Made by a program: the position numbers and the translations under genes
IMG/VR virus record: IMGVR_UViG_3300043313_000292
Coordinates: 1-45,267 of that record
Source: a virus
Direction: 5' to 3' (one strand)
Length of the DNA: 45,267 nt
The notes under the pieces: generated by a model
Told to the model about the DNA's origin: nothing
The model's input: only the letters and a program-made list of their open reading frames with translations
Database searches by the model: none
In this document: in pieces, positions 1 to 45,267 of the stretch
Numbering within the stretch: the stretch's first letter is position 1
How the letters are laid out: the number at the start of each line of letters is the position of its first letter

Positions 1-117
1 TCGAGCCCCGAACGGGTCGCTGTTCCCCCCTGGCCCCCCTTGCGCAGCGTCAGCTTGCGCAGCTTGCGTCAGTGACGGCCCGAGGATGGGCGTCAGCGTC
101 TCGTCGACCTCGATCAC
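1..117 (-). CDS. Partial ORF running off the left end, unknown function
   Basis: A GTG at 117 overlaps the stop of the HNH gene as GTGA, the coupling used throughout the window, and the frame stays open to position 1 (39 codons, beginning VIEVDETLTPILG and ending near NSDPFGAR). The visible part is Ala/Gln/Gly-rich after residue 17, like a flexible linker. If the molecule is circular, it may continue into the truncated gene at the right end, but the frames differ by one base at a direct join. No family is recognised. Confidence 0.55.
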   Translation of the reverse strand, partial: MIEVDETLTPILGPSLTQAAQADAAQGGPGGNSDPFGAR

Positions 118-512
118 GACAGCTCGATCCCTGGCATGGGTGAGGGGATCGAGCGCGCATCGAGCGGTGCGTGTGAGCGCATCGGGTTGCCGAACCCTCC
201 GTCGTGCAGCACGGTCTCGCGTGCATGGCATGGATGGCAGAGAGGTCGGACACGGTGGCGTGCGTCAGGGTCAGTGACACCTCGGGCCACGAGGATCCGT
301 CGAGGTACGGGGTAGTGATCCCAGAGGGTGGCGTGTCCTCCGCATAGGGCGCACCGTTCGAGGTGCACTAGGGGGAGGTGCCTGTCCCATCCTCGGGCGT
401 AGCCCCTAGCTGTAGGGGATGGCCTGCGTACTACAGCGTGGACAGCACAGCGCCCACCCGTGGTGAGGGTGGGGCATCCCGGGGTAGGGCAGTAGCGCAT
501 AGCCCAGGGCAT
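114..512 (-). CDS. HNH endonuclease
   Basis: A 132-residue protein with a Cys-rich N-terminus (YCPTPGC, RCAVH) and a classic HNH core: CALCGG, then WDHYPVPR, then VRPLCHPCHARET. The paired CxxC motifs would bind the structural zinc and the DH/H residues the catalytic metal. Phage HNH proteins of this kind commonly sit beside the terminase genes and can assist DNA cleavage at packaging. Here the terminase lies at the opposite window end, so the two would be close on a circular or permuted map. The start is ATG at 512, five bases after the upstream stop; an inner ATG at 500 is also possible. Confidence 0.85.
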   Translation of the reverse strand: MPWAMRYCPTPGCPTLTTGGRCAVHAVVRRPSPTARGYARGWDRHLPLVHLERCALCGGHATLWDHYPVPRRILVARGVTDPDARHRVRPLCHPCHARETVLHDGGFGNPMRSHAPLDARSIPSPMPGIELS

Positions 513-516
513 GAGG

Positions 517-615
517 TCAGGTGCCGTTCCCGGGGACGACGTCGATCACGCCGACCAGAACGAGGATCAGCAGGACCAGCAGAACGATGCCGGCGACGAA
601 CAGGGCGGTCCTCAT
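517..615 (-). CDS. Small single-pass membrane protein (32 aa)
   Basis: A 32-residue ORF, almost entirely one transmembrane helix (LFVAGIVLLVLLILVLVGVI) after a short MRTA start. Its ATG overlaps the upstream stop (ATGA at 612-615) and it ends five bases before the HNH gene. Position just after the holin and a Cys-rich protein suggests a lysis-cassette accessory such as a second holin or antiholin-like peptide. That role is inferred from position only. Confidence 0.6.
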   Translation of the reverse strand: MRTALFVAGIVLLVLLILVLVGVIDVVPGNGT

Positions 616-809
616 GGGTTGCGAGCCTCTCGTGCGTTCAGGGCGTGACAGCTCCGGCAGTACGGCCAGAACGACCTACCGGAGCTGCGGCGCATGTCTC
701 GGAGTAGACCGCAGCGGAGACATGCCCGCTTCACGGCGCGGCGGCGTGTAACAGTTCCACGCTTGACATCGGCCACGATCGAGGCGGCGAGCGCTTCGGC
801 TTCGGTCAC
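612..809 (-). CDS. Small Cys-rich putative zinc-binding protein
   Basis: A 65-residue basic protein with CLRCG near residue 30 and CRSCH near residue 51, a spacing typical of small phage zinc fingers. The N-terminal half is helical and alanine-rich. It overlaps both the holin gene upstream (806-809) and the 32-aa membrane protein downstream by four bases, so it belongs to the lysis operon by position. DNA or RNA binding is plausible; no specific family is recognised. Confidence 0.6.
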   Translation of the reverse strand: MTEAEALAASIVADVKRGTVTRRRAVKRACLRCGLLRDMRRSSGRSFWPYCRSCHALNAREARNP

Positions 810-1120
810 GGCTTCACGCTGTCCGGGACGACGATCCGGGGAATCACGCCTTCACCTTCGGGCATGGGCGGCGTGGGAGTCAGGACGCCCTCGACGTAGG
901 CGTTCTCAGCGATCGTGGTGGCGGTGGCCTTCGAGTAGACGGCCTGGCGGATCCCGAGCCCGGCGGAGAGCTGCGCGATGATCGCCAGGGCGATGGCGGA
1001 TCCGTCGAGGTCGAGCCCGAGCTTCCCGATCAGGTACGTCAGGACCGACGTCAGGACAGCGATCGTCAGGGCGGCCTGGTGTTCGAGGAGGTAGCGGACT
1101 GCGGCGATGAGCCTCGACAC
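806..1120 (-). CDS. Putative holin
   Basis: A 104-residue protein with a hydrophobic N-terminal half: an amphipathic start, then about residues 17-33 (ALTIAVLTSVLTYLIGK) and 40-58 (GSAIALAIIAQLSAGLG), followed by a polar Pro/acidic tail. Size, two membrane segments and position directly after the amidase fit a phage holin. Holins permeabilise the cytoplasmic membrane to release the endolysin. It begins one base after the endolysin stop. Confidence 0.7.
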   Translation of the reverse strand: MSRLIAAVRYLLEHQAALTIAVLTSVLTYLIGKLGLDLDGSAIALAIIAQLSAGLGIRQAVYSKATATTIAENAYVEGVLTPTPPMPEGEGVIPRIVVPDSVKP

Positions 1121-1121
1121 G

Positions 1122-1931
1122 TCAGCCGTTGCTCGGGTCGTCGTCGAGGTCGGTCTTCCCGAGCGGAATCACGGTGTAGGCGGTCGCAAGGCTTGCCTTG
1201 TCGATCCGGATCGGCCGGAGCGGGTAGTTCTTCTCGACGTCGGGTTCGGCGGCCTTCCGAACCGTGTTGAACCCATAGTTACTGAAGGGCCCGGTTAGGA
1301 CGTTGTCGACGCCCAAGTAGAGGCTGCCGTCCTCGTCCATGATGCTGAAACGCACGTGATCATCCTCGTCTGTAGGTGGCGGAGTAGGTGTCGGGTAGGT
1401 GCCGCCCTTCGCCCAGGTGATCACCTGGTCGATCGGGAACTGCGGCCCGCAGTCCCAGTGATCGGACTGGCGGTAGACCTCGGAGGCTTGGTTGTGAGTG
1501 ATGATGCCGCGCTGCCCGGCGGCCAGCTGTGCGTTCGTCAGGTGGACCAGCGGGATCCCTTGCCGTGCGCAGATGTCGGCCACGAGGGCGGCGGTGAGAC
1601 GGAGCATGGTCGGGACGGGCTCGCCGGCCCATTCTGCGGACCAGCCGGCGTAGGCGGCCTGCTCGATCTGTATTCCGTCGCTGTTGGCGCCCGGTGCGGC
1701 CCAGGCGGTGTCATCTTCGTCGATCTGAGAGCAGATGGTCGTCGGGTCGACGGCGTAGTGCGTCGACGCTCGAACGGTGGGCCGGGCGAGGAACTCGCAC
1801 GTCGAGCGGGCACGGCCCGGCTGGCATGGGCACTCGGCGGTGTGAAGGACGACGAGGCGGGGTCGAGCATTTCGGCCGGCGTAGTAGTACGGGTTCGGTA
1901 CGTGATCCGAGGCGAGCGGTGAGACGGCCAT
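1122..1931 (-). CDS. Endolysin: N-acetylmuramoyl-L-alanine amidase
   Basis: A 269-residue Amidase_2/PGRP-fold protein. Visible active-site elements are LVVLHTAE (zinc ligand H30), STHYAVD (Y59), ITHN (H146) and HWDCGP (C161 as third ligand position). A Pro/Thr linker (TPTPPPTDEDD, about residue 180) leads to a C-terminal domain of about 80 residues, probably cell-wall binding. It would cleave the amide bond between MurNAc and the peptide stem. The ATG at 1931 overlaps the preceding stop (TGATG). A much longer upstream extension of the same frame is a shadow of the CoiA-like gene. Confidence 0.88.
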   Translation of the reverse strand: MAVSPLASDHVPNPYYYAGRNARPRLVVLHTAECPCQPGRARSTCEFLARPTVRASTHYAVDPTTICSQIDEDDTAWAAPGANSDGIQIEQAAYAGWSAEWAGEPVPTMLRLTAALVADICARQGIPLVHLTNAQLAAGQRGIITHNQASEVYRQSDHWDCGPQFPIDQVITWAKGGTYPTPTPPPTDEDDHVRFSIMDEDGSLYLGVDNVLTGPFSNYGFNTVRKAAEPDVEKNYPLRPIRIDKASLATAYTVIPLGKTDLDDDPSNG

Positions 1932-2743
1932 CAGCCGGAGCCTACCGACATTGTGAGACACGCGGTGTGTGCCCCTTGACGTGCGCGCGTCATCAGGTGC
2001 CCGCAGATCCGACACTCGACGGCGTGACGGTCGGGGCCCCCTCCGGTGAGCTTGTCGAGCATGGCTCGGGTATCCCGCTCGACGGGGCGGCGCTGGCGGC
2101 GAGGCTTCGGCGGCGCGGGCGGGTTCGAGTCGATCCACGAGCCAGCGGCGGCGGTGACACGGCCCGAGAGGATCCCACGGATCAGGTCGGCCAGGGTGAG
2201 GGTCACGGGCTCGCCGTTCAGGGCCCGGGAGCCGGACACGGTGGCCAGCTCGTGATCGACCTCGATCCACGGGTGGCGGCCATCGGGGCGGCGATGGCAG
2301 AGCCACAGGGTCGGGGCGACGGGTGTCCGCTGAGCGTCGCGGGTGGCGGTGATGTCGTACGACTGCGGCGACAGCTGGACCTCGACGATCAGGACAGGCC
2401 TGCCAGCTCGGAACGCGACCACGTCCGCTCGGAACTCGGGGAACAGCGCCTCGACCTTCGGCGTGTAGCCGGCGGAGTGAATGGCGGCCTCGGCGGCGGA
2501 CTTCAGGGCCCGGTGCTCGTCGGATTCGCCTCCGGTGTTCGAGCAGGGCCGGTCGGGTGTCACGAGGTGGAAGAAATGGGCTCGCCGGTCCTGCGGGCGT
2601 CGAGGTGCCATCGGGTGTCGACAGTCGGGGCAGGTGAGCGTCCCGCCGGCCCGGTAGTAGGCGACTGCGGCGTCCCACGATTCGGAGCCCATGTGGTCGG
2701 CGTCGAGGGGGTGGGCGTCGGTTCGGATGGCTTGGAATCCCAT
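1931..2743 (-). CDS. CoiA-like PD-(D/E)XK nuclease family protein
   Basis: A 270-residue protein with CoiA-family features: a zinc ribbon-like CPDCRHPM with HFFH, a helix EHRALKSAAEAAIHSAGY, then FRADVVAF and VLIVEVQLSP, the D...ExQ core of a restriction-like nuclease. A second CxxC...H cluster (CRICGH) is near the C-terminus. CoiA proteins act on DNA in competence, and phage relatives probably process or repair DNA. I prefer the ATG at 2743 because the longer ORF from 2878 translates the iteron repeats. It is the first gene downstream of the iteron/AT-rich region. A palindromic operator lies in its last codons. Confidence 0.7.
   Translation of the reverse strand: MGFQAIRTDAHPLDADHMGSESWDAAVAYYRAGGTLTCPDCRHPMAPRRPQDRRAHFFHLVTPDRPCSNTGGESDEHRALKSAAEAAIHSAGYTPKVEALFPEFRADVVAFRAGRPVLIVEVQLSPQSYDITATRDAQRTPVAPTLWLCHRRPDGRHPWIEVDHELATVSGSRALNGEPVTLTLADLIRGILSGRVTAAAGSWIDSNPPAPPKPRRQRRPVERDTRAMLDKLTGGGPDRHAVECRICGHLMTRARQGAHTACLTMSVGSG
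1977..1992. promoter_or_regulatory. Palindromic site TGACG-N6-CGTCA, copy 1
   Basis: TGACGTGCGCGCGTCA inside the 3' end of the CoiA-like gene, about 45 bases ahead of the endolysin start. On the minus strand it is read as ATG ACG CGC GCA CGT CAA. There is no -10 element at the right distance, so it may be a stoperator-like site. Confidence 0.75.
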
Positions 2744-2776
2744 CAGCGTGGTGCCCTCACGGTCGGTGGCGAAAAG

Positions 2777-2831
2777 TGTCGGAAGGTTGGGCGTGTCGGA
2801 AGTGTCGGAAGCCTTCCGACACCTTCCGACA
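2777..2831. repeat. Iteron cluster A: TGTCGGAAG x3 direct, x2 inverted
   Basis: TGTCGGAAG occurs at 2777-2785, 2794-2802 and 2803-2811, followed by the inverted form CTTCCGACA at 2813-2821 and 2823-2831. The arrangement of three direct then two inverted copies is repeated in the cluster at 2941-2992. This is typical of initiator (iteron) or cooperative regulator binding sites. Confidence 0.85.
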
Positions 2832-2940
2832 AAAATGTGAGGATATCGGTGTTTCTCGGCGTATTCCCGTACGTACATGAGTCAGAGAGATATACACTTT
2901 CAATACATACTGTGTTCTCCCACACGCCAGACCCCCCATT
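2832..2940. other. AT-rich core between iteron clusters (candidate origin or early promoter)
   Basis: About 110 bases clearly richer in A/T than anything around them, with AAAAATG, GATATACAC and CAATACATAC. It sits symmetrically between two mirror-like iteron clusters, the layout of a DNA-unwinding element in an iteron origin. Promoter-like strings occur here too (TTGAAA on the minus strand, 17 bases before TCATGT), so control of the CoiA-like and lysis genes is an alternative or added role. No ORF here is convincing. Confidence 0.55.
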
Positions 2941-2992
2941 TGTCGGAAGTTTGTCGGAAGGTTTGTCGGAAGGTTTCCGACACCTTCCGACA
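2941..2992. repeat. Iteron cluster B: TGTCGGAAG x3 direct, x2 inverted
   Basis: TGTCGGAAG at 2941-2949, 2952-2960 and 2964-2972, then TTTCCGACA at 2974-2982 and CTTCCGACA at 2984-2992. It has the same 3+2 layout as cluster A, about 110 bases away. A degraded sixth copy (CGTCGGGAG) follows. The cluster ends about 45 bases from the stop of the large ATPase gene. Confidence 0.85.
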
Positions 2993-3035
2993 CGTCGGGA
3001 GGCGGTCACTGTCCGTGGCATTCTGGTGGTGGTGG

Positions 3036-4568
3036 TCATGGCTCGATCCGTCCCGGCCGGAAGTCTTCGGTGATCCACTCCATGAGGGTGGCGTAGCTGA
3101 TCGCATCCTCGGCGGACACGTATCGTAGGTGAGCGCTCGACGGTGCCCGGGATACGCAACGCTTCCGGCACCCGCCCTCGCACGCTTGGCGGTGGACGTG
3201 CCTGGCGATCGCCCTGGCGGCCCCTTCGAGCGCTCGGGCCTCACTGTCGCCCTCGACAGCGCCACGGGCGGCCACGGCCCGCTGAGCGGCCCTCTCGGCG
3301 TCCTCGGCGGTCTGTGCCGCCCGACCGGCTGCGGCGGCGGCGTAGACGGTCCCTCGGACGGCGTCTGAGACGTTCAGGATGATGCCGGCGAGATGCCAGT
3401 CTTCGCCACCCACGTCCACCCGTCCGTCTATCAACGTTAGGAGTCCGGCGACCTTTAGGCGGAGTAGGTCGCGGTGGGAGTCGATCGGCGCCTCGGTCGA
3501 GTAGCCGCGCGAACGCGCGAGATGTCGGGCGGCTACTTCGGCCTCGATCTGCCGGTCGACGGTCATGTTCTGGATCGCGAACTCAGGTTCGCCCAGCTCG
3601 GGCCAGTCCGGCGGGTCGTCGGGTAGGTCGGGGTCGAGGGCCGACAGCCATAGGAAGCGCTGAGGTGTCCCGCCAGCGAGGTCGGCCAGCATGGCGGCGG
3701 CGTACTCGGGCTGGAATCCGGCGACCATCGCGAACCGGTAGCTGCGGGCGTCGAGGTGGCGGTTCCTGTCCTCGTTCGCGTTGGCCTGCCCGAGCTGCGA
3801 TCCGGACCAGGCTGACCGGATCGTCGGCCACAGTGTCGAGCCCTGGCGGGATCCAAGCTCACGGAACGCGGCGCCCTCGTCGAGAGTGAACAGCCCGTGG
3901 CGGTTCACTTGTCGACGCTCGACCCGTTTCTTTCCTTCGGCGTCGACAATGTCGACCTTCCCGAGGTACGCGTCGATGAGCCCCTCGCCCGACCCGAGCC
4001 CTCTCGACACGTAGCCGGGCCGTGCCCGATGCGGAAGCATGTCGGCGGCGACGTCGAGGCTGGCGGACTTCCCTGCGCCTGATCGGCCGATCAGGGCGAC
4101 GCACAGATCGAGCGTGCCGCGTGCCCCGATGATCGACGGGAGCGTCACGGCCGGATCGACGAGCCATGCGGTGCGGGCGAGTACGGCTCCGAGGACACTG
4201 TCAGCGGGCGTGCGCCGCGCCCATGCGGCCTGGCGGATCGCGGACAGCTCGGGCCGGGCGTCCCAGAACGCCCGTGGAAGGTTCGTCGACGGCTGCTCGG
4301 GCCGTTCGAGCGCTTCCCGGTAGGCGTCCACCGTCGCGGCGAGGTGGCGGCGCTCAGCGTGCTGGAGGGCGGAGATGGCGGCGCGTGTCGCGAGCGCTGC
4401 GGGGTCGGATGCGGTGCAGAGGTCGGAGACATGGTGGACGATCTCGCCTCGCGGGAGGTCTCCTCGGAGCCAGTCGACGACCTCGTGATCGAGTAGCGGC
4501 TGATCGGCTACATCGAGCAGTCGGAGGTTCCACCAGTCCACGCGGGACCGGTCGCGTTCGATTGTCAC
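3036..4568 (-). CDS. DUF3987-like P-loop ATPase, putative replication protein
   Basis: A 510-residue protein from a GTG at 4568. Walker A is GRSGAGKS at residues 161-168 and Walker B is LFTLDE at 226-231, followed by a long helical block with FAMVAGFQPEYAAAML (sensor-like) and GGTPQRFLWL (arginine-finger-like). This matches DUF3987/RepA-helicase-type phage proteins that lack a visible primase domain. The N-terminal 100 residues are helical; the C-terminus carries a Cys/His-rich HVHRQACEGGCRKRC segment. It ends next to the iteron region, so it may act there as the initiator or helicase. The assignment to replication is inferred from fold and position. Confidence 0.6.
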   Translation of the reverse strand: MTIERDRSRVDWWNLRLLDVADQPLLDHEVVDWLRGDLPRGEIVHHVSDLCTASDPAALATRAAISALQHAERRHLAATVDAYREALERPEQPSTNLPRAFWDARPELSAIRQAAWARRTPADSVLGAVLARTAWLVDPAVTLPSIIGARGTLDLCVALIGRSGAGKSASLDVAADMLPHRARPGYVSRGLGSGEGLIDAYLGKVDIVDAEGKKRVERRQVNRHGLFTLDEGAAFRELGSRQGSTLWPTIRSAWSGSQLGQANANEDRNRHLDARSYRFAMVAGFQPEYAAAMLADLAGGTPQRFLWLSALDPDLPDDPPDWPELGEPEFAIQNMTVDRQIEAEVAARHLARSRGYSTEAPIDSHRDLLRLKVAGLLTLIDGRVDVGGEDWHLAGIILNVSDAVRGTVYAAAAAGRAAQTAEDAERAAQRAVAARGAVEGDSEARALEGAARAIARHVHRQACEGGCRKRCVSRAPSSAHLRYVSAEDAISYATLMEWITEDFRPGRIEP

Positions 4569-4582
4569 GTCGTTTCGCGGCT

Positions 4583-4774
4583 CTACGCGGTGGCGGCGAG
4601 GTGGGCGGCGACGAGGCGTCGGACGAGCGCGCTGGCGGTCGTGCCTTCCCGGGCGGCGGCGGCCTGGAGCTGGTCGCGCATCTCGGGCGTCATCTTCATG
4701 TCGAAATGCGTCGAGCGTTGCCCGATCTTGCCGGACAAGGGTCGACGCGACCATGTGGGGTCGGTGGCGGTCAT
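4583..4774 (-). CDS. Ribbon-helix-helix DNA-binding protein
   Basis: A 63-residue protein. Residues about 22-63 (STHFDMKMTPEMRDQLQAAA, then REGTTASALVRRLVAAHLA) match the Arc/CopG ribbon-helix-helix pattern: a short beta strand and two helices with a GTTASALVRR turn. It probably acts as a dimeric repressor. Its ATG overlaps the upstream stop (4771-4774) and it lies 14 bases before the ATPase gene, so it may tune the replication genes or bind the nearby repeats. Confidence 0.75.
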   Translation of the reverse strand: MTATDPTWSRRPLSGKIGQRSTHFDMKMTPEMRDQLQAAAAREGTTASALVRRLVAAHLAATA

Positions 4775-4983
4775 TCTGCGTTCCGTTCGTGCTGGCGGAT
4801 GGCTTCGGCGCGTCCCCGAGCCCATGCGGGCGATGACGTGAGCGCGTCACCCGGCGGGGTCGGCTCGGTCAGGGCGGGGACGACATACTGCTTCACGACC
4901 TGGTAGGCGTCGTCGATCGAGCGTTGCCCCTTGCGGCGTGCACTCTTCGCCTCGGCGGCCTTTCCCTTGGCTCTGCTGCTCAT
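4771..4983 (-). CDS. Small charged protein of unknown function
   Basis: A 70-residue, strongly basic N-terminus (MSSRAKGKAAEAKSARRKGQ) followed by a helical segment and a Pro-rich stretch. The start lies just after the hairpin at 5003-5041 and it is coupled to the ribbon-helix-helix gene by ATGA. Nucleic-acid binding is possible from charge, but no family is recognised. Confidence 0.6.
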   Translation of the reverse strand: MSSRAKGKAAEAKSARRKGQRSIDDAYQVVKQYVVPALTEPTPPGDALTSSPAWARGRAEAIRQHERNAE

Positions 4984-5002
4984 CGTTTCTCCGTGACGGC
5001 CA

Positions 5003-5041
5003 GGGCCCGCCAGGCGCCTCGCGGCTGTCCCTGGCGGGCCC
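5003..5041 (-). terminator. 12-bp GC-rich hairpin, putative terminator
   Basis: Arms GGGCCCGCCAGG (5003-5014) and CCTGGCGGGCCC (5030-5041) pair perfectly around a 15-base loop. It sits in the 73-base gap after the clamp-like gene. There is no U-tract, as is usual for actinobacterial hairpin terminators. Confidence 0.7.
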
Positions 5042-5056
5042 GTGCTGGTCGGTTGG

Positions 5057-5806
5057 CTATCGGGCGGCGGCGATGTAGCCGGCGACGTGCGGGAATCCGG
5101 GAACGTCGACGGTCACGACGGAGCCGCGCCCGTCGTCGAGGTCTCGGGCCTGGAGGTGGATCGTCCGCTCGACGCTGATCCCGGCGAGCCGGCCCAGCTG
5201 GACGAACCGTGTCGCCCCGAGCTTGATCGCCCCATCGGCGGGCTTCCCGTGCTCGACCTCTTCCGCCCAGGGTCGCCAGTTGATCCCGGCGCCCATGGTG
5301 TAGGGGAGGACGATCTGATTCGAGTCGCCACCGAAGCGGATGCCCCACGGTGCCACCTCGTCGGACAGGACGGGTTCGGGTGTGGTGAGCGTTCCGACCT
5401 CGACAGTGACCTGCTCTTTCGGTCGGCCTTTCGCCCGGCTTGCCTTGGCGTACTTCGCGGCCCACCTCGGCAGATCGCCCTCCGTGTCGGAGGCGACGAG
5501 CACCAGTGACGGCTCGACGTTGCCGGCGGGTCGTTCGGCACCGTAGCGGCGCGTCGCGTCCCATCCGTCGACGTCGGGCCATGGCACCCACGCTCCGAGC
5601 AGCGAGTAGCCGTCCGTCCCGATGAGCAGCGCCCCGAGGCTGTCGAATATCTCGATCTGCAGCTTCGGGGCGTCGGTGTCGGTCGTGGCGAGTACGGCCA
5701 GGACTGCGCGGCTGAAGTGGTAGGCGTCGAGCGCAAAGTTCGGGCCGGTGACTCGGAAGCTCGACAGGTCGAGCGGCTCGAATCCGTGGTCGAGGTCGTC
5801 GGCCAT
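5057..5806 (-). CDS. Possible DNA sliding clamp (DnaN-like)
   Basis: A 249-residue protein. The first part (FALDAYHFSRAVLAVL, then ALLIGTDGYSLLGAWVPW) resembles the helix-strand and 'TDGYRL' motif of a beta-clamp domain, and a second similar unit may be KLGATRFVQLGRLAGISVE. A clamp would tether the host polymerase during phage replication. Similarity is by pattern only; it could be another ssDNA-binding or unknown actinophage protein. The ATG at 5806 overlaps the previous stop. The gene ends at a strong hairpin. Confidence 0.4.
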   Translation of the reverse strand: MADDLDHGFEPLDLSSFRVTGPNFALDAYHFSRAVLAVLATTDTDAPKLQIEIFDSLGALLIGTDGYSLLGAWVPWPDVDGWDATRRYGAERPAGNVEPSLVLVASDTEGDLPRWAAKYAKASRAKGRPKEQVTVEVGTLTTPEPVLSDEVAPWGIRFGGDSNQIVLPYTMGAGINWRPWAEEVEHGKPADGAIKLGATRFVQLGRLAGISVERTIHLQARDLDDGRGSVVTVDVPGFPHVAGYIAAAR

Positions 5807-6111
5807 CAGGCAGTGTCCTCCGTGGGGTAGGTGTTGCCGATCGGCCCGAGTTTGTGCCACACGGCGGCGGCCCCTCGGCGAAGCTCGACCGACGTTTCGG
5901 CGAGCTGTACGGCTCCGGCTGTGTCGCCCACCCAGAACGTGATGGCGGGCCGGTCGTCGTCGAACTCCGTGACGTGAAGCTCGGGCGGTCCTTTGAGGAA
6001 GATACGCACGCCGTAGAACGTGACGGGTGTCCCGTCGTCGCCCACGACGTCGCGCTTGGTGACCAGCTGGACCTCGCCGGTCATCTCTTCCTGGTAGACG
6101 TTGATCCTCAC
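5806..6111 (-). CDS. Conserved actinophage hypothetical protein (MRINVYQEE type)
   Basis: A 101-residue protein starting MRINVYQEEMTGEVQLVTK and containing FYGVRIFLKGPPELH and DDDRPAITFW. This start and the 'GVR(I/F)(F/Y)L' strand pattern recall a small protein seen in many actinobacteriophage replication regions, of unknown role. It is predicted to be all-beta. It is coupled to the clamp-like gene (1-base overlap). Confidence 0.65.
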   Translation of the reverse strand: MRINVYQEEMTGEVQLVTKRDVVGDDGTPVTFYGVRIFLKGPPELHVTEFDDDRPAITFWVGDTAGAVQLAETSVELRRGAAAVWHKLGPIGNTYPTEDTA

Positions 6112-6112
6112 G

Positions 6113-6457
6113 TCAGTCGGAACCCTTGCCCTTGCCGGCGAACCCTTCGAGCATGGCGGCCTCGTCGTCGGTCGAGGCCTCCTCGTTAGTGAAGTGGTCG
6201 GCCCGGTACTTCGAGGTGAAATCCTCGTCGGACATCTGCGTCGCCCCGTTCGAGCCGAACACGATCCATGAGCCGAAGCTGTAGGTGCGGGCTCGTCCTT
6301 CTCCGAGCTTCACGTAAACGCCCTCGGGTCGGACCTCGACACCGGTTGCGCCCTCGTTCAGTACATCGGAGAGGAAGGTCCGGAGTGCCTTGTCGTCGCC
6401 CTTGTCGGGCACGTGAGCGGCTTGGACCTTGTCGACGATTGGTGAATAGCTCAACAT
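6113..6457 (-). CDS. Hypothetical protein in replication region
   Basis: A 114-residue mixed alpha/beta protein (MLSYSPIVDKVQAAHVPDKG) with a helical middle and an acidic C-terminal tail ending GKGKGSD. It is separated from its neighbours by 1 and 6 bases and is clearly in the same operon. No motif is recognised. Confidence 0.6.
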   Translation of the reverse strand: MLSYSPIVDKVQAAHVPDKGDDKALRTFLSDVLNEGATGVEVRPEGVYVKLGEGRARTYSFGSWIVFGSNGATQMSDEDFTSKYRADHFTNEEASTDDEAAMLEGFAGKGKGSD

Positions 6458-6463
6458 GGTTGG

Positions 6464-6772
6464 TTAGCGCTTCTTTCGGTGGCTTGTGGCGTTAGGACAC
6501 GTCACGAAATGGGATATGTGGAGTGTGCCGGCGAGCTTGTGTCGTTCGCCGGCCGGTGGGACCTCGTACACAAGTGCGGCGGGTCCCACGGTGAGCTTGA
6601 CGTTGCCTCCTTCGGTGGGTCGGGGATCGATCGGGTTGCGGCGGCCGGAGGTGACGTTGGTCGCCCATAGGACGGGTGCGCGACAGCTCGCGCAGATGCC
6701 GAGGAAGCGGGCGGTGGCGGGGTCGAGCCCGCCGACGCGTGGTTCGAGACCGGGTAGGTGTCCGTCGTTCAT
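6464..6772 (-). CDS. Small zinc-ribbon-like protein
   Basis: A 102-residue protein with CASCRAPVLWA near residue 27 and HFVTCPNA near the C-terminus, a CxxC...H/C zinc-ribbon pattern, and NPIDPRPTEGGN between. Similar 'CxxCxxxV/IxWa...NPID' proteins are frequent in actinophages, with unknown function. The ATG at 6772 overlaps the upstream stop (ATGA). Confidence 0.65.
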   Translation of the reverse strand: MNDGHLPGLEPRVGGLDPATARFLGICASCRAPVLWATNVTSGRRNPIDPRPTEGGNVKLTVGPAALVYEVPPAGERHKLAGTLHISHFVTCPNATSHRKKR

Positions 6773-7197
6773 CGGCGGTAGCTCGCGGCGGGTGGGTCGT
6801 CGTCGGTGCCCTTGTCGCGGCGTCCGACCTCGATCGCCGTGGCGAACCATGAGGCGGTGCCGTCGACGGTGCCGACGATCTCGGGGTCGTGGTTGACGGC
6901 CTTGAGGTAGGCGGCGGCCCATGCGGCGGGGTCGGTCGTCGACCAGTCGATCGGCACGGCCTCGGGTTCGGTTGACGTGGTGGCGTCAACGGTGGCGGGG
7001 TCGAGCTGGCGGACCAGATCGAGCGAGTCCTGCAGGGCGGCATAGAGCATGTCCAGAGATCGGGTCAGGCTGTGCCTGATCCGCTGTTTGTCTCCGGTGC
7101 CCCTGGTGATGAGCTTGGTCGTGCGCCGAGCTTGGACGTCGTAGCAGTCGACGACTGCGGCGCATCGGTCGTGGGCGGCCTGCTGTTCGGGTGTCAT
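6769..7197 (-). CDS. Hypothetical helical protein
   Basis: A 142-residue, mostly helical protein (MTPEQQAAHDRCAAVVDCYD). It follows a TAGTCTGTAC promoter-like element at 7231-7240 by about 30 bases, so it may head the transcript running down to the clamp-like gene. An exact palindromic site lies inside it (6973-6988). No family is recognised. Confidence 0.6.
   Translation of the reverse strand: MTPEQQAAHDRCAAVVDCYDVQARRTTKLITRGTGDKQRIRHSLTRSLDMLYAALQDSLDLVRQLDPATVDATTSTEPEAVPIDWSTTDPAAWAAAYLKAVNHDPEIVGTVDGTASWFATAIEVGRRDKGTDDDPPAASYRR
6973..6988. promoter_or_regulatory. Palindromic site, copy 2
   Basis: TGACGTGGTGGCGTCA inside the coding region of the 142-aa protein (minus-strand reading V-D-A-T-T-S-T). 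Both flanks extend to TTGACG. No promoter element is in register, so a stoperator-like role is possible. Confidence 0.65.
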
Positions 7198-7230
7198 CCG
7201 GGCGGTGTCCTCCGGTCGAGCGACTAGTCA

Positions 7231-7240
7231 GTACAGACTA
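7231..7240 (-). promoter_or_regulatory. TAGTCTGTAC promoter-like element
   Basis: The minus strand reads TAGTCTGTAC, identical to the -10/start region of the leaderless promoters elsewhere. The TAG is also the stop codon of the 36-aa gene. The region 17 bases upstream (CGACCC) is a poor -35. Transcription would begin about 30 bases before the ATG at 7197. Confidence 0.5.
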
Positions 7241-7348
7241 GCACGGGTGGGTGTGGCGGGTCGAGCGGTTCTCTCGGAGCGCGACGACCAGTTCCCACGC
7301 GACACGCCAGCAGATCACGGTCGCCGCGGCGGCCACGACCCTGCTCAT
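7238..7348 (-). CDS. Small membrane protein (36 aa)
   Basis: MSRVVAAAATVICWRVAWEL starts a single hydrophobic helix, followed by a basic tail. It is coupled to the preceding short ORF by TGATG, and its stop TAG forms part of a promoter-like TAGTCT. Function unknown. Confidence 0.5.
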   Translation of the reverse strand: MSRVVAAAATVICWRVAWELVVALRENRSTRHTHPC

Positions 7349-7410
7349 CACGAGCCGGCGTCCTGGTCGGCAAGGTAGGCGGCGATCATCCGGGCGCGGA
7401 CCTCGTCCAT
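7348..7410 (-). CDS. Very short ORF (20 aa), possible coupler
   Basis: MDEVRARMIAAYLADQDAGS overlaps the 3' end of the ERF gene by 25 bases in another frame and meets the next gene at TGATG. It could be a real mini-gene or merely carry translation to the 36-aa gene. Evidence is coupling only. Confidence 0.3.
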   Translation of the reverse strand: MDEVRARMIAAYLADQDAGS

Positions 7411-8315
7411 GTCGTCGCCTCGGAAGCATTGGCGGCCACGCTGCCAGTGCCAGGCGGACCGCTCCGGGGTTGTGCGGATGGGAGGTCGTTGGTCACGGTG
7501 GCGACGACGTCGCCCGTGTCGGTGTCGACGAGGCGGAGTGACGTGTTTCCGTCAACGTCGATGGTGTACTTCCCGCCGACCCATCCGGCGGCGTATTTCT
7601 GGACTCGGTTCTTCGAGCGGCCGTCGAGCCCGTGGAGCCCGATCCCCCAGTTCTCAGCGGCGAGCGCGTAGAGCTGGTGGCGGGTCTCGGAGGCTTCTTT
7701 GCCTCGGAGGGCGGGTGGTAGCGCTGCGATGAACGCCCCCGCGGCCTTCCGTTCCGCTTCGGTCAGCTGCGACCCCTCCGAGGGCGCCTCGTCGTCTCCG
7801 GCGGGGCCGGACGGTGCATCGTCGCGGCGGTCAGGTTGCGGCGCTTGTGCGGACGTCTGGCGGGTCTGCGGGCGTGGTTCGGCCCTCGTCACCTTCGGTT
7901 TGGCCTTCGAGGCTGCGGCGGCGTCGTCGTCGTCCTTGTCCGGGGCGAGCCCGACGACGGAGCACAACGTGTACCGGCGGGCGTACGTGATCGCCGAGCC
8001 GATCTCTTGCGGCGTCCCACGATTCGGGTCGGGCAGCGGATAGTCGCCCCCCTCGACCTCGCCCGATGTGTGCGCCAGCTTGTAGCGGAGCACGAACCGG
8101 CCGTCGTCGGTCAGCATCGGCTTAGCGATCCACGCCAGCCCGTGCGCCCCGAGCAGCGGCAGGATCAGCGGCGTGATGGCGGCGAGGTCCGCATAGCTGT
8201 ATTCGTACGATCCGCCGGACTTCGTGGGCACCTTCGCGGTAGAACCCTTCACGATCGGCGGGAGGTTGGCCTGCACGGCGGCGAGAGCGCCCACGAGGGT
8301 GGCAGCGTCAGTCAT
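7386..8315 (-). CDS. erf: ERF-family single-strand annealing protein
   Basis: A 309-residue protein. The N-terminal domain carries ERF hallmarks: a helical start, YEYSYADLAAITPLILPLL (Y-x-YADL), GLAWIAKPML, GTPQEIGSAITYARRYTL and CSVVGLAPDKDDDD. The middle is a Pro/Glu/Ala-rich linker and the C-terminal part begins near LTEAERKAAGAFIAAL. ERF proteins anneal complementary single strands in phage recombination and genome circularisation. No RecE-like exonuclease was recognised beside it. The start at 8315 overlaps the upstream stop (ATGA). Confidence 0.88.
   Translation of the reverse strand: MTDAATLVGALAAVQANLPPIVKGSTAKVPTKSGGSYEYSYADLAAITPLILPLLGAHGLAWIAKPMLTDDGRFVLRYKLAHTSGEVEGGDYPLPDPNRGTPQEIGSAITYARRYTLCSVVGLAPDKDDDDAAAASKAKPKVTRAEPRPQTRQTSAQAPQPDRRDDAPSGPAGDDEAPSEGSQLTEAERKAAGAFIAALPPALRGKEASETRHQLYALAAENWGIGLHGLDGRSKNRVQKYAAGWVGGKYTIDVDGNTSLRLVDTDTGDVVATVTNDLPSAQPRSGPPGTGSVAANASEATTWTRSAPG
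7539..7554. promoter_or_regulatory. Palindromic site, copy 3
   Basis: TGACGTGTTTCCGTCA inside the 3' part of the ERF gene (minus-strand reading V-D-G-N-T-S-L). The outer five bases on each side are exact and the centre departs from the common GC-rich form. Confidence 0.55.
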
Positions 8316-8812
8316 CGGATGACGGCTTTCCGGTCGGCGTGCGTCGTGTCCCGATAGCGGGCGAGGTCGAGCCCGAGCTTCTCGGCCTCACCGGACCGCC
8401 ACCCGGTGAAGCTCGGAGCGTCACAGCCGGCGAGGACAGCGAACGCTTTGATCGCCTCGTCGACCGTCCTCGGGAATCCGCTGTCGGGGTCCCGCTCGAC
8501 GGCTTTCGCCGCGGCGCCGATGAGTAGCGGTGCGTCGTAGCGGTGCGTCGTCGATGACGCGGTCACGTCAACACGGCCGATGCCGGCCACGAGCCGGTCG
8601 GCTTTCCGGACCGCTTGGACGGTCGGCGCCATTCGCTTCGCGAGGGTGTCTCGGGCTGCGGCGGCGCTGCGGGCCAGTTCAGTCAGGACGGTCAGGTGGG
8701 CGGCCAGGGCGGCGAGGTCGCCTCCGTGTCGGATCATGGCGGTGTCGGGCCACGTGTCGAGGCGGTCGGTGATGTCCTGCGCCCGTTTGCGCAGCTCGTC
8801 GACGAGCGCCAT
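8312..8812 (-). CDS. Hypothetical protein paired with ERF
   Basis: A 166-residue protein. The N-terminal about 80 residues are helical and Ala/Arg-rich (VDELRKRAQDITDRLDTW, then LAAHLTVLTELARSAAAA); the C-terminal part is mixed (HRYDAPLLIGAAAKAVE). Immediate coupling to ERF suggests a recombination partner such as a nuclease regulator or SSB-like factor. No such motif is visible. Confidence 0.6.
   Translation of the reverse strand: MALVDELRKRAQDITDRLDTWPDTAMIRHGGDLAALAAHLTVLTELARSAAAARDTLAKRMAPTVQAVRKADRLVAGIGRVDVTASSTTHRYDAPLLIGAAAKAVERDPDSGFPRTVDEAIKAFAVLAGCDAPSFTGWRSGEAEKLGLDLARYRDTTHADRKAVIR
8555..8570. promoter_or_regulatory. Palindromic site, copy 4
   Basis: TGACGCGGTCACGTCA inside the gene upstream of ERF; the minus strand reads GTTGACGTGACC (V-D-V-T-A-S-S). 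Same sequence as copy 14 at 40328. Confidence 0.65.
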
Positions 8813-9186
8813 CAGGATTCGCCCCCTTCGGGCGTCCACGCGGGCTGTCGGAACACGACCTCGCCGGCCCGCTCGACGACCGCAGCGACGGCGTAGGCGG
8901 CCTGCTCGAACCGGAGCTTCATCTTGTCGGCTATGTAGCCCTCGTGGCATCCGCCGCCCGCTCGGAACGGCAGAATCGCGCATGTCCCTTCGGGTGAGAT
9001 GAGCGACACGGCCACTTCCTCGCGAGCGGTCCGGACCATGATCATCCGGTAGAGCGTCATGTCGCCCGGGGCGAAATCGATGAGCACGGCGCGGCGGCCG
9101 GCGAGGAATCCGAGCGGCTCGAACACGTCGGTCGGGAAACGTGCGGCGGCGTACCGGTAGTCATCGAGGGTGGTGGGCTGTCCCAT
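8812..9186 (-). CDS. Hypothetical protein
   Basis: A 124-residue mixed alpha/beta protein (MGQPTTLDDYRYAAARFPTD) with VLIDFAPGDMTLYRMIMV and a single CH pair. It shares a one-base TGATG junction with the coiled-coil gene before it and ends at the start of the next. Function not recognised. Confidence 0.6.
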   Translation of the reverse strand: MGQPTTLDDYRYAAARFPTDVFEPLGFLAGRRAVLIDFAPGDMTLYRMIMVRTAREEVAVSLISPEGTCAILPFRAGGGCHEGYIADKMKLRFEQAAYAVAAVVERAGEVVFRQPAWTPEGGES

Positions 9187-9812
9187 CAGAACGGAGCCTC
9201 GAACAGCTCGATCGTGGTCGGGTCGACGCGGATCAGGATGGGCGTGTGGTTGCGGTCGAGGGTCTCGCCGGGGCGGATCCGGGACAGCTCGGTGATGCCG
9301 TTCAGGTCGACCGTCTCGACACGCCACCATCCGGCGAGGTGGGGCGACTGGACCTCGATGCCGATGCGGAGCAGCGGCGGGCGTACCGGATCTCCGGCCA
9401 TCGTGCGCGCCCGTTCCTGCTCGTGCAGCTCGTGTATGCGTGCCTGGAGTCGAGCGGCGCGCGCTTCGGCCTGGTCGAGCTTCGCCTTCAGCGCACGCGT
9501 CGGGCCCATCTCGGCGCCGAGGGCCCGATACTCGGCCAGCTCGTCGCGGTCCCGGTCGGTCATCTCGATCGTGGCGCGCTGTGCGTCGTTGCGGAGCTGG
9601 AGCTGCTCGACCTGCGTGGCGAGCCTGCGTTCCGTGTGGCGGGCCCGTTCGAGCGCGAGGTCTGCGTGGACGCGCTCGTCCTTCTCGCGTCGAGCTGCGG
9701 CGGCGTTGTAGTCGGCCAGGGCCCGCATGTCTCGGGCGTGCTGGTCGGCTTCTTTCGCGACGTTCGCCAGATAGGCGATCACGTCGACGTCGTTGGTCAC
9801 GTGGTCAGTCAT
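9186..9812 (-). CDS. Coiled-coil protein
   Basis: A 208-residue protein. Residues about 15-140 are a long charged coiled coil (ALERARHTERRLATQVEQL, then AKLDQAEARAARLQARIHEL), followed by a small beta C-terminal domain of about 70 residues with GWWRVETVDLNG and PILIRVDPTTIELF. The architecture suggests an oligomeric scaffold or DNA-associated protein. No known family. It is coupled to genes on both sides. Confidence 0.65.
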   Translation of the reverse strand: MTDHVTNDVDVIAYLANVAKEADQHARDMRALADYNAAAARREKDERVHADLALERARHTERRLATQVEQLQLRNDAQRATIEMTDRDRDELAEYRALGAEMGPTRALKAKLDQAEARAARLQARIHELHEQERARTMAGDPVRPPLLRIGIEVQSPHLAGWWRVETVDLNGITELSRIRPGETLDRNHTPILIRVDPTTIELFEAPF

Positions 9813-10171
9813 TCGGTGTCCTTGGTGGCGGCGGGCAGGTTGCGGGTAATGGCGGCGTCGATGAGGTGGTCGAGGCTGTCTCGGAGGGCGAACGCTGCGA
9901 TCAGGTCGACCTCGATCATCAGCGACAGCGCTTGGTCGGTCAGGTCGGCGGCGATCCCGACGATGATCCGTTCGGTGCCGTTGGCGGTCGGCTTCAGCAG
10001 CCCGAGCGCCATGCCGGTCAGGTGGCGTTCCCCTACGATGAACTCGACGTCGGACGCGAGGTTGGCGAGGTTGCCCACGTCGTCGAGGTCGAACGGTGCG
10101 ATCTGCGAGAGATCCTCGTCGCTGAACGTCGCCCAGTCGGTCCGTTTCGTGGGCAGCATCCGGTCAGGCAT
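9809..10171 (-). CDS. Hypothetical protein next to XRE regulator
   Basis: A 120-residue protein with a helical start (DLSQIAPFDLDDVGNLANLA), an acidic middle and a C-terminal helix (ALSLMIEVDLIAAFALRDSL). It overlaps the XRE gene by eight bases and the coiled-coil gene by four. No motif is recognised. Confidence 0.6.
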   Translation of the reverse strand: MPDRMLPTKRTDWATFSDEDLSQIAPFDLDDVGNLANLASDVEFIVGERHLTGMALGLLKPTANGTERIIVGIAADLTDQALSLMIEVDLIAAFALRDSLDHLIDAAITRNLPAATKDTE

Positions 10172-10532
10172 CGGTGGTGGCGTTCCTCTCGGGTTCCTGC
10201 TCGACGAGGCGGCGAAGGGCGGCCAGGTCGGCGGTCGTGGCGGTCAGGATGAACGGGACGGGTAGGTGGTCGTCGTCGGGTAGCAGGTCGGCGGTCGCGC
10301 ACTTCAGCGCTTCGGCGGCGACGCGTAAGCGATGGATTGGGACTCGGGTCAGCCCCAGCTCCCAGTCAGCGAACCGGTTGCGGTGAATCGAGCACGCTTC
10401 GGCCATCTGCTCGATCGTCAGCCCGAGCGCCATCCGTCGCGCCCGGATCAGTTTCCCGACCTGCGCGTAGACGTCCTCGATTGGCGTGCGGGCGGGTGGC
10501 GTCAGTCGGCGCCGTACGGATCGGGTCGTCAT
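10164..10532 (-). CDS. XRE-family helix-turn-helix regulator
   Basis: A 122-residue protein. A lambda-repressor-like HTH spans about residues 23-80: VGKLIRARRMALGLTIEQMA, then ACSIHRNRFADWELGLTRVP and LRVAAEALKCATADLL. There is no LexA-type peptidase domain, so if it is a repressor it is not RecA-cleaved. It is embedded in an operon and not next to an operator-promoter, which makes it one of several candidates (with the proteins at 4583 and 26399) for the factor reading the palindromic sites. Confidence 0.85.
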   Translation of the reverse strand: MTTRSVRRRLTPPARTPIEDVYAQVGKLIRARRMALGLTIEQMAEACSIHRNRFADWELGLTRVPIHRLRVAAEALKCATADLLPDDDHLPVPFILTATTADLAALRRLVEQEPERNATTDA

Positions 10533-11104
10533 CAGTAGTCGCCTCGCCTTCCGAGCCATGCGGCGGCTTCGTCGATGCGGGTCCGGTAGTCGTCGGTTTC
10601 GCCGCTGCGGGTGTCGGCGGCGACGGTCATGGCGTCGACGAGGTAGCGTCGCTGCGGCGGGGCGAGCGACCCGAGGACGGACACGAGCCGACCCCACGCT
10701 GTCCGCATGTTGCCGGGCCCGAGGTCGTGGCCTTCGGCGAGCAGGACGGCGGCGGCGACAGCGAGCAGCCGGCGGCGCTCGTCGAGCGCTTCGGCTCGGA
10801 CGCGCATGTCCTCGTCGACGCGGGCGACGTGGGCGGCCCACCAGTCGGGCCAGTCGGCCAGCGGGCAGATGGCGGACGCGATGGCAGCCCCGGCGATCGG
10901 CTTCGCCTTGCCGGTGGTGATCCCGTACGGGTACGTGTCCTCCGGCCCGCTCAGCTCGACGGGGTACATCACGGCCCCGGTCGCCCCGGCGGCGCCGCCG
11001 CCACGGACCCGCTCGAACGTGATCGGGTCGCCCGTGGCGGCGAACGTCGGCCCGTAGCCGGCGAGCTGGTAGACGGTGGCGGGTGTCAGCGCGGAGCGCT
11101 TCAT
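10532..11104 (-). CDS. Hypothetical protein
   Basis: A 190-residue protein. The N-terminal half has an extended, Gly-rich start (LTPATVYQLAGYGPTFAATG) and VMYPVELSGPEDTYPYGITT; the C-terminal half is helical (EALDERRRLLAVAAAVLLAE). It overlaps the XRE gene by one base. Function unknown. Confidence 0.6.
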   Translation of the reverse strand: MKRSALTPATVYQLAGYGPTFAATGDPITFERVRGGGAAGATGAVMYPVELSGPEDTYPYGITTGKAKPIAGAAIASAICPLADWPDWWAAHVARVDEDMRVRAEALDERRRLLAVAAAVLLAEGHDLGPGNMRTAWGRLVSVLGSLAPPQRRYLVDAMTVAADTRSGETDDYRTRIDEAAAWLGRRGDY

Positions 11105-11460
11105 CGTGCCCGGCTGCGGTTGTGGACCTTGACGCCAGCGTTGCGGCTGGCGGACTTTGCGGCCTCGATCAGCGCCGGCCAGTCGTCTCCGGCGACGGCC
11201 ACGTGGCGGAGGTCGACGACCTCGATCGCCGTACGCCCCTCCGTGCTGGCGTCGTATCGGGACACTCGGACGGCCACGGGGTCCCCGAGGGCGAGGGCGA
11301 GGGCCTGCGCCACGGCGGGTGTCGAGCAGGGCGACGGCTCGGGCCGGCGGGTAGGTCGGCCTGGCGTCTGGTAGCGCGGTGCGATGTCGTGGGCGAATGT
11401 GACGTGGTAGGCCAGGGCGTGAGTGACGACCTCGACCTCCGTGGCGTTTGTGCATTCCAT
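11101..11460 (-). CDS. Hypothetical protein, first gene after a regulatory region
   Basis: A 119-residue protein (MECTNATEVEVVTHALAYHV) with a basic C-terminal tail (KSASRNAGVKVHNRSRAR). It starts right after the repeat-bearing intergenic region at 11471-11505, so it probably heads the operon running to 7.4 kb through the XRE and ERF genes. The longer ATG at 11511 would lie inside that promoter region and is rejected. Confidence 0.6.
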   Translation of the reverse strand: MECTNATEVEVVTHALAYHVTFAHDIAPRYQTPGRPTRRPEPSPCSTPAVAQALALALGDPVAVRVSRYDASTEGRTAIEVVDLRHVAVAGDDWPALIEAAKSASRNAGVKVHNRSRAR

Positions 11461-11470
11461 GCCCCGCAAC

Positions 11471-11505
11471 CTACTACACGGCGGTGCATAATGCAACACG
11501 GTGCA
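11471..11505 (-). promoter_or_regulatory. Promoter region with ACACGG(CG)GTGCA repeats
   Basis: The gap after the FtsK-like gene has ACACGGCGGTGCA (11476-11488) and ACACGGTGCA (11496-11505), separated by TAATGCA. The minus strand carries TAGTAG as a weak -10 ten bases before the ATG at 11460. The same ACACGGCGGTGC string recurs at 16765 ahead of the wall-anchored protein, so the two promoters probably share a regulator. Confidence 0.5.
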
Positions 11506-11515
11506 GTGCATTGGG

Positions 11516-12904
11516 TCAGCTGATCGGCTGTTGACGCGCGCCCGTCACTCTCGGCTTGGCCACGAGGTCGATCGCCTCCGGACGCTTCGGGCAGCGCGTG
11601 ACATGGAGCGCCACGAACGCCCGGATCCTGGCCAGCGCCACCGGACGAGGATCCGCCCAGTCGATCACGTCCAGCTCGCCCCGCTCGTTCGCCCACGCCC
11701 GAGCTTCGACGAGCGTCGACATCGGCATGAACGCTCGACAGCGAACGACGCCCGACTCCTCCGCCACGACCGCGTCGAACACGCCCGGCCACTGCTCGGG
11801 GATCGGCTGATACCCGTCCTCGCCGTTCCCGCCACGCGTCCCCTCGCCCAAACCCATATCGGCCACACGCCACCCGTCGACGCGGAACACGACCCGCTGG
11901 CGAAGCTCAGCCCGCAGCACCGTGTCGACGATCGCCCCGATCGGGTTCTGAGCGACAGCGTGGATCGCGAGCCCCAGTTCCCGGCCCTGCTGCGCGAGAT
12001 GTATCACCCGTTCGAGGTCGTCGTCTTCGAGGTCGAGGGCGGGGAACTCTTCGATCACGACGAGGCGAAGGGGAAGCTCGGGTGTCGGATGGTACGGGCG
12101 GCCGTCGAGGATCTCGGCCCGTTTCCGCAGACTCGCCTCGATCCGGCCGATGTCCTCGACGATGCCCCGCTTGGACTTCAGGACGAGCCCGTGGCGGATC
12201 CGAGGGCCGAAGTCGCCGTAACCGGTGCCACCCTTCACGGACCCGTCGTACACGGTGATCTCGACGTTCGGGAACGTCGCGGCGCCCAACAGCATGTCGG
12301 TGACGCCGACCGTCTTACCCGACCCGTTCTGTCCGACCCATAGCGCTGTCTTCGTCAGGTCGATCAGGTAGGGCCGGAGAAACTCGGTCCGGCCGATCGC
12401 GACCTGAAGGCCTCGGCCGCCAGGTGGACGCCGTCCCGGGGCGACCGGGTAGGCGGCGGCGGCGGCCAGCGGATGCGTCCTCGCCACGGTGATCGAGCCA
12501 CGCCCCGGCGAGCCCGGCAGCGGGCGGATCCGGACGAGCCCGACCGTCACCCGACGCGCCAGCGCCCCCGCTACCCGTTCCTCGACCTTCCGCAGCTCGT
12601 CGGCAGTCCAGCCCGGGTAGGACAGTCCGAACTCGATCCCGTCGCCCACCGGACGCCCCCCAGCGTGCACGGTCGGCAGAGGTCGAGCTTCGGTCGAGCG
12701 GAGCCCGGCGGCGGCCCACGCTGCGGGCATCTCGGCCTTGACTTGGCGTGGGTAGCTGTCGGGCAGCGACGTGAGCCCGGCCTGTTCCGGCCGGCGGACG
12801 GCCACCTTTGGCCGACGCCACCGGTCGATGAGCGGCGCCAGGGCGAGATAGGCGACGAGCAGGGCGACGCACGCGAGCGGCCAGACGAACACGGCGGACG
12901 TCAC
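11516..12904 (-). CDS. FtsK/SpoIIIE-like DNA translocase ATPase
   Basis: A 462-residue protein from a GTG at 12904. It has one N-terminal transmembrane helix (residues about 5-27), a linker domain, then a motor domain with Walker A GQNGSGKT (191-198), Walker B LVVIEE (281-286), and HAVAQNP and RQRVVFRVDG motifs typical of the FtsK-HerA class. In actinobacterial plasmids such ATPases (TraB/TraSA type) move double-stranded DNA between cells. Coupled small membrane proteins upstream strengthen a transfer or membrane-tethered DNA-pumping role. Phage packaging is less likely because a terminase is present. It lacks a recognisable gamma (KOPS-reading) domain. Confidence 0.8.
   Translation of the reverse strand: MTSAVFVWPLACVALLVAYLALAPLIDRWRRPKVAVRRPEQAGLTSLPDSYPRQVKAEMPAAWAAAGLRSTEARPLPTVHAGGRPVGDGIEFGLSYPGWTADELRKVEERVAGALARRVTVGLVRIRPLPGSPGRGSITVARTHPLAAAAAYPVAPGRRPPGGRGLQVAIGRTEFLRPYLIDLTKTALWVGQNGSGKTVGVTDMLLGAATFPNVEITVYDGSVKGGTGYGDFGPRIRHGLVLKSKRGIVEDIGRIEASLRKRAEILDGRPYHPTPELPLRLVVIEEFPALDLEDDDLERVIHLAQQGRELGLAIHAVAQNPIGAIVDTVLRAELRQRVVFRVDGWRVADMGLGEGTRGGNGEDGYQPIPEQWPGVFDAVVAEESGVVRCRAFMPMSTLVEARAWANERGELDVIDWADPRPVALARIRAFVALHVTRCPKRPEAIDLVAKPRVTGARQQPIS
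11532..11547. promoter_or_regulatory. Palindromic site, copy 5
   Basis: TGACGCGCGCCCGTCA in the last codons of the FtsK-like gene (minus-strand reading V-T-G-A-R-Q), about 70-90 bases before the next gene's ATG at 11460. Confidence 0.65.
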
Positions 12905-13368
12905 GGCTTCCCCCAGCGGCGGAGCCGTTGCATCCGGCGCACCTTCACGATCGGCAGGGCGGCGAGAAAGACGAGCGTCCACGCCCCGGCGAGCCCGACG
13001 AACGCCAGGGTCGCGAGCGACATGGAGCCGACGAGCAGCCCCCACGCGGCGACCCATACGCGGGTGCGGGTCTGCCACCGGATCACCTTGACAGGCATCC
13101 GCCCGAGCTTGCGTGCGTTGTCGCCAAAGTCGACGGCCTCTCGGACGCCGTAACTCGTCTTCGTCTTCCGCCAGCCCCACGCGGCGAGCCCGGCCGACCA
13201 GTAGACGAGCGACCAGTAGACGAGCGACGCGGCCGGAGCGATCGCCTCCATGTTCCGCGTGGGCGTGACGACCAGCCACCAGACGACATGGGCGAGCGCC
13301 CAGCCGATCCAATAGACGGCGGTCGGGAGCCACATCGGTGAGTCGGTGAGCGCTCCGGCGAGCATCAT
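12901..13368 (-). CDS. Multi-pass membrane protein coupled to the FtsK-like gene
   Basis: A 155-residue protein with hydrophobic segments near residues 13-33 (LPTAVYWIGWALAHVVWWLV), 43-62 (AASLVYWSLVYWSAGLAAWG) and 104-140 (VWVAAWGLLVGSMSLATLAF and TLVFLAALPIV), and a basic C-terminus (RRMQRLRRWGKP). Its stop overlaps the FtsK-like GTG. A membrane partner or anchor for the translocase is the natural reading. No named family. Confidence 0.65.
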   Translation of the reverse strand: MMLAGALTDSPMWLPTAVYWIGWALAHVVWWLVVTPTRNMEAIAPAASLVYWSLVYWSAGLAAWGWRKTKTSYGVREAVDFGDNARKLGRMPVKVIRWQTRTRVWVAAWGLLVGSMSLATLAFVGLAGAWTLVFLAALPIVKVRRMQRLRRWGKP

Positions 13369-13472
13369 CGGCCCCGGTTTCGGAGCTTCAGGGCGGCGCG
13401 CCACCCGTAGGCCACGCCCAACAGGACAGCGGTGTAGCCGGCCATGAACACGAGCCACGGAACGGCAGCCAT
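13365..13472 (-). CDS. Small membrane protein (35 aa)
   Basis: MAAVPWLVFMAGYTAVLLGV begins a single membrane helix, and the tail is basic (RAALKLRNRGR). It overlaps the next gene by ATGA and the previous by TGATG. It belongs to the membrane/translocase cluster by position. Confidence 0.6.
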   Translation of the reverse strand: MAAVPWLVFMAGYTAVLLGVAYGWRAALKLRNRGR

Positions 13473-13630
13473 CACTGGCCAGCTTCCGCGTTGCCTTGCT
13501 TCCATGCGGCGTCCCATTCCTCGAAACGCTTGTCGCCTTGCCCGTACGGGTTCGTGTTCCGAGGCTTCTTCTTCGCGCCGGCCTGCTGTCCTCTCGTGCG
13601 AGCCTTTGTCAGTTGAGCCTTGCTGCTCAT
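13472..13630 (-). CDS. Small basic protein with RMF-like C-terminus
   Basis: A 52-residue protein with a lysine-rich start (MSSKAQLTKARTRGQQAGAK), then NPYGQGDKRFEEWDAAWKQG. The 'NPY...W..AW..G' pattern resembles ribosome modulation factor-type peptides found in phages and actinobacteria. An RMF-like protein would bind and silence ribosomes; the match is short and may be coincidental. An AGGAG-like element (AGGAGATGTAATG) precedes the ATG. Confidence 0.55.
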   Translation of the reverse strand: MSSKAQLTKARTRGQQAGAKKKPRNTNPYGQGDKRFEEWDAAWKQGNAEAGQ

Positions 13631-13639
13631 TACATCTCC

Positions 13640-13948
13640 TTACGGGTAGCTCGCCCAGCGGCGAGGTTTGTTGAATCCGGCGGACCCGGTGAATGACTCG
13701 CCCACCAGGTCCCCGCTCATGGCGTCGTACGCTTTCGCCTTCAGGTGATTGCCCGCATGTCGGGCCATCGTCTGCGCCAGCTTCGAGCGGGCCACCGTGT
13801 AGCGCTTCCGACGCGCCGGGCCGACCCACACGACGACATCACACATCGGGTCGGCCTTGCCGGGGAACCGTCCCGGATCCTCTTTCGAGGCTTGCCCGAC
13901 TCGCATTCCCGGTTTGGCGCCCCGAGGTTTGATCCCGTCACCCTTCAT
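13640..13948 (-). CDS. Hypothetical basic protein
   Basis: A 102-residue, strongly basic protein (MKGDGIKPRGAKPGMRVGQA) with a central VVVWVGPARRKRYTVARSKL. The start at 13948 lies 10 bases inside the preceding gene. No family recognised; charge suggests nucleic-acid contact. Confidence 0.55.
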   Translation of the reverse strand: MKGDGIKPRGAKPGMRVGQASKEDPGRFPGKADPMCDVVVWVGPARRKRYTVARSKLAQTMARHAGNHLKAKAYDAMSGDLVGESFTGSAGFNKPRRWASYP

Positions 13949-14213
13949 CGCCCCACCGTTCGAGCTGACGGGTCGACGCACGGTAGAGCATGGCGGCGGC
14001 CCAGATCCCGGCGGCGACGAGCCCTCCGAGGGCGGTCGCCCAGACGGCCAGGGCGGCGCCCATCGGGAGCGTCCAGACGGCCACGGTCGCCCCGGCGAGA
14101 ATCAGGCAGGCGCCGATGAGCGCTCCGAGGATCAGCCCGTGGCGCGGCGTCGACGTGTAGCTGCCACCGGCCCGCTCGAACCCTCGCCCATGCAGTTGAC
14201 GTGCGCGCGTCAC
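13938..14213 (-). CDS. Two-helix membrane protein
   Basis: A 91-residue protein from a GTG at 14213 that overlaps the upstream stop as GTGA. Hydrophobic segments lie at about residues 26-46 (HGLILGALIGACLILAGATV) and 50-75 (AALAVWATALGGLVAAGIWA). A palindromic site covers the start codon, so its first residues are V-T-R-A-R-Q. Probably another part of the membrane cluster beside the FtsK-like ATPase. Confidence 0.6.
   Translation of the reverse strand: MTRARQLHGRGFERAGGSYTSTPRHGLILGALIGACLILAGATVAVWTLPMGAALAVWATALGGLVAAGIWAAAMLYRASTRQLERWGDEG
14197..14212. promoter_or_regulatory. Palindromic site, copy 6, over a start/stop junction
   Basis: TGACGTGCGCGCGTCA spans the GTGA junction between the GIY-YIG/HTH gene and the two-helix membrane protein. 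Binding here could block elongation across the junction or mask the start. Confidence 0.7.
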
Positions 14214-15346
14214 TTCACCCACCTTCCTACAGACGATCTCGACACGGTCACGCCCTCGTCCGCCATCTCGGCCACGATCTCGGCCAGCGACAGCCCACGG
14301 TCGTGGAGCTGGCGGGCCCGAGCGACACGCTTATCCGCCGCCCCGGAGGCTTTCCGCTGTCCCCCCTTCGGCCGACCCGAACCGGTCGAGCGCCGCGGCG
14401 GCGAAGCCGCGTCGTCAGCCTCTACCCGTCGACCGTCTCCCGTGGCTCTCTCAGCTCCTACGGTCGGGCCACCCGAGCCGACCGTAGGTGTCTCAGCGTG
14501 GGACGGTGGGACAGCGTGGGACAGCGTCTCAGGTGTCTCAGCGGCGGGGCCCCTACGGGGCCCCGTGAGACAGTGAGACAGTGAGACAGCGGGACAGTCG
14601 TGGGACAGCGGGACAAGGTGGGACGGCTGGACGGTCAGCTCGTGCGCCCCAACCTTCGGCGCATCGGGAGCCACGGGAGACGGATCGACAGGATCGGAGC
14701 TGACGACAGCGGGTTCGTCGAGCGGAGCTGGACCGGTGTCGGGTCGATTCGGGGACAGCGTCCCATCCCCCTCGGCATCATCGACGTCGACCACCGTACG
14801 GCCGTCCAGGTCGACGACGGGTGTCGGCCATGACTCGACGGACACGGCGTCAGGGTCGGTGACGGGATGCTCAAACAGGGCCCGCTCGGGGAACGGGAGC
14901 GCCTCGACGCGCAGCACGAGCAGGTGAAGCCAGCGGACGGGATGAGGGCCCCTCGACAGGTTCGTCCCGGTGTCGTTCTCGATCGGCGGGCACACGCCGA
15001 TGCGGGACGCGTAGGTCAGGGTCCGGATCCGCCGCATCTCGGCCCGACGCGCGCCGCCCTCGGTCAGGGTCCGGAGGACGGGTCCGCTGATCGCCCAGTC
15101 GACGTCACGTTTCCACGGTGCCCAGTCGGCGTCCCGGTCGTCCTGGTGGCGTCCCATGCGGGACGGCCAGTCTTTCGACGATCCGACGTATGCAGCCCAC
15201 CCGACCGCTTTCGGGTTCGCATCGCCCGCGCCGCGCTTCAGGTAATAGACGACGTTCGGCGTCCAACAGAGGACGAGGAAGCGGATCCCGAGCGGGATCG
15301 CCACGGGCGACAGAATGAGAATGATCACAGCGACGTCGTGGATCAC
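14210..15346 (-). CDS. Membrane-anchored GIY-YIG-like nuclease with C-terminal HTH
   Basis: A 378-residue mosaic. Residues about 5-27 form a membrane helix (VAVIILILSPVAIPLGIRFL). Residues about 33-130 look like a GIY-YIG nuclease: VYYLKRG, GWAAYVGSSKDWPSRMGRHQ, ARRAEMRRIRTLTYA and PPIEND. A long disordered Pro/Asp/Ser/His-rich linker (about 160-320) has repeated 'LSH' units. The last 40 residues form a resolvase-type helix-turn-helix (ARQLHDRGLSLAEIVAEMAD, then SRSSVGRW). It could nick DNA at the membrane, next to the FtsK-like pump. The nuclease call is by pattern, without structural proof. Confidence 0.55.
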   Translation of the reverse strand: MIHDVAVIILILSPVAIPLGIRFLVLCWTPNVVYYLKRGAGDANPKAVGWAAYVGSSKDWPSRMGRHQDDRDADWAPWKRDVDWAISGPVLRTLTEGGARRAEMRRIRTLTYASRIGVCPPIENDTGTNLSRGPHPVRWLHLLVLRVEALPFPERALFEHPVTDPDAVSVESWPTPVVDLDGRTVVDVDDAEGDGTLSPNRPDTGPAPLDEPAVVSSDPVDPSPVAPDAPKVGAHELTVQPSHLVPLSHDCPAVSLSHCLTGPRRGPAAETPETLSHAVPPSHAETPTVGSGGPTVGAERATGDGRRVEADDAASPPRRSTGSGRPKGGQRKASGAADKRVARARQLHDRGLSLAEIVAEMADEGVTVSRSSVGRWVK

Positions 15347-15822
15347 GACGTCGCCTCGAACGGGTGCGGCCAGCGGGTCGGTTCGTCACGGTTCGGGCCT
15401 GCGTCGAGGATGCGCCACACGTCGAGGTAATGCTGCGGACGCCACAAGTAGACCTCATGGGAGACGACTCGGAGGGCGTCAAGCCATCGGATCTGCTCGA
15501 CGGAAGGCTTCGAGGTCCGCTCGTCTGTCTTCAGCTCGGACCAGACGATCCGGTCTCCTCGGACGAGGACAAGGTCAGGGAATCCGGCGGGTGAGCGGTC
15601 GCTGCGGTGCGTGTGGTAGCCCAGCCATCCGAGCCCCGGATTCCTGTCGGTCCCTACGGCTCGGGCGATGATCTCGGCGGTCCACAAGGCTTCGCGGCGG
15701 ACCCGTTTGCCTGGTGTGGCGACGACCTCGACAGCCTTCGGAGCTTTCCGGGCGGGGTCGAGGTTCGGGTTCAGGGCTCGGGCGGCGGGACCCATCATGT
15801 CCCATATGGCTTGATCGTGCAT
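15343..15822 (-). CDS. VRR-NUC domain nuclease
   Basis: A 159-residue protein ending in a VRR-NUC fold: GFPDLVLVRGD (D83), WSELKTD (E96, K98), then SVEQIRWLDALR and VYLWRPQHYLDVWRIL. These phage nucleases are thought to resolve branched DNA such as Holliday junctions. The N-terminal 60 residues are less conserved. It is coupled to the GIY-YIG gene (ATGA) and preceded by a strong hairpin, so it is likely the first gene of a new transcript, although no clear promoter was seen. Confidence 0.82.
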   Translation of the reverse strand: MHDQAIWDMMGPAARALNPNLDPARKAPKAVEVVATPGKRVRREALWTAEIIARAVGTDRNPGLGWLGYHTHRSDRSPAGFPDLVLVRGDRIVWSELKTDERTSKPSVEQIRWLDALRVVSHEVYLWRPQHYLDVWRILDAGPNRDEPTRWPHPFEATS

Positions 15823-15867
15823 CGGTGGCGTTCCCCTGGTGTGGTGGCGGTCGAGGGCGGATATGCG

Positions 15868-15909
15868 ACGGTCCCGGATCCGGCGAGGGGGTGCCAGATC
15901 CGGGACCGT
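15868..15909 (-). terminator. 13-bp hairpin after the wall-anchored protein gene
   Basis: Arms ACGGTCCCGGATC (15868-15880) and GATCCGGGACCGT (15897-15909) pair perfectly around a 16-base loop, beginning about 20 bases after the stop at 15930. It lies in the 107-base gap before the VRR-NUC gene. Confidence 0.75.
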
Positions 15910-15929
15910 CAGACGGGACCCGCGAGGTG

Positions 15930-16712
15930 TTATACGGTCCTCGGCCGGCGGAGGATTCCGACGAGGATCGCCCCGAGTCCCAGAGCGCTGAGACCTGCCC
16001 AGACCATCCGCTCGACACCGTTGGCGCCGGTCGTGGCGAGCCGGGCGGTGGATGCGCCGACGACGACGTCATCAGCGGGGACGATGGCGGACGGCGCGGC
16101 GACGGTGATCACCGGCTCGCCCGTGGTGGTCGACGTGTCAGCGGGAGCGGTCGAGGTGGTCGTCTCGGGGACGGTCCCTGGCACGGTCGGTGCGGGTGTC
16201 GAGGGCGGAGCCGTTGGCGGCGGCGTGGTGACCTCCGGAGTCGATGAGGTGGTCGTCGAGGGCGGAGCCGAGGTCGTCGGCGGGGCGGTCGAGGTGGTCG
16301 TCTCGGGCACCGTGGACGTCGTCGAGGGCGGAGCGGTGCTCGTCGTGGTCGTGCCACGCTGACACCAATTCTCGGAGGCGTAGGCGGACACCGGATACAC
16401 GTCCGACGCCCAATGGATCGCGGTCGAGGGCGTCACGGCCATCACGGGAGTCGTCTCCCCCGGCGACAGAAAATCGTTGTGGAGCGTCGGCGCCCCCGCG
16501 GCGTCGAGTACCTGAAGGAACTGTTCGGAGGTCCCCACGTTCGTGAAGCTGAGCGGCCCCGGAGCGGTGATCGTGGCGTTCGGGTGCAGCGAGCATGACG
16601 GGATGTCGTCGATGGCCCCAGCGGGTGCGGCGCCGACGAGCGCGAGCCCGCCGATCGAGGTGAGTGTGATGCCGGCGACGATGAGCGCCAGGCGTCGAGT
16701 GAGCGTTGACAT
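15930..16712 (-). CDS. Secreted LATTG wall-anchored surface protein
   Basis: A 260-residue protein. A signal peptide (STLTRRLALIVAGITLTSIG, with cleavage near GAAPAGA) is followed by an exported domain of about 100 residues (SCSLHPNATI to SENWCQRG, with two Cys), a long Thr/Ser/Pro stalk, then LATTG at about 225-229, a hydrophobic helix and RRPRTV. This is the layout of a sortase substrate, and LAXTG is the class used by sortase E in actinobacteria. It would be displayed on the host wall and could act in superinfection exclusion or adhesion. It has a strong GGAGGAA ribosome site (16721-16727), its own promoter and its own terminator, so it may be expressed independently of the tail genes. Confidence 0.8.
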   Translation of the reverse strand: MSTLTRRLALIVAGITLTSIGGLALVGAAPAGAIDDIPSCSLHPNATITAPGPLSFTNVGTSEQFLQVLDAAGAPTLHNDFLSPGETTPVMAVTPSTAIHWASDVYPVSAYASENWCQRGTTTTSTAPPSTTSTVPETTTSTAPPTTSAPPSTTTSSTPEVTTPPPTAPPSTPAPTVPGTVPETTTSTAPADTSTTTGEPVITVAAPSAIVPADDVVVGASTARLATTGANGVERMVWAGLSALGLGAILVGILRRPRTV

Positions 16713-16745
16713 GCGGGTAGTTCCTCCGGGGTAGCTGTGCATCTT

Positions 16746-16785
16746 CGTGCGGTGCATTGTAACCACACGGCGGTGCGTCGTGTCT
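16746..16785 (-). promoter_or_regulatory. Promoter of the wall-anchored protein with ACACGGCGGTGC repeat
   Basis: The minus strand has TACAAT as a good -10 (16756-16761) and TAGACA 19 bases upstream as a weak -35. ACACGGCGGTGCG (16765-16777) lies in the spacer and CGTGCGGTGCA (16746-16756) covers the start region. The first matches the repeat at 11476, suggesting shared control. Confidence 0.55.
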
Positions 16786-16804
16786 AGTGGCAGGGCAGGA
16801 TCAC

Positions 16805-17479
16805 CTACGCGGCCGGACGTGGCTCGGTCGTGCACGTGTAGACGCTGTCCTGTTCCGGATCGGTGCACGTGATCCGGAAGGTGCCCACGTCGAACGTCAG
16901 CGACGACGGAGCTTGCCCCTGCGGGCCCCGCTCGCCTTGCGGGCCCTGCGCCCCCGCTGGACCCGGCTCGCCCTGCGCACCCGGAGCACCCGGCGGACCG
17001 GCCTCGCCCTGCGCGCCCGCAGCGCCAGGCGCGCCAGTAGCGCCCGGATCACCTCGACCGCCCGACGCGCCAGTAGCGCCCGGCGCGCCCTCACTGCCCG
17101 TAGGCCCAGACTGGCCAGGGACACCTACGGGGCCGCCCGAGCCCGGCTCACCCGGCGGGCCCTGCGCCCCCGCTGGACCGTCACGGCCGTCACGCCCTGG
17201 CGGCCCCTGCGCGCCCGGCCTCCCCTCAGCCCCAGCGGCGCCGGGCTGCCCGGCCACCGGTGTACCGCCCAGCGACACAACCTGATCGGACAGCTCGCCC
17301 ACGTCGGTCCGTGCGTCGTCAAGCTCGCCCTTGACGCCCACGACCGACACGAGGATCCCGGCGACAGCGGCGGCCAGGGCGACGAACACGGCCACCCACA
17401 CGACCATGACAACGACCCGGCGGACACGCGAGCGACGATCAGGGCGGCGGCGGTGCGCTCGGGTTCGAGCCACGGTCAC
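16805..17479 (-). CDS. Membrane-anchored collagen-like protein
   Basis: A 224-residue protein with a basic start ([20 protein letters not shown]), one membrane helix at about residues 22-45 ([20 protein letters not shown]), a short coiled segment, about 40 Gly-X-Y triplets ([19 protein letters not shown] and similar) from about residue 70 to 190, and a small C-terminal beta domain with two Cys (FRITCTD, YTCTTE). Phage collagen-like repeats are usually in tail fibres, but the N-terminal helix suggests this one is inserted in a membrane with the triple helix outside. It is coupled to the coiled-coil membrane gene by GTGA and ends close to the promoter of the wall protein. Confidence 0.75.
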
Positions 17480-17853
17480 ACGCCCCGTAGGGCGAGGGCG
17501 GCGAGGATCGCGACGATGATCGGGAACAGGACGCCCGTCACGGCGGCCCGAGACACCCACCGGAGTGTCGCGCGCACGTCAGCCAGTTCCTTGGGGACGC
17601 CCGCCAGCTTCGTCAGTTCAGCTCGGGCGTCGCGTAGCTCCTCGCTCACGTCGGCCACGTCGCGGCGGAGACCGGTGACCTGTTCGGCCCAGCGGCGTTC
17701 GCGTTCGACGTCGACGGCTTGCATGACGTAGCGGGTGTCGAGGTTGTCGAGGCGGTTCGAGAGCCCGTCGACCGATCGGCGGAGCGCCCCGAACGATCCG
17801 GCCAGTTCGTAGGGTGTGATCTCGCGGTCTCGGGGCCAGTCCCGGTCAGGCAT
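17476..17853 (-). CDS. Coiled-coil protein with C-terminal membrane helix
   Basis: A 125-residue protein. Charged coiled coil runs from about residue 15 to 98 (DGLSNRLDNLDTRYVMQAVD, VSEELRDARAELTKLAG), then one membrane helix at the end (AVTGVLFPIIVAILAALAL). This tail-anchored shape resembles XhlA/hemolysin-type and minor holin-associated proteins in phages. It follows the last tail genes and precedes the collagen-like gene. A near-copy of the palindromic site (one mismatch) is at 17566-17581. Confidence 0.6.
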   Translation of the reverse strand: MPDRDWPRDREITPYELAGSFGALRRSVDGLSNRLDNLDTRYVMQAVDVERERRWAEQVTGLRRDVADVSEELRDARAELTKLAGVPKELADVRATLRWVSRAAVTGVLFPIIVAILAALALRGV

Positions 17854-18521
17854 CAGGGGACGTAGGTGCCAGCGGCGGAGCAGTGAGCCGGGCCCATGAG
17901 GAACGCCCAGTCTGGAGGCGCGCAGTCGATCGGCCCGGCGCCGCCAGTGAGCGCGACCTGGATCTGAAACACGGCGGTCTGCGTCCCGGTTATCTGCCCG
18001 ATCGGGACGCCGTGGAGCCAATAGAACGTGTTGAAGTTGATCCCGGGGCCGACGAGGGCCCGCGTGTTCGAGCTGGCGGACCCGCTGGGCCACGTCGACA
18101 CGAGCCGGACCGTCCCGGTCGTCGCGGCGGGTACCGTGATCCGCGTGGCGACGGCTAGGCCCTTGTGTGAGACCTGCGCCATCCGGCCGGCGAAGCGGAG
18201 CGTCACGGTGCCAGCGGCGACGGAATGGACCAGGTTCGGGTCGGGGAACGGGACAGGGATCTGCGGGTAGGTCATCCCGTCGACGTCGTTCAGCTCCATG
18301 GCGGGTACCGCTTCGTCGACGCCGACGACGAGCCCGAACTTGCCCGAGCCGACCGCAGTTTCGCCGAGGCGGATCTGCACCGTGCCGACGCCGTTCGCGA
18401 TCTGTAGGGCGCCCTCGGAGACGGAGCTGTAGCCCAGCTGCGGCGCGGATTCCATGATGCCGATGCGGCGTTTCAGGTCGGCGATCTCGGAGGCGAGGGT
18501 CTCGATCGTCGGTATGGCCAT
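17853..18521 (-). CDS. Minor tail / receptor-binding region protein
   Basis: A 222-residue protein: an N-terminal helix (IETLASEIADLKRRIGIMES) likely to trimerise, then a beta-rich body with Gly/Thr and Val-rich strands, ending near HCSAAGTYVP. This is the shape of a short tail-tip or fibre protein. Being the last structural gene after the hub makes a receptor-binding role plausible, but there is no homology I can name. Confidence 0.5.
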   Translation of the reverse strand: MAIPTIETLASEIADLKRRIGIMESAPQLGYSSVSEGALQIANGVGTVQIRLGETAVGSGKFGLVVGVDEAVPAMELNDVDGMTYPQIPVPFPDPNLVHSVAAGTVTLRFAGRMAQVSHKGLAVATRITVPAATTGTVRLVSTWPSGSASSNTRALVGPGINFNTFYWLHGVPIGQITGTQTAVFQIQVALTGGAGPIDCAPPDWAFLMGPAHCSAAGTYVP

Positions 18522-18531
18522 AAGGCTGAGC

Positions 18532-19653
18532 CTATCCCGGGGTCGTCACGGTCAGATCGACAGTCTCGGGCGACCCGTCGTCGGGGACGGTCACGGAGTA
18601 GCCGACGATCCGGTAGACGGCGTCGAGGGCGATCGTGCCGTCAGCGAGCCGTGGCCACCGGTAGTCATTGATCCGTAAACGAATCTCGTCGCCCAGGGTC
18701 CACGCCCCGAAAGCGGGGTCGGCGTCGGCGAGGACGGTCAGCGTGGGGATGCCCTGGATGTTCGAGATGGCGTTCAGCTTGGCGTCGGCCTGCTCGATTA
18801 GGGCGGCTGTCGTGGTCGTGTCCTTATTCGAGATCGCCGTTTCGAGTAGCGGCCAGCCGTCGACGACGTAGCGCGACGTGTTGGACCTGCCTAGCCACTT
18901 CATCAGGACGCCATCGCCGGCCCCGAGGTTCCACACAAGGTTCGCCTCTTGTGATCCGGGGTCGGGCCACCGGTACGAAACGATGTTGGCTCGGGTGTCT
19001 TCGCCGAACTCGAACAGGTGCTCGGTCAGGTCGATCGTGCGGCCCCGCTGCGGGTAGTAGAAGTTGAGGGTTCGCACAAGGTTGCCGGAGCCGTCGTACG
19101 TCAGGTCGATGCTGAAGTCAAATCCGTTGACGACCTCGGCGAGGTTCTGGATCAGCTCCGCCAGCGTCGTTGTCTTCTCGTGCTGGTAATAGGTGCGGTC
19201 GCGGAGGACACCCGACGACGGGAGCGGCGACTGCACGGCCACACCGATGCCTGTCGACACGCCCGACGTGGTGAAGAGGTTGTTGGCAATAAGGATCTGC
19301 TCGACACCTACCGGCTTGTAGGTGACGGTCTGGCGGCGACGGTGGTAGTAGCTCCATGTGGACGCCATGTCGAGCTTCAGCATCCCAGTCGTCGAGTCGT
19401 ACTCGCGGTCCCAGATGATGCCGTCCCATACGGGCGTCCCGGCCCGGTCGGCGTAGATCCCTGTCTTCCCCCGCTCCGTTGACGCGCGCACGTCAACGTC
19501 GCCGAGGATAGTCGAGTCGAGCGGGACGGCGCCCGAGCCGGTCCCGGCGCGGTTCAGCTCCGCCCCGAACGACGCGCCCACGATCGGCAGTTCAGCGAGG
19601 CGGGTCCCGGTGCGAAGGTTGTAGGTGATCCACGTGTAGTCGGCGGCGGCCAT
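18532..19653 (-). CDS. Minor tail protein, hub/Tal-like
   Basis: A 373-residue protein. Early motifs (RTGTRLAELPIVGASFGAEL, then IWDREYDSTTGMLKLDM and WSYYHRRR) and the beta-rich central part match the actinophage minor tail family that follows the Dit-like protein and forms the hub at the tail tip. The C-terminus is a beta domain (RIVGYSVTVPDDGSPE). A palindromic site lies in its 5' third. Confidence 0.72.
   Translation of the reverse strand: MAAADYTWITYNLRTGTRLAELPIVGASFGAELNRAGTGSGAVPLDSTILGDVDVRASTERGKTGIYADRAGTPVWDGIIWDREYDSTTGMLKLDMASTWSYYHRRRQTVTYKPVGVEQILIANNLFTTSGVSTGIGVAVQSPLPSSGVLRDRTYYQHEKTTTLAELIQNLAEVVNGFDFSIDLTYDGSGNLVRTLNFYYPQRGRTIDLTEHLFEFGEDTRANIVSYRWPDPGSQEANLVWNLGAGDGVLMKWLGRSNTSRYVVDGWPLLETAISNKDTTTTAALIEQADAKLNAISNIQGIPTLTVLADADPAFGAWTLGDEIRLRINDYRWPRLADGTIALDAVYRIVGYSVTVPDDGSPETVDLTVTTPG
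19480..19495. promoter_or_regulatory. Palindromic site, copy 7
   Basis: TGACGCGCGCACGTCA within the hub-like gene; both flanks are TTGACG (minus-strand reading V-D-V-R-A-S-T). It lies deep inside a structural gene, away from any gene boundary. Confidence 0.7.
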
Positions 19654-19656
19654 CGA

Positions 19657-20685
19657 TCAGAGCGTCGGCATGGCGGCGATCCGCCGGTCAGCGAACGTGG
19701 CGGTCCCGACCCCGGCGGAGTACTTCGCCGTAAACGTATTGACGCCCGGCGTCAGCCCCGTGAACTCGATCATGGCGGCGCCCTTGTGGAAATTGCCGCC
19801 GGACGGTGACTGATAGCCGAAACCGATGTCGGTGGCGGCCACGGTCGTCGCCCCAGACACGGCGGCCGACATCAGACACCACCCGCCGCCCGACCCGTTG
19901 TCACAGCGGACATGGACCCAAACGACAGCCTTCGAGCCGGTAAAGATCGACACAGCCGGGCCCACGGTGGCGAGGTCGACGAAAGCGCCCGACGCTGTCG
20001 ACTGGGATGTGGACACCGTGGCGGACGCACCGACCGTCTGGCCGACCCACGCGGACCCGTTGTAGACGATGACCCGGTCGGTGTCCGTCTCATAGGCCAT
20101 GAGCCCCTCATAGAGCCCCGTCGTCGGCTTCGTCAGTGACGTGCACACGACAACGCCTCCGAGGGCTGCCGCGTAGCCGTGCTGGCCCGTGTAGCCGGTA
20201 CCACCGGCCCTAAAGCTCGTGATGTTGGCATTCGTGATCGACGTCGCTGCGGCGGCGACCGCCACACGGGCGAGCACCCACACGGAGCCGGACGGCAGCG
20301 CGGGGTCAGCCGGCGACCCGGCCGGCGTCCCGGCGACCCGCTCGATCGAGAACGTGTTGGTCGCCCCCGAGTACACGCTGTCCCGGATCCGGGCGACGAT
20401 CAGGTCCCGTCGAGGGTTCGTCGGGTCGGCGGCGGCGATCACGACGTTCGTGACGCCCTGCGCCTCGCCGTGATACACGCCCTGGTAGGTGTTCTCCGTC
20501 CCGAGGATGAACAGTCGCCCCTCGGACACGTCGACGCTCATGTTCGGCGTCCCGGACTTCTCCGTGACGGTCAGCCCGGTGCCGGGCAGGACTCCCGGCC
20601 GGACCAGACTCTTGATCAGCTGACGGTCCCGGTCGGACGGGTGTAGCTCCGTCTGGAGCCAGTTCGGAGGGTTCACTGCGGCCAT
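19657..20685 (-). CDS. Minor tail / baseplate upper protein
   Basis: A 342-residue protein. The N-terminal half (MAAVNPPNWLQTELHPSDRD, then VSEGRLFILGTENTYQGVYH and RRDLIVARIRDSVYSG) resembles actinophage tail proteins that combine a baseplate helix and a beta domain. The centre has GLMAYETDTDRVIVYNGSAW, a short motif common in phage fibres and tail spikes. The C-terminal third is a beta sandwich with Ser/Thr. It lies between Dit-like and hub genes. A near-copy of the palindrome (one mismatch) is at 20137-20152. Confidence 0.65.
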   Translation of the reverse strand: MAAVNPPNWLQTELHPSDRDRQLIKSLVRPGVLPGTGLTVTEKSGTPNMSVDVSEGRLFILGTENTYQGVYHGEAQGVTNVVIAAADPTNPRRDLIVARIRDSVYSGATNTFSIERVAGTPAGSPADPALPSGSVWVLARVAVAAAATSITNANITSFRAGGTGYTGQHGYAAALGGVVVCTSLTKPTTGLYEGLMAYETDTDRVIVYNGSAWVGQTVGASATVSTSQSTASGAFVDLATVGPAVSIFTGSKAVVWVHVRCDNGSGGGWCLMSAAVSGATTVAATDIGFGYQSPSGGNFHKGAAMIEFTGLTPGVNTFTAKYSAGVGTATFADRRIAAMPTL

Positions 20686-20689
20686 GTGG

Positions 20690-21523
20690 CTACCACCATG
20701 CGTCGCGCCATGCGAAGGTCAGCGTGCCGCTGCCAGACGTGGCTAGGAATCGGATCGTGTTCGGCCCCGGTGTGAGGTCGAACCATGCGGGCGTGACTAG
20801 CGAGCTGTACCGGCTGGCGGTGCCCGAGAGCAGCGCGGTGCGGGACTGACTGTCGAGGATGAGGAACTCGCCAGCGTCGAGCGTGAGCCCCAGGCGGATC
20901 GTCCGGTCCTGTTCCTGGTGGGTGATGCGCGGGGCGACGAGCGGCCCGTCGAATCGGGCGGTCCACGGTGCCGGGGCGGAGCCGGCGTTGGCGGCGGCGA
21001 TGGACCCGCCGGATCCGCCGCCCCCGTAGTCGCGTGGGAACACGAGCGGGTAGGCGAACCCGCCGGACGCTGCGGGCAGCCCGACCGTCGTGCTATGCAG
21101 CGTCGTCGAGTACATGCGCGGGTCGAGCGCTTCCCATTGGACCCGCCACATGGCTTCGGTGTAGGTGTTCGTCTCGGTCACCTCGACAGGGTTCGAGCCC
21201 CGAGACCGGACCCGCATCAGCCGCGACACGCCCTCGCCCACGATCGTCACGTCGGTCTCCTCGGGCACCCAACATGCGGCGACGAGGGCGTCTCGGGCGG
21301 CGTTCATCGTCGCCCAGCTCGCCCCCCCGTAGAGGACACCGGACAGCTCCAGCGGCAGGGCGTCAGCCCAGCCTTTCCCCCCGTACGCGCCGTGCTGCGT
21401 CGGCTTCTTGACGGTGTTCGCCACGATCGGCGGGCCCGCGCTGAAACCTACGGGCGGGTCCGTGATGACGTACGGGTCAGCCCCGAGGACGATCCCGTTG
21501 ATCGTGTAGAGCGCCTCTCTCAT
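20690..21523 (-). CDS. Distal tail (Dit-like) minor tail protein
   Basis: A 277-residue protein from ATG 21523. The N-terminal region (REALYTINGIVLGADPYVIT, WADALPLELSGVLYGG) and C-terminal galectin-like beta domain (GLTLDAGEFLILDSQSRTAL, WFDLTPGPNTIRFLATSGSG) fit siphovirus Dit proteins, which form the ring linking tail tube and tip. It directly follows the tape measure with a four-base overlap, the standard place. Confidence 0.8.
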   Translation of the reverse strand: MREALYTINGIVLGADPYVITDPPVGFSAGPPIVANTVKKPTQHGAYGGKGWADALPLELSGVLYGGASWATMNAARDALVAACWVPEETDVTIVGEGVSRLMRVRSRGSNPVEVTETNTYTEAMWRVQWEALDPRMYSTTLHSTTVGLPAASGGFAYPLVFPRDYGGGGSGGSIAAANAGSAPAPWTARFDGPLVAPRITHQEQDRTIRLGLTLDAGEFLILDSQSRTALLSGTASRYSSLVTPAWFDLTPGPNTIRFLATSGSGTLTFAWRDAWW

Positions 21524-23268
21524 GCCGCGCCGACCCGCACACGGAACGCGGCCTCGCGTTGCATATCGTCGAGGTCTCGTTTCGTGAGCGCTGTCGCCCC
21601 GTGAAGGTGGATCTCCTGCATCACGGCGGGACCCGCTCGACCTCCGCCGCGGGCGACCTCTTCGGAGATCACGCGGCGTAGCTGCGGCTCGGGCGACACG
21701 AACTCGGGGACACGGTTCTGCGACAGCAGCGCCAGCGTCGGATTCTTGACGAAAGCGCCCGTGTCGAACGTCGGGATGTCGGGCACGTCCCATCCTCGGC
21801 CGCCGAGGGCGGGGACCCACGACGGCACCGTGAACGACAGCCGGCCCACCGTGTTATTCCATGCGGACGCCACGGCGTTGAACGCTGCCCGGAACGGTGC
21901 AGAGATCGCATCGGCCACGCCAGCGAGGACGTTCTTTAGATCGCCTATCCGGTCGCCGATCCACCCGAGGACAGATGTCGCTATGTCTCGGATGTGGACG
22001 AACGCCCAATAGATCACGTCGTACGCGGTCTGTAGAGCCTGCCACCACAGCTGGACATACCATATGGCGGCCTTGATCTGAAGGATGAAGTAGTCGGCGA
22101 TGATCGAGGCGACGCGTTGGATGATCGGCCACAGAGTGTCCGACATGAACCGGCCGATGGCCTGGAGCGACTCGCGGAACCAATCGACATTCTGATATGC
22201 CCAGATGATCCCGGCGACGAGCCCGACGATCGCTGCGGCGATAGCGATAACCGGCCACGTGGCGGCGATCGTGGCGACGGCGGCGCTGGCGGCGGAGACC
22301 GCCCACGCGACGAACGCCCCGACGAGCAGCCCGCCGATGACGGCGGCCACGACAGTCATCACGGTCTTATGTTCCTGGAGCCACACGGACAGCTCGCCGA
22401 ACTTCGCGGCCACGAGCGTGATGACCGGGACGAGGTACTGCGACGCGATCTGCGTGATGGCCAACATGGCGGGCTGCAGGCCTTCGCCGAGCTTCGCCTT
22501 CGCGTTCTCCAGCTCAGCGGCGAGGATCCGCTGCTTATTCGCCACGCCATCGCTCGTGCGGGCGAAATCGCCGTTGGCGTCGCCAGCCTGCGCCATGATC
22601 TGAGCCTGCGCGGCGAGCACCTTCTGAGCGGGCGTGAGGGCATCTTTCGTCGTCGAGATCAGCCCCATCTTGAGGGCCTGATTCCGGAGCGTGGCGTCGT
22701 CCAACAGGATCCCGTACTTGCGGATCGGTTCGGCCTCGCCCCGGAGCGCCGCCCCGATCGCCTGGATCGCTTCCTCGGGCGACGTGTTATGGAAGCTCGC
22801 GAGGTCGGACGCCATCTGCGCGTTCTCCTTCGCGAACGACGAGAGGTCGTTGCCGGCGAGCCCGGCGGACTTGCCGAACGTGGCGAACGTCGAGGCGGCG
22901 TCGAGAGCCTGTTGCTTTGACTGCCCCATCGCCGTGGCGGCGCCCTCAGCCCACGCGACGAGACCTCCGGCCGTCTCCGATCCGAAGATGACGTTGGTCT
23001 TCGAGAGGGTCTCGGCCATGTCGACCGCTGCGGCGCCCGACTCGCCGATGAACTGCACGGCCTTGCCGGCGAGGTTCATGGCGAGGTTCGCGGCGATGCC
23101 GGCGGCGGCCACGCCGATGCCTGTCTTCGCGGCCTGCCAGTGAGAGGTGAGCTTGTCGGTCTGGTCCTTTGTGTCTTCCTGGACCTGTTTCTGTCCGCGC
23201 TTGATGTCGTCGAGCGCTTCCCGCAGTTGCTTGATGTCGGCCTCGTACCGGAGCACCTCGGAAGGCAT
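21520..23268 (-). CDS. Tape measure protein
   Basis: A 582-residue protein. An N-terminal coiled coil (LREALDDIKRGQKQVQEDTK) is followed by Ala-rich helices (QALDAASTFATFGKSAGLAG), long hydrophobic segments around residues 305-370 (VVAAVIGGLLVGAFVAWAVS, WPVIAIAAAIVGLVAGIIWA), aromatic repeats (IWYVQLWWQALQTAYDVIYW), and a C-terminal part near LPSWVPALGGRG-like sequence. It sets tail length: at about 1.5 angstrom per residue, near 87 nm. It starts within the stop of the tail-assembly chaperone frame (TGATG). Confidence 0.92.
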   Translation of the reverse strand: MPSEVLRYEADIKQLREALDDIKRGQKQVQEDTKDQTDKLTSHWQAAKTGIGVAAAGIAANLAMNLAGKAVQFIGESGAAAVDMAETLSKTNVIFGSETAGGLVAWAEGAATAMGQSKQQALDAASTFATFGKSAGLAGNDLSSFAKENAQMASDLASFHNTSPEEAIQAIGAALRGEAEPIRKYGILLDDATLRNQALKMGLISTTKDALTPAQKVLAAQAQIMAQAGDANGDFARTSDGVANKQRILAAELENAKAKLGEGLQPAMLAITQIASQYLVPVITLVAAKFGELSVWLQEHKTVMTVVAAVIGGLLVGAFVAWAVSAASAAVATIAATWPVIAIAAAIVGLVAGIIWAYQNVDWFRESLQAIGRFMSDTLWPIIQRVASIIADYFILQIKAAIWYVQLWWQALQTAYDVIYWAFVHIRDIATSVLGWIGDRIGDLKNVLAGVADAISAPFRAAFNAVASAWNNTVGRLSFTVPSWVPALGGRGWDVPDIPTFDTGAFVKNPTLALLSQNRVPEFVSPEPQLRRVISEEVARGGGRAGPAVMQEIHLHGATALTKRDLDDMQREAAFRVRVGAA

Positions 23269-23947
23269 CAGCCGACCCGCTTACTACGTCGAGACCATGC
23301 GTCAGCCACGGCACTGACCATAGCCCGCTCCTTCCGCACGGCCTGTCCACGGTGCGACGCCCGAGGGCCCCCGTGTACCCCCTCGTTCGCCTCGTGCTGC
23401 GCTTCGCGGCGGAGATCCACGGTGGCCCGCATGAGGACGAGCTGAGCGGCAGGGACGCCCCGCAGCTCGACAGGGAATCGGCGTAGCTCTAGACAGAGGT
23501 CGTACAGCGCGGCTAGCTGAGGGTCGGCTTCGAGGACGCTTTTCCCACGTCGACGACGTCCTCGGCCTCTTCGCCCTCGGCGGTCGTCTGAGCGAACCCG
23601 GATTCCTCGTGGACGCGCTGTGCGGCCTCGGCGATGAGCCCCTGATCCTCTTTCGCCAGGGTGCGGAGCCAGTCGCGGACCTGGTCGTCCGACTCGAACA
23701 CTGGCAGCTCGCCATCCATGACCGCCCAGCGGATCGCGGCGCGGAGCATGATCGGGCCCAGCTCGTCGGGCGGCGTCTCGTGCTGTTGGTGGAATCCGAG
23801 GATCGACCCGAGCCGGCCCTGGAGGTCGATCGGGATGACTCGGAACGGGATCTCGGTGTCGTCCGACAAGGTGACGTACCACTCGGCGGCGACGACGGCG
23901 GATGACTTGATCCGCTCGGAGATGGCGGCTCGGGTGAGCTTCGGCAT
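23268..23947 (-). CDS. Tail assembly chaperone, frameshift product (G-T type)
   Basis: The long form, made by -1 slippage on GGGAAAA (23540-23546). The first 136 codons are shared with the short form, through VVDVGK; after slippage the frame continues SVLEADPQLAALYDLCLELR for 90 codons and stops at 23268, on the tape-measure ATG. The expected product is about 226 residues. As in lambda gpG/gpGT, both forms coat the tape measure during tail assembly. The second frame has no start of its own near the junction. Confidence 0.85.
23513..23947 (-). CDS. Tail assembly chaperone, short form (G type)
   Basis: A 144-residue protein (MPKLTRAAISERIKSSAVVA) with IPFRVIPIDLQGRLGSILGF, ELGPIMLRAAIRWAVMDG and an acidic tail. 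It lies between tail tube and tape measure, the invariant position of this chaperone. Reading stops at a TAG soon after the slippery site when no frameshift occurs. Confidence 0.88.
   Translation of the reverse strand: MPKLTRAAISERIKSSAVVAAEWYVTLSDDTEIPFRVIPIDLQGRLGSILGFHQQHETPPDELGPIMLRAAIRWAVMDGELPVFESDDQVRDWLRTLAKEDQGLIAEAAQRVHEESGFAQTTAEGEEAEDVVDVGKASSKPTLS
23540..23546 (-). other. Slippery heptamer GGGAAAA for programmed -1 frameshift
   Basis: On the minus strand the zero-frame codons are GTG GGA AAA, so the heptamer has canonical X-XXY-YYZ phasing at codons 134-136. A -1 slip reads AGC GTC CTC and opens a 90-codon extension up to the tape measure. Confidence 0.87.
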
Positions 23948-23977
23948 GGCGTGGCGTTGTCCTTCGTGTGGCGTAGG

Positions 23978-23993
23978 TGACGCGCGTGCGTCA
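23978..23993. promoter_or_regulatory. Palindromic site, copy 8, over the tail-tube stop codon
   Basis: TGACGCGCGTGCGTCA covers the stop of the tail-tube gene (23991-23993) and lies 31 bases before the chaperone start. It would be well placed to interrupt transcription between the two genes. Confidence 0.7.
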
Positions 23994-25016
23994 GCAGTAG
24001 GCGAGCGTGTCCATGTTGCGGCTCACGGCGGTGATGATCGCCCCGGCCGGCTTGCGGGCGATGCCGGTCATCTCGACAAAGCTCGTCCCGCCCTCGGCGG
24101 TCAGCTTCCGTGGGGCGGCCTTCCACTGGACCTGCGGGATCGTGAGCGACAGCGTCCGGAGGTTCGTCGTCGCCAAGCTGTTCGTGTAGGCGGCCCGCCA
24201 GCTGGTAGCGGTCCCGTCGAGGAAGTCCGCCACGCTGGCCCCGGGCGTCGTCGTCGAGCCGTAGTTCACTTTCTTATACTGATCGGCTGTTAGCTCTAGG
24301 AACTTGACCTTCAGCTCGACAGTCATCTTGTTCTTTAGAATGGCGGCGCGGGTCCATGTCGACGTGAATATGTTGTCGTCGATGCCCCAATCGATCGTCA
24401 TTTCCCACGAGGCGATATTCGTCACGGTGGCGTTGTCGAGCGTGTACGTGCAGTCGGACGGACGGAACGCTGCGCCCGGTGTCGCCCCGTGCATCCCGGC
24501 TTCATACGTGACGGCGGTCGGGCTCGCGACCTTCGCCGGGGTCGACCCGGCCCACGTCCACGCGGCCGTGACTTCGCCGTTCCCCTCGGGCGACGAGATG
24601 ACGAGCTTCGAGAGGACGCATCCGCCGACCCGCTCGACGAGGTCCGACGCCCCGGCGGCGTTCCATTCCGTCGTGAGATAGATGGGCGGCTGGTCGGGGA
24701 TCGAGGTGTGATCGAACAGTGAGCCGGCGGCGGCCACCTGGTCGTCGCCGAGGAACCACGCGAGTAGGGCGGCCGTCGTCGATGGCTTCAGCGGGTGGGT
24801 GAAGGTCCCGTTCGGCTTGTGGCGAGTCTTGACGCTGCGGGCCTGATACGGGCCCGTGCCGCCCTCCCAGACCTCGTCCGACTCCATGCCGTGTTCGAGG
24901 ACAGCGTCGCCCGTAAACGGGATGAACAGCTCGGGCGGCTGAGCGGTGCGCGGCACGTCTTCGAGGGCGAGCCCAAAGTAATGAGCGAGGTCGTCGAGCG
25001 CGTACGGTCCGGCCAT
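23991..25016 (-). CDS. Major tail (tube) protein
   Basis: A 341-residue, beta-rich protein (DLAHYFGLALEDVPRTAQPP, then FIPFTGDAVLEHGMESDEVW, KPNGTFTHPLKPSTTAALLA). The N-terminal layout and position directly before the tail-assembly chaperone mark the siphovirus tube subunit. The C-terminal half contains IDWGIDDNIFTSTWTRAAIL and LTIPQVQWKAAPRKL, typical of tube proteins with an extra domain. Confidence 0.85.
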   Translation of the reverse strand: MAGPYALDDLAHYFGLALEDVPRTAQPPELFIPFTGDAVLEHGMESDEVWEGGTGPYQARSVKTRHKPNGTFTHPLKPSTTAALLAWFLGDDQVAAAGSLFDHTSIPDQPPIYLTTEWNAAGASDLVERVGGCVLSKLVISSPEGNGEVTAAWTWAGSTPAKVASPTAVTYEAGMHGATPGAAFRPSDCTYTLDNATVTNIASWEMTIDWGIDDNIFTSTWTRAAILKNKMTVELKVKFLELTADQYKKVNYGSTTTPGASVADFLDGTATSWRAAYTNSLATTNLRTLSLTIPQVQWKAAPRKLTAEGGTSFVEMTGIARKPAGAIITAVSRNMDTLAYC

Positions 25017-25342
25017 CAGTCGTCCTCGGAGTCTGCGGCGTCATCGGCCGGCGGGATCATGTCGGTGTTCACTGGCAGGTCGTCGGGCTCGTCGGCCTGG
25101 TCGTCATCGTCGAGCTGCTCGCCGTTGGCGGCGGCCTCGAACGCTCGGGCGACGCGGCGGAGCCGGCCCACCTCGCGGGTCGACAGCTCGGAACGGAGCG
25201 CGTACCGGCGGTGACGCCCTCGGAGCTGCACGGCGGACACGTGGACGGTGTCGCCGGGCAGAATGATGGTCCCATCGCCGGGCGACAGCAGGGCATTCCC
25301 GCCGATGTAGACGGCCTCGACAAGCTCGATCACGTCGGTCAC
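25016..25342 (-). CDS. Hypothetical protein before the tail tube
   Basis: A 108-residue protein from a GTG at 25342: a small beta domain (VIELVEAVYIGGNALLSPGD, TIILPGDTVHVSAVQLRGRH), a helix, and a long acidic tail (EQLDDDDQADEPDD). It is coupled to the tail-tube gene by a one-base overlap, so probably a structural or tail-joining accessory. It is the first gene after the hairpin that closes the accessory island. Confidence 0.6.
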   Translation of the reverse strand: MTDVIELVEAVYIGGNALLSPGDGTIILPGDTVHVSAVQLRGRHRRYALRSELSTREVGRLRRVARAFEAAANGEQLDDDDQADEPDDLPVNTDMIPPADDAADSEDD

Positions 25343-25429
25343 GGACCGAAGGGTAGTCGAGGGGAAGGGCGGCCCTCGGGCACACGCCACGAGCGCCCGG
25401 GGCCGGCCCCCGCTTGCGGAGCGTAGGCG

Positions 25430-25447
25430 CGAGCGGGGCCCCGCTCG
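25430..25447 (-). terminator. Perfect 18-base palindrome, putative terminator
   Basis: CGAGCGGGGCCCCGCTCG is a perfect inverted repeat, with further GC-rich complementarity in the flanks (GGGGCCCC again at 25453-25460). It lies between the 42-aa gene and the next operon. There is no U-tract. Confidence 0.6.
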
Positions 25448-25463
25448 GTGGCGGGGCCCCTGG

Positions 25464-25592
25464 TCACTTCTCCGGGCCGAAGACTCGGCGGCGGATCCGC
25501 TCCGCTTCCTCTTCGGTGGGCGGCTCGACCGGCTCGACGCCCCGCTTCCGGAGCCGGCGGCGGACGTCGAGCGTCTCGTCAGGTTCGCTCAT
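25464..25592 (-). CDS. Small charged protein (42 aa)
   Basis: MSEPDETLDVRRRLRKRGVE, followed by PVEPPTEEEAERIRRRVFGP and EK. It overlaps the 61-aa gene by ATGA and ends just before a hairpin, so it is the second gene of a two-gene unit driven by the operator-promoter at 25778-25810. Function unknown. Confidence 0.65.
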   Translation of the reverse strand: MSEPDETLDVRRRLRKRGVEPVEPPTEEEAERIRRRVFGPEK

Positions 25593-25774
25593 CGGCCGGC
25601 CCGCTTCGCCAGCTCGTCGCCCACGCTGGCGAACGTGGCCTGCGCCACGGTGAATCCCCAGTCGTCGCCCGTGCGGACCATGAACGAGGCGGAAGCGGTC
25701 GCCAGCTCGACGAGCTGCTCGACGGTGTGGAACCGGAGGTCGAATCGGACGGTGTCGGTGGCTGCGGTGGTCAT
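25589..25774 (-). CDS. Small protein under operator control (61 aa)
   Basis: MTTAATDTVRFDLRFHTVEQ, then a helical and hydrophobic middle (LVELATASASFMVRTGDDWG). The ATG is exactly 7 nt after a TAGTCT -10, predicting a leaderless mRNA. The longer upstream reading (ending LTCARHGSSLYH) is only the translation of the promoter/operator and is not used. No family recognised. Confidence 0.65.
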   Translation of the reverse strand: MTTAATDTVRFDLRFHTVEQLVELATASASFMVRTGDDWGFTVAQATFASVGDELAKRAGR

Positions 25775-25777
25775 GTG

Positions 25778-25810
25778 GTACAGACTAGACCCGTGACGCG
25801 CACACGTCAA
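25778..25810 (-). promoter_or_regulatory. Leaderless promoter with palindromic operator (copy 9)
   Basis: -35 TTGACG (25805-25810), spacer 17, -10 TAGTCT (25782-25787), ATG 7 bases later. The palindrome TGACGCGCACACGTCA (25794-25809) covers five bases of the -35 and most of the spacer, so a bound protein would exclude RNA polymerase. Nearly identical to 26624-26656. Confidence 0.8.
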
Positions 25811-25821
25811 TGTCGGATGTG

Positions 25822-26202
25822 TTACAACGACCGGCCGGCTCGGAGATCCTCCAGCCAACCCGGATGCTGCCCGGTGATGTCGTAGTTATCGCACAGCACC
25901 TTGTACGCGACCGACAGGGCGGCGTCGACCGTCCCGGGCGCCCACGAGACCCCGCACCCGAGCAGCGCCCGGCCCTGCGCCTCGTCGGGCGTCAGCGGCG
26001 GCGCGTCAGCCGGAGCGGACGCCAGATAGGCGGCGTAAGGATCCCACGCGACCGGCTCAGCGGACGTGGGAGCCGACGTGGCGGCGTCATCGGCCACGGT
26101 CGAGCAGCCCAGGGCGGCGACGGTCAGCGACCCGAGGACGAGCCCCCATGCGACGACGAGGGCGTAGTAGCGGATCGGGCGGGGGAATAGGTGGCGTGTC
26201 AT
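25822..26202 (-). CDS. Putative lipoprotein
   Basis: A 126-residue protein with a basic start, a membrane-like helix (YALVVAWGLVLGSLTVAALG) and a lipobox-like AALGC, then a Thr/Ser/Ala linker and a small domain with two Cys (ALLGCGVSWAPGTVDAALSV, AYKVLCDN). The arrangement resembles small DUF732-like actinobacterial exoproteins. It would be an outer-face lipoprotein of the host membrane. It lies 5 bases after the 64-aa gene. The start at 26202 is preferred over the longer frame. Confidence 0.65.
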   Translation of the reverse strand: MTRHLFPRPIRYYALVVAWGLVLGSLTVAALGCSTVADDAATSAPTSAEPVAWDPYAAYLASAPADAPPLTPDEAQGRALLGCGVSWAPGTVDAALSVAYKVLCDNYDITGQHPGWLEDLRAGRSL

Positions 26203-26207
26203 GGCGG

Positions 26208-26402
26208 TCACGGTACTTCCGGCGCGGGGTCGAGGCGAGTAAGGATTCCGAACGTGTCGGCGGGCAGGCGCTCCGCCCGGTTGGTGATCGGGTTGCGCCA
26301 TACGGCGGACCCGTCGAGGTCGAGCGCCCCGATCGAGGTCATCCCGGCGAGCCTCGCCATCCCGTGTCGATGCACGATCAGGTCGATCGGCGTGACGCTC
26401 AT
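26208..26402 (-). CDS. Hypothetical protein (64 aa)
   Basis: MSVTPIDLIVHRHGMARLAG, then a beta-rich rest. It overlaps the winged-helix-like gene by four bases and runs into the lipoprotein gene, forming a three-gene unit under the operator-promoter at 26624. No motif recognised. Confidence 0.55.
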   Translation of the reverse strand: MSVTPIDLIVHRHGMARLAGMTSIGALDLDGSAVWRNPITNRAERLPADTFGILTRLDPAPEVP

Positions 26403-26620
26403 CGGCCGACCAGCCGGTAGCGGCGGTCGCTCGGAACGCCGTCCTCGAACACGACGCCAGCCTCGACCAGGGCGGCCAGCGCGGCGTCGACGACGAGGGC
26501 GGAGGTCTGGCGGAGGATGGCGCCCTCGACGTAGCTGTTCAGCAGTTGAGTCCGGTGGTGGGCTCCATCGGCGAGGGCGGTGAGGATGGCTCCGGTTGCG
26601 GTGGCGTTGGTCGAGGTCAT
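26399..26620 (-). CDS. Small winged-helix-like protein, candidate regulator
   Basis: A 73-residue protein: helix (GAILTALADGAHHRTQLLNS), a helix with AILRQTSALVVDAALAALVE, and a hairpin (GVVFEDGVPSDRRYRLVGR). This succession matches a minimal winged-helix DNA-binding domain. It is the first gene of a leaderless transcript whose promoter contains the palindromic operator, the classic arrangement of an autoregulated repressor. It is one of three candidates for the protein that binds the dispersed sites; the call rests on pattern only. Confidence 0.5.
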   Translation of the reverse strand: MTSTNATATGAILTALADGAHHRTQLLNSYVEGAILRQTSALVVDAALAALVEAGVVFEDGVPSDRRYRLVGR

Positions 26621-26623
26621 GTG

Positions 26624-26656
26624 GTACAGACTAGACCCGTGACGCGCACACGTCAA
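26624..26656 (-). promoter_or_regulatory. Leaderless promoter with palindromic operator (copy 10)
   Basis: -35 TTGACG (26651-26656), spacer 17, -10 TAGTCT (26628-26633), ATG at 26620. Operator TGACGCGCACACGTCA (26640-26655) is identical to copy 9. The flanks (ATGTCGGATGTGTTAC, 26655-26670) are also the same as upstream of 25774, so a block of more than 50 bp has been duplicated. Confidence 0.82.
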
Positions 26657-26778
26657 TGTCGGATGTGTTACGGACACGGATTACGGATGACGGGCGACCC
26701 TAGACAGCGCCGCTACCCTGTCCTCGGAGCTGAGCGGTGGTGCGCCAGCTCGCACCGGAGACGGTGGCGGTCATGCGG

Positions 26779-26809
26779 AAGGGCCCCGAGCGGATCGCCC
26801 GGGGCCCTT
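26779..26809 (-). terminator. 10-bp hairpin after the SprT-like gene
   Basis: Arms AAGGGCCCCG (26779-26788) and CGGGGCCCTT (26800-26809), about 12 bases past the stop at 26821. The 26657-26778 stretch between this hairpin and the next promoter has no gene I can support. Confidence 0.75.
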
Positions 26810-26820
26810 CTCGCGTCCGC

Positions 26821-27618
26821 TCAGCGGTGGAAGTCCTCACCACACTTGTGGCAGGTGATAGCGCCGGCCTCGAAATCCTCGGCGAACATGGTCAGGGTCC
26901 GGCAACCGCAGCCGAAGGTCAGCCGGCGGCGGACGATCCGCGTGGCGACCGGCTCGCCCTCGACCTTCGGGGCCGGGCTCATCCGGTCGTCGGACGGATC
27001 CTCCGGATTGCGGCGCACGAGCGTCGTGGCGATCATGGCCCGCACCTCGGCGTCGAGGGCGGCCAGCTCGTCGGCCCAGATGACCAGCCCGAACTCCGAC
27101 AGCGTCACAGCGCTGTAGCCGATCAGCTTCGAGGGCGCACCGTGGGCGTACTCCAGCTCGAACGTCGCGGCCTGCTCGACGAACTGGCGATTGTGGTACC
27201 GACCGCCACGGGTCGTGTCCTTCACCTTGCGGACCTGAGCGAGCAGGTGGGTGGCCTCGTGAAGGATGGTCTCCAGCGCCCGGACTGCGCCCATGCCGAG
27301 CACCTCGCCGGAGATGAACAGCTCGTGGACGTTCGTGGCGTCCACGCCAGCGACCGACCAGATCGGGGCGACGGTGACGTATCCGAGGTTGATCCCGCCG
27401 GGGACGGAGCCCATGCCGGTGACGAGGTGGACGTTCGGGAGGGGCGTGCCGCCCTTGGCGGCGAACAGCTGGACCTTGCGCCAGATGCGCTCCAGCACTG
27501 CGGAGAGCTGCGAAGCGGAGGAAGGGGCGGCGTTGCGGGCGGCCCGGCGGGCGGCGATCGAGCGGCTGTTGCGGCCGGTGTTGGTGTCGGTGGCGGCGGT
27601 GTTGGTGTCGGTGTTCAT
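26821..27618 (-). CDS. SprT-like zinc metallopeptidase
   Basis: A 265-residue protein. The active-site motif is ILHEATHLLAQV (H120, E121, H124), followed by RYHNRQF with the third ligand H142, as in SprT/Spartan-like proteins. A C-terminal zinc ribbon is visible (TFGCGCRTLTMF, ITCHKCGEDF). SprT-like proteases act on DNA-bound proteins in eukaryotes; phage and actinobacterial relatives are uncharacterised. It is transcribed from its own operator-promoter (27622-27654) and ended by a hairpin. The ATG at 27618 is used; upstream codons are promoter sequence. Confidence 0.82.
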   Translation of the reverse strand: MNTDTNTAATDTNTGRNSRSIAARRAARNAAPSSASQLSAVLERIWRKVQLFAAKGGTPLPNVHLVTGMGSVPGGINLGYVTVAPIWSVAGVDATNVHELFISGEVLGMGAVRALETILHEATHLLAQVRKVKDTTRGGRYHNRQFVEQAATFELEYAHGAPSKLIGYSAVTLSEFGLVIWADELAALDAEVRAMIATTLVRRNPEDPSDDRMSPAPKVEGEPVATRIVRRRLTFGCGCRTLTMFAEDFEAGAITCHKCGEDFHR

Positions 27619-27621
27619 GTG

Positions 27622-27654
27622 GTACAGACTAGTGGAGTGACGTACCCACGTCAA
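27622..27654 (-). promoter_or_regulatory. Leaderless promoter with palindromic operator (copy 11)
   Basis: -35 TTGACG (27649-27654), spacer 17, -10 TAGTCT (27626-27631), ATG 27618. Operator TGACGTACCCACGTCA (27638-27653). It is back to back with the plus-strand promoter at 27702. Confidence 0.8.
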
Positions 27655-27681
27655 TGTCGAACGTGTTACGGAACCTCGAGG

Positions 27682-27690
27682 TTTCCGACA
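27682..27690. repeat. Solo TTTCCGACA iteron-type repeat
   Basis: One copy of the inverted iteron form found in the 2777-2992 clusters, here between the two divergent promoters. It may link the iteron-binding protein to control of this region, or be coincidence. Confidence 0.4.
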
Positions 27691-27701
27691 TCGGACCGTC
27701 A

Positions 27702-27737
27702 TTGACGTGTGCGCGTCACGGGTCTAGTCTGTACCAC
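27702..27737 (+). promoter_or_regulatory. Plus-strand leaderless promoter with palindromic operator (copy 12)
   Basis: -35 TTGACG (27702-27707), spacer 17, -10 TAGTCT (27725-27730), then GTACCAC and ATG at 27738. Operator TGACGTGTGCGCGTCA (27703-27718). The sequence is the mirror of the minus-strand promoter at 26624-26656, which shows the cassette moved as an inverted copy. Confidence 0.8.
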
Positions 27738-27866
27738 ATGAGCGCAGCCACCACCCACACCACTTCAGCGGCCACGGCCGAAATCATCCGGCGGGCACGG
27801 GTCCTCCGTGCCGGGGTCGGCGTGGCCCTCGTGGAAGCGGTGAGCCCCGGCGGGGCCCCGAGCTGA
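27738..27866 (+). CDS. Plus-strand mini-gene (42 aa)
   Basis: MSAATTHTTSAATAEIIRRA, then RVLRAGVGVALVEAVSPGGA, PS. The only gene I accept on this strand. It starts exactly 7 nt after a -10 and stops inside a bidirectional hairpin. Thr/Ala-rich start with a short amphipathic basic helix; no family. Possibilities are a small regulator, an antirepressor-like peptide, or a decayed gene end behind a live promoter. Confidence 0.55.
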   Translation: MSAATTHTTSAATAEIIRRARVLRAGVGVALVEAVSPGGAPS

Positions 27867-27889
27867 CCGGCTCGGGGCCCGAGCCGGTC
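27865..27889. terminator. Bidirectional hairpin between convergent genes
   Basis: Arms GACCGGCTCGG (27865-27875) and CCGAGCCGGTC (27879-27889) with a 3-base loop. The stop of the plus-strand mini-gene (27864-27866) and the stop of the CAP gene (27888-27890) both lie in its feet. Confidence 0.8.
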
Positions 27890-28469
27890 ATGCGGCGAAG
27901 ATCTGCACGGTCCAGATCCGGCCGGCGGCGTCGAGGACGACACCCACGCCGATGGTCGTGAAGTCCTCGTGAGTCAGGTTCCGGAAGTGGCCCGGCGACG
28001 CCCGGTAGGCGCCCTGGATCGCCAGGGCGGCCGGACCCGTGCCGACGTTCTCGCCCACGAACCACCAGGCGCCCAACAGAGTCTCGATCCGGCTGTGCGA
28101 GATCGAGCCCTGCGCCATCATCGTCGCGGCATGTGCGCGTGCATAGTCGTCGAGGTCGGCGTCGCGGGTGAGCGATCGGGCGCCCACGACCGCCCGATCC
28201 GCGTTCGTCAGGTCGAGCAGCTCGACCTCGACCGCCCGGGCGGGATCCGTCGTTGTCGTCGACTGCACCTCGGGCCCATCGACGACGGGCATCGGCGTGG
28301 CCACCGTCGAGGTCGGGTGGTCTCGGAACTGCGGGGCGGACAGGGCGCGCGAGCTGGCGTCGATCACGTCGTCGACGTAGGCCTGATCGAGCCGCGGGGT
28401 ATCGCCCCTCGACGAGCAGGCAGCCACGAGCAGGACGGCCACGGTGGCGGCCATGAGTCGACGGGTCAT
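27888..28469 (-). CDS. CAP-domain (SCP/PR1-like) lipoprotein
   Basis: A 193-residue protein. Signal peptide with lipobox LLVAAC (Cys about 18), a Ser/Thr linker, then a CAP domain from about residue 80: LLDLTNADRAVVGARSLTRD, ISHS (catalytic-site His), VGENVGTG, SPGHFRNLTHEDFTTIGVGV and IWTVQIFA. Bacterial CAP proteins are exported and of mostly unknown activity. It lies just after the secreted protease and before a bidirectional terminator, and appears to be an exported host-modifying product and not a virion part. No promoter of the TAGTCTGTAC type was seen upstream. Confidence 0.82.
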   Translation of the reverse strand: MTRRLMAATVAVLLVAACSSRGDTPRLDQAYVDDVIDASSRALSAPQFRDHPTSTVATPMPVVDGPEVQSTTTTDPARAVEVELLDLTNADRAVVGARSLTRDADLDDYARAHAATMMAQGSISHSRIETLLGAWWFVGENVGTGPAALAIQGAYRASPGHFRNLTHEDFTTIGVGVVLDAAGRIWTVQIFAA

Positions 28470-28494
28470 GCCGGCGACGGTAGCCGCACGCGGA

Positions 28495-28529
28495 AGGGCC
28501 CGCTCCCCCAGATGGGTGAAGCGGGCCCT
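28495..28529 (-). terminator. 10-bp hairpin after the secreted protease gene
   Basis: Arms AGGGCCCGCT (28495-28504) and AGCGGGCCCT (28520-28529) with a 15-base loop, about 35 bases past the protease stop at 28564. The 28470-28563 gap holds nothing else. Confidence 0.75.
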
Positions 28530-28563
28530 CGGCCGGCAGGGTCGTTAGCCCTGTCAGCTTACG

Positions 28564-31074
28564 TCAGTTGATACAGCCCACGATGTCGATGGCGTAATGG
28601 TTCCCGGCGCCATAGTTCTTCAGCCCCGGGCCGGTCACGGCGTCGACGACCGCAGCGTTCGGCACGATCTCCCCAGCGCCAGCGTTGACGGTCGAGGCGG
28701 TCGGCGCCGGCTGATTCTGGAAGCGCCACAGCAGACCGAACGAACCGGCGACGGCGGCGATCAGCGTCAGATTGTTCATCGTGCCGATCTCGGACCCGCC
28801 ACATGCTGCGGACGTCCACCCCATCCCGTACTCCTGATTACTGCTCATCGGCGACGAGGGTCGGGTGTCCCACACGCGCGTGACGGTCGACGGCGTGATG
28901 TCCGTCGCGCCCGTATTGATATAGCCCACGACGTCGAACGTCACGTCGTAATAGCCGGAATAGTTATAGAACACGACCTTCCCGGCGTTGCCGCCAGTAG
29001 TCGCCAGCGGGATGATCGTCAGGTTCGACTTTGTCGACGTCGCGTTCGGCGGGTTCAGGGTCGACACGTTGACGGTCGAGTAGTCAGCCGGCAGGGCCGA
29101 CAGGAACGCCCCCGCTGCGGGAATGACGGAGATGTAGGTCAGCGTGCCGACGATGGCGCGGACGCCCGAGCTGGGCACGCCCCCAACGCCACGAGGATCC
29201 CAGACCCGGGCCGTGTTCGGCCCGATCGCCCCACCGTTGGCGCCACCCACGGTCGAGTACGCCCGCTGCGGGGTCGCCAGCACGCTGGTATCCGCGCTGG
29301 CGCCCATGACACCCACGACGTCGACGATCACATCGATCGCCCCGGAGGACAGGTAGAAACCTGCGTCCCCATCGTTGTCGAGGTCGGACCAGACGTGCAC
29401 GGCGGTCGCTGGCATCCCCGAGTAGACGGGAATGTTCGTCCATGCCGGCGAACTGATCGGGCCGGCACCTACAGCGACCTTGCCCGTCGCTGTGGCGTTC
29501 ACGACGGTGACATTGAGCATCACAGCTTTGATCTGCGACACGTCGAGCCCGAGCTTCTCGGTCATCCGGACTTCCCAGGTGCCGGACAGTTGATTGATTG
29601 CCGTGTAGCCGCGGTCCACGCCGAACCCGTTACGGGTGTCGAGCACCCGGTACGTGTCGAGCGGGCTCGCCCCCGCATTGTTGTGAGTGACGATCTCGAA
29701 CAGGCGATGCCACGCCGTCTCGGCGTTCAGTTGCTTGACGCCCCAGATGCCGCCGGAGCGGGTGTCCGACACCATCTCGCCCGAGTAGCGGATAGCGCTC
29801 TCACGTTCGAGAATGTCGGCTGTGTCGAGCGTGTTCGGGAAATCGGGCGTGGCGAGCAGTGAGACAACGCCAGCGATCCGGGGTGACGAGAATGAGGTCC
29901 CGTTGCCGGTGGCTTGCTGTCCGTTGGCCCAGAATGACACGAACGAATTAGCGCTCGTGTCGATCCGCCCGCTGATATTGGTCAGCGACCAGATGAACGG
30001 GTTGGCGTCGGTGCCGGCGACGGAGACAACGGGTGTCACGCACGCGGGGTAGCTCATGGCGTTCGTCGACGTGCTGTTCCCGGCGGATGCGGTGACGACG
30101 ACGGTCCGGGATCGGACGTCGTTGACGACGGACAGCATGGCGGAGCCGACGCTGTCACAGTCGCTCGCGTAGCTGCCCGATCCGAAGCTCATGTTCGCGG
30201 CGACGACGGGCGTGGATCCGAAGGTGCCGAGGACGATGTTGTCATACAGCCAATCGAGGGCGTCGATCGCGCCATTGTTGGAAATCTGCGTCGACGTGCC
30301 GTTCCAATAGCCGACCCGAATGAGGATCAGGTTCGCGTTGTGAGCGACGCCGTTGGATGACTGGCCAGGGTTATAGCCGGCGGCGGTGGTCGCCACGGCG
30401 GTCCCGTGGGAACAGCCGGTGGCGAACACGCTGCCCATGTTCTTGCAGTAGCCATAGTCGGCGGCGCCCGAGCCGGTCATGGTCGTCTGCCCGTTGGGAC
30501 AGGCAGTCACGCCCGATGCGACGGAGCAGCGCTCAGCGATCACCTTGCTATTCGCGGTGATGATCTGCTCGTTCATGTCGAACCCGGTGTCGAGGATCGC
30601 TATGGCGGTCCCCGATCCGTCCCCGGGGACGCTGGCCTGTCCGGGGACCTCGTTCTGCGGGCTCAGCTCGTCAGGGATCGGCTGATCAGCCGTCCCGCTC
30701 ATCGAGATGACGGACGGGTCGAGCGGCATGTCTTCCGTCTGAATCTTCGCTACGGCGGGGTCGTTTAGAAGGGCCTGCGCTTCGGCCTCCGTCTCGACCT
30801 GGACGACGGTGACGGCCGAATCGATGCCGGGCGCGTCGACGTCGCCATAGAAACTCTCGTCGATGAGGTGGCCAGGCTTGGCGGTCACGACGACGGACAG
30901 GGACGTCCCGGAGGGGATCTCCTTCAGCTCGTCCTTTAGCTCGCCGAGCGATGGGCCCTCGATCGGTGGGACGGTTGGGTCACTGATCTGCGCTGTTGCG
31001 GGCGCCGACGATGCGACGGCTCCCGTGAGTGCGGCCACCAGGGCGAGCCCTGCTAGCCAACGTCTGCGTAACAT
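28564..31074 (-). CDS. Secreted subtilisin-like (S8) serine protease
   Basis: An 836-residue protein. Signal peptide to about residue 29 (LALVAALTGAV, ATAQ), an I9-type inhibitor propeptide (about 55-120, LSVVVTAKPG to VAKIQTEDMP), then the S8 catalytic domain: AILDTGFD (D162), CSHGTAVA (H223), ASAGNST (oxyanion N333) and GTSFSSPRIAG (S394). From about 460 to the end are three beta repeats of the type YRVLDTRNG...VIVDVVGV, RVWDPRG...VTFDVVGYI and RVWDTRP...YAIDIVGCI, common in actinobacterial exoproteins. All catalytic residues are present. A strong AGGAGA precedes the ATG. Its place between connector and tail genes is unusual; it may degrade host or competitor surface proteins, or be a virion enzyme. 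Confidence 0.92.
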   Translation of the reverse strand: MLRRRWLAGLALVAALTGAVASSAPATAQISDPTVPPIEGPSLGELKDELKEIPSGTSLSVVVTAKPGHLIDESFYGDVDAPGIDSAVTVVQVETEAEAQALLNDPAVAKIQTEDMPLDPSVISMSGTADQPIPDELSPQNEVPGQASVPGDGSGTAIAILDTGFDMNEQIITANSKVIAERCSVASGVTACPNGQTTMTGSGAADYGYCKNMGSVFATGCSHGTAVATTAAGYNPGQSSNGVAHNANLILIRVGYWNGTSTQISNNGAIDALDWLYDNIVLGTFGSTPVVAANMSFGSGSYASDCDSVGSAMLSVVNDVRSRTVVVTASAGNSTSTNAMSYPACVTPVVSVAGTDANPFIWSLTNISGRIDTSANSFVSFWANGQQATGNGTSFSSPRIAGVVSLLATPDFPNTLDTADILERESAIRYSGEMVSDTRSGGIWGVKQLNAETAWHRLFEIVTHNNAGASPLDTYRVLDTRNGFGVDRGYTAINQLSGTWEVRMTEKLGLDVSQIKAVMLNVTVVNATATGKVAVGAGPISSPAWTNIPVYSGMPATAVHVWSDLDNDGDAGFYLSSGAIDVIVDVVGVMGASADTSVLATPQRAYSTVGGANGGAIGPNTARVWDPRGVGGVPSSGVRAIVGTLTYISVIPAAGAFLSALPADYSTVNVSTLNPPNATSTKSNLTIIPLATTGGNAGKVVFYNYSGYYDVTFDVVGYINTGATDITPSTVTRVWDTRPSSPMSSNQEYGMGWTSAACGGSEIGTMNNLTLIAAVAGSFGLLWRFQNQPAPTASTVNAGAGEIVPNAAVVDAVTGPGLKNYGAGNHYAIDIVGCIN

Positions 31075-31125
31075 TCATTCTCCTATGTGGTGTGCCGCCG
31101 GATGACGGTCAATGCGTAGACTGTA

Positions 31126-31620
31126 CTACGGATTGATCGTGAGAACACTACGGCCGGATGACGGAAATGTGATCGCCTTCCCGCCGATACTGACTCTCAC
31201 TATCACCGAATAGCGCCCCGGAGTGTCGGTCTCGCCAGCGACCCAATCGCGGGAGAACGTCACGACGCCAGCATCGGAAGAGATCACCTGGATCGGCTGC
31301 GCGTCGACGGCCGGCGTATCACTCGGGACTGATCCGATCAGCTCGACGGTGACCGTTGCGGCGGTCAAGCCCACGGGCAGGTCGAGCGGGTCGAGCGTCG
31401 GGTCGACGTACCTGCATCGGACAGTCAGCGGGCGGGCCGTGTCCCCTACGTGCATTGATCCTCCCGGGACGGTGGCGGCCACATCGTACGCCGTGACGTC
31501 AGCTGAGACGTCCCACGACGTGACGTCAGCTGAGACGTCCCACGACGTGACGGCCAGGGCGAGCGGGCCCTGCGCTGTGAACGTCGACGACGGGCTGCGC
31601 AACAGCAGTAGCAGCGTCAC
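31126..31620 (-). CDS. Hypothetical beta-rich protein with SWDVSAD repeats
   Basis: A 164-residue protein from a GTG at 31620 (GTGA overlap). After a hydrophobic start (VTLLLLLRSPSSTFTAQGPL) there are two exact copies of a nine-residue unit (SWDVSADVT), then a beta-sandwich with LTVRCRYVDPTLDPLDLPVG and RDWVAGETDTPGRYSVIVRV. The latter resembles phage proteins that limit variable input, such as BppU-like N-terminal domains. Probably structural; no sure family. Confidence 0.55.
   Translation of the reverse strand: MTLLLLLRSPSSTFTAQGPLALAVTSWDVSADVTSWDVSADVTAYDVAATVPGGSMHVGDTARPLTVRCRYVDPTLDPLDLPVGLTAATVTVELIGSVPSDTPAVDAQPIQVISSDAGVVTFSRDWVAGETDTPGRYSVIVRVSIGGKAITFPSSGRSVLTINP
31492..31545 (-). 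repeat. Tandem 27-bp in-frame repeat
   Basis: Two exact 27-base copies (31492-31518 and 31519-31545), followed by the first seven bases of a third. They encode SWDVSADVT twice. Exact identity at the DNA level suggests a recent duplication. Confidence 0.85.
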
Positions 31621-32165
31621 GCCCGGATCAGCTCCATGATGGCGTGGTGAGCGACCGCATCGGCGTTGGCGTTGGCGGTGCCCATCTGAACGGTGAGCTT
31701 CGCGACGACGGCGGAGGCGGTGTCTACGGCGGCGGTCCCGTAGCCGGTCGCGCCGGAGGGGAACGTCGTGGCCCCGGACTTCCACGTGTCCGTCTGGCCG
31801 CCCGACCCGCTGAACGCGGCGGAGACCCGCTCGGAGGCGGCGGTGACGAACACGATCTCGACGACGCATCGCCAGTTCCGCCGGCTCGCGGTGGCTGTGA
31901 CGGCCACGACGGCGGTGGCCAGCACGGTCGTGGCGCCGAGCTTGAAGCGGTAGGTGTAGTCGACGTTCGCGCCGCTGTTCTGCAGGCTGTCGCCTCCCAC
32001 GGTGATACGGACCATGTCTCCGGCGGCGACCACTCCGGCGGGGATGGTGAGCGACACAAGGTCGCCCTCGGTGACGGTGTTGACGACGGACACGTCAGCC
32101 ACGGTCGAGGCGAGGACCCGAGACCCGGGCGTCGAGGCGGGCCGATGCGACGCGGCGACGGTCAC
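31617..32165 (-). CDS. Hypothetical structural protein
   Basis: A 182-residue protein from a GTG at 32165 (GTGA overlap with the upstream stop). Beta-rich (VVNTVTEGDLVSLTIPAGVV, YRFKLGATTVLATAVVAVTA) with a C-terminal helix (DAVAHHAIMELIRA). The fold pattern is like small phage head or tail-decoration proteins. It belongs to a run of four coupled structural-looking genes. Confidence 0.55.
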   Translation of the reverse strand: MTVAASHRPASTPGSRVLASTVADVSVVNTVTEGDLVSLTIPAGVVAAGDMVRITVGGDSLQNSGANVDYTYRFKLGATTVLATAVVAVTATASRRNWRCVVEIVFVTAASERVSAAFSGSGGQTDTWKSGATTFPSGATGYGTAAVDTASAVVAKLTVQMGTANANADAVAHHAIMELIRA

Positions 32166-32569
32166 GGGGCCGCTTCCTCCGTGGCGGCCCAGATCCCGCA
32201 GCTGAACGTGAAGCTCGGGTTCGTGCCGGAGACGACCCACGACAGTCGGTATTTGTTACCCGGCAGGGCGACCAGCATCGATGGGATCGGTATAACGGAG
32301 TCGGTCACGGCGGTCTGCGGCGGGAACGACGCGATCGTCTCCCATTTGTCGCTGTTGCGATGATTGACCTGGAGCGAGAGGGTCAAGGTTGGCGTGGCTG
32401 TGCCGGACACGGCTGTGACGTCGAGCATGAGCAGCCCGGACGTGTAGTTCCCCAGTTCGGGATACTCTCGGCCGGTTGCCCCGGTGGCGGTGACGGTGAC
32501 GGTACCGACCCCGGTTTGTTCGTTCGTGCCGGCCGGAGTGACTAGCGAGTAATACGTCTTTATTGTCAT
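32162..32569 (-). CDS. Hypothetical beta-sandwich protein
   Basis: A 135-residue protein: TIKTYYSLVTPAGTNEQTGV, then LLMLDVTAVSGTATPTLTLS and WVVSGTNPSFTFSCGIWAAT. The pattern of strands with T/S/V is typical of a jelly-roll decoration domain. It is coupled to neighbours on both sides. Function not recognised. Confidence 0.55.
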   Translation of the reverse strand: MTIKTYYSLVTPAGTNEQTGVGTVTVTATGATGREYPELGNYTSGLLMLDVTAVSGTATPTLTLSLQVNHRNSDKWETIASFPPQTAVTDSVIPIPSMLVALPGNKYRLSWVVSGTNPSFTFSCGIWAATEEAAP

Positions 32570-32570
32570 G

Positions 32571-34598
32571 TCAGTCCCCGAACCCGCGGATGCCGGCGAC
32601 GTTGATATAACGGGGCCGGGTAGATGTCGACGCGGACAGCTCGAACGAGAAGTGCATTCCAGCGAACCCGGTGCTGGTGATCTGGTCTAGAGCATAGGCG
32701 GACAGATCGACCGTCGGTTCTCCGTCGAGCTTGACTGATACGTACGTCTTCGTGGCTAGATTGACGACGAGCTTGCAATAGTGCCATCCACCGGCCTTGT
32801 CCATGCGCCCACCGGCGGCGGACGGCTCATATTGGTGGGACCCCGCACCATTCTGTAGCAGCGACGTGGCGACTGTCGTGTAGACGGCCGTGGTGCCCGT
32901 GAGGGGAGTGCCAGGGTTCGCGGCGGCGGTCGCGGCACCGTCGAGGATCTTGCCCAGCATCGGGACGTTGTTGCCATTGGGGTCGAGCCATAGGCGGCCA
33001 TGCCACGCGGACGCTCCGTCCCGGTTGTATATCGACATGGAAAAGAGCGTGTTGCTCACCAGGTTGGTCGACGTGAAGCGGAACCAACACTCCAGCCCGA
33101 ATAGGCCAGTGAAGCCGTCGTGAACGCGTCGCTTGACGATCACGCCACCGGTGTTGGCTGTCCGCCCAGGGGAGGTGGCGCTGCCGTTCGTCTGGCCTTG
33201 TGGGTCGAGGCGAAGCGTCGGCGCCCCCGCGAACCATATGTCGGTGTCGCGGCTCGACGAGCCCACTCCGTCGTTCCACATCCCCGGCGTCGGGGCCCGG
33301 AAATCCTCGACGAACAGGGCGTGCATGGTGTCGACGGCGCGGCTGCGGGACCGCTGCGGCACGTATAGCCCGGCCTCGCGGGTGTCGACGTCGGGCGCGC
33401 CTGCCGCTGTCGCTGTCCACGTAGCCGTGACGGTAGGCGCTGTGCCGCCGCTCAGTGTCGTGACGTTCGCCCGAACCCTGCTGACAGGCTTACCGCTGAC
33501 GAACACGATGTCTCCGCTGGCGCGGACGGCCTTGTCCCACGTCCCGAGCGTGACCCAGTTCGTCCCATCGAGCGAGCCCTGTAGGGCGACGACTGCGAGC
33601 ACCGGGGAGCCGGTGAGGACTACCTGGAAGCCGTGGTTAGCGAAACCGCAGTCAAAGTCTTTCGCAGCGCCGGCTCCGGTAGCAGCGACAGCGCTAAGAA
33701 GTGCGATCGCCGGTGTGGACGGTGCAGTGAATACCCGTCCTGGTGAGCCGGGGATCGAATAGGTGCCGATCAGGGCGGCGGGACTACCGGAGTGCATATC
33801 CAACAGATAGGACTTCGGATCGCCCGTGACGGTCTGGACGGTCGGCCCGGGGAACGGGTACAGATCGACGTAAGCGACTACCGCCGCCCCGGACCCGCCG
33901 AAGATCGCTCCTATCTCAAGGAACGGCGGCGGGGTAGTGATATACGTGAACCGGACACCGGCTGCGGGCTGGAAGAACCTGCTCGACGAGGTGCCGTTGA
34001 TACTGTCCGGCGTCGTCCACTGAAGCGTCTGGTCGAACGTGCCGCCCGACCGGTCCGATCCATAGGCACCAACGGTGGGAGACCCGCCGACACTCTGGAC
34101 GCGGACGACGATCCACTGATAGCCGCGACAGTCAATGTTCGTTCCCCACGTCCCGTTCGACGGGCCGGTCAGGGCGATCGTCGTGGGCGATGGGGCGATG
34201 CTGCGGACAGGCTGTGTGGCGGCGGACCCGTCGACCGTCAACGCCCCCGCAGCGCTGACGACAGCGGGGACGACAGATCCGGGGGTCCCGTCGACCAGCT
34301 TGAGCAGCTGCACCTCACGGACACGCTGGGCCGTCTGCCCCGACGCCGTGGCGGTGAACGCCACGGACACGGTGAGCGCGGTATCGGAGGTGATCGCGGA
34401 GACGATGCGATCCTCGGTGGTCGCGCCAGGGACGCGGACCACTCCGCCGACGACCAGCTCTGAGAGGAACGCCGTCCCGACGCCGACGAGCGCTGTCGTG
34501 GCCGCCTTGGCGACGGTGCCCGAGAGATTCTCGACGATCAGATCAACAGCGACCGACAGCCCAGCGCCCGGAGTGATCGGTGCGATGCCTGCTACCAA
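32571..34598 (-). CDS. Large structural protein with LamG-like C-terminus
   Basis: A 675-residue, Thr/Val/Gly-rich beta protein. The N-terminal third (VDLIVENLSGTVAKAATTAL, VREVQLLKLVDGTPGSVVPA) resembles phage fibre or decoration repeats; the last about 220 residues (LECWFRFTSTNLVSNTLFSM, YCKLVVNLATKTYVSVKLDG) look like a concanavalin/LamG lectin fold. A carbohydrate-binding surface protein of the virion is likely. Its location before the tail-tube gene, and not after the hub, is unusual for a fibre; a head fibre is possible. Confidence 0.55.
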   Translation of the reverse strand: MVAGIAPITPGAGLSVAVDLIVENLSGTVAKAATTALVGVGTAFLSELVVGGVVRVPGATTEDRIVSAITSDTALTVSVAFTATASGQTAQRVREVQLLKLVDGTPGSVVPAVVSAAGALTVDGSAATQPVRSIAPSPTTIALTGPSNGTWGTNIDCRGYQWIVVRVQSVGGSPTVGAYGSDRSGGTFDQTLQWTTPDSINGTSSSRFFQPAAGVRFTYITTPPPFLEIGAIFGGSGAAVVAYVDLYPFPGPTVQTVTGDPKSYLLDMHSGSPAALIGTYSIPGSPGRVFTAPSTPAIALLSAVAATGAGAAKDFDCGFANHGFQVVLTGSPVLAVVALQGSLDGTNWVTLGTWDKAVRASGDIVFVSGKPVSRVRANVTTLSGGTAPTVTATWTATAAGAPDVDTREAGLYVPQRSRSRAVDTMHALFVEDFRAPTPGMWNDGVGSSSRDTDIWFAGAPTLRLDPQGQTNGSATSPGRTANTGGVIVKRRVHDGFTGLFGLECWFRFTSTNLVSNTLFSMSIYNRDGASAWHGRLWLDPNGNNVPMLGKILDGAATAAANPGTPLTGTTAVYTTVATSLLQNGAGSHQYEPSAAGGRMDKAGGWHYCKLVVNLATKTYVSVKLDGEPTVDLSAYALDQITSTGFAGMHFSFELSASTSTRPRYINVAGIRGFGD

Positions 34599-34651
34599 CG
34601 GAACGCCTCACAGTCGGGTCGCATAGGACCGGATCGTAGCCGACCCCCTTG

Positions 34652-35128
34652 TCAGGGCGAGGACACGGTGTAAACGACCTTCTCGATCTCGACGTACGCG
34701 CACGCCCACCCGTCGATGATGCGGAGCTGTACCGGCTCGGTGAGGCGACACGGGTCGACACGGTGGGCGGTGCCGCCCATGTTCCGGTCGGCGTCGAGGG
34801 CGTCGATCACCCGGACCATGTTCGTCCGCATCGTCTCGACGGCCTCGACGTCGTTGGCGTCGAGCCCCTCGATCCCGCCGATCCGCCATAGCCATGGGCG
34901 ACGGATGGCGTTAGCGGGCTGTGCGTGCGTCAGGTAGGACGGGTCGACGAGGGTCGGGCCGACGACCCACCAGGCGCGCATCGTGCGGACACCGGAGATC
35001 TCGGACACGAGCAGCGGTTCGAGGTCGCGGCTCCAGAGGTCGTGGGCGTGGACGCGGCCGATGTCGTCGAGCGCCTCGATCAGGCTGACGATGTGAGCAG
35101 CGATCGGGGCGACGTCGGTTGCGGCCAT
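34652..35128 (-). CDS. Tail terminator/minor connector-like protein
   Basis: A 158-residue mixed alpha/beta protein (APIAAHIVSLIEALDDIGRV, AWWVVGPTLVDPSYLTHAQP, IRRPWLWRIGGIEGLDANDV). Size and position after the HK97 gp10-like gene fit a tail terminator or completion protein; the family itself is not certain. After its stop, 34599-34651 is a short gap with no feature seen. Confidence 0.5.
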   Translation of the reverse strand: MAATDVAPIAAHIVSLIEALDDIGRVHAHDLWSRDLEPLLVSEISGVRTMRAWWVVGPTLVDPSYLTHAQPANAIRRPWLWRIGGIEGLDANDVEAVETMRTNMVRVIDALDADRNMGGTAHRVDPCRLTEPVQLRIIDGWACAYVEIEKVVYTVSSP

Positions 35129-35137
35129 GAGCGGAGC

Positions 35138-35359
35138 CTACGTGCCAGGCGTGCAGCGGCAGCCCGCGCAGTGTCCGCCCCCTCGGGCGGCTTCAGCGCC
35201 CGACCAGTGCCCGACCTCGTTCGCGTACCACGACATGAACACGAGCCACACGACCGACTCGCGCCACACGAGCACGGTCGGGGCGAGCAGGGCGAGCCAC
35301 ACGAACTGAAGGATGCGGTGTCGCTGCTCATGCGACAGCCCACGGAGTGACGCGCGCAC
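35138..35359 (-). CDS. Small membrane protein with Cys-rich tail
   Basis: A 73-residue protein from a GTG at 35359: basic N-terminus, two hydrophobic stretches (ILQFVWLALLAPTVLVW and VVWLVFMSWYANEV), and HCAGCRCTPG near the end. The start codon lies inside the palindromic site. A membrane protein among connector genes is unexpected; possibly a late membrane factor. Confidence 0.55.
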   Translation of the reverse strand: MRASLRGLSHEQRHRILQFVWLALLAPTVLVWRESVVWLVFMSWYANEVGHWSGAEAARGGGHCAGCRCTPGT

Positions 35360-35363
35360 GTCA
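35348..35363. promoter_or_regulatory. Palindromic site, copy 13 (stop/start junction)
   Basis: TGACGCGCGCACGTCA covers the stop of the gp10-like gene and the GTG of the small membrane gene. It is identical to copy 7 at 19480. Confidence 0.7.
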
Positions 35364-35834
35364 ACTCGCGTCGAGGTCGTTGAGCCAGATGCCGAGCTGG
35401 CGGTGAGCGGCCACCGTGCGCGGCGCCATCGCCTTCTTAGTCTTCGCGATCACACGGTGCCCTTTCGTGCCTTTCGCGGCGATCGAGCGGGCCACCATGA
35501 ACGCATCGGCCCCCGTGAGCCCGAGGACGGGCCCGAGCTTGTCGGACGGCGGCGCCTTGCCGGGCTTCCGGCCGACCTCGACGAGATGGGCGTGCGGGGC
35601 GGCCGACGTGATCTCGACGCCCTGCCGGTTGCGGGTCAGCCGGCGGCGAGCGTGGAGCGAGCCCCGGTAGTTGCCGGTCTCGACCGGTGAGATCGAGCGG
35701 GCGAACCCTGCGCCCTCAGCGCCGAGCCCGTCGAGGATGTCGTACACGCGGCCATTGAGGGCGGACAGCTTCGCGTCGACGCGCTCAATGATGTCTCCGT
35801 CCCACGTGACGGTGATCTTCGCCCGACCAGCCAT
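35361..35834 (-). CDS. HK97 gp10-like head-tail joining protein
   Basis: A 157-residue basic protein (MAGRAKITVTWDGDIIERVD) with VETGNYRGSLHARRRL and HAHLVEVGRKPGKA, the 'S.P..TG.L..S....' and 'Y..xvE.G' pattern of the HK97 gp10 family. Such proteins join head and tail or complete the tail. The ATG at 35834 shares a base with the previous stop (TGATG); the much longer upstream reading is discarded. Confidence 0.75.
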   Translation of the reverse strand: MAGRAKITVTWDGDIIERVDAKLSALNGRVYDILDGLGAEGAGFARSISPVETGNYRGSLHARRRLTRNRQGVEITSAAPHAHLVEVGRKPGKAPPSDKLGPVLGLTGADAFMVARSIAAKGTKGHRVIAKTKKAMAPRTVAAHRQLGIWLNDLDAS

Positions 35835-36562
35835 CAGCCGCGGTGGAACAGGCTGCGGCTGCCCGTGGAGAACGCCAGGCGACCATAGGCGGGGCGTGAG
35901 GGCGACTCGGGGACGCCACCGGCGGAGCCCACCGGTGGGAGCCCCATAAACGTCCGGTAGAGGTTCGTGAGCCGGTCGGCGGTGGCCTGGAGCATCGTGG
36001 CCCTGTCGGTGCCCTGCGCAAAGTCGGTCGGCATCGAGCCTTGACGGTCGCGTGAGGCTTCGGCGAGGAGGTGGATGCAGCAGTAGGCGGCGGCGAGTGC
36101 GCAGACGAACACGAACGCCCCCTCGGGGACGGTGTCGGTCGTCGGATCCTCGGTCGGGAACGGTGGACCTGCCGTCGAGGTGTAGGTCACGCGGAGCCAC
36201 TGCGACGCTGCGGGCGTGACGCCGAGGAGGACGAGCTTCGTCAGCGTCACGTTGAGAGGGTCTCGGCCGATGCCGTACATCGCAGCGTCGAGGTACTCGG
36301 CGGGCGTCTGTCGGCCAGGGAACTCGACGCGGATGACGGCGTCGGTCTCGGCGTCGAATCCGGGCAGCGTGTAATAGCCGGTCCCGTTGCCGGCCAGCTC
36401 GACCACGAGCGGCGGTGGCGTCCGGTCCTGCCCGTACTGTGCCAGCGCGGCCGGTAGGGCGATCTGCTCGATCATCGATGACGCGGACACGTCAAGCTCG
36501 GGGATGTCGTGGAGCCACAGCGACACGCGCTGTTCCCAGTCGGACAGGGTGTGCCCCATCAC
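35834..36562 (-). CDS. Head-tail connector protein
   Basis: A 242-residue protein. Helical start (TLSDWEQRVSLWLHDIPELD), then a beta domain (VVELAGNGTGYYTLPGFDAE, AVIRVEFPGRQTPAEYLDAA), and a C-terminal helical part with FVFVCALAAAYCCIHLLAEA and LYRTFMGLPP. Position between capsid accessory and gp10-like genes supports a gp6/connector role. It contains palindromic site copy 15 near the N-terminus. Confidence 0.6.
   Translation of the reverse strand: MMGHTLSDWEQRVSLWLHDIPELDVSASSMIEQIALPAALAQYGQDRTPPPLVVELAGNGTGYYTLPGFDAETDAVIRVEFPGRQTPAEYLDAAMYGIGRDPLNVTLTKLVLLGVTPAASQWLRVTYTSTAGPPFPTEDPTTDTVPEGAFVFVCALAAAYCCIHLLAEASRDRQGSMPTDFAQGTDRATMLQATADRLTNLYRTFMGLPPVGSAGGVPESPSRPAYGRLAFSTGSRSLFHRG
36479..36494. 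promoter_or_regulatory. Palindromic site, copy 15
   Basis: TGACGCGGACACGTCA near the 5' end of the connector gene; the minus strand reads CTTGACGTGTCC (L-D-V-S-A-S-S), the same frame as copy 4. Confidence 0.65.
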
Positions 36563-36828
36563 TCCACCCAGACTGCGCCCTCGACAGCGCCCGACACGAT
36601 GTCGACGAACACGGCGGTCGGGAAATACAGCGCTCGGGTGAGCATCACGGCGTGCGACCCGTTCGCGGGCAGCGACACGGCGGCGAAGATCTCGCCCGAC
36701 ACGGTGCCGTCCCGGAGGCGGACGGCGGCCACGGCCCCGGCCGTCTCACGGAACGACCAGCCCGCAACGCCAGCGGGGCCAGCGATGAGGGTCTGATCGA
36801 CTCCGGAGATGGCGTAAGCGTCGGCCAT
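36559..36828 (-). CDS. Hypothetical small structural protein
   Basis: An 89-residue beta-rich protein (AYAISGVDQTLIAGPAGVAG, FAAVSLPANGSHAVMLTRAL). Overlaps the connector gene by four bases. Probably a head or neck accessory by position; no family. Confidence 0.55.
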   Translation of the reverse strand: MADAYAISGVDQTLIAGPAGVAGWSFRETAGAVAAVRLRDGTVSGEIFAAVSLPANGSHAVMLTRALYFPTAVFVDIVSGAVEGAVWVE

Positions 36829-36829
36829 G

Positions 36830-37240
36830 TCAGCTCGACAGCAGATGAACGACGATGAGCCCCGGAGGGCAGACGAGCCCGGATGCCGTGATGGCCTTCT
36901 CAGCGGTCACGACGTCGCCCTCGGCCAGGACGAGCGCTGCGGCCGTCCCGGACAGGGTGAGCACCTTCGGCGTGTTCGCCACGCCGTTGACTGCGGTCGC
37001 GAAGGTCAGCGTGGCAGGGACCGCAGTGCCGGCCCCCGTCGTCCTGTTGCGGACGTTCAGGATGAAGTTGTTGGTGTTGTCGCCCGTGATCGCGGCGGAG
37101 GGGATGAACTCGACGGCGGTCACGGTGCAGCGGAAACGGGCTCGGAACAGCCCGACCTCGATCGCTGTCCCGGCCGTAGCGTGCCCGGGGAAATAGTGCG
37201 CTTCGGAGATGTCGCCCTGGAGCTGGCGGAGCGTTGTCAC
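36830..37240 (-). CDS. Head decoration-like protein
   Basis: A 136-residue beta-rich protein (ATAGTAIEVGLFRARFRCTV, VEFIPSAAITGDNTNNFILN, VLTLSGTAAALVLAEGDVVT). It follows the capsid gene directly, and its size and strand pattern fit a capsid decoration or stabilising protein. The family is not certain. Confidence 0.55.
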   Translation of the reverse strand: MTTLRQLQGDISEAHYFPGHATAGTAIEVGLFRARFRCTVTAVEFIPSAAITGDNTNNFILNVRNRTTGAGTAVPATLTFATAVNGVANTPKVLTLSGTAAALVLAEGDVVTAEKAITASGLVCPPGLIVVHLLSS

Positions 37241-37258
37241 GTGGTCTGAGCCTCCCGG

Positions 37259-39664
37259 TCAGGCGTTGCCGCGGGTGAACCCGCGCCAGTCGAGGATTGC
37301 GGCACCGTAGATGTGGCGGATCTTGTACGTGATCACGTCACGATCGAACATCGATCCGACGTTCGGATCGGACTGCGTGAACAGCTCGGGCGTCTGGCGG
37401 CCCTGGTAGAAACCGACCTCCATGGTCGGGATCTCGTTCGGGTCGGCCACGAGGATCCACTTCGTCGTGCTCGACCAATACGGGACGACCATCAGCCCGG
37501 TGCCCTGGTGACGGTTCGGCGTGTTCGAGGCGGCGCCCACCGGAGAGCCGGCGGGGATCGCTACGGACGACGTGACGATCTGCCATGCCAGCGGTTCGAG
37601 GTTCGGGACGATGATCAACGTCTTCGGGCGGAGCCCGAGCAGCTCGGTGCTGTTCCCGTAGGCGGCGAGGCGGGCCATGGCGACACGGCTCGTGTCGAGT
37701 GCCGTGGTCGAGAGGGCGGTCGAGGTCTCATTGAAATGGGCAGCATCGAACAGGTTGACGCTGTCGTAGATGACCGGGTCCTGATCGAGGAAGTCGAGGA
37801 CGAACCGGTAGAGCGTCACAGCGGCGGCCCGGCCCAGTCGGCGCGGGATCAGCTGGACGGACCGCATGTCGTCGTTCGCGATCATCTCCATGGTGATCTC
37901 GTCGGTGCCGCCACGCTTCGAGATCGCGTACGTGACCTCTTCGTCATCGGGTGACGTGAGCGGCTGATACGGAGCGCCTTCGAGGACGGTCGGGAGCAGC
38001 CCGTAACCGCCGATGCGGTCGAGTCGCTGCGTCCGGAAGTCGTTGATCGAGGGCGTCGAGCTGACGATGCGGCGCCAGTCGTCGAGCCCGGCGAACTGGT
38101 AGTCGGCGATCATCCGGCGAGTGATCGAGTCGCCGAGCACCTGCGCCCACGAGCCCGACGTGAGCGCCTCGCCCGAACGGCCGGCCAGGATCGCCTCGGT
38201 CGAGCGCTTCCGCAGCTCCTCCGGCTTCTCGCCGGGGCGGGGAACGGCCGACACGCCGTGCTCCTGTGAGTCGAACCATGCCTGAGACTCGCGGATGAAC
38301 TGGCGGTTCACGTCGGCGCCCTGCCCGAGGAACTGCGGGCGGCGGCCAGTCCAGTCCTTCCATGCCTCGACGATCGACCGGTAGCCGGACGTGTCGCCAG
38401 CGAAAAACGCGTCGATCGCCGCGACCTTCTGGTCGATGTCCTCCGTGACCACGATGGCCCCTGTCTTCGTCTCGGGGACGACAGGGACGAGCCCGGCCGT
38501 TTCATACGCTCGGGCGATCTCCGTGGCGCCCTTCACGTGGGCGAGCAGCGACGACTCGGAGAACCGGGCGGGGATCGTCGGGAGGACGGCCTTCCGGACC
38601 GGCTCGGAGAGATCGGCGAGCGCCTCGCGGATCATGGCCCGACCGATGAGCCCTTCGGCGGCGACCAGGACGTCCTCGGGCTTGGCAGGATGCAGCGGGT
38701 CAGGAACGCCCGTCTCGGGATCCTTCTCGGCCGGCTTCTCGCCAGGCTTGGGCGGCTCGGGCGGAGCGGCCGGCTTCTCGCCAGGCTTGGGCGGCTCGGG
38801 CGGAGTCAGGGCGGCGGCGAGGCGGAGCGCTCCGGCGTCGTCAAGCTCCGAGTCCTTCAGGACCGCCTTCGCCTCGTCGGTGGCGAGGATCTCTCGACGT
38901 GCGTCGTCGTCCTTCGCCTTCGAGAGCTTGTCGAGCAGGGCCCGCAGAGTCAGCATTGGTTCGCCTCCGGCGAGTGTTCGTTGAGCCCTACCACCAGCGG
39001 CAGGATCGGCCACGACATCGACGGACAGTACTCGATCGATCGATGTCGCCTCTTGCACTCCCGCGGTCGTCCGTCGCGTCTGCATCAGGACGTCGTGGGA
39101 AAGTCCGGCCAGGGCGGGCCGGTTCGCGGCCTCGCCTTCGAGGCTGGCGTCGAGCACAGCGGCGGCGTGAGCTGCGGCCGGCGTAGCGAGTAGGTGAAGG
39201 GTGGCGTCGAGTCCGCCGGTTACGGCCTCGACGGTGTGGACAGTGCCGATCAGTCCGGCGACGGTCGAGGTCTGCATTTCTGCATCCGACCGGTGATGGT
39301 CGAATACCTTGGCGCCCTCGTATCTCGTCTGCGCACTATGCAATACGGCTTCGGGGTAGAACCGTTTATTGAGCGACTCGCCACTATTGATTACCCGCAC
39401 ACGAAAGCGGCGGGTCCCGTCCGGTGCGTTGTCGAGCTTCTCCAGCACACGCCCCGACGACAGGGTGTCGAGATGGGCCCGGTCGCGGCTGAGCGTCTCG
39501 CCGGCTTCGGTCACCCGATGCGGCGCGCACTCCTCGTGGACGTAGCCCGACCCGTCCGACATCCGGCCGATCCGGTCGCCCGGCTCGATCCGACGCGGGC
39601 ACACGACACACGGACCTTCGAGGCGGGCAGTCTCGATCCGGCCGACCAGCGGCTCTACGGTCAC
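37259..39664 (-). CDS. Fusion: zinc finger, prohead protease, major capsid protein
   Basis: An 801-residue polyprotein. Residues about 17-50 form a zinc site (CVVC, C19/C22, and HEEC, H43/C46). Residues about 85-235 look like a capsid maturation protease (FRVRVINSGESLNKRFYPEA, AKVFDHHRSDAEM, LSHDV). Then a scaffold-like helical stretch, a repeated linker (PPEPPKPGEKPA twice, about 285-325), and from about 340 the major capsid domain (VLPTIPARFSESSLLA, SQEHGVSAVPRPGEKPE, VTYAISKRGGTDEITMEMIA, IYGAAILDWRGFTRGN). Protease-capsid fusions are known in a minority of phages; the extra zinc finger is unusual. The protein presumably self-cleaves during head maturation. Confidence 0.85.
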   Translation of the reverse strand: MTVEPLVGRIETARLEGPCVVCPRRIEPGDRIGRMSDGSGYVHEECAPHRVTEAGETLSRDRAHLDTLSSGRVLEKLDNAPDGTRRFRVRVINSGESLNKRFYPEAVLHSAQTRYEGAKVFDHHRSDAEMQTSTVAGLIGTVHTVEAVTGGLDATLHLLATPAAAHAAAVLDASLEGEAANRPALAGLSHDVLMQTRRTTAGVQEATSIDRVLSVDVVADPAAGGRAQRTLAGGEPMLTLRALLDKLSKAKDDDARREILATDEAKAVLKDSELDDAGALRLAAALTPPEPPKPGEKPAAPPEPPKPGEKPAEKDPETGVPDPLHPAKPEDVLVAAEGLIGRAMIREALADLSEPVRKAVLPTIPARFSESSLLAHVKGATEIARAYETAGLVPVVPETKTGAIVVTEDIDQKVAAIDAFFAGDTSGYRSIVEAWKDWTGRRPQFLGQGADVNRQFIRESQAWFDSQEHGVSAVPRPGEKPEELRKRSTEAILAGRSGEALTSGSWAQVLGDSITRRMIADYQFAGLDDWRRIVSSTPSINDFRTQRLDRIGGYGLLPTVLEGAPYQPLTSPDDEEVTYAISKRGGTDEITMEMIANDDMRSVQLIPRRLGRAAAVTLYRFVLDFLDQDPVIYDSVNLFDAAHFNETSTALSTTALDTSRVAMARLAAYGNSTELLGLRPKTLIIVPNLEPLAWQIVTSSVAIPAGSPVGAASNTPNRHQGTGLMVVPYWSSTTKWILVADPNEIPTMEVGFYQGRQTPELFTQSDPNVGSMFDRDVITYKIRHIYGAAILDWRGFTRGNA
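38729..38804 (-). repeat. Tandem 39-bp repeat in the capsid fusion linker
   Basis: Two 37-base identical stretches (38729-38765 and 38768-38804) with a period of 39 encode PPEPPKPGEKPA twice, in the flexible linker between protease and capsid parts. Confidence 0.85.
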
Positions 39665-40308
39665 AGCGCGACGGGCGGAGCCGATGCCGGCGGGACCATC
39701 ACGGCTTCAGCCGGGACAGTGATCGTCGGCGTCGACGCGAACACGGGGAACGGGCCCTTGTACCGCTCCGGCTTCGTGAGAAACATCACGCCCCGCTTGC
39801 CGTCCGCGTCGGGGTCGTTCTGGCGGCCGACGTAGATGTACCACGTACCCGAGTGCACGCGGACAGCGACGCCCCTGCGGGTCGGCGTGACGGCCAACAG
39901 CTCCGCCACCGGCTTGCCGATGAGCGTCTGAAGGTCCCGCCACTTCCCGGAGAAATCGGGGTCGTCGGGATCCTGCGGCATCCCTTCGCCCACAAGGTCG
40001 ACGACCATCGTGGCCTTGTCGACCGCTTCGCCGTTGTTCCGGAAGTCCGGGACCTTCCCGGCTTCGTGGAGCTTCCGGAGCGCCTCGATCGCCCGGACTT
40101 CGTCGGCGGGGTCGCGGGACAGCTCGAACGTTCGAGCAGCGATCGCGGCGAGCGCGCCGAGGTCGGTGTGTTGCGCGTCGGGCTCGTTCCGGCGGGTCAC
40201 GTCCATGTCGGCCAGGGCGCCGGGCACGTCGGCCGTCTCGGGCGTCTCGCCCATCGGCTCGGTGCTGTCGACGAGATCATCGCCATACTTCGGCTTCGGT
40301 GCTGCCAT
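39661..40308 (-). CDS. Hypothetical protein between portal and capsid
   Basis: A 215-residue protein with an acidic, disordered N-terminal about 50 residues, a helical part (AAIAARTFELSRDPADEVRA, IEALRKLHEAGKV), then a beta part (RRGVAVRVHSGTWYIYVGRQ, VMFLTKPERYKGPFPVFAST). Four-base overlap with the capsid fusion gene. Could be a scaffold or capsid accessory; no family recognised. Confidence 0.55.
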   Translation of the reverse strand: MAAPKPKYGDDLVDSTEPMGETPETADVPGALADMDVTRRNEPDAQHTDLGALAAIAARTFELSRDPADEVRAIEALRKLHEAGKVPDFRNNGEAVDKATMVVDLVGEGMPQDPDDPDFSGKWRDLQTLIGKPVAELLAVTPTRRGVAVRVHSGTWYIYVGRQNDPDADGKRGVMFLTKPERYKGPFPVFASTPTITVPAEAVMVPPASAPPVAL

Positions 40309-40327
40309 GGCGATGAACGGTAGTCGA

Positions 40328-40343
40328 TGACGCGGTCACGTCA
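40328..40343. promoter_or_regulatory. Palindromic site, copy 14, in the portal/next-gene gap
   Basis: TGACGCGGTCACGTCA in the 37-base gap between the portal gene and the 215-aa gene. It is followed by CGTCACGTCACGG, giving partially overlapping extra half-sites. Confidence 0.7.
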
Positions 40344-40345
40344 CG

Positions 40346-41893
40346 TCACGGTGGGGCGCCGACACGTGCCGTGTTATCGCCCGGCGGGCGTGGAGCTTGC
40401 GTCGGGCCCTTCGCCCCTATCTGTCCGTTCACGGGTGAGCCGTTGCCGGGCGACGCTGGAGCGGGCGGAGCTTCAGGCTTCGCACCCCACGTGTCGAGCC
40501 ACTTCTGCGTCGTCTCGGGGTCGTCGAGACCGGGACGCCACGGCTGACCCATGTAGTCCTCCCACGCCTTCTGAGCGATCCTCCGGGCGGCCTCCGGGGC
40601 GAGCATCCCGTTCGGGACGAGCTGGACGAGGGCGGCGCCAACGTTCGAGAGGATGGTCGCGTTGATCGACGCGTCGGTGGCGGCGATCTCGGGGCCGATC
40701 ACCTCGACCGTCCGCCACGCTGCGACCTCGCGGGTGCCGCCATCGGCGTCGTCGGGGATCGTCACGAACCGTGGACAGCCACCGGTCCGCACGGCCTGGT
40801 CGACAACGAACCGGCTGATCTCGCGCATGAACGCCAGCCATTGACGCTGGACGCCCTCGATCCGGCGGCGGACGGGTTCGGCCATCGTGACAGCGCTCGC
40901 ACGGTTCGAGCCCTCCGGGTCGGACAGCCACGGCTTAGCGAGCCCGACTCCGCCAGCGACGGACGTGAGCACCTGTTGAGCTGTCGTTGAGTCTTCCTCG
41001 GCCATCGACGGAGCAGACTTTGGCTCCCACGACACGCCATCATTGTGGACCTCGATCGAGCCCGACTCGGGCGGATCGATGCCGCGCTGGTCGATGAAGC
41101 GGCGCACGTCGTCGTCGCCACCTTGGACGGTGACATCCCAGACGAGATAGCGGGCGATCGCTGTCCGGTCGATCAGGTTCCACAGTGTCCGGTCATAGGC
41201 GGCCAGCCAGTCGAGGGCGGGCGTGAGGAACGGGAGACCTCGGACGTCGGATACGACGGATTGCCAGTCGGCCCGGTAGAACACGGTCCCCTCGCGGAGC
41301 CCCGACAGGTCCGAATAGGCGACGATCGGGACGGCCACGGTCTCACCCATAGTCGACAGCAGCGTGACCTCCCGGGGCCACAACGGGTTCCCGTCTCGGA
41401 GGCGGACCGACTGAATCGCGGTAGGGTCGATCGGCTTCAGACGGACCGCTCCGAAGAGGTCTCCGACGAGCGCTTCCACGATCGATTCGCCGTTCAGCAG
41501 ATGCGACCGCAACCACAGCTCTTGATTCTCGGCGAGGTTCACGAGCGGATGGGTCCAGAACTCGTCCAGGACGGCCTGGACCTCGGCGACGTTGGACTGC
41601 GGGCGGACGCCCGTGTCGCCCACACAAAAGCTCGTGTACGTGTCGATGATGGCGCGGCCCATCGGGTTGGCCCGGTAGGCGGCGACCGACTGCGCCCTTG
41701 ACTTCTCTAGCGTCCACGTCGGAACGGGGCGTGTTCCGACGCTCGTGCCGGCGGGCTGGTAGTAGCGGTCTCCGTCGATCGGGTCGACCACGCCACCCGA
41801 GCCGGCGGCGCCCGACGAGATCAGCAGGCTGTCGGTCGGGTCCATCTCGACGACCCGTCGAGCTTCACGGGTGCGGCGGAAGCGGTTAGGCAT
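40346..41893 (-). CDS. Portal protein
   Basis: A 515-residue protein. Early helical motif (RAQSVAAYRANPMGRAIIDT, then YTSFCVGDTGVRPQ), long middle helices (LDEFWTHPLVNLAENQELWL, HLLNGESIVEALVGDLFG), stem-clip type YSDLSGLREGTVFYRAD, and AVTMAEPVRRRIEGVQRQWL near the C-terminal part. It matches the HK97/SPP1-type portal pattern in size and position after the large terminase. The disordered Pro/Gly tail is about 60 residues. Confidence 0.85.
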   Translation of the reverse strand: MPNRFRRTREARRVVEMDPTDSLLISSGAAGSGGVVDPIDGDRYYQPAGTSVGTRPVPTWTLEKSRAQSVAAYRANPMGRAIIDTYTSFCVGDTGVRPQSNVAEVQAVLDEFWTHPLVNLAENQELWLRSHLLNGESIVEALVGDLFGAVRLKPIDPTAIQSVRLRDGNPLWPREVTLLSTMGETVAVPIVAYSDLSGLREGTVFYRADWQSVVSDVRGLPFLTPALDWLAAYDRTLWNLIDRTAIARYLVWDVTVQGGDDDVRRFIDQRGIDPPESGSIEVHNDGVSWEPKSAPSMAEEDSTTAQQVLTSVAGGVGLAKPWLSDPEGSNRASAVTMAEPVRRRIEGVQRQWLAFMREISRFVVDQAVRTGGCPRFVTIPDDADGGTREVAAWRTVEVIGPEIAATDASINATILSNVGAALVQLVPNGMLAPEAARRIAQKAWEDYMGQPWRPGLDDPETTQKWLDTWGAKPEAPPAPASPGNGSPVNGQIGAKGPTQAPRPPGDNTARVGAPP

Positions 41894-42188
41894 CGTGGCC
41901 TCTCGGGAGGTGACGTGCGGGCGTCAACGGTTCGCGGAACGGGATCGGAGCGTGCCGCGCCCGGATGTCGGCCACGATCTCGTCGACCGGCGTCGCGTCG
42001 ACGACGTCCTCGGCCTCGGCCTCGGACAGCTCGAACGTCGACGCCCACGAGGCGGCCCGGACGAGCGGCACCGTGGCGGCGAGGACAGCCCACGCCCAGC
42101 CGAACACGAGCCCGACGCCACCCACGAACGCGGCGGCGGCGGCGATCGCCAGCGAGTACGTCAGGGCGATCAGGTGGCGTTCGGTCAC
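41886..42188 (-). CDS. Small membrane protein between terminase and portal
   Basis: A 100-residue protein from a GTG at 42188. Two hydrophobic helices (LIALTYSLAIAAAAAFVGGV and LVFGWAWAVLAATVPLV), then an acidic helical tail (FELSEAEAEDVVDATPVDEI). It overlaps the portal start by eight bases. Its function is unknown; an internal position in the packaging module is unusual for a membrane protein. Confidence 0.6.
   Translation of the reverse strand: MTERHLIALTYSLAIAAAAAFVGGVGLVFGWAWAVLAATVPLVRAASWASTFELSEAEAEDVVDATPVDEIVADIRARHAPIPFREPLTPARHLPRGHDA
41911..41926. promoter_or_regulatory. Palindromic site, copy 16, before the portal start
   Basis: TGACGTGCGGGCGTCA, 18 bases upstream of the portal ATG, inside the 3' end of the small membrane gene (minus-strand reading L-T-P-A-R-H). 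Confidence 0.65.
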
Positions 42189-42198
42189 GAGCGGCAGA

Positions 42199-44034
42199 CT
42201 ACAGCGCTAGCTTGCGTTGCGGTCTGAGGATCGAGTCGCGGCCCGGCCCCGGCCTCGGGCCCGACGCTGTGCCCTTGCGCCGCTCGCGCCGCTCCCACAC
42301 GGCGGCGGCGATCACGTCAGCCATGACGGGGTCGATCCGTGCGGCTGTCTTCCCACGGTCCGGCTTGACTGGCTTTAGGTTGTCAAGCTCGTCTCGGCGG
42401 ACCTCGACCGTCGAGTACGACCAGCGTTTCAGCGGGTTGCCGCCATGTCGGAACCGGCCGGCACGCACGGACCGCTCGATCACCTTGCACCCACCCGACA
42501 GCCCTTGATAGGTCTGCGGCAGCTCGACGACGACCCGCGCCGAACGGGCGGCGGTGATCTCCTGCATGATCCGGTGGGCCTGCCACCGGTCGAGCCCGAC
42601 CGCTTCGAGGCGGACGAGCGCCCCGAGCTGGCGGACGGTGTCGAGGATCGGCCCGTAGTCGACGGTGTTTCCCTCGGTCAGCGACAGCCAGCCCTCGACC
42701 GCCCACGTGTCGTACGGGATCCCATCGGCCTCGACACGTTCCGACAGCCCTTCCTCGGGCAGCCACGCCCACGTGTACGACCAGCCGGACGACAGATCCG
42801 AGTCGGCGTCGTCGGGGATCCACAGTCCCAGGGCGGTGAGGTCCGACACGGCCGAAAGGTCGATCCCGGCCCACGCGCGCCGACCCTTCAGCTCAGCGGG
42901 GAAGTTGAACATCCCGTCGCGAGGCTGCCACGGGGCGGCGGCGGCGTTGCCGAGCTGGTCATAGTCGGCGATGTCAAGCCAGCGGTGCGTCTGACGGGTG
43001 CGGCGGTTCAGGGCGAGGCGGAGGAACGTCGGCTTATAGCTCGGGCTGTTCGCGGCCTTGCGCGCCTCGCCTTCGAGGTAGGCGAGCGACACGCTTCGGC
43101 CCAGCCCCGGATTGCATCTCGACCACACGGCGGGGTCGAACGGGTCCTCGTGGTCAGGCGACGCCCAGATCACGCCCCACACGTTCCGGTCGACGGCGTG
43201 GCGCTCCGCCAAGCGGACGACCTCGGCGCGCTTCTCGGCGTAGATCGTGAAGTCCTCGCCCTCGTCGGCGGTCGTGATGCACACGACGAGCGGTTGCCGG
43301 CGGGCGCCTACACCGGTCTCGATCGCGTCGATCAGGTCACGGTTCTGGTGGACGTGGATCTCGTCGACGACCGCGCCGTGCACGTTCAGCCCATGGGCGG
43401 CGTCGGCCACACGAGACAGGACGCGGAAGAACGATCCGGTCGGCACGTAGCGGAGGACGTCGCGCAGCGGCTTGATCCTCGGGGCGAGCAGCGGACTCGC
43501 GACGGCCATGATCTTCGCCGGGTCGAAACACTGGCGGGCCTGATCCCGAGAGGTCGCGGCGGCGTAGACCTCGGCGCCGGGTTCGTCGTCGGCGCACAGC
43601 AGGATGAGCGCGAACGCGGAACAGAGCGTCGTCTTCCCGTTCTTACGTGGGACCTCGATCCACGCCCGTCGACAGCATCGGGTCCCGGCGAGGTCGGCCC
43701 GTTCGTGGTCGAGGCTGTACCGCCAGCCGAACACGGGGGCGATCACCCACACGATCTGCCACGGGTCCGGGACGAGCGGCGTCCGTGCGAGCGCGCCCTT
43801 CACGTGGCGGAGCGCCACCATCGCAGCACACGCCCGCACGACGGCGGCCACGTCGAACCACACGTCGGCGCCCTCGGGCGGCGGCGTGCAGAACAGCGGC
43901 GGACAGTCACGCCACGAATCGTCGAGGATGACCGGCGGCGTCAGCGACGCCAGCTCGACGGTCAGCTCGTCGAGCAGCTCGACAGGGAACGGCGGGGCGA
44001 GTGACGCGCGCGCGTCACGCTGAGAACGGGTCAT
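42199..44034 (-). CDS. terL: Terminase large subunit
   Basis: A 611-residue packaging motor. ATPase motifs are VPRKNGKTT (Walker A, about 128-136) and AVVDEI (Walker B, 221-226), with ITTADEG as the likely coupling motif III. The RNase H-like nuclease follows with AWAGIDLSAVSDLTALGLW (first Asp, D392). It fits the Terminase_1 type found in HK97-like and many actinobacterial phages. It overlaps the small subunit by 20 bases, with palindromic site copy 17 lying in that overlap. Confidence 0.93.
   Translation of the reverse strand: MTRSQRDARASLAPPFPVELLDELTVELASLTPPVILDDSWRDCPPLFCTPPPEGADVWFDVAAVVRACAAMVALRHVKGALARTPLVPDPWQIVWVIAPVFGWRYSLDHERADLAGTRCCRRAWIEVPRKNGKTTLCSAFALILLCADDEPGAEVYAAATSRDQARQCFDPAKIMAVASPLLAPRIKPLRDVLRYVPTGSFFRVLSRVADAAHGLNVHGAVVDEIHVHQNRDLIDAIETGVGARRQPLVVCITTADEGEDFTIYAEKRAEVVRLAERHAVDRNVWGVIWASPDHEDPFDPAVWSRCNPGLGRSVSLAYLEGEARKAANSPSYKPTFLRLALNRRTRQTHRWLDIADYDQLGNAAAAPWQPRDGMFNFPAELKGRRAWAGIDLSAVSDLTALGLWIPDDADSDLSSGWSYTWAWLPEEGLSERVEADGIPYDTWAVEGWLSLTEGNTVDYGPILDTVRQLGALVRLEAVGLDRWQAHRIMQEITAARSARVVVELPQTYQGLSGGCKVIERSVRAGRFRHGGNPLKRWSYSTVEVRRDELDNLKPVKPDRGKTAARIDPVMADVIAAAVWERRERRKGTASGPRPGPGRDSILRPQRKLAL
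44002..44017. promoter_or_regulatory. Palindromic site, copy 17 (perfect palindrome)
   Basis: TGACGCGCGCGCGTCA, the only copy palindromic through all 16 bases, at the terS stop inside the first codons of terL. Blocking here would stop expression of the packaging motor. Confidence 0.75.
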
Positions 44035-44512
44035 TGATCGCGCCGGGATGCCCCTCCGGCTGTTTCATCCCGTCACGGGCGGCCGGCGACAGCCCGAGCG
44101 ACGAGATCAGCGAGCGGAGCTGCGTCCGATACTGCGTCGCGCTCGTGATCGACGGGTTCCGGACGACAGTGCCCTCGCGGCCCTTCACGACGAGCCCTCG
44201 CACGGTGACGTCCCGCTCACACTGTTGGATGCGGGCGACGCACACGCAATAGTCGGCGAGGGCCTGCACGTCGAGCGGTCCGGCGAGCAGCCCGGAGCCG
44301 TGGAGTACCGGGACGACAGCGGACCATTCAGCGTGAGCGGTCGCTTCCAACAGGTCTCGGGTCTCGGCGTCTCCGCCCTCGGGGAACAGCGCCGCCCAGT
44401 CCGGCTCGACTGGCTTCGCCTTGCGGACGTCGAGCTTGCCGGCGAGCTTCCGCTTTCCACGGTGGCCCGGGTCGCCCTCGGGAACGGCTCGGAGGTTGCG
44501 GCGGGCGGGCAT
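44015..44512 (-). CDS. terS: Terminase small subunit (P27 family)
   Basis: A 165-residue protein. LPxG-type start (MPARRNLRAVPEGDPGHRGK), central helix-rich part (LADYCVCVARIQQCERDVTV), and the C-terminal ATQYRTQLRSLISSLGLSPA signature of P27-like small terminases. It would recognise the packaging start and regulate the large subunit. It lies 13 bases after the zinc protein gene. Confidence 0.9.
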   Translation of the reverse strand: MPARRNLRAVPEGDPGHRGKRKLAGKLDVRKAKPVEPDWAALFPEGGDAETRDLLEATAHAEWSAVVPVLHGSGLLAGPLDVQALADYCVCVARIQQCERDVTVRGLVVKGREGTVVRNPSITSATQYRTQLRSLISSLGLSPAARDGMKQPEGHPGAINDPFSA

Positions 44513-44525
44513 GGGCAGATCCTAC

Positions 44526-44780
44526 CTACCAACAGCCCTGGCACTCGACGACGACGACGACGTGAGTGTGCATCGGGATGGCGGTCCGCTTGTACAGCTC
44601 GCCGTTCCGGATCTCCCGGTGACAGCCACCGCAGTCGCGGGATGACGCCCGGCTCACGCGCTCCTCGGACCAGAACTGCACAGAGCCATGCGTCGAGCTG
44701 CGGACCTCTTCGGGGTCATGGTCGCCTTCCATCGTGGCGCCCAGCGTAGGAAGGTCCCACACGTCGGCGGCCTCGATCAC
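44526..44780 (-). CDS. Small zinc-binding protein upstream of terminase
   Basis: An 84-residue protein from a GTG at 44780 (GTGA overlap). Motif CGGCHREIRNGELYKRTAIP and a terminal CQGCW give a CxxC...CxxC zinc-binding cluster like a LIM/PARP-type half finger. Role unknown; its GELY element recalls the zinc finger at the front of the capsid fusion. Confidence 0.6.
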   Translation of the reverse strand: MIEAADVWDLPTLGATMEGDHDPEEVRSSTHGSVQFWSEERVSRASSRDCGGCHREIRNGELYKRTAIPMHTHVVVVVECQGCW

Positions 44781-44893
44781 TGGCGGCGCTTCCGGCGGCG
44801 ATAGCCGGCCCGGTACTCGCGCTCAGCGCGGGTGCACTCTTCGCAACGGCAGCCCTTCACGTACGTGGTCCGAATCCCACACGTACGGCTCAT
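44777..44893 (-). CDS. Small zinc-binding protein (38 aa)
   Basis: MSRTCGIRTTYVKGCRCEEC, then a basic helix (TRAEREYRAGYRRRKRRQ). The 'T..Y..GCRCxxC..A...Y.R..R' pattern is common in small actinobacterial and phage proteins. It is coupled by ATGA to the previous gene and GTGA to the next one. Confidence 0.75.
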   Translation of the reverse strand: MSRTCGIRTTYVKGCRCEECTRAEREYRAGYRRRKRRQ

Positions 44894-44988
44894 CGCCCCT
44901 CGCCTCCCGGGCAGCACAGCCACACGAGGAATCCGCACAGCCCGAGCGATCCGATCAGGGCGGCGACGATCTGCACAGCATCACTCAT
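44890..44988 (-). CDS. Small membrane protein (32 aa)
   Basis: MSDAVQIVAALIGSLGLCGF, then LVWLCCPGGEGR: one membrane helix with a Cys-rich end. The ATG is exactly 7 nt after a TAGTCT -10, as in the operator-controlled cassettes, so it likely starts the late transcript for the packaging genes. Upstream ORF codons are promoter sequence. Confidence 0.65.
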   Translation of the reverse strand: MSDAVQIVAALIGSLGLCGFLVWLCCPGGEGR

Positions 44989-44991
44989 GTC

Positions 44992-45024
44992 GTACAGACT
45001 ACACGGTCTCGTCGGGCGTGTCAC
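44992..45024 (-). promoter_or_regulatory. Leaderless promoter before the packaging operon, without operator
   Basis: -10 TAGTCT (44996-45001) within TAGTCTGTAC, 17-base spacer, -35 GTGACA (45019-45024), ATG at 44988. Same layout as the controlled promoters but the spacer lacks the palindrome, so it may escape the repressor. The TAG is also the stop codon of the upstream gene. Confidence 0.7.
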
Positions 45025-45259
45025 ACCCGGGCGATCGCCAGCCGCCCCGGAAGGTGGCGAGCGCCTCGACCAGCGCCCACGGTCGACGCTCCAGCGTCGT
45101 CGCCCACGCCACCATCGCCATCCGATAGGCAGGGTCCGACACGCCATGGGCCACGTTCACACGCCACGCCAGAGCGATCGCCTCGACGGCCGACAGCCCG
45201 TACTCGGCGAACCGGTCAGCCACGGCCAGGGCCCAGATCGTCGGGAACTGCGGCGCCAC
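44999..45259 (-). CDS. Hypothetical protein, possibly truncated at the right end
   Basis: 86 codons from a GTG at 45259, with open frame beyond it to the window edge, so the true start may lie outside. Helical and Ala/Trp-rich (WALAVADRFAEYGLSAVEAI, RRPWALVEALATFRGGW). Its stop TAG is part of a promoter -10. It may be the C-terminal part of the gene cut at the left end (1-117) on a circular map, needing one base at the join. Confidence 0.55.
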   Translation of the reverse strand: MAPQFPTIWALAVADRFAEYGLSAVEAIALAWRVNVAHGVSDPAYRMAMVAWATTLERRPWALVEALATFRGGWRSPGCDTPDETV

Positions 45260-45267
45260 GCGATTGC

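Follow-up and report, generated by a model that had tools for sequence, protein, structure and literature searches.

A probable bipartite iteron origin of replication beside a DUF3987-type helicase gene in a tailed actinobacteriophage

The window analysed here is the whole of the viral record IMGVR_UViG_3300043313_000292, a 45,267-bp stretch of DNA with about 68% G+C in which the minus strand carries nearly all of the genes. The record encodes large and small terminase subunits as well as portal, head, head-protease and tail proteins. Because these structural genes (terminase, portal, head-protease and tail) are present, the record is that of a tailed phage and not of a satellite; the incomplete set of virion genes and the dependence on a helper phage that characterize a PICI satellite do not describe it. 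No close DNA relatives of the window were found among phage records.

Ten copies of the repeat TGTCGGAA[G/A] lie in two clusters of five, at 2777-2831 and 2941-2992 (Table 1). Nine are exact copies of TGTCGGAAG, which does not occur exactly anywhere else in the record, and the tenth differs at one position (TGTCGGAAA). The most frequent 8-mer per 220 bp reaches 10 copies at this site; dinucleotide shuffling of the whole record, repeated 200 times, never gave more than 5. A preliminary description of the locus reported two clusters, each with three direct and two inverted copies in the same order and about 110 bp apart, and the positions of the exact matches and the 109-bp length of the core agree with this. 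The same description called the clusters mirror-like, which is wrong for the window since both read +++-- and one is a direct copy of the other; inverted arms arise only because each cluster holds both orientations. The core between the clusters has an A+T content of 54% as compared with a record mean of 32%. It was said to be the most A/T-rich stretch of the window, and at 110 and 150 bp the most AT-rich stretches of the record do overlap the core, while at 80 bp the core is only tied with 24262-24341. No tRNA or known RNA family was found at the repeat site, and no DnaA box was found in the window. The GC-skew check that had been recommended gave no switch at 2.8 kb, a result that is uninformative because the nearly one-stranded gene layout masks skew.

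Table 1. Features of the repeat locus and of the genes on either side of it.
Feature	Position	Strand	Remarks
CoiA-like nuclease ORF	1931-2743	-	Weak PF25164 match, E 0.003; far side of putative origin
Iteron 1, TGTCGGAAG	2777-2785	+	Exact match
Iteron 2, TGTCGGAAG	2794-2802	+	Exact match
Iteron 3, TGTCGGAAG	2803-2811	+	Exact match; 19-bp palindrome with iteron 4
Iteron 4, inverted	2813-2821	-	Exact match
Iteron 5, inverted	2823-2831	-	Exact match
AT-rich core, presumed melting region	2832-2940	.	109 bp; AT-rich cores of relatives at equivalent place
Iteron 6	2941-2949	+	Exact match
Iteron 7	2952-2960	+	Exact match
Iteron 8	2964-2972	+	Exact match
Iteron 9, inverted	2974-2982	-	One mismatch, TGTCGGAAA
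Iteron 10, inverted	2984-2992	-	Exact match
DUF3987-type AAA+ (MCM-like) helicase, proposed initiator	3036-4568	-	510 aa
C-terminal winged-helix-like domain of helicase, proposed iteron reader	3039-3233	-	Co-variation; helix pattern in model
Small ribbon-helix-helix (RHH) protein	4583-4774	-	1.5 kb from repeats

The first iteron lies 43 bp beyond the stop of the helicase gene (3036), so that the gene placed upstream of the repeats in the preliminary description is upstream in the sense of transcription only. The helicase probably starts at the GTG at 4568, and its open frame (3036-4850) runs into the small RHH gene. The protein matches phrog_28894 (E 5e-42) and phrog_11515 (E 2e-40), phage families annotated as DNA polymerase/primase, in their helicase half, and is 30-40% identical in the ATPase region to the primase/polymerases of Gordonia and Mycobacterium phages. 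A single-protein search gave no close relatives and a PDB sequence search gave no useful relative. The label of DUF3987-like ATPase is sound for the family, as hits to PF13148 (DUF3987; best E 1e-12) were obtained for 43 of the 51 relatives aligned, while the window protein by itself stays below threshold; no DUF927 or D5/Primase_C-term Pfam matches were found in the 51 relatives. The lysine of the P-loop (Walker A) is invariant and the glycines are near-invariant. An AlphaFold2 model of the helicase (pLDDT 87.8) predicts an MCM-like AAA+ fold, and the best Foldseek matches of the model are MCM helicases (E 2.4e-6), with the top 50 all MCM/CMG but at TM-scores of only about 0.3. The last 70 residues of the model have a helix pattern of the winged-helix type. 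A separate primase gene or primase domain was sought in the window and was not found.

The other two genes at the locus are not shared with relatives. Neither the RHH protein nor the CoiA-like protein has homologues in 167 related loci, and the RHH protein is probably not part of the system because relatives do not keep it next to the helicase; the role that had been suggested for it thus finds no support. The site was also said to be noncoding, which is correct only if the CoiA-like gene begins at the ATG at 2743 and not if it begins at the ATG at 2878.

The record contains several other repeats. The 17-bp near-palindrome TTGACGTGYGCGCGTCA occurs with at most three mismatches at 19 places (1976, 4833, 6972, 8555, 11531, 14196, 17566, 19479, 20137, 23977, 25794, 26640, 27638, 27702, 35347, 36479, 40328, 41910 and 44001), giving 27 matches on both strands where 0.85 are expected. 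It looks like a record-wide set of operators or stoperators, and a Cro/C1-type HTH protein encoded at 10164-10841 is a candidate for reading it. Four near-identical promoter-like segments (25770-25830, 26620-26675 and 27618-27672 on the minus strand and 27696-27761 on the plus strand) consist of the TTGACG of the palindrome, a gap of about 17-18 bp, TAGTCT, seven bases and ATG; they resemble leaderless promoters governed by the record-wide operator. A second and weaker repeat array lies at 14494-14640 within the ORF at 14210-15346 and is built of TGGGACAG / TGAGACAG units and their complements together with the palindrome GGGGCCCCTACGGGGCCCC. By eye, the N-terminus of the product of this ORF is GIY-YIG-like and an HTH lies at its C-terminal end, and an FtsK/TraB-like ORF is located nearby (11516-13333); the array may be recognized by a translocase. 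Inside the head/protease gene (37259-39664), 39 bp are perfectly duplicated in tandem at 38728-38805. A search of viral contigs for the palindrome TGTCGGAAGNNTTCCGACA gave only two matches, which are due to chance and resemble coding sequence.

Repeat arrays at the equivalent place are a common feature of related loci. The comparison drew on 148 non-redundant helicase loci from actinobacterial phages, prophages and viral contigs. A first sample of 160 loci was reduced at 70% identity, after which 90 had enough flank, and a held-out set was fetched later and is less than 70% identical to the first. A dense array is present at the equivalent place in 45-60% of the 148 loci as opposed to 0.4-3% of control windows, and the repeat sequences of relatives are usually unrelated to TGTCGGAAG. 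Among the 90 loci of the reduced first sample, the array with the highest 8-mer density (at least five copies) falls between -50 and +350 relative to the helicase stop in 46 of 53 instances (2.1 expected), as do all 16 of the arrays with at least seven copies. When mismatches are allowed, an array score of at least 5 is reached by 43/93 downstream regions and 2/556 controls, and by 24/55 held-out downstream regions and 2/330 controls. At a threshold of 4.2 the counts rise to 57/93 (controls 2.2%) and, in the held-out set, to 33/55 (controls 3.3%).

Each of these phages has its own repeat. Just past the stop of the helicase gene, BetterKatz carries an array of CCAGCAAACC in two clusters that flank an AT-rich core, and arrays just past the stop of the homologous helicase gene consist of CACCGTGGACAC in TinyDot, GGTGTCAG in phiGD17-1, CGTGGCCA in Dulem virus 32 and CCTGGAAA in Reyja and Jojo24. 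The commonest layout among relatives is --+, an AT-rich core of about 90-125 bp, and -++, a mirror order from which the window, with +++-- twice, deviates. Adjacent direct copies in relatives are mostly 8-10 bp apart and their cores are usually more A+T-rich than their own loci. The core distances bunch at 107-110 bp; a clean 10.5-bp period that would indicate helical phasing of the two clusters was not seen.

About 40% of relatives have no above-threshold array directly downstream of the helicase gene. Some of these have arrays that are differently built or located within the gene, and in others, such as the Corndog-type Suarez, no array was found. Certain mycobacterial prophages have a lengthened helicase gene and carry their densest repeats within its 3' part. 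In the elongated genes (L101, L126, L147, L154, L160 and similar loci of mycobacterial and Rhodococcus type), repeats resembling iterons stand within the reading frame, 330-600 bp ahead of the stop, and an additional C-terminal segment comes after them. Consensus host-type DnaA boxes (TTATCCACA) are over-represented in relatives, with 6 of 154 regions having them as compared with 9 of 3065 control windows (p 4e-5), suggesting that some of these putative origins may also use the host DnaA. The boxes stand beside iterons in the first 330 bp past the helicase stop (L018, L025, L057, L207, L222 and L286).

The diversity of the repeats makes it possible to ask which part of the helicase varies with them. 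Iteron motifs from 61 non-redundant loci were compared with two parts of the helicase by partial Mantel tests, which do not fully remove phylogenetic structure and can be over-confident on such data: iteron similarity is associated with identity of the C-terminal domain when ATPase identity is accounted for (r 0.35, p 0.0005), and not with the ATPase domain when the C-terminal domain is accounted for (r 0.01, p 0.41). When four segments of the helicase were compared in the discovery set, the signal was confined to the C-terminal one (r 0.34, p 0.001). The C-terminal link was seen again in a held-out sample of 34 loci (r 0.18, p 0.0015). Since the iterons co-vary with this domain and the RHH and CoiA-like proteins are not conserved, the natural conclusion is that the helicase is the protein that would bind the repeats, through its C-terminal domain.

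A pattern at a single residue was noticed as well. Within the discovery set, an S or G preceding R/K-D-R/K goes with TGTC in 21/21 cases and A, H, Y or K goes with TGTA in 7/7 (Fisher p 8e-7, for a pattern noticed post hoc). Five of the seven held-out S/G cases are as predicted and the other two lack TGT; there was no scorable held-out case with A, H, Y or K, and one sub-threshold locus, L261, is contrary (YRDR with TGTCCCCC). A one-residue code in which S/G or A/H/Y/K would set TGTC or TGTA is only a lead, as it was noticed post hoc and in view of the held-out outcome. A broader proposal is that actinobacteriophage DUF3987 helicases form a large, freely re-programmable family of initiators and origins, with the iteron dictated by a handful of residues close to the recognition helix, and that this type of origin is common to phages and PICI satellites by descent; this is put forward tentatively and is rather doubtful at present.

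The best explanation of the region at 2777-2992 is that it is the bipartite iteron origin of a tailed actinobacteriophage and that the adjoining DUF3987-type helicase is its cognate initiator, a reading to which a probability of roughly 0.87 is assigned from sequence comparison and analogy. The preliminary description had proposed an iteron origin, and the position of the array in relatives and its co-variation with the C-terminal domain strongly back this part of it. By analogy with SaPI/PICI origins, the C-terminal winged-helix domain of the helicase would bind the TGTCGGAAG iterons, and one helicase hexamer would assemble on each cluster. The helicase would then melt the AT-rich core between the clusters and load itself, as two helicases, so that replication could start.

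Dense direct and inverted repeats are also typical of operators, and the ten sites could be a cooperative operator for the RHH protein, encoded 1.5 kb away, or for another phage repressor that controls the CoiA-like gene and the operon downstream. Origins bound by an initiator are, moreover, often autoregulated. This reading is nonetheless improbable: the motif is absent elsewhere in the record, including the region upstream of the RHH gene itself, a search for a sigma-70-like promoter at the site was negative, and another palindrome, TTGACGTGYGCGCGTCA, is the candidate for a record-wide operator. In the 167 related loci it is the helicase and the array that travel together, with neither the RHH nor the CoiA-like protein. 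The cooperative switch that had been offered beside the origin is likewise unsupported, as the motif is absent from other promoters.

Iteron clusters serve as centromeres and copy-number controls as well, and the FtsK/TraB-like protein encoded at 11516-13333 would suit a phage-plasmid for which the repeats were a partition, plasmid-maintenance or incompatibility locus. There is no ParA/ParB pair among the proteins scanned, however, and across lineages the repeats follow the C-terminal domain of the helicase, which points to the helicase and not to a partition protein as the reader, making such a locus less probable still than an operator. Finally, the strand folds strongly at the site (z -8) because the repeat is present in both orientations, and the hairpins might be structural elements for transcription end, recombination or packaging that no protein reads. 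This is the least probable of the readings and hardly credible, since a terminator-like signal was not found at the site and hairpins leave the co-variation of the repeats with the DNA-binding domain unexplained.

If the region is an origin read by the adjoining helicase, the finding would place origins in many actinobacterial phages whose annotated records, where examined, carry none. Scores of distantly related viruses have the layout, with repeats that differ. With a repeat and a reading domain peculiar to it, each phage would add to a natural series of matched initiator/origin pairs, which could be used for testing how initiator specificity evolves and why the replication of phages and that of satellites do or do not interfere with each other. 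No paper describing these phage origins was found in the open-access literature.

Known origins share some of these features. In iteron plasmids and lambda-type origins, the sites of the initiator are repeated beside an AT-rich unwinding region near the initiator gene, as is proposed for the window. RepA/RepE and lambda O, which are not themselves helicases, have to bring in that of the host, whereas the proposed initiator of the window is a helicase; repeats at those origins usually form a single array and not two flanking clusters. In phages of lactic acid bacteria, some origins are known to lie downstream of helicase genes.

The DUF3987 (PF13148) proteins are themselves putative helicases. 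Kazlauskas and coworkers predicted a helicase role in mobile elements for DUF3987 ATPases, and origin recognition as a possible role of the C-terminal winged-helix domains of such proteins (PMC5862659). The present results support and extend this prediction: they give a probable function to a widespread domain together with a probable DNA target and, by co-variation, the domain likely to recognize it, where no DNA target was linked to DUF3987 proteins in the open-access papers found. The Cch (DUF927, MCM-like) and Cch2 proteins of SCCmec resemble the window in combining an initiator-type helicase with direct repeats downstream, and the C-terminal domain of Cch2 binds, in vitro, repeats that closely follow the Cch2 gene (PMC7581432). 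Unlike those of the window, the Cch2 sites are three 5-nt iterons without a two-cluster layout; Cch and Cch2 belong to other helicase families and SCCmec elements are not phages.

There is a close likeness to the origins of SaPIs and other PICIs (SaPIbov1, SaPI1, EfCIV583 and EcCICFT073), in which two sets of short iterons surround an AT-rich region directly past the 3' end of the initiator gene and SaPI Rep recognizes the origin through its C-terminal domain (PMC6092414, PMC7581432). The window likewise has two short-iteron sets with an AT-rich region between them immediately 3' of a helicase gene. For the window helicase, recognition through the C-terminal domain is suggested by statistical co-variation across loci. 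The systems differ in that SaPI Rep is of the DUF927 or D5/Primase_C-term kind and the window helicase of the DUF3987 kind, that no primase was found beside the latter, and that the window belongs to a tailed phage whose own genes supply the terminase, portal, head and tail proteins. A 2018 paper stated that the origin with two iteron sets is present in no known bacterial replicon besides phage-inducible islands (PMC6092414). The presence of such a probable origin in complete phages, isolated Gordonia phages included, with another helicase family contradicts this exclusivity and bears on the source of satellite replicons.
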